Source of the DNA: an uncultured Acidimicrobiales bacterium | GTDB lineage: Bacteria; Actinomycetota; Acidimicrobiia; Acidimicrobiales; Poriferisodalaceae | NCBI GenBank assembly: GCA_905477545.1 | Contig: CAJQGN010000121.1 | Coordinates: 1 to 37,251, forward strand | DNA length: 37,251 nt | Direction of reading: 5' to 3' | Shown here: piece after piece, positions 1 through 37,251 of the stretch | How the letters are laid out: the number at the start of each line of letters is the position of its first letter | Position numbering within the stretch: the stretch's first letter is position 1 | The notes under the pieces: model-generated | Seen by the model: the letters and a program-made list of their open reading frames with translations, nothing else | Told to the model about the DNA's origin: nothing | Databases searched by the model: none | Translations under genes and position numbers: made by a program

Positions 1-158
<158 letters not shown>

Positions 159-162
159 TCAC

Positions 163-168
163 ACCTTA
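163..168 (-). promoter_or_regulatory. -10 box of a probable leaderless promoter (haloalkane dehalogenase)
   Basis: TAAGGT on the minus strand, followed by 7 nt and then the ATG at 155. No ribosome binding site is visible. One of eight such boxes in the window. Confidence 0.5.
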
Positions 169-213
169 CATAGAGCTTAATATTTTTGTAAAAATAATTG
201 TTCGATAAATTAT

Positions 214-867
214 TTATTGAAATAAGGCTAGAGCTTGAGCGATATCGGTCTGAGTCACTACTGAGCTGTTTAATATTGTTGTTTCAAGCCATTCAGGTCG
301 ACCAATTGCCGCCACAGCCACTGCAGGCTTGAGACCACTTAGCTGAGCGAACTGAATGACGTGCTCGGTTGCATAGTCCCCAGGCCTCGTGTCGCTACTC
401 AGCTCGAGTAGAGCCCATGGGTCAGGTGTCTTGTTGCTGATATCTGCGGGAGGTTCGGAGAAAACTTTAGATGAACTTGGTCTACTCCCGCCGCCATCAA
501 GCCCAGGGCCATCGGCGATGACCAAGCCTCGAACCTGTTTCGGCCTTGATCCAGCAAGTAATAATCCGATGTAACCGCCGAGACCTCGTCCGAAGATTGT
601 CACATCACCGAAGGCGTGGATCACAGCATCTGCATCAGACATAAGGGCTTCGCATGTGTAGCCGCCGCCGGCCGGCAATGATGATTGACCATGACCAGTA
701 AAATCCAATCCGACTATTGGCCCTACCCAATGTTGGGTACCTGACGGTGGCGATGAGAGAGTGCGTTCGCCAAGTCCATGTAAGAGCAGTAACGGACGTC
801 CGGAGCCTTGCTGAAGCTCGTGCACTGCTAAATCAGTTTTGACGTGCCGCAAAAATGTGGTTTTCAT
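214..867 (-). CDS. Degenerate alpha/beta hydrolase-fold protein lacking the nucleophile
   Basis: This 217-residue protein has the opening of an alpha/beta hydrolase: an LLLLHGLG oxyanion-hole strand near residues 26-33 and GLDFTGHGQSS near 53-63. At the nucleophile elbow, where GxSxG is expected, it reads GRGLG (residues 93-97), so glycine replaces the catalytic Ser, Asp or Cys. No GH-containing catalytic histidine motif is seen at the C-terminus, and the chain is shorter than the usual 250-300 residues. It is therefore probably not a classical hydrolase. It may be a binding or partner protein, or a decaying paralogue. Its ATG overlaps the stop of the upstream hydrolase gene by 4 nt (ATGA), so the two are probably translated together. 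Confidence 0.75.
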   Translation of the reverse strand: MKTTFLRHVKTDLAVHELQQGSGRPLLLLHGLGERTLSSPPSGTQHWVGPIVGLDFTGHGQSSLPAGGGYTCEALMSDADAVIHAFGDVTIFGRGLGGYIGLLLAGSRPKQVRGLVIADGPGLDGGGSRPSSSKVFSEPPADISNKTPDPWALLELSSDTRPGDYATEHVIQFAQLSGLKPAVAVAAIGRPEWLETTILNSSVVTQTDIAQALALFQ

Positions 868-1811
868 AAAAATTTTCCCAGGAAACGAAGGACGATTGCT
901 GATACTTCGGCAGGCCTTTCAATGTGTACGAAGTGGCCTGTTTCTGCCAACGCATGGAATTCGGCCCCGATAGGTAAAATCGCTAGAGCTTCGTCAGGAG
1001 TCGTTCCCCAACCCATTTCTTCTTCTACAGTGCCAATAATTCCGAGGTACGGTAATTGAAGTCCGCGAAGTTTAGGGATAGCCCACTGAGGGTTCCATGC
1101 TCCTGTTGGCCCAAAACGTAAGGCTGGATCAATTTTCCAACGCCAACCGTCGGAATCTTTGCGAGCACCTACTGTGACTAAATATCTGAGCCACTCAGGA
1201 GCGAGCCTCGGATTCATTGTCTGCCTTCGCTGCGCCAGCCCTGCCAGAGTGTCTGGTTTGCGAGTTAGGTTTGAAGCTTTTCTACGATGATCTAGATATC
1301 CGGAAAGCTCCTGGTTGAGGGCATCAATATCGGTACGATCAATTTTTTGGCTGAAACCCCGTTCATTGGGTATTCCATCAAGGTTAATTACAGCGCTGAT
1401 CCGATGAGGAAGTGCATCTGCTAGTTGATTCATAATGCCGCCTCCTTTGCTATGCCCGAGAACTGGTATCGAATCGTTGCTGTCTATCGAGTTGAGCACT
1501 AGAGCAGCATCTCGAATATCCGCGTCGAAACTGTACATGCACGCAAGGTCACTATCGCCATGGCCTCGATGATCCCAGGAAATCACTCGAAGCCCAGCCT
1601 CAGCTAACAAAGGGGCGAAAACATCGAACGTGCCGGAGAAATCAAAACCTCCATGAGCCATCAAAAGAGGCTGAGCTGATTCGCTGCCCCATTCACTTAC
1701 CGCTACTTCTAATCCACCACCTACATTTAGCCGCCGGATTCGATCAGGACGATGTGCTGCCGGCACATGACTGCGCGCGATTATTACTTCTTGGTCGAGT
1801 TCACTGGTCAT
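864..1811 (-). CDS. Alpha/beta hydrolase
   Basis: A 315-residue soluble alpha/beta hydrolase with a complete catalytic set: oxyanion strand MAHGGFDFSG near 51-60, SWDHRGHGDSD near 78-88, nucleophile elbow GHSKGG with Ser121, and catalytic His293 in GHFVHIERP. Family members are esterases, C-C bond hydrolases or haloperoxidase-like enzymes, and the sequence does not decide between these. It lies 10 nt downstream of the SCO6745-like gene and overlaps the degenerate hydrolase gene by 4 nt, so the three form one leftward operon. No Shine-Dalgarno sequence is seen before the ATG, which suggests coupling to upstream translation. Confidence 0.85.
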   Translation of the reverse strand: MTSELDQEVIIARSHVPAAHRPDRIRRLNVGGGLEVAVSEWGSESAQPLLMAHGGFDFSGTFDVFAPLLAEAGLRVISWDHRGHGDSDLACMYSFDADIRDAALVLNSIDSNDSIPVLGHSKGGGIMNQLADALPHRISAVINLDGIPNERGFSQKIDRTDIDALNQELSGYLDHRRKASNLTRKPDTLAGLAQRRQTMNPRLAPEWLRYLVTVGARKDSDGWRWKIDPALRFGPTGAWNPQWAIPKLRGLQLPYLGIIGTVEEEMGWGTTPDEALAILPIGAEFHALAETGHFVHIERPAEVSAIVLRFLGKFL

Positions 1812-1821
1812 AGTTGTGTGG

Positions 1822-2550
1822 TCAGTTTGCCAGTATTGCTTGCATTTTTTTCACAGTGGAGAGAATCAGATCACCCTCGCTGTCAGAAACAGTAGACCAA
1901 GCAGGAATTAATAAATCATCTGTGAGCGCTTCAGCTTTCCTCCAGTTAGAACGGTCATCCTCAGTCGGGGTTGGGCCGTCCTCCCAACCGAAAAACGAGG
2001 TTTCGTTTGGCCTTTTGACCCGATGCGCCATCTCTGCAGTGATACCAGAACTAAAAAGAGCACTGAGATGAATCGAGCCCCGCATCTCCCTCAGTACTGA
2101 CGTAACTTGCATAGCGGCACCAGCTGGATTCTTCGAAATAGGTTCTGCTGCGATCCCCGAAAATAGAGCCAGGGATGAGCGTTCTTGTGCCGCAATAATT
2201 TTTTTAGTCGCTGCCACGTACTCCTTTAGATGAGGGAGAGTGGAGAATTTCTCGACTCCAAAATTTTGACTGCATAGCATGTATTCGTGACCTGCAACCC
2301 GAGGTGGTAGGACGTTTTTTGCTGAATTCCAAATTTTTTGAACAGTAGCTGTGCTGAAATATCCCATAGCGCTTTCAACGACCTCAGCTTCGACGTCACC
2401 GAGAACGCCACATCTACCTAACATGTAGAAACGAAAACCATCCAGGCCCAACGCTTTCCCGCGGTTAACAGTTGCTTCATCAAAATAGAAAGCCCCTCCA
2501 ATGCCAGCGATAATTGGTGATGCTTCGTTAATGAGTTGAATCGGTGCCAT
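1822..2550 (-). CDS. SCO6745-family protein
   Basis: I read 242 residues from the ATG at 2550. A start at 2613 would run into the divergent gene and adds residues not expected in the family. The segment RFYMLGRCGVLGDVEAEVV and the following region resemble the SCO6745 family, common in actinobacteria, with the typical pattern of a Gly-Arg-x-x-x-Leu-Gly motif followed by AEVV and an aromatic-rich stretch. The biochemical function of that family is unknown to me. It is the first gene of a leftward operon with the two alpha/beta hydrolases and is divergent from an F420-type oxidoreductase, so it may belong to the same catabolic process. The family call rests on motif memory only. Confidence 0.7.
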   Translation of the reverse strand: MAPIQLINEASPIIAGIGGAFYFDEATVNRGKALGLDGFRFYMLGRCGVLGDVEAEVVESAMGYFSTATVQKIWNSAKNVLPPRVAGHEYMLCSQNFGVEKFSTLPHLKEYVAATKKIIAAQERSSLALFSGIAAEPISKNPAGAAMQVTSVLREMRGSIHLSALFSSGITAEMAHRVKRPNETSFFGWEDGPTPTEDDRSNWRKAEALTDDLLIPAWSTVSDSEGDLILSTVKKMQAILAN

Positions 2551-2620
2551 AGAAATTCTTCTTTGTGGGTTCTGAGAGATACTTAGGTTGCCATAGACAG
2601 CGATCAGATGCACCGTCGCC

Positions 2621-2626
2621 TACGGT
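2621..2626 (+). promoter_or_regulatory. -10 box of a probable leaderless promoter (LLM gene)
   Basis: TACGGT followed by 7 nt and the ATG at 2634. It supports 2634 rather than the longer upstream frame as the real start. Confidence 0.5.
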
Positions 2627-2633
2627 TATAAGT

Positions 2634-3488
2634 ATGACGACAGATATTAAAATTGGTTTGTTCTCGATAAACACCGACCACCTCGCAGGTCCCGAAAATA
2701 TAGCGAAGGTTGCCGTAGCTGCTGAGGAAGCAGGTTTTGAGTCAGTTTGGACTGCTGAGCATGTAGTTTTGCCAGACCCTCAAGTTGCACCTTCACCGCT
2801 TCCACCCGAGGCAAACTTATTAGACCCAACCGTTGCTCTTGCATATATTTCGGCCGTAACGAAGACAATAAAACTGGGTACAGGAATAATAATATTGCCG
2901 CAAAGGAACCCTCTAGTGCTTGCAAAAGAGTTGGCGAGCTTGGATGTGCTCTCTGCAGGCCGTCTTACCTTTGGAGTGGGTGTTGGCTATCTAGGACCTG
3001 AGTTTGACGCTTTAGGAATTCCCATGAAGGACCGAGGTCCCCGAAGTGTCGAGTACATCGAAGCAATGAGATCTATCTGGAATGACCCTGAGCCCTCATA
3101 TAGCGGAAAGTTCGTTTCATTTTCTGACGTAAAAGCGAACCCACGACCTCACCAAAAAATGGGTCCACCGGTTGTCATGGGAGGCCATTCAAAACCTGCG
3201 TGGCGGAGGTCTGTAACACACAGCCAAGGTTGGTATGGATTTGCTCTTAACGCTGAACAAACAAAACAAAACATAGAAGGGCTAGTTGAGGCGGCTAGTC
3301 GTCACTCTCGACCCGAGGAGCTAGGAAGTTTGGAAATCACAGTGACGCCAAGAATGCGACCAGGTGTAGAAATGATTGAAGCTTTCAGTGAATTAGGAGT
3401 CGATCGTCTAGTTTTGCTTTCTGGCGCCAAAAATGTTGATGAGAGCCTTGCGTTTATCGAACATATTCATGGAAGTTTGTTGAGCTGA
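2634..3488 (+). CDS. LLM-class F420-dependent oxidoreductase
   Basis: A 284-residue TIM-barrel oxidoreductase of the luciferase-like class. Visible hallmarks are the N-terminal strand MTTDIKIGLFS, AEEAGFESVWTAEHV, the conserved LDVLSAGRLTFGVGVG segment, and GPEFDALGIPMKDRG, typical of the subfamily related to Rv2161c that uses reduced F420. The family performs hydride transfers or oxygenations on small hydrophobic substrates. The start was placed at 2634 because the family begins there and a -10 box lies just upstream; the in-frame upstream codons overlap the divergent gene region. The next gene, a fused CoA-transferase, starts 11 nt downstream, so the pair is probably one operon acting on the same CoA-linked substrate. 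Confidence 0.85.
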   Translation: MTTDIKIGLFSINTDHLAGPENIAKVAVAAEEAGFESVWTAEHVVLPDPQVAPSPLPPEANLLDPTVALAYISAVTKTIKLGTGIIILPQRNPLVLAKELASLDVLSAGRLTFGVGVGYLGPEFDALGIPMKDRGPRSVEYIEAMRSIWNDPEPSYSGKFVSFSDVKANPRPHQKMGPPVVMGGHSKPAWRRSVTHSQGWYGFALNAEQTKQNIEGLVEAASRHSRPEELGSLEITVTPRMRPGVEMIEAFSELGVDRLVLLSGAKNVDESLAFIEHIHGSLLS

Positions 3489-3499
3489 CCGGAGAAATT

Positions 3500-5947
3500 A
3501 TGCAACCGCTTGAGGGAATTCGAGTAGTAGAACTAGCGCAAGGGATAGCGGGCCCATACGCCGGGAAACTTCTTGCCGGATACGGAGCTGACGTGATAAA
3601 AGTCGAACCTCCTCAAGGAGATAGAGCACGTTATCTCGGCCCGTGGAATGGTGTTGAAAACGTCGAAACTGGCGCCGTGCACTTGCACCTAAACACTAAT
3701 AAACGTTCTGTGATTGGTGCTTCAACGGACGAACACGTGATGAAGTTAATCGCCGGAGCTGACATAGTTATTCAGTCTGAACCGAGTCCAGATCCAAGTG
3801 AACTTCGAAAGAAATACCCATCACTGGTAGTAGTAAGTGTTACTTCGTTTGGGCTTACGGGTCCATTGGCTCAATACTTGGGTGAAGAAATTGTTCATTA
3901 TGCCTATGGGGGCCCTATGTCCGCAAGTGGTGACCCAACTCGTGCCCCTCTAAAAATGGGTGGAGACCTCGGTCAGTACCAATGTGGCTCTATGGCAGCT
4001 GTTTCTGCTCTGAGCGCTTTGACCATAGCGGAGAAGTCGGGTCAAGGAGTTCATGTTGATTTAAGTAACATAGAAACCCAAATAACATCGATAGATCGCA
4101 GAGCAGCTTATCTGGTTTACGCTTCATATCGAAATGAGCACGTAGCGAGGGAAGGCGGATACCGAGTATCGCCATTTCCCATGGGTTGTCGGCCTGCGTT
4201 AGATGGGCACGTACAAGTGAGCACTCTTGTAAATTGGATCCCTCGAATGTTGGCTACCATCGAAGATCCGGAAATGGAAGAATTATTTGATGATCCAATG
4301 TGGCTGTTTAATGAAGAACATCCAGAGCTAGCGGACACGCGTTTAGTTATGTGGACGCTAACGAAAAATCGGCAACAGGCGATGGAAGAGGCTCAAGCTA
4401 GGTCATGGCCTGTTACTGCGGTTAATAAACCAGTTGATTTGTTAAAGGATCCGCATTTTAAACAACGGGAGTTTTTTGAAACTACCGAGCATCCAGTAGC
4501 AGGTGAAATCATGTTACCTGGTGCCCCAATACGTATAGAAGATGGATGGAAGACACTGCGCCCGGCTCCATTATTGGGAGAACATACGGCGGAATTGTTG
4601 AAAGAGCCATCTCGAAAAAAAAAGTCGAGAAAAAATTCGGAGCAAGAGCTACCGCTTCAAGACATCAGAGTGCTCGATATGACGGTTGTATGGTCAGGCC
4701 CTTATGTAACACAGATTCTTGGTGACCTTGGAGCTGATGTTATTAGAGTAGATAACCCTTGGATTTTTCCAACTGTAACTCGCGGACTACTGCCTCGTCC
4801 GCCTGCCGAGATAATAAAAGATGTCGGTGGAATTTTTGGAGGTTACCCAGATGCTGATCCAGGTAACAGGCCATGGAACAGAGTCGGACTTTTCAATGCT
4901 CATGCACGGAATAAGAAAAGCATCACTATTGATCTCCGGAAGGATCTGGGGCGGAAAGCGTTTTTCGAACTTGTAGGAAAATGCGACGTAATGATTGAGA
5001 ATAACTCAGTTGATTTACTTGACCATTTAGAAATCGGGTGGGAGGAGATACAAGCAGTTAACCCTCGCCTCATACTCGTTCGTATGCCGGCAGTAGGAAT
5101 AGAAGGTCCATATCGAGACTATCTAGGATTCGGAGTTAATTTCGAGGCGCTTTGCGGGTTGGGATCTCTTCGCGGTTATGCGGATTCTGACTTGAGCGAA
5201 AATGATGGCGTTTATCACATGGACGCCGCCTCAGGATCGGCTGGCGTTTTAGCTACCCTCCTAGCTCTAAGGAAACGTGACAAAACGGGGATAGGGGAAA
5301 TGATCGAGCTTTCCCAGTGTGAAAACATGCTTAACCACATTGGTGAATTTTTGATAGATGCAGCGCGAACTGGTAGCGAACATGAAGCCATTGGCAATCG
5401 CCATCGCGTGCACGCTCCTCAAGGGTGCTACCAGTGCGAAGGTCTAGACAAGTGGATAGTTCTTTCGATCACTACTGATAAACAATGGCAGTCTTTGTGC
5501 GCCCTTATGGACACTGCGGATCTGGCGAATGATAAAGAGTTACAGTCAGTAGAAGGTCGTCAGAAACGTCACGATGAGCTTGACGACAGAATCGGGGCTT
5601 GGGTGCAAACCCTAGATGCAGTTGATCTATTTCATAAGCTCCAGTCAAATGGGATACCAGCTGCGCCGGTTCTAAACGAATTAGAAGCACTAGATGACTC
5701 TCATTTACGTGCTCGAGGCATGTTCGCTCCAAACGGAAACTTAGATACAGGTACGCATGACTATCCAACTCACGTTTGGAGGTGGGATGGTCCAGATATG
5801 GCCTATGGTCCGCTACCAGTGCTTGGCGAAAACAACAAAGATATTTATCAAAACTTACTAGGCATGAATGAAGAGGAATATTTGGCAATGGAATTAGACG
5901 GCCATATCAGCGAAGACTATCTGATGCCGGATGGCTCAGCTCAATAG
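3500..5947 (+). CDS. Tandem-fused class III (CaiB/BaiF) CoA-transferase, both halves apparently active
   Basis: An 815-residue fusion of two CaiB/BaiF domains (about 1-365 and 384-800) joined by a lysine-rich linker (371-383). Each half opens with the family hallmark: LEGIRVVELAQGIAGPYAGK, then LQDIRVLDMTVVWSGPYVT. Class III enzymes move CoA between carboxylic acids through an aspartyl-CoA intermediate. The candidate Asp is present in both halves, Asp156 in GGDLGQYQCG and Asp575 in YHMDAASGSAG. Normal family members are about 400 residues and form interlocked dimers, so the fusion may fold as an intramolecular pair. GGAGAA 3 nt before the ATG is the likely ribosome binding site. It is one of three such fusions in this window and follows an LLM gene. 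Confidence 0.88.
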   Translation: MQPLEGIRVVELAQGIAGPYAGKLLAGYGADVIKVEPPQGDRARYLGPWNGVENVETGAVHLHLNTNKRSVIGASTDEHVMKLIAGADIVIQSEPSPDPSELRKKYPSLVVVSVTSFGLTGPLAQYLGEEIVHYAYGGPMSASGDPTRAPLKMGGDLGQYQCGSMAAVSALSALTIAEKSGQGVHVDLSNIETQITSIDRRAAYLVYASYRNEHVAREGGYRVSPFPMGCRPALDGHVQVSTLVNWIPRMLATIEDPEMEELFDDPMWLFNEEHPELADTRLVMWTLTKNRQQAMEEAQARSWPVTAVNKPVDLLKDPHFKQREFFETTEHPVAGEIMLPGAPIRIEDGWKTLRPAPLLGEHTAELLKEPSRKKKSRKNSEQELPLQDIRVLDMTVVWSGPYVTQILGDLGADVIRVDNPWIFPTVTRGLLPRPPAEIIKDVGGIFGGYPDADPGNRPWNRVGLFNAHARNKKSITIDLRKDLGRKAFFELVGKCDVMIENNSVDLLDHLEIGWEEIQAVNPRLILVRMPAVGIEGPYRDYLGFGVNFEALCGLGSLRGYADSDLSENDGVYHMDAASGSAGVLATLLALRKRDKTGIGEMIELSQCENMLNHIGEFLIDAARTGSEHEAIGNRHRVHAPQGCYQCEGLDKWIVLSITTDKQWQSLCALMDTADLANDKELQSVEGRQKRHDELDDRIGAWVQTLDAVDLFHKLQSNGIPAAPVLNELEALDDSHLRARGMFAPNGNLDTGTHDYPTHVWRWDGPDMAYGPLPVLGENNKDIYQNLLGMNEEEYLAMELDGHISEDYLMPDGSAQ

Positions 5948-5964
5948 CTAATGGCGTTTATGTG

Positions 5965-6573
5965 TTAGGGACGATCTAGATTAAAGTGGTCTCTGGTTGT
6001 TGCATACTCTGAACCAGAAAGACGGCCTAATGCATCCAATTCCTGCGCGTTTACCTTCGTTCCATCAAGTACTTTTTCGTCAATATGGAAGGCTATAACT
6101 TCGCCAAAGGTAACAACATGTCGAGTGGGTTCCTCCCCGAGTAGAACCTCGCGGATAGCACGGCATTCGAGTACAGCTTTAGCTTCAATTACGCCGGGTG
6201 CATCAACTGATCCAAATAACTTTGCGGTCAAACCAGCGATAGCAAACTCATCGATTTCAGGGCTAAGATTTTCTGCTGTTTTGTTCATGGCTACAGATAG
6301 CTCATGGTCAACCAGGTTTGCTGTGAATACTCCCGACTCTCGGATGTTAGCAAGACTGTCTTTCACCTGGTTATCTATAACTCCAGTTGAAAAAATCAGA
6401 ACAGGAGGGTTTGAAGCAACGGCATTAAAGAAAGAGTACGGTGCCAGATTGTTGACTCCATCGCTACTTCTACTTCCTATCCACCCAATTGGCCTAGGAA
6501 TAATCAGTCCTGTAGTCAATTTGTATCGTTCTGTTGGATTTAGGTCGTCGACCAAGAAAGTAGTGCGTGCCAT
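5965..6573 (-). CDS. Flavin reductase-like FMN-binding split-barrel protein
   Basis: A 202-residue protein of the flavin reductase-like/DIM6-NTAB family. The characteristic stretch is GLIIPRPIGWIGSRSSDG, then NLAPYSFFNAVASNPPV, which forms the FMN-binding split barrel. Members reduce flavins for partner monooxygenases or act as flavoprotein oxidoreductases. The ATG at 6573 is preferred over an in-frame TTG two codons earlier. It converges on the CoA-transferase gene (17-nt gap) and is divergent from the MFS transporter gene. No intrinsic terminator is seen between the convergent genes. A link to the flavin/F420 enzymes nearby is reasonable but inferred. Confidence 0.85.
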   Translation of the reverse strand: MARTTFLVDDLNPTERYKLTTGLIIPRPIGWIGSRSSDGVNNLAPYSFFNAVASNPPVLIFSTGVIDNQVKDSLANIRESGVFTANLVDHELSVAMNKTAENLSPEIDEFAIAGLTAKLFGSVDAPGVIEAKAVLECRAIREVLLGEEPTRHVVTFGEVIAFHIDEKVLDGTKVNAQELDALGRLSGSEYATTRDHFNLDRP

Positions 6574-6717
6574 GTTCAACTCGACTCGTAATAGATGGCC
6601 CTAGTAGCGTTTGAACTAGGGATATTTTGTGGAATATAAAAGTTTAAAGTAGTAACGATCAAAAACGTAAACATAGCTACTAGAGACACGACAGATACCG
6701 ACCAGGCTGATATCGAG

Positions 6718-6723
6718 TACCTT
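6718..6723 (+). promoter_or_regulatory. -10 box of a probable leaderless promoter (MFS gene)
   Basis: TACCTT followed by 7 nt and the ATG at 6731. No -35 consensus is seen at the expected distance. Confidence 0.5.
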
Positions 6724-6730
6724 CAACTTA

Positions 6731-7945
6731 ATGGTTCACTCCGGGTATGCGCGACGCTGGCTCATGTTGGGATCCCTGTGGAGTCTGTACGCAGTCTTTG
6801 GTCTAGTAGCTGGCTCGTTAGCGCCTCTGCTAGAGCGTATCCGAGTTGAATTGGATATGTCCCGCAGCGCGATGGGCGCTGCGTTAGCGGCATGGCCCTT
6901 CGTTTATTTATTTGTTTCAATCAAAGCTGGGCGTGTTTTGGACCGGATTGGTTTGCGCGCCGGGCTCGGTATCGGAATTATTTCTATTGTTGCTTCAGGA
7001 TTCCTTCGCGCATGCGCTCAGGGAAGCATTAGCCTTTGGTTCGCTGTAGCGATTTTTGGGGTTGGTGGGCCGTTTATTTCTATCGGTGCCCCGAAGCTTG
7101 TTGCCGAATGGTTTGGTAAAGAGGAACGTGGCAGAGCAGTAGGTATTTATAGTACTGCGGCACCTACTGGAGCAATGATTGCTTTGGTGCTAGCGGATCC
7201 ACTTCGGGTCGCATTGGGCGGCTGGCGCCCTGTTCTGGCTGTATTCGCGACAATGGGAATAATTGTGGGAGCAGTGTGGTTATGGGTTTCACGCAAACCA
7301 TCTCCCAGACAAGTGGCCTTGGAGAGTCACCTTCCGACCAGTGAACTGCTTAAGGATCGAACAGTGCAACTGGTCTTGCTACTTGCATTTGGCTCATTTT
7401 TTTTCAGCCATAGCATGGGCGGATGGATGCCTGACATGCTCCAACATGTTGGTTGGAGCGAAAGAGGATCATCGTGGCTTGCAGCGGTTGGTGTCGCGTT
7501 TGGCATTCTCAGTGCATTGTGCATCCCGGGAAGAGTTTCAGAAAAGAATAGACCGAAAGCGCTGGCTGCACTTTACCTAATGGTTGCGATAGCTATTTGG
7601 GCCTTAGCAACAGAAATCAGGATCGCTCATTTGGCAGCAGTGCCGTTAATCGGTGTAGCGCGTGTCACCTATGTCCCATTAGCGATGCTAATACTTATGT
7701 CTGCTCCGAAAGTCAGTACAAAAACTATAGGTGCTGCCGGAGGCCTGTTTTTCACTGCGGGCGAAGTCGGAGGAGTGAGTGGCCCTTGGATTACCGGAGT
7801 CGCTCGTGATGCGGCTTCGAATTTCACTTTAGCAATTGGAATGCTTTCGGGTTTGGCGATTGTTTTGAGCGTCTTGGCGATTTCAACAGGTAAACGCAGA
7901 TTATTGTCTAACTATGTTGAATCAGTTTCGAATACTGGACCTTAG
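6731..7945 (+). CDS. MFS transporter
   Basis: A 404-residue, highly hydrophobic protein with about 12 membrane segments. The loop between segments 2 and 3 reads AGRVLDRIGLRAG, the conserved major facilitator motif. The overall look (short N-terminus, Pro/Gly-rich helices, AEWFGKEERGRAVGIYSTAAP after segment 4) resembles the CynX/NimT or monocarboxylate-type branches, which move small organic anions. It is the first gene of a rightward operon; its end overlaps the following fused CoA-transferase gene by 32 nt. Import of the acid that the transferase converts to a CoA ester is the simplest reading, but substrate and direction are inferred. Confidence 0.85.
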   Translation: MVHSGYARRWLMLGSLWSLYAVFGLVAGSLAPLLERIRVELDMSRSAMGAALAAWPFVYLFVSIKAGRVLDRIGLRAGLGIGIISIVASGFLRACAQGSISLWFAVAIFGVGGPFISIGAPKLVAEWFGKEERGRAVGIYSTAAPTGAMIALVLADPLRVALGGWRPVLAVFATMGIIVGAVWLWVSRKPSPRQVALESHLPTSELLKDRTVQLVLLLAFGSFFFSHSMGGWMPDMLQHVGWSERGSSWLAAVGVAFGILSALCIPGRVSEKNRPKALAALYLMVAIAIWALATEIRIAHLAAVPLIGVARVTYVPLAMLILMSAPKVSTKTIGAAGGLFFTAGEVGGVSGPWITGVARDAASNFTLAIGMLSGLAIVLSVLAISTGKRRLLSNYVESVSNTGP

Positions 7946-10295
7946 CGATCACCGCGGTGCGATGGCAGCGAATATTTTAGCGACGCTAGGTGCTGAAATA
8001 GTTCTAGTTGAAGGACCTGATGGGCGGGGGAGAAATTCATTTCCTCAAGGACCTGATGGAGTGTCGCTGGATTGGTGGTCTATGCGTCGTGGGGCTAAAA
8101 GCGTAGTCATAGAAAATCGAGCAGAGTTAATGAAGCTAGTCGCTGGAGCAGATGTTTTAATTGAATCACCTGACGTGGGTACGGGATTAAACGTCAAGGA
8201 ACTAAGAGCTGTGAATCCGAGTTTAGTTCATGCCACTATTACAGGCTATGGCAGCACTGGTCCTAAAAAAAATTGGGTAGCGACAGATTTGACTATTGCT
8301 GCTTCAGCATGTGCAGCTGCCGTTACAGGTGATGCTGATCGGGCTCCGCTTCGAATAAGTACTCCTCAAAGTTATTTGCATGCAGGGCAGCAAGCGGCTG
8401 CGGGTATAGCCGTAGCTTTGTACGAACGATCTAAATCAGGCTTAGGTCAACATGTTGATGTTTCAGCTCAACAGTCTCTTATGCAGGCTGCGTTTCCGGC
8501 GAATATGACTGGGCCGCATGGGCAAGAAGATGCAGGTAGAACTTCTGGTGGCATTCTAGTTATGAATTACCATTTACAATTTGTGTATCCGGCATCTGAT
8601 GGTCACGTATCAATCACTCTTTTGTTCGGTGATACCATTGGCATATTTACGTCTCGACTCATGACTTGGGTATACGAAGAAGGATTTTGTAGCCAGGAGC
8701 TGCGTGACTTGGATTGGGTGAATTTTGGACTACGACTTTTTACCGAACCTGACACAGCTCCTGCTCAAATGGAAGAAGCTAAACTCGCAATAGCCAGCTT
8801 CACTGCCACTCGCACGAAGGCAAGCTTGTTCGAAGAATCTCAAGAGCGAGAGGTGCTGTTAGCTCCAGTGTCAACTCCGGGGTCTCTGGTCGAGCTTAAT
8901 CATTTCAAACAACGAAAATTTTGGGATGTTTTAGACGACCCATCTTGGGGGACTGTTGTTGCTCCTGGCAATTGGGTTCAACCCAGTAGCGGAAGGCTCC
9001 CAATGCGCGGCCTACCTCCAGAACTTGGAGCCGACACTAAACAGCTGATGTCGGAAAATCGCATGCCCTATGCACCAGAAGCTTCTGCCAAAGAGCGCAG
9101 GCTTCCTTTTGAGGGACTGAAAGTTTTAGACACAACGTGGGTTTACGCCGGACCCTTCACAACAAGGTTGTTAGCTGATTTCGGAGCGACTGTAATAAAA
9201 GTCGAAGGACCAAACCGATTTGACCTAACACGCGGGGGTACTAGAGGCCTCAACGATGATCCGGGTATTGATGCATCGATTGCTTATGGGACCCTAAATG
9301 CTGGGAAAAAGAGTTTGACGCTCGACCTCAATACTGAGGAAGGTCAGAGAGTGTTTCGTGATTTGGCTAATTGGGCAGACATTCTAGTCGAATCGTACAC
9401 GCCCGGAACCTTGGACAACTGGGGCCTTGGCTATGACAGCCTTTGTGAAACGAACCCATTATTGATCATGCTGAGCACAAGCCTTATGGGGCAAACTGGG
9501 CCGCTCTCAACCTTCGCAGGTTTCGGAAATCTTGCCGGCGCAATCACAGGTTTTTATGAAATGACGGGTTGGACTGATAGGGATCCGGCTGGTCCCTTTT
9601 TGGCCTACACCGACTATGTGGTTCCCGGATTTAAAGTCGCTCTGTTAGTGGCTGCATTAGAGAAAAGAAAAATTGATGGTAAAGGACAATATCTAGACTT
9701 TTCACAAGCAGAAGCAGCGGTTCACTTCCTGACTTCCGCTGTGCTGGAGTCAACAGTTAATGGCACGCATGTTTCTAGGCTCGGTAATTCTGATCGTTTT
9801 ATTTCCCCGCATGGGATGTACCGAACGCATGGAACAGATAGCTGGGTTGCAATTGTGTGCGAAACTGATGCTCAATGGATCGAGCTAAGCGCGATAATAG
9901 AGTGTCCTGCTATGCAAAATTTAAGAGTGAACGATCGGTTCGAAAGAAGTGCAGAGATAGATGCCTTAATAGAAGCCTGGACGTCGGCTAAAGAAGCCGA
10001 AGATATTGAGCTACTTTTTCAATCAGTTGGCATTCCTTGCCAACGCGTGATTAACAGCAAAGCTGCATTCGCAGATCCTCAGTTGCAGCACCGAAATCAC
10101 TGGCTAGAGGTAGAACATCCGGTCCATAAAAAAATGACGGTAGAAGCTCCTCGCTTTCAGTTCTCTCATACCCCACATAAGGTAACGAGATCTGGGCCAT
10201 CGCTCGGGGAGCACAATGATTTTGTGTTACGTTCAATTCTTGGCTACAGCGATGATGAAATTATTAACTTAGCGATTTCAGGCGCTATTGGATGA
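7914..10295 (+). CDS. Tandem-fused class III CoA-transferase with a catalytically dead N-terminal half
   Basis: A 793-residue fusion of two CaiB/BaiF domains (about 1-385 and 397-793). The N-terminal half keeps the fold motifs (FRILDLSDHRGAMAAN; GSTGPKKNW; KSGLGQHVDVS), but where the catalytic Asp should be it reads STPQSYLHAG (149-158), with no acidic residue. The C-terminal half opens with FEGLKVLDTTWVYAGPF and has a candidate catalytic Asp567 in AYTDYVVPG, 22 residues before the conserved Gly of IDGKG. One active and one structural half are therefore predicted. It overlaps the MFS gene upstream by 32 nt and the methyltransferase gene downstream by 4 nt, consistent with tight co-translation. 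Confidence 0.87.
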   Translation: MLNQFRILDLSDHRGAMAANILATLGAEIVLVEGPDGRGRNSFPQGPDGVSLDWWSMRRGAKSVVIENRAELMKLVAGADVLIESPDVGTGLNVKELRAVNPSLVHATITGYGSTGPKKNWVATDLTIAASACAAAVTGDADRAPLRISTPQSYLHAGQQAAAGIAVALYERSKSGLGQHVDVSAQQSLMQAAFPANMTGPHGQEDAGRTSGGILVMNYHLQFVYPASDGHVSITLLFGDTIGIFTSRLMTWVYEEGFCSQELRDLDWVNFGLRLFTEPDTAPAQMEEAKLAIASFTATRTKASLFEESQEREVLLAPVSTPGSLVELNHFKQRKFWDVLDDPSWGTVVAPGNWVQPSSGRLPMRGLPPELGADTKQLMSENRMPYAPEASAKERRLPFEGLKVLDTTWVYAGPFTTRLLADFGATVIKVEGPNRFDLTRGGTRGLNDDPGIDASIAYGTLNAGKKSLTLDLNTEEGQRVFRDLANWADILVESYTPGTLDNWGLGYDSLCETNPLLIMLSTSLMGQTGPLSTFAGFGNLAGAITGFYEMTGWTDRDPAGPFLAYTDYVVPGFKVALLVAALEKRKIDGKGQYLDFSQAEAAVHFLTSAVLESTVNGTHVSRLGNSDRFISPHGMYRTHGTDSWVAIVCETDAQWIELSAIIECPAMQNLRVNDRFERSAEIDALIEAWTSAKEAEDIELLFQSVGIPCQRVINSKAAFADPQLQHRNHWLEVEHPVHKKMTVEAPRFQFSHTPHKVTRSGPSLGEHNDFVLRSILGYSDDEIINLAISGAIG

Positions 10296-10888
10296 CTGAC
10301 GAAGAGAGAAAAGCTAAGTGGGACCGTCATTACTTTGCTGATCGCGACCCAGGGAGCGCCTATGAGTTTTTAACTGAGGCCAAATGTTTGATAGAAGAAA
10401 AGTTTGGTATCGGGTACTTTTCGGCAGCTGATTTTGCTGGAGGCTCAGGAGGAACTGCTTTATGGCTTAGTCAGCAAGGTTTTGATACCAGTCTTATCGA
10501 GTTGTCAACTAAAGCAATACAGATTGCAGAAGCTAAAGCTCGTGAATCAAACCTATTTTTAAAGACTGTTTCTCATGACTTAGAGTCATCAGAACTGCTT
10601 GCAAGCAGCTGGGATCTAGTAGTTTGCAGTAATTTTTTTGATCGTCGTTTATTTAGAATGTTCCATCTTTACGTGAAGCCTGGTGGTCTGATTTTTATCA
10701 GAGTGCCGACAACAATAAACCTAGAACGTAATGTTCGACCAGGTAAAAAGTTTCTTGCTGATCCTGGGGAACTGCTGGTTCTTTGTAAAGACTTCGAAAT
10801 TATAAGTCATGAAGAAAAATGGTTCGAAGACCGGCACGAAGCAAGGTTTATAGGTTGTTTGCCTGAGTCGTCAACGAAGAGAAATTAA
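10292..10888 (+). CDS. Class I SAM-dependent methyltransferase
   Basis: A 198-residue Rossmann-fold methyltransferase. The SAM-binding motif I is AADFAGGSGGTALWLSQ (45-61), followed by the motif II acid in DTSLIELS and the motif IV-like stretch WDLVVCSNFFDRR. The opening WDRHYFADRDPGSAYEFL resembles the TehB/UbiE-like group of small methyltransferases. The methyl acceptor is unknown. It is the third gene of the MFS-CoA-transferase operon, with its ATG inside the upstream stop (ATGA overlap). It converges on the FKBP gene, and the two ends overlap by 18 nt. Confidence 0.8.
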   Translation: MTDEERKAKWDRHYFADRDPGSAYEFLTEAKCLIEEKFGIGYFSAADFAGGSGGTALWLSQQGFDTSLIELSTKAIQIAEAKARESNLFLKTVSHDLESSELLASSWDLVVCSNFFDRRLFRMFHLYVKPGGLIFIRVPTTINLERNVRPGKKFLADPGELLVLCKDFEIISHEEKWFEDRHEARFIGCLPESSTKRN

Positions 10889-11245
10889 ATCGACAACAAA
10901 GATTAAATGCTCGTTCGGGCCGATGACTCCGCCTGCCCCTGCTGCACCGTATGCCAAAGCTGGAGGAATTGTCAGCTGCCGTCGACCTCCGACCTTCATG
11001 CCAATAACGCCTTGATCCCATCCCGGTATAACTTGTCCACCACCAAGTTTAAATTTAAATGTTTCGTTGCGATTCCAGGAGGCATCAAACTCATTTCCAG
11101 TTTTCCAGGAAACACCTACATAGTGCACCTCAGCGGCATGTCCTGATTTAGCTTCGTCACCATCGCCGATGACTAGGTCATCGACTTTTAGCTGGGTACC
11201 ACTTGGCTCGCTATCAGGAACTGTTACTAAGGGTTTTTCACTCAT
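10871..11245 (-). CDS. FKBP-type peptidyl-prolyl cis-trans isomerase
   Basis: A 124-residue single-domain FKBP. The core is recognisable from AEVHYVGVSWKTGNEFDASW, then GGGQVIPGWDQGVIGMKVGGRR and PPALAYGAAGAG, which line the prolyl isomerase pocket. There is no signal peptide, so it is cytoplasmic; length fits the small actinobacterial FKBPs with a short N-terminal extension. The ATG at 11245 is supported by a TAGCCT box 7 nt upstream. It is probably a housekeeping folding factor transcribed alone; its 3' end overlaps the convergent methyltransferase gene by 18 nt. Confidence 0.92.
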   Translation of the reverse strand: MSEKPLVTVPDSEPSGTQLKVDDLVIGDGDEAKSGHAAEVHYVGVSWKTGNEFDASWNRNETFKFKLGGGQVIPGWDQGVIGMKVGGRRQLTIPPALAYGAAGAGGVIGPNEHLIFVVDLISLR

Positions 11246-11252
11246 AAGTGCA

Positions 11253-11258
11253 AGGCTA
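11253..11258 (-). promoter_or_regulatory. -10 box of a probable leaderless promoter (FKBP gene)
   Basis: TAGCCT on the minus strand, 7 nt, then the ATG at 11245. The same hexamer precedes the gene starting at 24863. Confidence 0.5.
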
Positions 11259-11274
11259 GTTGGTATTAAAAGAA

Positions 11275-12270
11275 TCAGTTGAGACTATTTATGAAATTCA
11301 AGAGAGCTTTGTTGACCTCTAGTGGGCGCTCTTGCTGTAGCCAGTGACCGGCACCCTCAATGATTTCGCAGTGACGTAGATCACCTAAAGCTTGTTGCAT
11401 GCTGCTGATCGCTTCTGGAGTGTTCCCTGCAATCAAGTCTGTTGAGCCACCCATATAGAACGAAGGCTGGTTGATAGTTGACCCGAGGAAAGGAGCCGTA
11501 ATAGCAGGCAGCCTGTTGATATTGCGATACCAATTCAACCCCCCCCGGAAACCCGAGCTAGATATTTGGTCAACGTAAAAAGAAAGATCTTCTTCGTTAA
11601 TCCAATGTGGCAACTCATCTGGTATTACCAACTGTTGACTGAGTGACTGTCCTGCAGGGAAATACCCATCGAATGGTTCACTGATATCTCCGTTGGCCAT
11701 AGCATCACCACTGATTAAGTAGATGAAGCCTCGGACAGATCGCGCGATGTCCGCCTCTAAATCGGTCTCTGCCTTGCCAGGATCCTGGAAAAACAATCGG
11801 TAATAGTCTCGATCAGGTCCCGCTGTTTGAGCCATTAAACCGTTCAGGTCAATACCTTCGGGAAGAGCGCCTATCGGGCCCGTGTAGGGTACGCTTAAAC
11901 AAGCCACAGCACGAAACAAATCGGGACGCATCAGAGCGGCATACCACGCGACTGGAGCACCCCAATCATGGCCAGCTACCACTACTGGTCCTTGATTTAG
12001 GTGATTAGCGACAGCAACGACATCCCCGACGAGGTGGTTCATGTCGTAGGCGTCTATTGCCTGTGGCGCACTTGTTTTCCCATAACCACGCATCGACATG
12101 GCAACAGCTTGATACCCGGCCTGAGCTAGGGCGTCTATTTGATGTCGCCACGAGTACCAGCTTTCAGGAAAGCCATGGCACATTACGACTACTGGACCTT
12201 GCCCCTTGGTTACGTAATGGATTTGTATGCCGTTGCCTTGAATGAGGTGTTCTTCCAGATCGCTAATCAT
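11275..12270 (-). CDS. Epoxide hydrolase (alpha/beta hydrolase)
   Basis: A 331-residue soluble enzyme with the soluble epoxide hydrolase signature: HGFPESWYSWRHQ at 32-44 (oxyanion HGFP), SMRGYGKTSAP, nucleophile elbow AGHDWGAPVAWY with Asp102, and catalytic His309 in GAGHWLQQERP. An aspartate nucleophile in HDWG followed by a lid domain is the pattern of epoxide hydrolases and fluoroacetate dehalogenases; the full HGFPESW form favours epoxide hydrolase. The reaction would open an epoxide to a diol with water. It is divergent from the SDR gene across a 51-nt region, so both may share control and pathway. Confidence 0.88.
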   Translation of the reverse strand: MISDLEEHLIQGNGIQIHYVTKGQGPVVVMCHGFPESWYSWRHQIDALAQAGYQAVAMSMRGYGKTSAPQAIDAYDMNHLVGDVVAVANHLNQGPVVVAGHDWGAPVAWYAALMRPDLFRAVACLSVPYTGPIGALPEGIDLNGLMAQTAGPDRDYYRLFFQDPGKAETDLEADIARSVRGFIYLISGDAMANGDISEPFDGYFPAGQSLSQQLVIPDELPHWINEEDLSFYVDQISSSGFRGGLNWYRNINRLPAITAPFLGSTINQPSFYMGGSTDLIAGNTPEAISSMQQALGDLRHCEIIEGAGHWLQQERPLEVNKALLNFINSLN

Positions 12271-12309
12271 TCAGAGAGTATTCCACAACTTCCACTGGTC
12301 ACCGCAATC

Positions 12310-12315
12310 TAAGGT
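12310..12315 (+). promoter_or_regulatory. -10 box of a probable leaderless promoter (SDR gene)
   Basis: TAAGGT followed by 6 nt and the ATG at 12322, within the 51-nt divergent region between the epoxide hydrolase and SDR genes. Confidence 0.45.
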
Positions 12316-12321
12316 ATAGCT

Positions 12322-13272
12322 ATGAGTGAACTGAGATTTGATGGCAGGGTCGCCTTAGTAACTGGTGCCGGCGGCGGACTTGGCCGAGAACATGCGCTCC
12401 TGCTCGCATCGCGAGGCGCAGCGGTAGTGGTGAATGACTTGGGATCGCTAACCATGGGAGGACAAGATCATGACCCAAGCCCAGCCGAAGCAGTTGTTGA
12501 AGAAATTCTTAAGAGCGGCGGTAGCGCTGTATCTAATAGTGACAGTGTGGGGACTCGCGATGGTGGCGAGGCAATCGTAAACGCTGCACTATCTAGTTTT
12601 GGACGTTTAGACATTGTGGTAAATAACGCCGGGATAATCCGAAATCGAACTTTTTTGAATATCGGAGAAGATGAACTTGAGCCCATACTTGATGTTCACG
12701 TTAAGGGCTGTTTTTTCGTGACACGTCCTGCGTATGAGCATATGAAAAAAAATGGGTACGGGCGCATAGTCAATACCAGTTCTGGCTCTGGACTATTTGG
12801 CGCCTTCGGGCAGAGTGCCTACGCAGCTGCAAAAGCAGCGATATATGGATTTACGCGTACGTTAGCTATAGAGGGAGCTAGATACGGGATTCATGTAAAC
12901 GCGATAGCGCCAGCAGCCTTAACGCGAATGACGCCAGATGCGTTGGGTGAAGATAGCTTCGTTGCAAAAACTATTGGTTTGTCAGGTAGCGATCTTGAAG
13001 CGGTGTTAGGTCCTCATCAGGTCGCTCCGGCCGTTGCTTACCTGGCGCACGAATCTTGTCATCTGAACGGAGAAACTCTATCGGTGGGTGGAGGGCGAGT
13101 TGCTAGAACATTTATGTCGGTTACAAGAGGGATCCACGAATCCGAGTTAAGCGCTGAGAAAGTAAGTGATCGAATAGAAGAAATTTTTGATGACGCGAAA
13201 TGTTTGTCTCCGGCAAATGTTGATGAAGAAATTATTTTGCTGAAAAATTTTCTTTCTGGCACAAATGATTAG
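12322..13272 (+). CDS. Short-chain dehydrogenase/reductase (MFE-2-like)
   Basis: A 316-residue NAD(P)-dependent SDR. Motifs: TGAGGGLGREHA (14-25) for cofactor binding, VNDLG at the end of strand 2, NNAG (101-104), a catalytic Ser at 153-154, and Tyr167-x-x-x-Lys171 in SAYAAAK. The insert GSLTMGGQDHDPSPA after VNDLG and the NAGIIRNRTF segment are typical of the 3-hydroxyacyl-CoA dehydrogenase domain of peroxisomal multifunctional enzyme type 2 and related bacterial SDRs. A role in side-chain beta-oxidation of a CoA ester is therefore likely but inferred. Its stop directly abuts the end of the convergent LLM gene with no spacer. Confidence 0.88.
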   Translation: MSELRFDGRVALVTGAGGGLGREHALLLASRGAAVVVNDLGSLTMGGQDHDPSPAEAVVEEILKSGGSAVSNSDSVGTRDGGEAIVNAALSSFGRLDIVVNNAGIIRNRTFLNIGEDELEPILDVHVKGCFFVTRPAYEHMKKNGYGRIVNTSSGSGLFGAFGQSAYAAAKAAIYGFTRTLAIEGARYGIHVNAIAPAALTRMTPDALGEDSFVAKTIGLSGSDLEAVLGPHQVAPAVAYLAHESCHLNGETLSVGGGRVARTFMSVTRGIHESELSAEKVSDRIEEIFDDAKCLSPANVDEEIILLKNFLSGTND

Positions 13273-14130
13273 CTAGGAAGTGAGGGCGCTCAAGGCAGTC
13301 TCATATTCCGAGCGGCTCAACCCGTGGGGATAAACACAAACTAGGTCTATTCCTGCTTGTTCATATTCTGTTAATTGTTCTCGGGCTCGATCTAAATCAT
13401 TTACGTTCATGCATGTTCCTCTTACAATTTCTTCGGTTGAAGTGAGACCTTGGCGAACGAAGTGCTGATGGTAATTCGCCATAGCGTCGTAATTTACAGC
13501 ATCTGTTTCCAGTGCTTGGGAAGGGCTTAAGCGAACATATAGAACTGTTTGTGGCGTTCTACCGTTACTTCTGCCAGCTTCTTGAGCTACTTTCACGGTT
13601 TCAGCAGCATGTTGTGGTGTCAGCCAATTGAGAACAACTCCGTCAGATTTTGCTGAACCTAGTTCAACCATTTTAGGTCCGAGTGCTCCTACGAGCACCT
13701 CAAATCCCTTCCCGAAGCTGACTCCGAATCTAGATTGTCCCATAAGTTCATCAAGAGCGATTTCCATCCATCGAAGCGGAGACGAAGGAAAGGGTATGCC
13801 TAGACGAGATGCGGCTTCTCTATGTGAGACGCCGACTCCTAGAGTAAATCGACCTTCTGATTGCTCATTTAAAGTAGCTGCTGATAGCGCTAAATGCGGC
13901 AGAGATCTAAAAGGGCCGGCAGCGACTCCGACCGCACCTTTCACTGAGTTAGTTGCGGCGAACATCGCAGCGAGACTTATGTAGGGACTGCGACCACTGA
14001 GCCCGCCGCTTGGTTGGTGGTTCCCGGTTTCAGGTAGATAAATGCTCGCGTAACCATTGTCTTCGGCAAATTTGCCGAGGCGTACAACTTCATCAACGGG
14101 TAAATCTCGCATACAAATACCTAAGTCCAT
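13273..14130 (-). CDS. LLM-class F420-dependent oxidoreductase
   Basis: A luciferase-like TIM-barrel enzyme, 285 residues from the ATG at 14130 (MDLGICMRDLPVDE), the position where family members normally begin; ATGs at 14142 and 14157 are alternatives. Recognisable parts are FAEDNGYASIYLPET, the SEGRFTLGVGVSH motif that follows the flavin/F420-binding bulge, and PQHAAETVKVAQEAG. The presumed cofactor is F420. It converges with the SDR gene and is divergent from the operon starting at 14269. It differs clearly from the LLM gene at 2634, so they are not recent duplicates. Confidence 0.82.
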   Translation of the reverse strand: MDLGICMRDLPVDEVVRLGKFAEDNGYASIYLPETGNHQPSGGLSGRSPYISLAAMFAATNSVKGAVGVAAGPFRSLPHLALSAATLNEQSEGRFTLGVGVSHREAASRLGIPFPSSPLRWMEIALDELMGQSRFGVSFGKGFEVLVGALGPKMVELGSAKSDGVVLNWLTPQHAAETVKVAQEAGRSNGRTPQTVLYVRLSPSQALETDAVNYDAMANYHQHFVRQGLTSTEEIVRGTCMNVNDLDRAREQLTEYEQAGIDLVCVYPHGLSRSEYETALSALTS

Positions 14131-14255
14131 AAGACTTACCATGCCACACCAGCTCATGTCTGAGCAGCCAGTTAAGTAAATCAGCTCCTCGAGGCGCCAT
14201 GCGTTCGGTCCTTAAACAAAGATGAGATAGGGCGCTCCGAGTCAAATAGCGCTGG

Positions 14256-14261
14256 TAACTT
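14256..14261 (+). promoter_or_regulatory. -10 box of a probable leaderless promoter (14269 operon)
   Basis: TAACTT followed by 7 nt and the ATG at 14269. This is the best evidence that the unrecognised 106-residue frame is a real gene. Confidence 0.45.
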
Positions 14262-14268
14262 CAGCATT

Positions 14269-14589
14269 ATGGGTGGATGCGTGTTCATCCAAAGTTCCGG
14301 TGGGACAAATACTTCAGAAGGTGTTTCGATTTTCGTGAGCCAGTCAACAACAAATTTTTTTACCGGTTACTCCCCAAGTACATCATGTGTTCGATTGGCA
14401 CAGGAGATAATTGGCGGTCACTTGAGAATCATGATTAGGGAAAATCTTGACTACAGCCTTGGAGACATTACGAGACCTTTCAAAGGTTCAGTAGCTCGAA
14501 CCGAAGATGCAGTAAATCGGAATGTGCCAAAGATAATTGTCCCACGGGCTGTTGCCAGAGCTGCAGCAGGCTGTTTGGTTGAGCGATAA
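14269..14589 (+). CDS. Protein of unknown function (106 aa), first gene of a CinA-like/kinase-like operon
   Basis: I do not recognise this protein. It has no clear signal peptide or membrane segment. The N-terminal 40 residues are rich in Ser, Thr and Gly; the C-terminal part (KIIVPRAVARAAAGCLVER) is helical-looking and basic. It is probably a gene because a TAACTT box lies 7 nt before its ATG and because its TAA stop overlaps the ATG of the CinA-like gene by one base (TAATG), a usual sign of translational coupling. It could also be a leader frame or a remnant of a longer protein. Confidence 0.5.
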   Translation: MGGCVFIQSSGGTNTSEGVSIFVSQSTTNFFTGYSPSTSCVRLAQEIIGGHLRIMIRENLDYSLGDITRPFKGSVARTEDAVNRNVPKIIVPRAVARAAAGCLVER

Positions 14590-15110
14590 TGAAAGCAAAA
14601 GAATTTTCTGGATTGAGCGCGACTGGTCGCAAAAATCTTGTTGCGAATCTCCATTCAGCGTCGTTAAAGATTGTCTTAGCTGTAACAGGCGGCGGCGCCG
14701 CATGTATTTCTGATTTATTGACTGTCCCGGGCGCTTCGAAGACGGTGCTCGAAGTAGTGGTTCCGTACAGTTCCTCTTCGCTAAAAGAATTACTTGGTAA
14801 GTCTTCAAATCAAGCAGTATCTCTAGCGACAGCTAGAGAAATGGCATCTGCATGCCTCGAGCGGGCCGCGATACTTGATCCTGGAAACATTGAAGTAGCA
14901 GGCGTAGCCTGCACTGCAGCGTTAACTACTAGTAGGTCTAGACGAGGTGACAATCAAGCATGGGTTGTGGTTTCAACCCATGAAGCGAATTATGAGTTTC
15001 ATCTTGAATTAGACAAGGACGTAGATAAACGAGTTGATGAGGATCGAATAGTTTCCGACATGTTACTGAAATCAATAGGAATAGCAATGGGGGTGTTACT
15101 AGCCCCATAA
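14589..15110 (+). CDS. CinA-like (nicotinamide-nucleotide amidase-like) protein
   Basis: A 173-residue protein resembling the stand-alone CinA C-terminal/NMN amidohydrolase-like family. The recognisable stretch runs from VLAVTGGGAACISDLLTVPG through KTVLEVVVPYSSSSLKELLG to VAGVACTAALTTSRSRRGD. In classical PncC/CinA the equivalent positions read ESCTGG, VPGAS and AVTGIAGP; here TGGGAA and GVACTAAL replace them, as in divergent relatives, some fused to NMN adenylyltransferase in eukaryotes. Amidase activity on NMN is possible but not shown. It sits between the unknown 106-residue gene (1-nt overlap) and the kinase-like gene (18-nt gap), apparently in one operon. Confidence 0.65.
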   Translation: MKAKEFSGLSATGRKNLVANLHSASLKIVLAVTGGGAACISDLLTVPGASKTVLEVVVPYSSSSLKELLGKSSNQAVSLATAREMASACLERAAILDPGNIEVAGVACTAALTTSRSRRGDNQAWVVVSTHEANYEFHLELDKDVDKRVDEDRIVSDMLLKSIGIAMGVLLAP

Positions 15111-15128
15111 GTGAGCTAAACCTGTTAA

Positions 15129-16295
15129 ATGGGAAAGAAGCGAAAAGCGAAGATTCCTCAAAGTGTCGGTGAGCTTACGGCTGATTATTTCACTAACGTA
15201 ATCGGTTTGAAATATGGCGGATCCGTTCAAGATGTTGAAACCGAGGTAATTGGGGAAGGCGTGGGTTTCTTAGGAGAGTTGCATCGATGCAGCTTGAAAT
15301 GGTCAGACGGAAGCAGGGGCCCTGATTCGGTCATTGTGAAATTTCCGTCGATGATTAAGAAAAATAGGGCACTGGGTGAAGTGCTAGGTTCCTACGAACG
15401 AGAAATTTATGTTTACAAGGAGATGGTTGATCAATTAGGAGTCGTGACTCCTGAGTTCATTTACGGTGATTTGGACCCCCACCCAGCGCCGTGGCTAGAA
15501 ACGTTCGTCCTTTATCTCTGCGAGAAGCTTCCGGTTGGTGGCGTTAGCTGGGTATTTAATAGAGTTCTGTTTATTGGAGCACGTAGCCCTCGCAAGTATC
15601 TGCTCATGATCGAAGATATCCCTGATGCTCGGGCACCCTCGCAGGCAGTCGGAGGGTCAATGGACGACGCTCGAGCGGGTCTGGACATACTTGCGAAGTT
15701 TCATGCCCATAATTGGATGGACCGAACCAAGATTGAAAATCCAATCATCTGGAGTGTCGGCCGTAGCCCAAAACTCGTGCAAGCTAGCTATCGTCGAAAT
15801 CGTGAAGCTTTTGTAGCTCGTTTTGGAGAAGCTATTGGCCCGGACGTAATAGCAAAAATGGATGAAATCCAAGCTAATTTTTCTGACTATAACGCCAGTT
15901 TGGATAAATCTCCATGGACATTGATACATGGAGATTATCGACTTGATAATTTGCTGTTTCGGCCAGAGGGAAAGACTGTCTTGTTGGATTGGCAGGCTCT
16001 GGCCTGGGGAAGAGCAGGCTGGGAAGTAACGTACTTTATAACCACAGCACTCGAGCCTCACCATAAAGAAGAAGAAGAAATGATGCTCAGGCAATACCAC
16101 AAAGTGCTTGTTGAATCAGGCGTTGCCGATTACGACTACAGCGATTTGTTGAAAGATGTCGCAACATCGAAAATCATGCTTGCTCATCGAATGGTTGCAG
16201 CAGATGACCTTTTAGATACCGCCAAAGATAACGGCGATATAGCTTTAGTGGATCTTTTAGTCACACGAGTTGTCGGGTGGATTGACCCTGTTTAA
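15129..16295 (+). CDS. Phosphotransferase, ecdysteroid kinase-like (APH/CHK superfamily)
   Basis: A 388-residue protein kinase-fold small-molecule phosphotransferase. The candidate ATP-lysine lies in DSVIVKFPS (Lys71), the catalytic loop is IHGDYRLDNLLF with Asp269 and Asn274, and the metal-binding motif is LLDWQ with Asp287. This loop with LDNLLF and LDWQ is typical of the ecdysteroid kinase-like/CHK group often found in actinobacterial steroid and lipid catabolic regions. The substrate is likely a hydroxylated lipid-like molecule, but this is inference. Last gene of the 14269 operon; its TAA shares four bases with the TAA of the convergent CoA-transferase gene. Confidence 0.8.
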   Translation: MGKKRKAKIPQSVGELTADYFTNVIGLKYGGSVQDVETEVIGEGVGFLGELHRCSLKWSDGSRGPDSVIVKFPSMIKKNRALGEVLGSYEREIYVYKEMVDQLGVVTPEFIYGDLDPHPAPWLETFVLYLCEKLPVGGVSWVFNRVLFIGARSPRKYLLMIEDIPDARAPSQAVGGSMDDARAGLDILAKFHAHNWMDRTKIENPIIWSVGRSPKLVQASYRRNREAFVARFGEAIGPDVIAKMDEIQANFSDYNASLDKSPWTLIHGDYRLDNLLFRPEGKTVLLDWQALAWGRAGWEVTYFITTALEPHHKEEEEMMLRQYHKVLVESGVADYDYSDLLKDVATSKIMLAHRMVAADDLLDTAKDNGDIALVDLLVTRVVGWIDPV

Positions 16296-18631
16296 CTGAA
16301 GAGATCACTTCCGATTCCTTCAGCTACCTCATCAAAACTCAAATGGCCTAGCTCAGTCCAGATATCAAAGTTGTGTTCCCCAAGATAAGCCGGAGATAAC
16401 AGATCAGTGGCAGGTCGCTTCCCGTCCCATAGAGCGGGAAACGTGTCTACAACACGTTGCCCAAAGTTGTCATGAGTAGCGGGTCGCCAGAACTGTCGGG
16501 CTTTGTGTTGTGGGTCTTGTTCAATGAGCTCTGATGCATTTTGTACTTTCCCAGCAGGAACGCCGATCTCTTGGAGCATTGACATTCCGCTATCAGAAGT
16601 TTGGTGCAATGCCCACGTGGCGACAGAATTTTCGATTTGAGTGCGATTTAATCGTCGATCATCTTCTGTGGCTAATGTCAGCGTTTTGAGATTTGGATCA
16701 CTAATTATGCGCTGAAGACTTAACCACTGAGAGTCGTTAGTCGCTGTTATAGCTAGGTATCCATCGGTAGTTGCAAAAACATTATTCGGTACATGGTCCT
16801 GAAGCCCATCTTGATTCCCATTTGGTTGAGTAACAAAGCTGTTTGATAAATAATCTAGGGCAGCTGGCCCAATAGAGTATGTGCCGATTTCGTGTTGTGA
16901 CATATCTATTTTTTGACCCTTGCCGGTTTTTTCGCGTGCGTGGAGTGCTGCCACGGTACTAAGAGCAGCGCTGAACCCCGCAAGGTGATCGTTGAGTGAG
17001 AAGCCCGATCCGATAGCTTCTTCATCGGAAAAATTGGTTAGATGAGTGATGCCTGAAAGAGCGTGAATTGTTGGAGCGTAGGAGATAACGTGTTTCCAGG
17101 GGCCATCTTGGCCACACCCGGACATGGTGACGTAAACCAATTTAGGGTTCCATTGCTGAAGGGTTTCCCAATCAAGACCCCATTTGGCAAGCACTCCGGC
17201 GCTGTAATTTTCGATTAGGATATCGCTTTTTTCGATGATTGGTTTTAAAACTTTAAGAGCTAACTCGTGCTTCATGTTTAGGGTGATGCTTCGCTTGCCA
17301 CGTCCCCACACAAAGTAAAAAGGATGATCTGGGCTGTTTACACCGGTGCTGTTGCCGTCGTTTTGAAGCCGAACCACATCGGCCCCTAACTCAGCAAGCA
17401 TTCGGGTAGCAAAAGGTCCAGCTAGAACCCAAGTTAAATCCAACACTCGAATCCCTTGGAGTGGCTTCCTTTTTTTAAGGTTCTCTACTTTTCTAGCAGT
17501 CTGAGACCAACGAGTAACTATCTCTTCAATCGGTGTATCGATAGAAGCTGGGGGTGAGGGATCAATAGCGGGAGTATCGCTAAATCGAACTAATCGAGAA
17601 GGTTGCTTTACTGTTGACCCGATCACCTTTTTGAAAAAATTTCGATGGGCGAATTGTGGACTTTCGCAAGCATCGGCGATGTTCAACACACCGCCGAAAG
17701 CAACATGATTGTTTTGTGCATCTTCCCAAAGCTCTTTTGCTTCGCGTGTTTTAACCCAATCTCGAATTGTGTCCATGGCATCATCTACATTGACGAGAAT
17801 CTGATCAACATCTTTGCCGAGCCATCGATTGCCGGCAGTGAAGCCATCATCGACCATCATCTGAAACACGTTTTCCGGCACAGGTGTAGGGGTAATCATG
17901 ACGTGTCCGGAAGAACAGGGAGCAAGGTCGTAAAGTCTAAGCCAATGAAGAGCCCCCTGCCTTTCGGCTAGTTTCGGTAACGGTAAAATATCGTCGAAAA
18001 GCCATTGCATCATTATGTTTTCAATGGACCCAGAGACTGTTTCGTGAGCCGAAACGTCAACAAGCTGACCTAGACCATCGCGTCGTGCCGCGAAAACCCC
18101 TGCGATTCCGCATAATGCAGCCATAAAACCTGAGTAGTTATATGCCTGTCGTCCCCAAAGGTTTAACGGGCGATGTGGTAGCCCTGTCACAGACAAGAAC
18201 CCGCCGAGCGCAGCAGAAGTTAAATCTGAACTTACCCAGTGAGACCTTGGGCCAGTTCGTCCGAAAGGGGTCAGTGATACCTGGACTATTTTTGGATTAT
18301 CTTTTGCGATATCGGCATGATCGATTGACAAAGATCCTAAAAAACCGGGAGGAAATGTTTCGATTATAAGATCAGCCGATGTGGTTAAAGTTTTGTAGGC
18401 GTTGATGCCGTTGGTACTTGTGAAATCGATCAGGTGCCGTTCTTTCCCGCCGTCATACCACCAATCCAATACTCCGCCACGCTCGGAGTCAGATTTGCTT
18501 TTTATAGGCTTCCCGGGTGAGCCCCTCGTTACACGAACCACATCGGCGCCGAATTCGGTGAGTAATTTTGTGCCAAAACGTCCGGAGTCGTCGGTTGCAT
18601 CAACAACTCGGAGTCCTCGAAGAGCGGTCAT
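16292..18631 (-). CDS. Tandem-fused class III CoA-transferase with a catalytically dead N-terminal half
   Basis: A 779-residue double CaiB/BaiF protein with domains at about 1-355 and 389-779. The N-terminal half opens with LRGLRVVDATDDSGRFGTK and keeps GRTGPRSHW and DGLGQLVDVS, but the catalytic position lies in LWGRQAYNYSG (158-168), with no Asp. The C-terminal half opens with LQGIRVLDLTWVLAGPFATR and has a candidate catalytic Asp548 in SLNDHLAG, 22 residues before the conserved Gly of KTGKGQ. It shares the one-active-half plan with the gene at 7914. It is transcribed leftwards and alone; no convincing ribosome binding site or -10 box was found. Confidence 0.87.
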   Translation of the reverse strand: MTALRGLRVVDATDDSGRFGTKLLTEFGADVVRVTRGSPGKPIKSKSDSERGGVLDWWYDGGKERHLIDFTSTNGINAYKTLTTSADLIIETFPPGFLGSLSIDHADIAKDNPKIVQVSLTPFGRTGPRSHWVSSDLTSAALGGFLSVTGLPHRPLNLWGRQAYNYSGFMAALCGIAGVFAARRDGLGQLVDVSAHETVSGSIENIMMQWLFDDILPLPKLAERQGALHWLRLYDLAPCSSGHVMITPTPVPENVFQMMVDDGFTAGNRWLGKDVDQILVNVDDAMDTIRDWVKTREAKELWEDAQNNHVAFGGVLNIADACESPQFAHRNFFKKVIGSTVKQPSRLVRFSDTPAIDPSPPASIDTPIEEIVTRWSQTARKVENLKKRKPLQGIRVLDLTWVLAGPFATRMLAELGADVVRLQNDGNSTGVNSPDHPFYFVWGRGKRSITLNMKHELALKVLKPIIEKSDILIENYSAGVLAKWGLDWETLQQWNPKLVYVTMSGCGQDGPWKHVISYAPTIHALSGITHLTNFSDEEAIGSGFSLNDHLAGFSAALSTVAALHAREKTGKGQKIDMSQHEIGTYSIGPAALDYLSNSFVTQPNGNQDGLQDHVPNNVFATTDGYLAITATNDSQWLSLQRIISDPNLKTLTLATEDDRRLNRTQIENSVATWALHQTSDSGMSMLQEIGVPAGKVQNASELIEQDPQHKARQFWRPATHDNFGQRVVDTFPALWDGKRPATDLLSPAYLGEHNFDIWTELGHLSFDEVAEGIGSDLFS

Positions 18632-18785
18632 GTAATTTCAATTCTTTCACGGGAATTAGATAGCTGGCCATAGAGCCAGCGGTCACGGAGTTTGGTGCCA
18701 TTAAGCATTATTGTAGGAGTTGCGTTGATTAGAGATAATTTTTACGGCCGTGTCGTACATAAGAAAATTGAGAGATTTTTGGAAT

Positions 18786-19907
18786 TTAGTTTGTAGCGCA
18801 AACAGCTGCGAGACTCGCGAGAGCAGTCCCACGACGTGGCTGTCGGATTTGATGTCTGTCTAATCCGTTCGTTACATAGCCAAATGACAAACCGCTTTGA
18901 GGATCAGCCCAAGCCAATTGCCCACCGACACCATTGTGTCCGAAACCTGCTGGCGATATAGACCTGCCTAGGCCTCTTCGATTAGTCATTCCATCGTTTC
19001 CCGCGATAATTACACCAAGCGCTCGATGAGCTGGAACACCCATTGGATCTTTTAAATTATTTCGCACAGTGCCTACCGCACTCTCAAGCATAACTGGCTC
19101 CCATAAATCTTCGGGGTTGTGAAGCAGCCCTTGATAAAACATCGCTAGGTCCTGAGCGCGCCCAAAACCACCGCCTCCAGGAACTCCTATTTCTTTGGTT
19201 TCGGGGCGATTGAAATTGATAATCGTATTGTCATTCACTTCAGAAGGAGGTAATTCTCGCACTCCAAATGCAGCTTCAAGCTCGTCAGGTGTTGCATCTC
19301 CAGGTGCTAACTGTAAGTCGACAATACCTTTCTGGTCCGTTAACGGTATTCCAAGAATTCTAGGTATACCTAAGGGGGAAGATACGCGCTGGTGAATTTC
19401 TTCACGATAATCATTACCTGTTACTTCATTGATGATTTCCGCAAGGACCCAATGCGCCGATGTTGCATGATATTCGAACTTGGTATCTGGTTCCCAGTTG
19501 AGTGTCCATTCTGCCATTCGTTTGCGACGGCTTGAAGAAGTTGTCCAGTGCCGAGGCCCCATTGGAGCATGAGGAAACCCGGATGTGTGAAGTAGAACTT
19601 GCTCGAGGGTTATCTTGTCTTTTGCGTTTTCTTCGAATTCCGTCAAATAAGAAGCGATAGTTGAATCCAGGGAAACTAAACCTTCAGTCAGTAGTTGCCA
19701 CATAGTTGCTGCCACGAATGGTTTCGTAGCGGAAAAAAAACAGTACCGACTATTTGAGCTGGCGTTACCAATGGTTTCGTTGAGGATTAGTTCGCCGCGA
19801 AACCCAAGAGCAACTTGGCAGCTGGGAAGAAGGCCGCTGTCAACATCTTGGCGACATCGGTCGACAAGTGCTTCAACATTGTTTTGGTTAATTAAGCTAT
19901 TTGGCAC
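18786..19907 (-). CDS. Beta-lactamase-family serine hydrolase (class C-like esterase)
   Basis: A 373-residue protein of the serine beta-lactamase/DD-peptidase fold, probably an esterase. The SxxK motif is SATK (Ser59-Lys62) in CFFSATKPFVAATMWQL, the tyrosine motif is Tyr146 in EYHATSAHWVLAEII, and the third motif is HNGVGG, as in EstB-type esterases. There is no signal peptide, which argues against a penicillin-binding role in the wall. The start is a GTG at 19907, since no in-frame ATG lies near. The gene reads away from the inverted repeat and candidate RNA promoter at 19940-19985, so it could share control with them. Confidence 0.85.
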   Translation of the reverse strand: MPNSLINQNNVEALVDRCRQDVDSGLLPSCQVALGFRGELILNETIGNASSNSRYCFFSATKPFVAATMWQLLTEGLVSLDSTIASYLTEFEENAKDKITLEQVLLHTSGFPHAPMGPRHWTTSSSRRKRMAEWTLNWEPDTKFEYHATSAHWVLAEIINEVTGNDYREEIHQRVSSPLGIPRILGIPLTDQKGIVDLQLAPGDATPDELEAAFGVRELPPSEVNDNTIINFNRPETKEIGVPGGGGFGRAQDLAMFYQGLLHNPEDLWEPVMLESAVGTVRNNLKDPMGVPAHRALGVIIAGNDGMTNRRGLGRSISPAGFGHNGVGGQLAWADPQSGLSFGYVTNGLDRHQIRQPRRGTALASLAAVCATN

Positions 19908-19939
19908 ATCAAAGGCATATCACTCTCAGCACAAACGTG

Positions 19940-19977
19940 CACCCTGCTTACTAAACTTGCGTTTAGTAAGCAGGGTG
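19940..19977. repeat. Perfect 17-bp inverted repeat with a 4-nt centre; candidate operator
   Basis: The left arm CACCCTGCTTACTAAAC (19940-19956) and right arm GTTTAGTAAGCAGGGTG (19961-19977) are exact reverse complements around TTGC. There is no T-run on either side, so it is unlikely to be an intrinsic terminator. It lies between the divergent serine hydrolase gene and the candidate RNA, and overlaps the -35 and spacer of the promoter proposed at 19957-19985. The core ACTAAAC/GTTTAGT resembles operators of TetR-type regulators in general form. No regulator gene is seen nearby. Confidence 0.7.
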
Positions 19978-19985
19978 ACTAAGGT
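19957..19985 (+). promoter_or_regulatory. Candidate promoter of the structured RNA
   Basis: TTGCGT (19957-19962), a 17-nt spacer and TAAGGT (19980-19985) give a sigma-70-type promoter with transcription expected from about 19992. The -10 hexamer equals those at 163-168 and 12310-12315. The inverted repeat at 19940-19977 overlaps it, so a bound protein would block it. Confidence 0.45.
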
Positions 19986-19991
19986 AGGGCT

Positions 19992-20193
19992 TGGCGTTTG
20001 GTAATTGAGTCCGAGTCATCCAGGTGCGGCTCGGCTTTTGATCCAGACATCGGCTGTTGGCATTGACTTCTGCGGAGGAGGTGTCGACGGTTAGGGGGGT
20101 ACCCAAATCTCGCATGCGCGAGGGTTACCAATACCCCAACGCACGGACAGCGATGGACGGGGCGCCTGAAATAGGCGCTCCGTCCGGCTTTTT
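19992..20193 (+). ncRNA. Candidate structured non-coding RNA of unknown family (about 200 nt)
   Basis: This stretch has no convincing coding frame, is clearly more GC-rich than its flanks, starts after a plausible promoter and ends in an intrinsic terminator. By eye it folds into a closing helix and three hairpins. Closing helix: 19994-19997 with 20139-20142, then TTGGTAATT (19998-20006) with GGTTACCAA (20123-20131). Hairpins: CCGAG/CTCGG (20011-20015 with 20030-20034), GACTTCT with AGGA and GTC (20065-20085), and CTCGC/GCGAG (20109-20113 with 20118-20122). It lacks the signatures I know for SRP RNA, RNase P, tmRNA, or the TPP and cobalamin riboswitches. A 6S-like rod or an unnamed RNA remain possible. 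I see no antiterminator strand, so a free RNA is favoured over a riboswitch of the downstream LLM gene. Confidence 0.5.
20155..20193 (+). terminator. Intrinsic terminator of the candidate RNA
   Basis: A 13-bp stem (GGACGGGGCGCCT at 20155-20167 with AGGCGCTCCGTCC at 20173-20185, one G-T pair), a 5-nt loop, then GGC and five T. It lies 72 bases before the LLM start at 20266. Confidence 0.85.
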
Positions 20194-20265
20194 GAATTCT
20201 TCTTGGTGATCCCGAGAATAAACTTTGGAGTATTGTCGCTTAAATAATCTCTGACTGGTGGACAA

Positions 20266-21213
20266 ATGAAAGAACTCAGCATGACAAAAATCGAGTTTGG
20301 CCTATCTATGCGCCGATCTGATCGAATAGCTGAACAAGCGAAAGCAATAGAGAGCCTGGGATATGACTATGCAACAACAGGGGAGCATGTTTTTTTCCAC
20401 GTACCTACCGCTAACGCATTCATTTCGTTAGCAGTAGCGGCAGGGGCCACTACTCACCTCAAATTAATGTCTACAATAACTCTTTTGCCGTTATACCCAG
20501 CAGCGCTGGCTGCGAAACAAGTAGCGGCGTTAGATGTTGCGTCGGGAGGCCGCTTTCATTTAGGAGTAGGAGTAGGTGGAGAAATACCGAAAGAATTCGA
20601 GGCGTGTGGTGTTCCGGTCAATGAACGTGGAGTCAGGACGAACGAAGCGTTAGAGGTTATGAGACGGTTATTTACCGAAGACGATGTGCATTTTGATGGA
20701 AAGTTCAACACACTATCTGGCGTTACTCTCGCCCCGAAGCCGGTTCAAAAAACTGGACCACCGATATGGGTTTCTGGTAGAAAAGAAGCGGCTTGGCGGC
20801 GGACGGCTAAGTATGGAACTGGTTGGCTTCCCTACATGTACACCCCTGAGATGTTAGAAAATTCGAATGAACAAATAAGCAAATATCGACATGATGAGGG
20901 CAACGAGGTGCCTGTCGATCCGGGCTTATTTATTTTCTTTTGCTGTCACGAAGATAATGAAAAAGCAATCGAATATGCCAATGAACGACTTTCAAAGCAA
21001 TACAACCAAGACTTCACAAAGATGATCGACAAATATGCGATTGCGGGTGATCCGGACAGATGTGTCGCTCGTTTAAAGGAATATGTAGAAGCAGGCGCAA
21101 GAACTATTATTCTGAGCGCAGCTTCACCTATGCATTACATAGAAGAAGCGGAACGTTTCATGGCAAAAGAAGTGCTGCCAAGATTTAAAGGTTTGGATCA
21201 GATGTCTAAATGA
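20266..21213 (+). CDS. LLM-class F420-dependent oxidoreductase
   Basis: A 315-residue luciferase-like enzyme (310 if the ATG at 20281 is used). GGTGGA lies 4 nt before the first ATG and mildly favours 20266. Typical features are KIEFGLSMR, ESLGYDYATTGEHV, LDVASGGRFHLGVGVGG and KEFEACGVPVNERGVR, which place it in the same F420-type subfamily as the LLM gene at 2634. It would reduce or oxidise a substrate with F420 in the cytoplasm. Its stop overlaps the ATG of the following acyl-CoA ligase by 4 nt, so the two formed an operon. The candidate RNA and its terminator lie directly upstream, which probably isolates it from readthrough. Confidence 0.85.
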   Translation: MKELSMTKIEFGLSMRRSDRIAEQAKAIESLGYDYATTGEHVFFHVPTANAFISLAVAAGATTHLKLMSTITLLPLYPAALAAKQVAALDVASGGRFHLGVGVGGEIPKEFEACGVPVNERGVRTNEALEVMRRLFTEDDVHFDGKFNTLSGVTLAPKPVQKTGPPIWVSGRKEAAWRRTAKYGTGWLPYMYTPEMLENSNEQISKYRHDEGNEVPVDPGLFIFFCCHEDNEKAIEYANERLSKQYNQDFTKMIDKYAIAGDPDRCVARLKEYVEAGARTIILSAASPMHYIEEAERFMAKEVLPRFKGLDQMSK

Positions 21214-22852
21214 GGCCTGCCAAACCATATTTTGAAACATCTCTTAGGCAGGCTCGTATAAAAGAAATGGAGCTGAACGGAGGCTGGTCAAATAGATTAT
21301 TTTTTGACTCGTTACGTTATTGGGCGAATCGGCAGCCAGACGCGATTGCAATAAAAGATAGTTTTGGTGATTTCACTTGGGACGCTTTTGTTGCGGAAGT
21401 AGAAGCTGTGAGTTGCGGCTTGCTAGAACTTGGCGTGTCTCCAGGAGTGGTGGTTCAAATACAATTACCAAATTGGCGACACTTTGTGATTAGTGTCGCC
21501 GCCGTTGAACGTATAGGCGCAGTCGTAAATCCGGTACCAACTGTTGTTCGATCGAACGAACTCGCAGTGATCAGCAAGTTAGCTCAACCTATGGTGGTTA
21601 TTACTGCTTCAAATTTTCGCGGCTTTGAATTAGCCTCTATGCATGCTCAGTTGCGGGAAGAGTGCGACTGGGTTAGAGAATTAATTGTTGTAGGGCTTGA
21701 TGCTCCGGTCAACGCTATGACTTGGGATGAGCTAGTAGAACAGGGAAGATTTTCGACTTATGATCGATCGGCCGTGGAACTGGTGACCCCAAACCCAAAT
21801 GATGTTTGCGAGTTAATTTTTACTTCTGGAACTGACGGAGATCAGAAAGGGGTAATGCATACACAGAATACTCTTAATGCAGCATCAGAGACTTTTATTT
21901 CGACTGTGTGCGAAGGGTTAACAACCAATTTCCCTGACAAAATGCCGGAAGGACTGATTTTTCATCTTGCCCTTTCGCTTGGCGACCAGACTGGCTACGT
22001 GTACGGTATTCGGGCGCCTTTGGAGTCCGGTGGGCAAATAGTGCTGCAGGATGTGTGGGATTCGAAAGAGTGTGTGAGACTCATTGAGAAACATAAAGTC
22101 CAGGTATCAATAGGGAGTACTCCATTCTTAACTGATTTGCTGGAAACTAAGAGCCTCAAGGACTCTAAACTTTCAGAGTGGAAACGTTTTGTTCATTTGG
22201 GAGCTTCGATTCCTGCACCGGTCTTGAAGAGAGCAGATGAAACGCTGCCTTGCGTGGTTTTACCGGGATGGGGAAATACTGAATGTGGTTTGCTGACGAT
22301 ATGCCAACCGATTGATTCATTAGAACGTCGGCTAAGTCATGGGTGTCCGCATCCCGGAAACCGTGTGCGGGTCGTCGATGATAAAGGATTAACAGTTCTA
22401 GACAGAGAAGGAAACCTGCAGTGTCAGGGTTCGTTTTGTTTTGTCGGCTATTCGCAAGGGCGAGAGCTAACTGAATCTTTTTGTGATGATGATTGGTTCG
22501 ATACTGGTGATCGTGCATACGTTGACTCACTGGGTTACATAAAAATTGTGACGCCAGACTCATGACCAAATAATTAGGGGGCGGAGTGAATGTTCCGGCA
22601 ACAAAAATCGGAGATGTCCTTCCTCGGTGTGAAGCAGTTGTGAAGGCAATGACAATCGGCGAGCCTGGCAATCAGTTGGGTGAAACTACTTATGCCTTTG
22701 TAATCGCAATTTATGTAAATATAGAGCCGGACGATGTGCGATCTTTCAGAGAAGAAATCAATATCCCGGAGCGCTTTTGGACGCGGTCGTTAGCTTTGGC
22801 AGAAAGCTTTCCGATGAGGCCGAGTGGGAAGGCTTAGAAATATAAACTCTAA
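21210..22852 (+). pseudogene. Disrupted acyl-CoA synthetase (AMP-dependent ligase)
   Basis: The first 451 codons (21210-22565) encode a good ANL-family ligase up to motif A7: phosphate loop TSGTDGDQKGVMHTQ, WGNTECG (A5) and DDWFDTGDRAYVDSLGYIKI. The frame then fails within motif A8: after TPDS there is a stop, DQIIRG appears in the next frame, and GGVNVPATKIGDVL in the third, with a G5 run at the second break. The C-terminal domain continues to SFPMRPSGKA, where a TAG replaces the usual Gln before KYKL. At least two frameshifts plus a nonsense codon are present. Without the C-terminal domain the protein should not complete thioester formation. The ATG overlaps the stop of the LLM gene. Base-calling errors could explain one indel but hardly all changes. 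Confidence 0.8.
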
Positions 22853-22865
22853 TCAGTGCTCTGAT

Positions 22866-24863
22866 CTAGCTACTGCGCGGAATTATTCCTGCCGTACTGT
22901 AGGTAACTGTAGGGTCCCAGAGTAGCCAGTCAAATATTCCGATATCTGCTGCAGCGTCTATTTGAGCCTTTACTTCGTCGCTGCCGTATTCCACTCGTAA
23001 AGTAAAATCCTGTAGCCAAGGAACGATCGCTGTGTTCGTCTCGCTAAGCACTCGCTGAAACTCAGCGAGTGAGGCTAAGGTAATTTCATAGGGTTGCGCT
23101 TCAGGGTGAGAGACTCCGTATTCACCTTTGGCCCAATGAGAAGGGTAAATCATCGGGGCGATGTAATCTACGACCTTTGCCATTCCTGGAATGTCTTGGG
23201 CTATTTGCTCCCCGCGTGTAGCAGCAATGCCGAACACAGACACCCCGTGCAAGACATCAAACTCGTGGAGATTAGATTGTGCCTTTGCAAGGAAGTTGTT
23301 TATCACTGCAGAGGGCTTCTCCGAACTCGAGGTAAACCCCGGTATTCGCATTTTAGCTAGGCTGCCTTCAGGTCGACGCATGTAGTCCCAGAGAATGTCA
23401 TCGATTCCGGCTTCGGCCGCCTCGGTCGCTATAGCTAGGTTGTACTCCTGAACTTGCTCATTATAAAAATTAGTGAAGCCACCGTATTTGCTCAGAGGTT
23501 GCCCATTGATACCTTGTAGAACCCAATCTTTGTTTCCGAGGTTCCAAGCATGCTGAGATAAAATAGGGTCACGAAACGCGACGATTCTTCCAATTACTCG
23601 AACACCCAAAGAATGGAGTTCTTCAATGGCGCCACTCAAATCAAATTGACTTCGGATTGACCCAGCTTCGCGTGCCAATTGCAACTTTGAATTGTATCCG
23701 AGGTACCCGCTTTCATCTTTTAGAGTTAGCTCTATGGCATTAATTTTACCGGCTTTAATTAAATCAATAATAGGGTTTTTGAGGGCGGGGTAAGCCCATG
23801 CTGCCGCGCTGACGTGGACTGCGTGCGTTGTCGGGTACTTGATGGGCACCACGATCTCTAACGAAGAAGTGTTGCCTGCTTCATCGATAGCCAGAACACT
23901 CAAAGGCCCAGCGGGTGGACGGTCAAGCTCGAGTTTGAATTTGCCACCAGATGATGACACTGGAATGCCGCCAACTGTGACGGTGGCATCCGGTTCAGAA
24001 ATTCCGCTAATAGTTACAGGTTGTCCAAGTCCAACCGGATCCAAGACATTGGGCATTACCAAAGTTGGGGGTGTGCCATCAATACTGAATTTAATTTCTT
24101 GTGAAACGTCTCCATAGATCCGACGATCGACAGTCAGACGAAGAACATGTTTTCCCTCAGGTAAGGGAGGCACTACCCAAAAAATTTGATTTCCATATCG
24201 TTGAAATCCGCTGATAAGTGAATCATCTAAAAAGATCTGAGCAGAACGGGCGTTGGTTCCATCTATGTTGAAGCGAATTTCTTTACCTTCGATATTTACT
24301 GGTTGGAGAGAAGCGGCATCATTTATTCCCGATATTTCTATATCTACTTGCCGAATGGTTATGAAAAGAAGTCCTATTCCAATAAGAGTAAGAGTCGTAG
24401 CTAGAAAAAGAGACCCCCACCTGCGGCGTTTTGGCGGGTGCTCGGGAACATAAACAGCTAGCGTTGGGCGCCAAGTCTTGTGTTTGCGTCGGCCCGCCAG
24501 TTTTGACAAGTTGTTGGCATAAACAGGCGCCTCGGCTTTTATCGGCTTCCACGGAAATCCCCATCCGTCTGCTGGGTCGATTTTGTCTTGAGGCGCAGGG
24601 TTATTTTCAGGCGCAACAACATCAAGCACTAGTGAAGGACCAACCTGATAGCCCCGCGATGTCAGGGTCCAACGGTTCGTCTGAAATCCTGGGGTCTCGA
24701 TTTCAGCTTTTGTAAGCCCAGTTCTCCGAAGATTGTCGAAAGCTTGGATCACTTCTTGTTCGCTGATAGCGAGCGCGCTTGCAACTTCGGAGACCATGCA
24801 CGTTCCGTCTTGAGACAAAATGTGTCGCAATACTTTTTTGTCGCTAATCGCCAGAAGTGGCAC
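22866..24863 (-). CDS. Membrane-anchored DUF4015-type glycoside hydrolase-like protein with N-terminal winged-helix-like region
   Basis: A 665-residue protein with an unusual domain order. Residues 5-75 look like a winged helix-turn-helix (KKVLRHILSQDG, VASALAISEQEVIQAFDNL, then a basic wing). A Lys/Arg/Pro-rich linker leads to one membrane segment (about 151-170), then two Ig-like stretches (about 180-260 and 262-340; GTPPT and SEPDATVTVGG are typical), and a C-terminal barrel (about 345-665) like the DUF4015 putative glycosidases, with NAIELTLKDESG, LGVRVIGRIVAFRD, ILWDYMRRPEG and VDYIAPMIYPSHW. The barrel is predicted outside the cell, acting on wall or capsule polysaccharide. The start is a GTG at 24863, supported by a TAGCCT box 6 nt upstream. 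Confidence 0.78.
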   Translation of the reverse strand: MPLLAISDKKVLRHILSQDGTCMVSEVASALAISEQEVIQAFDNLRRTGLTKAEIETPGFQTNRWTLTSRGYQVGPSLVLDVVAPENNPAPQDKIDPADGWGFPWKPIKAEAPVYANNLSKLAGRRKHKTWRPTLAVYVPEHPPKRRRWGSLFLATTLTLIGIGLLFITIRQVDIEISGINDAASLQPVNIEGKEIRFNIDGTNARSAQIFLDDSLISGFQRYGNQIFWVVPPLPEGKHVLRLTVDRRIYGDVSQEIKFSIDGTPPTLVMPNVLDPVGLGQPVTISGISEPDATVTVGGIPVSSSGGKFKLELDRPPAGPLSVLAIDEAGNTSSLEIVVPIKYPTTHAVHVSAAAWAYPALKNPIIDLIKAGKINAIELTLKDESGYLGYNSKLQLAREAGSIRSQFDLSGAIEELHSLGVRVIGRIVAFRDPILSQHAWNLGNKDWVLQGINGQPLSKYGGFTNFYNEQVQEYNLAIATEAAEAGIDDILWDYMRRPEGSLAKMRIPGFTSSSEKPSAVINNFLAKAQSNLHEFDVLHGVSVFGIAATRGEQIAQDIPGMAKVVDYIAPMIYPSHWAKGEYGVSHPEAQPYEITLASLAEFQRVLSETNTAIVPWLQDFTLRVEYGSDEVKAQIDAAADIGIFDWLLWDPTVTYSTAGIIPRSS

Positions 24864-24869
24864 GTCTTA

Positions 24870-24875
24870 AGGCTA
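24870..24875 (-). promoter_or_regulatory. -10 box of a probable leaderless promoter (DUF4015-like gene)
   Basis: TAGCCT on the minus strand, 6 nt, then the GTG at 24863. It is the only GTG start among the leaderless candidates. Confidence 0.45.
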
Positions 24876-25178
24876 GTTCGGTAAACGCCGAGATAGGAAG
24901 TTGAGACAAGATTGAGTTGCTCGTTAACTGAGTCAAAAACTTTTGGGTCGATAGCCGACGTTGTTCTTGCTTGATAGTTTCAGTGGAAGGGAATCTAATG
25001 CGTGTCTGTGCTTACATGACAGTGGGTTTGACGGCTTCAGTTCTGAACGATTTGGAAAGTTTTATTTAAAAACCAACATTGGCCCAGGAGCCCGCTAATT
25101 TGCAAATGCTTGATTTATCTACCTGGGTACTTGATTGGGTGTCTCTAGGTTAATTTGAGAGAATTGTGACCGATACCA

Positions 25179-25184
25179 GAGGAG
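25179..25184 (+). promoter_or_regulatory. Ribosome binding site of the phosphoribosyltransferase gene
   Basis: GAGGAG lies 4 nt before the ATG at 25189. It is one of few strong Shine-Dalgarno sites in the window and fixes this start. Confidence 0.7.
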
Positions 25185-25188
25185 TCCT

Positions 25189-25692
25189 ATGAATAGCGAC
25201 CGTGAAGAACTTAATTGGGAAAAATATGGTTCTGCCGCTCGGGCACTTGCTCAGATTGTTGCTGATGATGAGTATCGACCTGACATAGTGTTAGCTATTG
25301 CTCGAGGAGGTCTCTTTATTGCTGGTTCGCTTGGTTACGCGTTATCGGTGAAAAATTTGTATGTAATGAATGTGGAGTACTATACGGGGGTAGATGAACG
25401 CCTCGAAGTTCCTGTAATGCTTCCTCCATATGTTGACATGGTCGATCTCCGAGATCTGAAAGTGCTAATTGCTGATGATGTTGCGGATACGGGGCACACA
25501 TTGGCCTTGGTTCGTGAACACTGCTTAAGCGAAGTAGCTGATGTGCGTTCTGCTGTTCTTTACCAGAAGCCTCAGTCAGTAGTGGACTGTGAATATGTGT
25601 GGAAACATACAGATAAGTGGATTAACTTTCCTTGGTCCACGGAGACACCATTAGTGAACCCAAGAAAGGGGTCTGTTGTCCTAGATGCATAG
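25189..25692 (+). CDS. Phosphoribosyltransferase (purine/xanthine type)
   Basis: A 167-residue type I phosphoribosyltransferase. The PRPP-binding motif is VLIADDVADTGHT (92-104), and the diphosphate loop is ARGGLFIAG (38-46). Size and the Arg-Gly-Gly loop fit the xanthine/hypoxanthine-guanine salvage group, which joins a nucleobase to PRPP in the cytoplasm. Base specificity cannot be read. The creatininase-family gene follows after 28 nt, so they probably form an operon, fitting salvage or breakdown of a nitrogen heterocycle. Confidence 0.85.
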   Translation: MNSDREELNWEKYGSAARALAQIVADDEYRPDIVLAIARGGLFIAGSLGYALSVKNLYVMNVEYYTGVDERLEVPVMLPPYVDMVDLRDLKVLIADDVADTGHTLALVREHCLSEVADVRSAVLYQKPQSVVDCEYVWKHTDKWINFPWSTETPLVNPRKGSVVLDA

Positions 25693-25720
25693 CTAATAGC
25701 TTATTGGGGGCGCAGTTTTT

Positions 25721-26494
25721 ATGAAAATGTCTCGGAATTTCGCAGATTTGAAATCAACTGATATCGATCATCGGCTTAACCCTTCATCTATTCTCCTCGT
25801 GCCTGTTGGGGCGATTGAGCAACATGGCCCGCATTTACCGTTAAGCGTTGACCTAGTCATTGCTGAAACTACTGTCTCCAGGATTATCGCTGAGCGGGGT
25901 GAAGAGCTAGATCTATGGGCTCTACCACCAATAGCCATTAGTAAATCCAATGAGCATGTTGGTTTTGCTGGATCGTTGTCTCTTCGCGCAGAAACGCTCC
26001 TTGCTCTACTTGACGATCTCGGAAGTGGCATAAAGGAAACCCCGATTCGAAAAGTTGTATTCGTCAACGGCCATGGAGGTAATTCTTCGTTGCTGAACGT
26101 TGCATGTCGTGATCTTCGAGTAGCGCATGGCCTAATGACCTTTTTGATGCATCCGTTTATTCCACCAGATCAGGGAGGGCATTCACCTCCGAGCGAAATG
26201 GGGATGGGAATCCATGGAGGCTACGAAGAAACCTCTGTAATGCTGTATCTATGCCCTGATCTTGTCGATATGAACAGTGCTTTACGAAATATCCCTGAAA
26301 AGTTGGGTAAGAATCGGTACGTGCGTTTCGGTGGTACGACTTCGTTCGGTTGGCTAGCGAGCGATTTTGGGAAATATGGACACATCGGTGATCCGACCGG
26401 GGCTACGAGAGAAGCAGGACAAGAGCTTTTCGCTGCGGCTTTAGAATTCGTTGGCGATCAACTAGAAGAAGTGTCGAAATTTTCTTTTTTGTAA
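25721..26494 (+). CDS. Creatininase-family amidohydrolase
   Basis: A 257-residue metal-dependent amidohydrolase of the creatininase family. The metal-binding set is visible: Glu33 and His35 in PVGAIEQHGPHLPLSVD with Asp44, His118 in VNGHGGN, and Glu169 in IHGGYEETS. Relatives include creatinine amidohydrolase, the formamide hydrolase of deazaflavin/riboflavin synthesis and the mycofactocin peptidase MftE, so the substrate is open; MftE seems unlikely because no other mft gene is nearby. GGGGG lies 10 nt before the ATG. It follows the phosphoribosyltransferase gene and converges on the quinone reductase pair. Confidence 0.82.
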   Translation: MKMSRNFADLKSTDIDHRLNPSSILLVPVGAIEQHGPHLPLSVDLVIAETTVSRIIAERGEELDLWALPPIAISKSNEHVGFAGSLSLRAETLLALLDDLGSGIKETPIRKVVFVNGHGGNSSLLNVACRDLRVAHGLMTFLMHPFIPPDQGGHSPPSEMGMGIHGGYEETSVMLYLCPDLVDMNSALRNIPEKLGKNRYVRFGGTTSFGWLASDFGKYGHIGDPTGATREAGQELFAAALEFVGDQLEEVSKFSFL

Positions 26495-26522
26495 ACCAGT
26501 CCTGCTTCGTACAAGAAGACTT

Positions 26523-27128
26523 TTAGCTGAAACGCTTTTGAACTCGTTCTAAAAATTCATTTCTTCTGACTAAATCAGAACGGTCTAAATAATACATAGC
26601 TAACCAATCAGTCTGACATCGTTTATGGCAGAGGAGACGAAGACCTCGAAGCGGTGTCCTTTTGCTGCCAAGACCCTGCAACCTATTCCTGAAAGGGCCA
26701 GAGCCATGAGTTGTCACAACTGAAATCCTTCGGATGTTCGACAATAGACCTTTGATATTGGCACTACCTGGAGGGAGCGTGAAAGCAACTTCGTTAACCC
26801 AAACTCTGTCGAACCATCCTTTTAACATTGCGGGAGCTCCGCCCCACCAAGTCGGATGGACTAGAACTAAATGATCAGCCCACTGTAATTTTTTTGTGTG
26901 GTCGCTTATAAGAGGTTTTTTAGCTATTGAATTTAAATGTCCGATTTTTTCTTGCGTATTCAGTTCGGGCCGAAACCCTTCTTCGTAGAGGTCAATACTT
27001 ATCACTTCTCGATTTCCGAGGCTGAGCGACTCCACTACTGCATCTCTAAGAGCTGTGTTGAATGAGGTCGGAAGCGGGTGGGCATGCACGACCAAACATT
27101 TTTTACCTAATGTGTTTCTAAACTTCAT
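26523..27128 (-). CDS. NAD(P)H dehydrogenase (quinone), flavodoxin-like fold
   Basis: A 201-residue flavodoxin-fold oxidoreductase of the NQO/MdaB type. Typical are CLVVHAHPLPTSFN at the N-terminus (FMN/FAD phosphate loop) and LVLVHPTWWGGAPAMLKGWFDRV, the family signature. It would transfer two electrons from NAD(P)H to quinones or similar acceptors in the cytoplasm. Its ATG overlaps the stop of the next gene upstream, a paralogue, by 4 nt; the tandem pair probably arose by duplication and may form a heterodimer. The insert ANIKGLLSNIRR distinguishes it from its neighbour. Confidence 0.85.
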   Translation of the reverse strand: MKFRNTLGKKCLVVHAHPLPTSFNTALRDAVVESLSLGNREVISIDLYEEGFRPELNTQEKIGHLNSIAKKPLISDHTKKLQWADHLVLVHPTWWGGAPAMLKGWFDRVWVNEVAFTLPPGSANIKGLLSNIRRISVVTTHGSGPFRNRLQGLGSKRTPLRGLRLLCHKRCQTDWLAMYYLDRSDLVRRNEFLERVQKRFS

Positions 27129-27715
27129 AAGCGACTGAGCTTAAGTTCTACTTTTTTCAAAAACATTTCCCTTTGTCGAAAAGATCTTTGATCTACGCGA
27201 TCAAGATGTAGCCAGGTGCTCCTAGCGTTCGGATGGGAGAGTAGCCGCATAGCTCTGCAAATCACCCACCTGCCAGTATCAGCTATCAAGAAGCTTTGCC
27301 ATTTACGAGACCCTGTTGTAGTTACCCCTACCAGCCGTCGCACGTGGCGTAACTTTGACTCGATCAGCTTTGTTTCACGGTTAATATCAAAAGCCACCGT
27401 TGGAATCATTACCCGGTCGAACCATCCCTTAAGAATCGCCGGCATACCGAACCACCAAGTGGGGTACACAAAAACTAGGATTTGTGATGCTGCTACAAGA
27501 TCTGCTTGTTCCTGAATCTGGTTGTCAACAATTGGATCGGCATCATGGTATCGAAGCCTTTCCTCCGGGCTCATAGCGGCTTGAAAATTCATGGCATATA
27601 AATCTATTTCTGAAACATCATGTCCAGCAGCTAGCAAACCTTTATGCACTGAGACTTTTAGATCGGCGCTATAGCTATCTGAGTCTGGGTTAGCATATAA
27701 AATTAGCGCCTTCAT
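27125..27715 (-). CDS. NAD(P)H dehydrogenase (quinone), flavodoxin-like fold (paralogue of the neighbour)
   Basis: A 196-residue flavodoxin-fold oxidoreductase read from the ATG at 27715 (MKALILYANPDSDS), where the family begins; the longer frame to 27961 overlaps the divergent gene and is not needed. The signature FVYPTWWFGMPAILKGWFDRV matches the paralogue downstream, with Phe in place of Gly after TWW. A TAGCAT box lies 8 nt before the ATG, possibly another leaderless promoter. It heads a two-gene leftward operon and is divergent from the amidohydrolase gene, so redox and hydrolysis steps may be induced together. Confidence 0.85.
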   Translation of the reverse strand: MKALILYANPDSDSYSADLKVSVHKGLLAAGHDVSEIDLYAMNFQAAMSPEERLRYHDADPIVDNQIQEQADLVAASQILVFVYPTWWFGMPAILKGWFDRVMIPTVAFDINRETKLIESKLRHVRRLVGVTTTGSRKWQSFLIADTGRWVICRAMRLLSHPNARSTWLHLDRVDQRSFRQREMFLKKVELKLSRL

Positions 27716-27755
27716 GGGATTAGATGCTATGGCCTGCAGACATGATACGGCTACC

Positions 27756-28979
27756 GTGCGTAGTGTGATTACTGTTATAGGAAATAGCAAACTACCTAGC
27801 GGTGAGCTAGTTGACATCAAAGCTATTGATGGCGTGGTTGTAGAACATCTGAGCCCAGGGAAATCGAAAGTTGATATCGACTTAGAGGGACAGCTTGTTG
27901 TTCCTGCCTTTTGTGATCCCCATGCACACCTTGATAAGGCCTTAACAGCGGACATAGTCACTAACCAGCGAGGAGATCTTGAAGGAGCTATAAGGGCTTG
28001 GCAGAGTCGCTATGAAGATCGTACTGAAGAAGAAATTTATCAGCGTTCACGAAAAGTCTTAAGGATGGCGTTAGCAAACGGAACTCTTTCAATTCGGACA
28101 CACGTGGATGTTGGGGCGGATGCAGGATTAGTTGCCGTCGATGCTTTAAGTCGGCTACGTGAGGAGTTGCGCGGGTTAATTGATCTGCAAATTGTTGCAC
28201 TGGTAGCCACTCCAATTAGCGGTCAAGAAGGCAAAAAAAACAGAAAGTCATTGCAGAAAGCGATTGAAAAAGGTGTAGATGTTGTTGGAGGTTGCCCGCA
28301 TTTGGATAGTGATCCCGAGAAGGCCATAGCTGTTGCAATGGATGCGGCATCTGAAGCTCATTTACCGCTAGATCTCCATATGGATGAGACTTTGGATCCG
28401 GCAATGCTTTCTGTCGTTGTCTTGGGTCGAGCAGTGTTAGAAAGAGGTTTCGGTCAAGCGGTTACAGCTAGCCATTGTGTAAGTTTGAGTGTCCTGGAGC
28501 CGAATCGTCAACGGTCGATAGCAACTTTGCTTAAAGAGGCATCAATGAATGTGGTCTCGTTGCCTCAAACTAATTTGTTTCTGCAGGCCCGTGATCGCCC
28601 TACTGCTCCTCCTCGAGGGATCACTCCTATAAATTTGCTGCGTGAGGAAGGAGTTGTCGTGGGGGCCGGTGGCGACAATGTTCAAGATCCCTTTAATACG
28701 ATGGGCCGAGCGGATGCTCTCGAAACGGCGGCGCTTGCAGTAGCAGCTTCGCATCAGTCAGTAGAAAATGGACTGGATTTGGTGACGGATTCTTCTCGGA
28801 TTGTGATGGGTCTACCTTTATGCGGATACGAGCTTGGTGCAAAGGCCAGCTTGGTCGCAGCGCCTGTGAGTACGGTTCGCGAGCTGATTGCGACTGCTCC
28901 AGTCGACAGGGTTGTTATACGTGATGGTGAGGTTGTCGCAAGGACTGCGTCTGTCACTGAGATGATTAGAGATTTTTAA
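27756..28979 (+). CDS. Metal-dependent amidohydrolase, cytosine deaminase-like
   Basis: A 407-residue amidohydrolase-superfamily enzyme. The metal site includes HxH in FCDPHAHLDKAL, a His in IRTHVDVGADAG, the pair in LDLHMDET, His in TASHCVSL, and the catalytic Asp in GGDNVQDPFN. This arrangement matches the cytosine deaminase and N-isopropylammelide hydrolase group, which deaminates or dealkylates nitrogen rings. The GTG at 27756 is preferred because family members begin about nine residues before the N-x-x-LPxG motif; ATGs at 27729 and 27714 are possible, the latter overlapping the divergent start. It lies directly before an ABC importer, which suggests hydrolysis of the imported heterocycle. 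Confidence 0.82.
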   Translation: MRSVITVIGNSKLPSGELVDIKAIDGVVVEHLSPGKSKVDIDLEGQLVVPAFCDPHAHLDKALTADIVTNQRGDLEGAIRAWQSRYEDRTEEEIYQRSRKVLRMALANGTLSIRTHVDVGADAGLVAVDALSRLREELRGLIDLQIVALVATPISGQEGKKNRKSLQKAIEKGVDVVGGCPHLDSDPEKAIAVAMDAASEAHLPLDLHMDETLDPAMLSVVVLGRAVLERGFGQAVTASHCVSLSVLEPNRQRSIATLLKEASMNVVSLPQTNLFLQARDRPTAPPRGITPINLLREEGVVVGAGGDNVQDPFNTMGRADALETAALAVAASHQSVENGLDLVTDSSRIVMGLPLCGYELGAKASLVAAPVSTVRELIATAPVDRVVIRDGEVVARTASVTEMIRDF

Positions 28980-29065
28980 TAAAATTATTGACGATAATGA
29001 CAAAAAATCCGCTTATTCATTATGACTAATGGCTGGTTTGAACTAGGACTAGATAGTGAGAACAA

Positions 29066-29815
29066 ATGACTAGTTTAACTTCTACTCCCGCTCTTACCTT
29101 TGACAAGGTTTCCATGATATTTCCAGATGGAACTAAGGCTCTGGATCAGGTCTCGTTGACCGTGCGACCGGGTGAGTTTGTGAGCATTGTGGGGCCATCA
29201 GGTTGCGGGAAATCTACTGTGCTACGTATTGCTAGTGGACTCTTAAACCCGTCCGATGGGCACGTAGAACTCGACGACCAAAATATTGGTTATGTGTTTC
29301 AGGACGCAACTCTCCTACCTTGGCGCTCTGTTCAGAAGAATATTGAGCTTTTTATGGAGCTTGAAGGTGTTGATAAAGAGACACGACGGAAGAATGCCGC
29401 GTTAGCGATTGAGCTCGTTGGACTTTCAGGATTTGAGAAACATCATCCGATTCGCCTTTCCGGAGGAATGAGGATGAGAGTTTCGTTAGCTCGCTCATTG
29501 ACACTGCACCCAGGTTTATTCTTATTCGACGAACCATTCGGAGCACTCGATGAAATTACCCGGGAGCGCTTAAACGATGAACTAATTGCATTATTTTTAC
29601 GTGAGCGATTCGGTGGTTTGTTTATAACGCATTCAATCTCAGAAGCCACTTTTTTGTCTACGCGAGTTTTGGTCATGAGTGACCGGCCAGGACGAATTGT
29701 TGGTGACTTTGAAATTCCTTTTGAATACCCCCGAAATGAAGAGTTACGATACGATCCGTTGTTTGCAGAGCTCAGTGGTAATATCTCTCAGGCCTTGAGA
29801 GATGGGCATTCATGA
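29066..29815 (+). CDS. ABC transporter ATP-binding protein (NitT/TauT/THI5-type)
   Basis: A 249-residue ATPase of an ABC importer. Walker A is GPSGCGKS (43-50), the Q-loop is VFQDATLLPW (Gln79), the signature is LSGGM (131-135, with Met in place of Gln), Walker B is LFLFDE (151-156) and the switch His189 lies in FITHSISEA. This form belongs to importers of nitrate, sulfonates and pyrimidine thiamine precursors. The permease gene overlaps its stop by 4 nt, and the lipoprotein gene follows, so the system is complete. It begins 86 nt after the amidohydrolase gene. Confidence 0.9.
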   Translation: MTSLTSTPALTFDKVSMIFPDGTKALDQVSLTVRPGEFVSIVGPSGCGKSTVLRIASGLLNPSDGHVELDDQNIGYVFQDATLLPWRSVQKNIELFMELEGVDKETRRKNAALAIELVGLSGFEKHHPIRLSGGMRMRVSLARSLTLHPGLFLFDEPFGALDEITRERLNDELIALFLRERFGGLFITHSISEATFLSTRVLVMSDRPGRIVGDFEIPFEYPRNEELRYDPLFAELSGNISQALRDGHS

Positions 29816-30609
29816 GCAGGACAAATTTAAGATACGGATGGCTAGGCACAGGAGGGCCTCCAGCTCTAGTGTTCGTAACGTTCGTTGGAGCTTGGTACGG
29901 GTATTCTGCTTTAGTTGGGCCAACGGAGAGAAACATTTCCTCTCCGTACCCACACGCTGTAGTTCAGACGGTATTTGGTGATTTGTCGAATTTAAGTGAG
30001 TTGCTGAAAGCTACATGGGTTACTACGAAAGTGGCCAGTGTCGGGTTATTAATAGCAATGGCAGTCGGAATTTTGTTTGCAGTTCTCATGAGTCAAGCTA
30101 AGTGGATTGAACGGTCTTTTTATCCATATGCCGTTTTGTTGCAGACTGTACCCATTCTTGCATTGGTGCCGTTGATAGGTCTGAGGTGGGGTTTCGGGTT
30201 TAAGAGTCGAGTTATCGTTTGCGTAATAATTAGCCTTTTCCCAATAATTACAAATACGCTCTTTGGTCTAAAGTCGACCGAGCGCGGGCATGGAGATTTG
30301 TTTTTGCTTCATGACGCTCCTCGACTAACGCGTTTAAGGAAATTACATTTTCCTGCAGCCCTGCCAGCAATGTTCACAGGTTTCAGAATTTCGGCGGGTC
30401 TGTCGGTTATTGGGGCGATTGTTGGCGATTTTTTCTTTGGCAGGGGGGAGAAGGGCCTTGGGATAAAAATTCGTGACTACACCAATTTTTTAGAAACTGA
30501 AATGTTAATCGGAGGCATAATATTATCTGCTTTATTGGGAATAGCTATGTTCCAAGTTTTTGGATTCGTCGGACGTGCGATAACTGGCGCATGGCACGAC
30601 GGTGCGTAA
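29812..30609 (+). CDS. ABC transporter permease (NitT/TauT/THI5-type)
   Basis: A 265-residue membrane protein with about six hydrophobic segments. The cytoplasmic EAA-like coupling loop is recognisable near the middle (DAPRLTRLRKLHFPAALPAM), although the usual Glu is missing and the loop starts HDAPR. It would form the homodimeric channel that works with the upstream ATPase. ATGA overlap with the ATPase gene indicates coupled translation. The N-terminal segment (GPPALVFVTFVGAWYGYSAL) is the first membrane helix. Confidence 0.87.
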   Translation: MSRTNLRYGWLGTGGPPALVFVTFVGAWYGYSALVGPTERNISSPYPHAVVQTVFGDLSNLSELLKATWVTTKVASVGLLIAMAVGILFAVLMSQAKWIERSFYPYAVLLQTVPILALVPLIGLRWGFGFKSRVIVCVIISLFPIITNTLFGLKSTERGHGDLFLLHDAPRLTRLRKLHFPAALPAMFTGFRISAGLSVIGAIVGDFFFGRGEKGLGIKIRDYTNFLETEMLIGGIILSALLGIAMFQVFGFVGRAITGAWHDGA

Positions 30610-30730
30610 ATTTGAAGAAATTTTATTAACATATTATTAAATCACAACCTTGTAACTTTGTTTCTGTTTGACTCTGTATGTCGGTGGTTTCGTTCTGAGA
30701 CAACTTCGGCAAAAAACTACGCTAAGCCTC

Positions 30731-30736
30731 AGGAGG
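30731..30736 (+). promoter_or_regulatory. Ribosome binding site of the substrate-binding lipoprotein gene
   Basis: AGGAGG lies 12 nt before the ATG at 30749, slightly far but a perfect core. It supports 30749, where a normal lipoprotein signal begins. Confidence 0.5.
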
Positions 30737-30748
30737 GCTGAAGACCTA

Positions 30749-31951
30749 ATGACTAAAAAAACGCAGTTTGCTTTTGTGCTATTGCTTTCCTTTGGGGCCT
30801 TTGCGGCGTCATGCGGTGATAGTAATGACTCCTCTTCCTCAGCAGTGTCTGTCGAGCCCGCCTCAAACACTGTGACTGAGGAAGCGTCAGATGAGGAAGC
30901 CTCAGATGAGGAAGCGTCAGATAACAAGATGGGATCTCTGAGTGATTGCCCGAATCCCATAGTGTTCCAAACAGATTGGTTTCCTGAGGCTGAGCATGGC
31001 GCTCTATACAATTTAACGGCTGGAGATGGCAGTATCGATCCGGAGTCTGGTCGCTTCACGGGTGTGTTAGCTGCGGATCCAAGCATGACAGTTGAGATTC
31101 GAGCCGGTGGACCATTTATAGGGTTTCAACCAACCGTGGCTTTAATGGCTACTGACCCAAGTATTTTCCTTGGCTATGTCAACAGTGATGAAGCCATCCT
31201 TAATTATGAAGATTTTCCTTCTACGGCTGTGATGACCCCATTTGAAATTAACCCTCAAATCATTATGTGGGATCCGCAGACTTACGATATCTCTTCGTGG
31301 GATGACGTAAAAGGAACCGGTGCCGTCATCAATCACTTTGGCGGTGCTTCGTATACTGAATTCTTAGTAGGTTCAGGGATTGTTGATGAGTCGCAGTTGG
31401 ACCCTTCATATGATGGTGGCCCGGTTCGTTTCATAGCCGAAGGCGGCGCAATAATCCAGCAAGGATTTGCTACCCAAGAGCCTTATAACTACGAAAATTC
31501 TTTTGCTGACTGGGGAAAACCAGTTGAATTCCTATTAATCCATGATGCCGGATATCCGATATACCAAGGACCTCTTGCGATTCTTGACAAAGATCTCGAT
31601 GCTCAAGCTGAAAGTTGCTTGCACGCCTTGGTTCCATTAGTACAGCAATCAGCTGTTGATTTTCAGAACGATCCCGAAGCTACAAACGCGGCGATATTGC
31701 AAGCGGTAATCGATTTGGATACGTTCTGGCAACTGAGTGCTGAAGGAATGGCAAATACCGTAGCGATGATGGACTCATTAGGAATTGTTTCTAACGGTGA
31801 TGATGACATTCTTGGTAACTTTGACTTAGATCGCGTAGACAACGTGATTTCTATTATTGACTCGAAAGTCCCCTCGATAAAGGTTTCTGCGGGGTTGTCA
31901 GCATCTGATTTAGTTACAAATAGGTTCATAGACCCAACGATTGGTCGTTGA
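30749..31951 (+). CDS. Substrate-binding lipoprotein of the ABC importer (NMT1/THI5-like)
   Basis: A 400-residue secreted lipoprotein. The signal peptide ends with the lipobox AASC, giving lipid-modified Cys22. An acidic linker with three DEEAS-type repeats follows, then the mature domain starting IVFQTDWFPEAEHGALY, typical of NMT1/THI5-type binding proteins for pyrimidine, nitrate or sulfonate-like ligands. The start at 30749 gives a normal signal sequence; an upstream frame from 30668 does not. It lies 139 nt after the permease gene. With the cytosine-deaminase-like gene upstream, a pyrimidine or similar nitrogen heterocycle is the most likely ligand, by inference. Confidence 0.85.
   Translation: MTKKTQFAFVLLLSFGAFAASCGDSNDSSSSAVSVEPASNTVTEEASDEEASDEEASDNKMGSLSDCPNPIVFQTDWFPEAEHGALYNLTAGDGSIDPESGRFTGVLAADPSMTVEIRAGGPFIGFQPTVALMATDPSIFLGYVNSDEAILNYEDFPSTAVMTPFEINPQIIMWDPQTYDISSWDDVKGTGAVINHFGGASYTEFLVGSGIVDESQLDPSYDGGPVRFIAEGGAIIQQGFATQEPYNYENSFADWGKPVEFLLIHDAGYPIYQGPLAILDKDLDAQAESCLHALVPLVQQSAVDFQNDPEATNAAILQAVIDLDTFWQLSAEGMANTVAMMDSLGIVSNGDDDILGNFDLDRVDNVISIIDSKVPSIKVSAGLSASDLVTNRFIDPTIGR
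30878..30922 (+). repeat. Three 15-bp tandem repeats in the lipoprotein linker
   Basis: Three units of GAGGAAGCSTCAGAT run head to tail; the middle unit differs at one position. They encode an acidic, low-complexity spacer between the lipid anchor and the binding domain and could vary in number between strains. Confidence 0.85.
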
Positions 31952-31972
31952 GCTTAAGCTTTACTGTTTGAG

Positions 31973-32030
31973 GGCGGGTAGTTAGCGATGTCAAAGTCGC
32001 AGCTACTCGCCTCGACCGGGTGACTCGAGG
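31973..32030 (+). other. Two overlapping hairpins after the ABC operon
   Basis: GGCGGGTAG (31973-31981) pairs with CTACTCGCC (32003-32011), and CCTCGA (32010-32015) pairs with TCGAGG (32025-32030). They share bases, so only one forms fully. No T-run follows; they may stabilise or end the operon transcript. The intergenic region is otherwise featureless. Confidence 0.35.
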
Positions 32031-32131
32031 CACGCTGACATTGTTTGTGTTGATAAGTGTCGAAGGTTCTGTCCTTTAAATATTTGGCTACGTTCGCTAT
32101 GTGGTGCTTCTTAAAATGATTGGGTAAAAGC

Positions 32132-33283
32132 ATGAAGACTGGAGTTTTCCTGTTCGGCGGTGTTGAAATGGATGATGCTGGAGCCGGACCACCTCTAGCT
32201 ACGGATCGAAGATACAGCTCCGTTGAAGCCTGGAGAGCTACCGAGCAACTTCTACAAATAGGAGTAGAAGCAGATCGGTTGGGTTTTGATAGCTATTGGC
32301 TTACTGAGCATCACTTTCAGCATGAAGGATATGAAATCATCCCAAACGGGCTGTTGTTTGGAAGCGTCCTTGCAGAAAGAACTCAACAGATTCGAATTGG
32401 AACAATGTTTAATGTGGTCGGTCAATGGCACCCACTGCGCCTAGCTGAAGATTTTTCGGCCATGCATAACATATCCGGGGGTAGGGGTATCTTAGGCATT
32501 GGTAGAGGCACAGTGCCCAGAGAAGCTGAGTCTCTTGGAACGAAAATAGGCTCTTTTGACAACCCAGATGCAATGTCAGCCGACGAATTCAATCGGAAAC
32601 AGTTTGATGAAGCGGTTGAAGTAATTCGTTTAGCTCTGGACAATGAAACGTTTAGTTATCACGGATCCGTGTACGAGTTCCCGCCAGCAGGGATACCTGA
32701 TCGCGGAGGTTTTGTTGAAACTCTTTCGTTAATACCACGCCCTTTATACCCATACGAAATTTGGCAGGCGGTGACTAGCCCACCGACGTTAGACGCTGTT
32801 CCTAAAAAAGGTTATGGGGGTGTTTTTTGGCTTAAGAACTATCGCGTGCTCGCTGAATGGTGGAAACGATTTGGGGATTTGTGGCAGGACGCCAACGGAG
32901 TTGAACTTCATCCAGGCCAGCATAGAAAGCTGGTTGTGAGTGTGTGTATCGAAGATAGCTATGAAGCCGCTGCGGCATCGGTACGACCCGGGCATGATGA
33001 GTTCTGGAAATTTTTAGGACCGTATGGGTGGAGTCGCGGCTATGTGAGCGAAGATAATGAACCGGTTGCAGCTGGTTTAATTCCGACCCTTGAACAGTCT
33101 GTCGACAACCGGACTTGGCTTATTGGAACTGCGGATGACGTTCTTGAAAGCATTGAGGCTTACCGGGAAGAACTTGGGGGTTTAGAAAATTTGGTTATTT
33201 TTCCAAATATGCCTGGAGATGATTATTCTAAAACCACCGAGCAAATTCAGCGATTCGCAGAAGGCATTCTTCCGAATCTCTAG
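32132..33283 (+). CDS. LLM-class flavin-dependent oxidoreductase
   Basis: A 383-residue luciferase-like enzyme, longer than the three F420-type proteins in the window. Features are MKTGVFLFGGVEM, RLGFDSYWLTEHHFQ, the GRGILGIGRGTVPREAESLG segment, and IRLALDNETFSYHG, all closer to bacterial luciferase-like monooxygenases that use FMN. The ATG at 32132 is preferred to an in-frame TTG at 32120. It is transcribed alone to the right and ends just before queF, which reads the other way. The substrate is unknown; a monooxygenase role is likely by family. Confidence 0.82.
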   Translation: MKTGVFLFGGVEMDDAGAGPPLATDRRYSSVEAWRATEQLLQIGVEADRLGFDSYWLTEHHFQHEGYEIIPNGLLFGSVLAERTQQIRIGTMFNVVGQWHPLRLAEDFSAMHNISGGRGILGIGRGTVPREAESLGTKIGSFDNPDAMSADEFNRKQFDEAVEVIRLALDNETFSYHGSVYEFPPAGIPDRGGFVETLSLIPRPLYPYEIWQAVTSPPTLDAVPKKGYGGVFWLKNYRVLAEWWKRFGDLWQDANGVELHPGQHRKLVVSVCIEDSYEAAAASVRPGHDEFWKFLGPYGWSRGYVSEDNEPVAAGLIPTLEQSVDNRTWLIGTADDVLESIEAYREELGGLENLVIFPNMPGDDYSKTTEQIQRFAEGILPNL

Positions 33284-33284
33284 C

Positions 33285-33638
33285 TTAAATATTATGCGAA
33301 GCTTTGACTACGGTCCTAATTCCTCCTCGAACCAGCCAGTCTGTTTCGATAGTCATCGAACGCGGAGACAGAAGGGACACGAGGTCATCGAGGATTTTGT
33401 TAGTAATTCCCTCATGATGTATTCCTTGATCCCGAAATTTTCCCAGGTATATTTTCAAAGATTTAAGTTCAACTATCGATTGATCTGGGACATAAGTCAT
33501 CGTGACTGTTCCAAAGTCAGGTTGCCCTGTTACCGGGCACACGCAAGTTAGTTCAGGAGTGCTGCACTGCACTTGATAGTCACGATTTGGGTATGGGTTG
33601 TTTAGGGCAATTAGCTCATCGACTTGATTTTGGGTCAT
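33285..33638 (-). CDS. queF: NADPH-dependent 7-cyano-7-deazaguanine reductase QueF
   Basis: A 117-residue unimodular QueF. The catalytic Cys34 lies in VCPVTGQPDFG, and the family motif ELKSLKIYLGKFRDQGIHHE (57-76) carries the substrate-binding Glu57 and His75-Glu76. It reduces the nitrile of preQ0 to the amine of preQ1, a step in queuosine tRNA modification. The ATG is directly adjacent to the stop of the IMPDH/GMPR gene (TAAATG), so the two form an operon of guanine-related metabolism. No other queuosine gene is in the window. Confidence 0.93.
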   Translation of the reverse strand: MTQNQVDELIALNNPYPNRDYQVQCSTPELTCVCPVTGQPDFGTVTMTYVPDQSIVELKSLKIYLGKFRDQGIHHEGITNKILDDLVSLLSPRSMTIETDWLVRGGIRTVVKASHNI

Positions 33639-34697
33639 TTATACAGTCCTGGTCGTTGCATGTGGAGTGTTCTCGGGAAATCCAAGTGGTGTAACACGAA
33701 TAAACTCTGATTTTCTAGCGAATTCTTTCAAGGTAGTAGAATCGCTGTAACTCATCGAGCTTCTAAGACCTGCCAGGAGGTTCCATATTAGTTTTGAAAC
33801 TTCCCCTCGATATGGGACCGTTCCTTCGACACCCTCAGCGGCTCGTTGTTCAAAAAATTGTTCGTCTAGATCTTCGCCTTGACGCTCAGCTCTAGCTTCT
33901 GCAGCTTCAAAACTGGCCATACCTCGTATGCGTTTCCTCAGGCCAGTAGGACCTTGCTCAATTTCACCGGGGCTTTCCTTGGTTCCGGCAAGAAGGCTTC
34001 CTACCATTACGCTATTGGCGCCGGTCGCTAGGGCTTTAGCGATATCACCTGAGGTTCGGATTCCCCCGTCTGCAATTATTGGGACATCAATACCAGTAAT
34101 ATCGTCGATTGCTGTTAGCTGAGGAACTCCCACCCCAGCTACGAGCCTAGTTGTGCAAACTCCTCCGGGGCCGACTCCAACTTTGATGGCATCAGCTCCT
34201 GCTCTTATGAGGTCTTCTGCTCCTTTACGGGTTGCTACGTTGCCGGCTATAATATCGATAGAATTGAACATTTTTTTTAGTTCAACGACAGCTTGAATTG
34301 CGTGATCTGCGTGACCGTGCGCTATGTCAAGTACAAGTGCGTCGGCACCGGAGTCGACTAATTCTTTTGATCTATCTAACATGTCGTGATCTGTACCAAT
34401 AGCAGCGCCGACGAGAAGATCACCCTGACTTTTGACTAAACGTATTTGATTCGCTTGAGCGGTCATGGTCATAAACCGGTGGATTACTCCAATTCCACCT
34501 AAATTTGCGATAGCAATAGCCATTTCTGATTCGCAGACAGTGTCCATATTCGCTGCGGATATTGGAATTGTAAGTTCGATGTTTCTAGAAAATGTAGTTT
34601 CCAACGAAACATCATGCCTCGAACGAATAGTTGATTTTTGAGGAACTAGAAGGACATCATCAAATGTAAGACCAGTTCGCAGGTTATTGAGTTTCAT
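33639..34697 (-). CDS. IMP dehydrogenase/GMP reductase family protein without CBS domains
   Basis: A 352-residue TIM-barrel enzyme with the shared catalytic loop [11 protein letters not shown] (catalytic Cys181) and IMPDH-like [16 protein letters not shown]. The CBS pair usually inserted after the [11 protein letters not shown] segment is missing: the chain passes from IRLVKSQG directly to DLLVGAAIG. In the mobile flap, where IMPDH has an Arg-Tyr pair, this reads [11 protein letters not shown] (Gln280-Phe281), closer to the RAAEG of GMP reductase, yet the tail EFIRVTPLG is IMPDH-like. Either activity is possible. The ATG at 34697 follows GGAAAG and is preferred over a TTG upstream. Divergent from the GNAT gene. 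Confidence 0.82.
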
Positions 34698-34757
34698 TAT
34701 TCTTTCCAATTACGTAAATCTAGATAAGACGCTACCGTTTGATAGGTGCTTCGTAGC

Positions 34758-34763
34758 TAGGAT
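34758..34763 (+). promoter_or_regulatory. -10 box of a probable leaderless promoter (GNAT gene)
   Basis: TAGGAT followed by 7 nt and the ATG at 34771. It supports this start over the longer frame that overlaps the divergent gene. Confidence 0.5.
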
Positions 34764-34770
34764 TAGCCTA

Positions 34771-35295
34771 ATGCGTATACGCGAGGCACAAATCGAAGAA
34801 TTTGAGCTACTTGGGGAACTCACCTTTAATGCTTATAAGCCTCTATTCGCTGCTACGTCGCTACCCGAAGATTTAGGTTGGTATGGGGCGGAATTAAGAG
34901 ACGTTAAAGCCCGTTCAGGTACTTCTAAAATTGTAGTGGCTGAAATAGAGAGTAAGTTGGTAGGAGTGGTTTCTTACTATGCTGATTACGCAAGTGAAAC
35001 TAAAGCTTCGTTGGAAAAAGATACTGCTGGGTTTCGTGCTTTGGCTACCATGCCATCTGTTCAGGGCAGGGGAGTGGGGCGCTCTCTTGTAGAGTGGTGC
35101 ATTCGTGAGGCTAGGAGTACAGGTAAAGCCTCGATTGTCTTAAACACAACAGAATATATGCAAGCGGCCCAGCGCCTATATCGCAGATTAGGCTTTGTCG
35201 AGTACCCAAACATTTCCTTCGAAATTGGAGGTAAGTCACCTGTAAAGGTTCTTGGGTTCCAACTTAGTTTTGAATACCAAGGAGAGTCTTCGTGA
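34771..35295 (+). CDS. GNAT-family N-acetyltransferase
   Basis: A 174-residue GCN5-related acetyltransferase. Motif A, which binds the acetyl-CoA pyrophosphate, is VQGRGVGRSLVEW; the preceding strand KIVVAEIESKLVGVVSYYA and the C-terminal AAQRLYRRLGF complete the fold. The acceptor is unknown. The start at 34771 fits the family (MRIREAQIEEF) and the -10 box just upstream. The YceI gene follows with a 4-nt overlap (GTGA), so both are co-transcribed. Confidence 0.88.
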   Translation: MRIREAQIEEFELLGELTFNAYKPLFAATSLPEDLGWYGAELRDVKARSGTSKIVVAEIESKLVGVVSYYADYASETKASLEKDTAGFRALATMPSVQGRGVGRSLVEWCIREARSTGKASIVLNTTEYMQAAQRLYRRLGFVEYPNISFEIGGKSPVKVLGFQLSFEYQGESS

Positions 35296-36050
35296 CACGT
35301 CGAAAAAAAATTTGGTTAACGCTTTCCCTAGTTCTTTTAATTGTGGGGCTCAGTGGCGCCTACGGCATTTGGAGGATTTTTAGCAATGCACCAAGCGTTG
35401 TAACGCTCGAAGATGCTGTTGCAACGTTGACTCAGAACGAAGAATCTGGCGATAACAATGCTATATCAAGCGGAGATCCAGCAGAAAGTGTAGAAGCGTC
35501 TGGAGAATGGGTTATAGATAACACAAGTGGGAACTTCACCTTCGAGGATGCAAGCGGTTCATTCGTTGGTTTTCGAGTTAATGAAAAGCTAGTTGGAATT
35601 GGGTCAGTGACAGCTGTTGGAAGAACTGATGTTGTCTCCGGTAAATTAGTAATTGATGGGAATTCATTAGTTGAAACAGTTATCGAAGCTGACTTGTCAA
35701 CAGTCGTTACGAATGATAGTCGACGCGATACAGCGGCACGGAATGCTTTAAATGTTAAAGAGAACCCGATTGCTTCGTTTGTGCTAGAGGACACCATCAA
35801 GTTTGATATTGCCGGCATCGAGGGCCAAGCAATCCAGGCAGAGGCCTCAGGTCAGCTGACTATTAATGCAATTTCTCAAACAGCTAATTTTAGTATTGAC
35901 GCTCAGCTAGTAGATAATCAAATCGTTCTTGTTGGCTCAACTGAAGTAGTGTTTTCTGATTTTGGGGTGGAGGTTCCGTCGGCTCCTATTGTTGTTTCGG
36001 CTGAAGACTTTGGGATCATTGAATTTCAGTTGTTGCTAAGACGTAAGTGA
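35292..36050 (+). CDS. Membrane-anchored YceI-family protein
   Basis: A 252-residue protein with one N-terminal membrane helix (about 7-27) and an acidic linker, followed by a YceI lipocalin-like domain from about residue 70: GEWVIDNTSGNFTFED, then the family's SGKLVIDGNSLVETVIEADLS-type strand and the RDTAARNALNVKENPIASF segment. YceI domains bind long isoprenoid or lipid chains; this one should face outside the membrane. The start is a GTG at 35292, with AGGAGAG upstream, inside the GNAT stop. The ligand is unknown, although an isoprenoid quinone is a reasonable guess. Confidence 0.87.
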   Translation: MTRRKKIWLTLSLVLLIVGLSGAYGIWRIFSNAPSVVTLEDAVATLTQNEESGDNNAISSGDPAESVEASGEWVIDNTSGNFTFEDASGSFVGFRVNEKLVGIGSVTAVGRTDVVSGKLVIDGNSLVETVIEADLSTVVTNDSRRDTAARNALNVKENPIASFVLEDTIKFDIAGIEGQAIQAEASGQLTINAISQTANFSIDAQLVDNQIVLVGSTEVVFSDFGVEVPSAPIVVSAEDFGIIEFQLLLRRK

Positions 36051-36237
36051 ATCTGCTTCATTGTTACCTCGTGGCGTATTTTGTCTTCGCTTAAATGCTC
36101 TGATAATTGGCGAGATGTTGGGCCTCAACTGTTAACCAGAAAATAGGCAACCGGTATTAAGTTCGCACGGATTGGTGCGGTGTTACAGGTTTGATTTTCG
36201 ATTAACTCGTTTATCACGCGATTCAGTTATCTCTGAT

Positions 36238-36292
36238 AAAAGCAAACGTAACGGGCGTTTAAGTGAAAACTTAGTTGCCCGTTACGTTTGCT
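36238..36292 (-). terminator. Strong intrinsic terminator of the HU gene
   Basis: On the minus strand a perfect 16-bp stem (36277-36292 with 36241-36256) is extended by a smaller inner stem around a short tetraloop, followed by a T-rich tail toward 36238. It begins 17 nt after the HU stop. The + strand lacks the T-run, so it acts for HU rather than YceI. Confidence 0.88.
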
Positions 36293-36309
36293 GTAGTTCT
36301 AAAATAAAC

Positions 36310-36603
36310 TTAGCGTTTGCCTGCTTTTCCGAGCAGCCACTGTTTCATTGGAGCAGATGTAGAAAGTTTTATTGAGCGGCTTTTTTTGATTTTGATTGCC
36401 TCGCCGGTTTGAGGATTTCTTCCCGTACGCGGACCACGCTCTGACATGGAAAATGACCCGAAGCCCGGCCATGCAATTTTTTCTCCTTTTTTGATTCGTT
36501 CTGCGGTGTGATCAAAAAAAGCGCCGAGAATATTTTCGGCATCCTTCTTACTTACGCCAGCGCGATCTGCGACAGCTTGAATGGTTTCTGACTTAGTAGC
36601 CAT
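36310..36603 (-). CDS. HU-family DNA-binding protein
   Basis: A 97-residue nucleoid protein of the HU/IHF family. It has the N-terminal helical dimer body (SETIQAVADRAGVSKKDAENIL), GFGSFSM and the beta-arm GPRTGRNPQTGEAIKIKKSR with the conserved RNPQTG and its intercalating Pro. It lacks the long Lys/Ala-rich tail found in many actinobacterial HU proteins, ending soon after the core with GKAGKR. It bends and compacts DNA. AAGGAG (36611-36616) 7 nt before the ATG is the ribosome binding site. Monocistronic, with a strong terminator, suggesting high expression. Confidence 0.94.
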   Translation of the reverse strand: MATKSETIQAVADRAGVSKKDAENILGAFFDHTAERIKKGEKIAWPGFGSFSMSERGPRTGRNPQTGEAIKIKKSRSIKLSTSAPMKQWLLGKAGKR

Positions 36604-36610
36604 GGGAGTT

Positions 36611-36616
36611 CTCCTT
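36611..36616 (-). promoter_or_regulatory. Ribosome binding site of the HU gene
   Basis: AAGGAG on the minus strand, 7 nt before the ATG at 36603; a canonical Shine-Dalgarno site fitting a highly expressed gene. Confidence 0.75.
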
Positions 36617-36721
36617 TATGGACAGCAAAGGTAGAGGAGACCAGACTTGAGCCATCAAGTGGTGGATTTAGCCCTTTGTTTTAATAAATTTGAATTTTTG
36701 GCTCAAAGTCGTGAGGCACCG

Positions 36722-37251
36722 TTAGGTCTTACTTTTATTGAATTTGCTAAAATTTTCTTCTAATTCGTTTAACAGATTTAAGATCTTGTTCTGTGGCGAA
36801 TTACGAAGCGAGATTTCGTGTTGTTCGGAAGAAAGTTTTGGAAGCCAGCAAACGATTACAGCAGCCGCAAAACAGATAGCACCTAATAATAGATAAGTGC
36901 TGGAATAGGTGCCTGTTTTATCGCCAAGGTAGCCGCCGGCTAATGGTCCTAAAATAGATGCAGGACCATAAAAAATAGTCATCGCCCCGAAAACAGCGGT
37001 GAATTGTTGATCAGACACTTGGTCGCGCACGAAAGTCGCTACGAGCGCAGGAATTGAAAAAGATGCGGCACCGTAGAGGGCTATTGCTATAACTGTGATT
37101 TTTTCTGAACCGATTGGAATTGCGATACAAGAAAGAGATGTAAGCAACATAGTTATGGACATTGTGACCGGTCGACCTAGTCGGTCACTTAAACGCCCGA
37201 ATGTCAGGGCTCCGATAACGCTCCCGATTCCAAGAATTGATGCCGTTAGAG
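36722..37251 (-). CDS. MFS transporter, C-terminal part (runs off the window)
   Basis: The reading frame stays open from the window end to the stop at 36722, giving 176 residues of a membrane protein. The first visible residues contain FGRLSDRLGRPVTM, the conserved major facilitator loop motif, here in the second or first half of the protein, followed by several hydrophobic helices and a cytoplasmic tail of about 40 residues. An ATG at 37162 lies inside the protein and is not the start. GPLAGGYLGDKTG is another loop of the same type, suggesting the C-terminal half is seen. Substrate unknown. Confidence 0.82.
   Translation of the reverse strand, partial: LTASILGIGSVIGALTFGRLSDRLGRPVTMSITMLLTSLSCIAIPIGSEKITVIAIALYGAASFSIPALVATFVRDQVSDQQFTAVFGAMTIFYGPASILGPLAGGYLGDKTGTYSSTYLLLGAICFAAAVIVCWLPKLSSEQHEISLRNSPQNKILNLLNELEENFSKFNKSKT

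Follow-up and report, generated by a model that had tools for sequence, protein, structure and literature searches.

A structured RNA gene of about 200 nucleotides, probably stand-alone, between divergent genes in marine Acidimicrobiales

Gene neighborhood of the RNA

The stretch of DNA analyzed here (37,251 nucleotides, termed the window) derives from an uncultured member of the Acidimicrobiales. The intergenic region at positions 19908-20265 lies between a leftward serine hydrolase gene and a rightward gene for a luciferase-like (LLM) flavin-dependent oxidoreductase, and it carries the RNA gene that is the subject of this analysis. The features of the locus are listed below.

18786..19907, minus strand: divergent neighbor, serine hydrolase of the beta-lactamase family (PF00144, 7e-47)
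19957..19962, plus strand: predicted -35 hexamer TTGCGT, within a conserved, partly palindromic element (core CTAAAYTTGCGTTYAGTAAG); identical at 20/20 homologous loci
19980..19985, plus strand: predicted -10 hexamer TAAGGT (TANNNT), 17 nt after the -35 hexamer
19992..20193, plus strand: structured non-coding RNA with four hairpins (single-copy homologs, covariation, strand-biased folding)
19996..20049, plus strand: hairpin 1, with outer stem 19996-20001/20044-20049 and nested stems (helices 1-3; seven pairs changed on both sides)
20056..20088, plus strand: hairpin 2 (helix 4; 98.9% of cells paired, four pairs changed on both sides)
20094..20137, plus strand: hairpin 3, with a GGGGGG/CCCC base and a variable upper stem (helices 5-6; four upper-stem pairs changed on both sides)
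20138..20154, plus strand: near-invariant linker AACGCACGGACAGCGAT (invariant apart from a single A missing from one sequence)
20155..20185, plus strand: hairpin 4, a terminator-like stem of 13 pairs (helix 8; 100% paired, two pairs changed on both sides)
20266..21213, plus strand: downstream neighbor, LLM oxidoreductase (PF00296, 3e-55)
from 21210, plus strand: AMP-binding enzyme following the LLM gene (PF00501)

The serine hydrolase gene flanks the RNA at all 13 representative loci inspected and on every named contig that is long enough, and the LLM and AMP-binding genes keep their order in RNA carriers at these 13 loci and on the named contigs. The orientation of the RNA is also constant, in that it resides on the same strand as the LLM gene and directly upstream of it at every locus inspected. 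However, the gene order CinA-APH-CoA transferase-hydrolase-LLM-AMP ligase-DUF4015-PRT, which extends over at least eight genes, is common to several genera. Because the neighborhood is syntenic across genera, the fixed site of the RNA beside the LLM gene needs no cis-regulatory explanation, and by itself it is not evidence for one.

The spacer between the hydrolase and CoA-transferase genes measures ~850 bp in other genera (~5206-6053 at locus L068) versus 154 bp in the window's genus (18632-18785). Elsewhere, the 37-kb window encodes a total of four luciferase-like monooxygenases (2565-3488, 13273-14157, 20266-21213, and 32120-33283) and three CoA-transferase III proteins (3500-5947, 7914-10295, and 16292-18631). 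With its amidohydrolase, creatininase, and flavodoxin-like genes, it has the appearance of a flavin- and CoA-dependent catabolic region.

Distribution, conservation, and fold

A whole-genome search detected full-length homologs of the RNA in 21 of the 39 genomes of the window's family, with one copy in each and always at this locus. A covariance model trained on 20 of these 21 homologs recovers full-length copies in the same 21 genomes, and it finds no second copy before any other gene in the family genomes. The carriers comprise at least 21 species in five genera of marine Acidimicrobiales, including MedAcidi-G3. Searches of the order (248 genomes) and the class (395 genomes) revealed no homolog outside the family and returned only weak chance hairpins; matches in other families with E values of 1e-4 to 1e-6, considered as distant homologs, were rejected as chance GC-rich hairpins.

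When 84,980 GTDB species were scanned with an exact gapped motif, 21 loci emerged, 19 of which belong to marine Acidimicrobiales MAGs (MedAcidi-G3, MED-G95, SP160, NAT188, and others). The remaining two (L072 and L082) are chance matches in which the covariance model detects no RNA, and L072 lies inside a coding gene. The phage and viral contigs searched gave no match to the RNA, and a viral origin was rejected. Our literature search found no report of an RNA at the hydrolase/LLM locus and no structured RNA for this abundant group of uncultured ocean bacteria.

Among the four carrier genera g6, g8, g9, and g10, the RNA is 81-89% identical, despite the fact that four-fold degenerate sites of a neighboring gene are only 24-32% identical across these genera and are thus saturated. 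The spacers that flank the RNA are 38-67% identical between genera. The window's genus (g1) has diverged, and its RNA shares 54-60% identity with those of the other carrier genera. About 80 positions of the RNA are invariant, most of them within the structure. Conservation ends at hairpin 4, and the spacer between the RNA and the LLM gene is unconserved.

The RNA stretch of the window folds at -98 kcal/mol (z -4.9), and none of 200 shuffled sequences folds as low. Consensus folding strongly favors the plus strand, at -80 kcal/mol versus -48 kcal/mol for the minus strand. The RNAalifold consensus contains 59 pairs, of which 17 have changes on both sides versus 5.7 in shuffled alignments, a comparison somewhat biased toward structure, since the fold under test came from this very alignment. 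Paired cells amount to 97.0% in the alignment, compared with 93.9% after shuffling and 38-53% when one strand is slid, and there are 34 doubly changed cells versus 7.2 in controls. When changes are placed on the tree, nine double compensatory events are observed versus 1.6 +/- 1.2 expected, and 14 pair-breaking events versus 32.5 +/- 3.7 expected; none of 500 simulations reaches so many of the former or so few of the latter. An R-scape-like per-pair test found no single column pair significant with 20 sequences, a number that affords low power. Overall, the four-hairpin fold is supported by these comparative data. Judged by its single-copy homologs, its covariation, and its strand-biased folding, the stretch from 19992 to 20193 is a real and previously unnamed RNA gene of ~200 nt.

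Several elements of an earlier sequence-only reading can be assessed against the homologs. That reading took the region to be non-coding; indeed, no reading frame stays open throughout all homologs, and the possibility of a coding gene was rejected on this ground. The three internal hairpins it described are borne out by compensatory changes. The window sequence allows a long-range helix proposed to close the structure (19994-20006 with 20123-20142). Across the homologs, however, just 50% of the helix's cells pair, and most of its pairs are exclusive to the window's genus; in the consensus, 19996-20001 instead pairs locally with 20044-20049. Likewise, the idea that a Shine-Dalgarno-like segment (TGCGGAGGAGGTG, 20071-20083) could mimic mRNA leaders or pair with 16S rRNA finds no support: the segment, given as TGCGGAGGAGGTG or GGAGGAGG, is itself paired within the 3' arm of hairpin 2. 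The terminal stem of 13 bp and the T5 tract are present in the window as described (20155-20185 and 20189-20193). However, the T5 tract after hairpin 4 is confined to the window's genus, and the other carrier genera have no long U-run at this place. Thus, the proposal that the RNA has its own terminator stands in canonical form for the window's genus but does not extend to the others. The RNA probably stands alone, with a canonical U-tract terminator in the window's genus only.

The loop region of hairpin 1 contains the invariant sequence CCAGGTGCGG (20020-20029). A GTGCG within this loop could pair with a CGCAC of the linker in 20/20 sequences to give a possible pseudoknot, both sides of which are invariant. 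The G4/C4 base of hairpin 3 is also invariant and hence uninformative for covariation. A pairing between the LLM leader and the hairpin 3 base is possible in the window's genus only, in that CAATACCCCAA (20129-20139) and TTGGAGTATTG (20225-20235) are 91% complementary.

None of the 4227 models in Rfam 15 matches the RNA above its gathering score, and five homologs gave no match even at E values up to 1. This result is in line with the earlier statement that signatures of known families are absent. The genome encodes its RNase P RNA and SRP RNA elsewhere (G000:C187, 242.6 bits, and G000:C2, 77.4 bits, respectively), and no tmRNA was found in the window by ARAGORN or Rfam.

Promoter elements and a sister genus without the RNA

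The promoter TTGCGT-17-TAAGGT named in the sequence-only reading is present exactly, and its spacing and the TANNNT pattern recur in 20/20 homologs. From its position, transcription of the RNA is predicted to start at ~19992. A dyad, CTAAAYTTGCGTTYAG, surrounds TTGCGT-17-TANNNT and is conserved at the 20 aligned loci. In the window, an inverted repeat at 19940-19977, perfect over 17 bp and with a loop of 4 nt (CACCCTGCTTACTAAAC TTGC GTTTAGTAAGCAGGGTG), covers the -35 box. A 6-bp core dyad of this repeat is kept in all carriers, with one variable base in its left half, and the outer arms are peculiar to the window's genus. The inverted repeat looks like an operator for a putative regulator. In six RNA-bearing genomes tested, the 22-nt, partly palindromic promoter element occurs once per genome and at this locus only, and a reading in which it is the operator of a regulon was rejected.

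The sister genus g7 has the same hydrolase/LLM gene pair with a short gap and without the RNA (loci L057-L066). In g7, the promoter-like blocks GGCCTAGCAC and GCGGCTACSGTC nearly abut, and in g6, g8, g9, and g10 the RNA and its promoter reside exactly between the two blocks of the g7 type. Downstream of the RNA, a promoter-like block belonging to the LLM gene, CGGCTACGGTC, is retained in these four genera and in 18 of 20 genomes overall, and it has been lost in the window's genus; the LLM gene of g7 has such a block as well. Of 10 other occurrences of the motif CGGCTACSGTC, five precede an ORF of 300 or more amino acids by no more than 65 nt, compared with a baseline of 7%. Therefore, the LLM block appears promoter-like elsewhere in these sequences as well. 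In a tree of LLM proteins, the RNA carriers group to the exclusion of g7 with weak support (88/45); with this placement, a single gain or a single loss would account for where the RNA occurs.

Taken together, the abutting promoters of g7, the location of the RNA between the two blocks, and the separate block of the LLM gene favor a stand-alone RNA over a riboswitch leader.

Possible functions of the RNA

We propose, with a probability of roughly 60%, that the element is a stand-alone structured RNA gene of ~200 nt that has its own promoter and acts in trans with a protein partner. Transcription would proceed rightwards from a promoter of the sigma-A type that belongs to the RNA and is situated just past the divergent promoter of the hydrolase gene, and the transcript would end at or near hairpin 4. 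Compensatory changes support its folding into the four hairpins. A pseudoknot probably brings together the loop of hairpin 1 (CCAGGTGCGG) and the linker (AACGCACGGACAGCGAT), which would form a working surface. RNAs that bind proteins or ligands typically hold long, near-invariant loops and linkers in a fixed fold, whereas base-pairing sRNAs usually conserve just a short seed. The dense invariant unpaired positions in a fixed fold thus point to a surface for protein or ligand binding more than to a seed for pairing. In trans, the RNA would most likely act as one half of a ribonucleoprotein or as a regulator that sequesters a protein. A factor that recognizes the conserved dyad over the -35 box may govern expression of the RNA.

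An unlikely alternative, which nevertheless accounts for several observations, is that the RNA is the cis-regulatory leader (riboswitch or attenuator) of an LLM-AMP-binding operon, wherein the fold senses a metabolite and hairpin 4 serves as terminator or expression platform. The RNA shares with orphan riboswitch candidates a complex conserved fold, invariant loops as are typical of aptamers, and a same-strand site directly upstream of a metabolic gene at every locus inspected. Moreover, because the U-run after hairpin 4 is limited to the window's genus, read-through into the LLM gene is conceivable elsewhere, and because the LLM block has been lost in the window's genus, the LLM gene there might depend on the promoter of the RNA. 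However, LLM orthologs that are 75-77% identical occur in g7 and work without the RNA, and the LLM promoter-like block downstream of the RNA in g6, g8, g9, and g10 is a feature that sets these loci apart from orphan riboswitch candidates. So too are the single locus per genome, with no second copy before other genes, and the lack of a conserved expression platform. When the LLM leader is added to the fold, most of the RNA structure (74-98% of positions) is kept, and no consistent alternative pairing between RNA and leader emerges. The end of conservation at hairpin 4 and the unconserved spacer beyond it also argue against a leader. A riboswitch reading was in fact adopted at one stage, given that the RNA always precedes the LLM gene, and was demoted in view of the g7 gene pair, the LLM block, and the wide synteny.

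The RNA might instead be a base-pairing sRNA that represses or activates mRNAs in trans through an invariant loop or linker. A single gene with its own promoter and with invariant unpaired segments (CCAGGTGCGG and AACGCACGGACAGCGAT) could serve this purpose, but the ~80 invariant positions, mostly structured, far exceed what a seed needs, and we regard this role as distinctly unlikely.

It is more doubtful still that the RNA binds RNA polymerase (RNAP) as a functional analog of 6S, Ms1, or CoRP in this lineage. Actinobacteria lack classical 6S RNA and carry unrelated RNAP-binding RNAs identified by RIP-seq, namely Ms1 (PMC4191392, PMC9130861), CoRP, and scr0792 (PMC11077062). The 6S model (RF00013) has no match in the window, the RNA, the homologs tested, or the whole genome, which leaves room for such an analog, and the new RNA resembles 6S RNA in being a stand-alone, single-copy gene of ~200 nt. 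The sequence-only reading had raised a 6S-like regulator as one possibility. Yet 6S RNA is a long rod whose central bubble resembles an open promoter, a shape that is absent from the consensus and from 20 single folds, all of which point to four separate hairpins; together with the missing 6S match, this speaks against the suggestion.

Ms1 of Mycobacterium and Streptomyces is about 230-300 nt long, has a 6S-like central bubble, and has an HAD-IB hydrolase gene as its neighbor (PMC4191392, PMC9130861). Its synteny criterion is an HAD-IB hydrolase or phosphoserine phosphatase gene alongside (PMC9130861). The new RNA, like Ms1, is an actinobacterial stand-alone RNA with a conserved promoter that is recognized partly by synteny. 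However, it lacks the bubble and is placed between a beta-lactamase-family hydrolase (PF00144) and an LLM oxidoreductase (PF00296), and no HAD hydrolase was found among the 28 window proteins scanned. CoRP of Corynebacterium is likewise a structured RNA limited to one actinobacterial lineage without an Rfam 6S, but it is 516 nt long, resides between tRNA genes, and was found by RNAP pull-down (PMC11077062), whereas the new RNA has ~200 nt and other neighbors. Absence from g7 and from the rest of the order also distinguishes the RNA from 6S RNA and Ms1, both of which are widely spread.

That the region is a functionless, GC-rich intergenic sequence has virtually no probability, and is refuted by the homologs, by strong conservation where synonymous sites are saturated, and by the compensatory changes seen on the tree.

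A bolder form of the stand-alone reading, offered only tentatively and as something we would not expect to hold in full, is that this new functional RNA family was gained once, by insertion between divergent promoters in one clade of marine Acidimicrobiales, and that it works through a pseudoknotted core, either as the RNA component of a novel RNP or as a new RNAP-binding regulator in place of 6S RNA in this lineage.

The sequence-only reading had anticipated a lineage-specific RNA of ~200 nt with its own promoter and no known family, and conservation, covariation, and synteny support it. With its promoter, boundaries, and fold defined, this structured RNA family is a well-supported addition to what is known of an abundant but uncultured group of ocean bacteria. 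The g7 locus without the RNA offers a clean natural comparison for a regulatory RNA gene that arose, or was lost, between two promoters. If the RNA proves to bind RNAP, it would help to fill the 6S gap in Actinobacteria.
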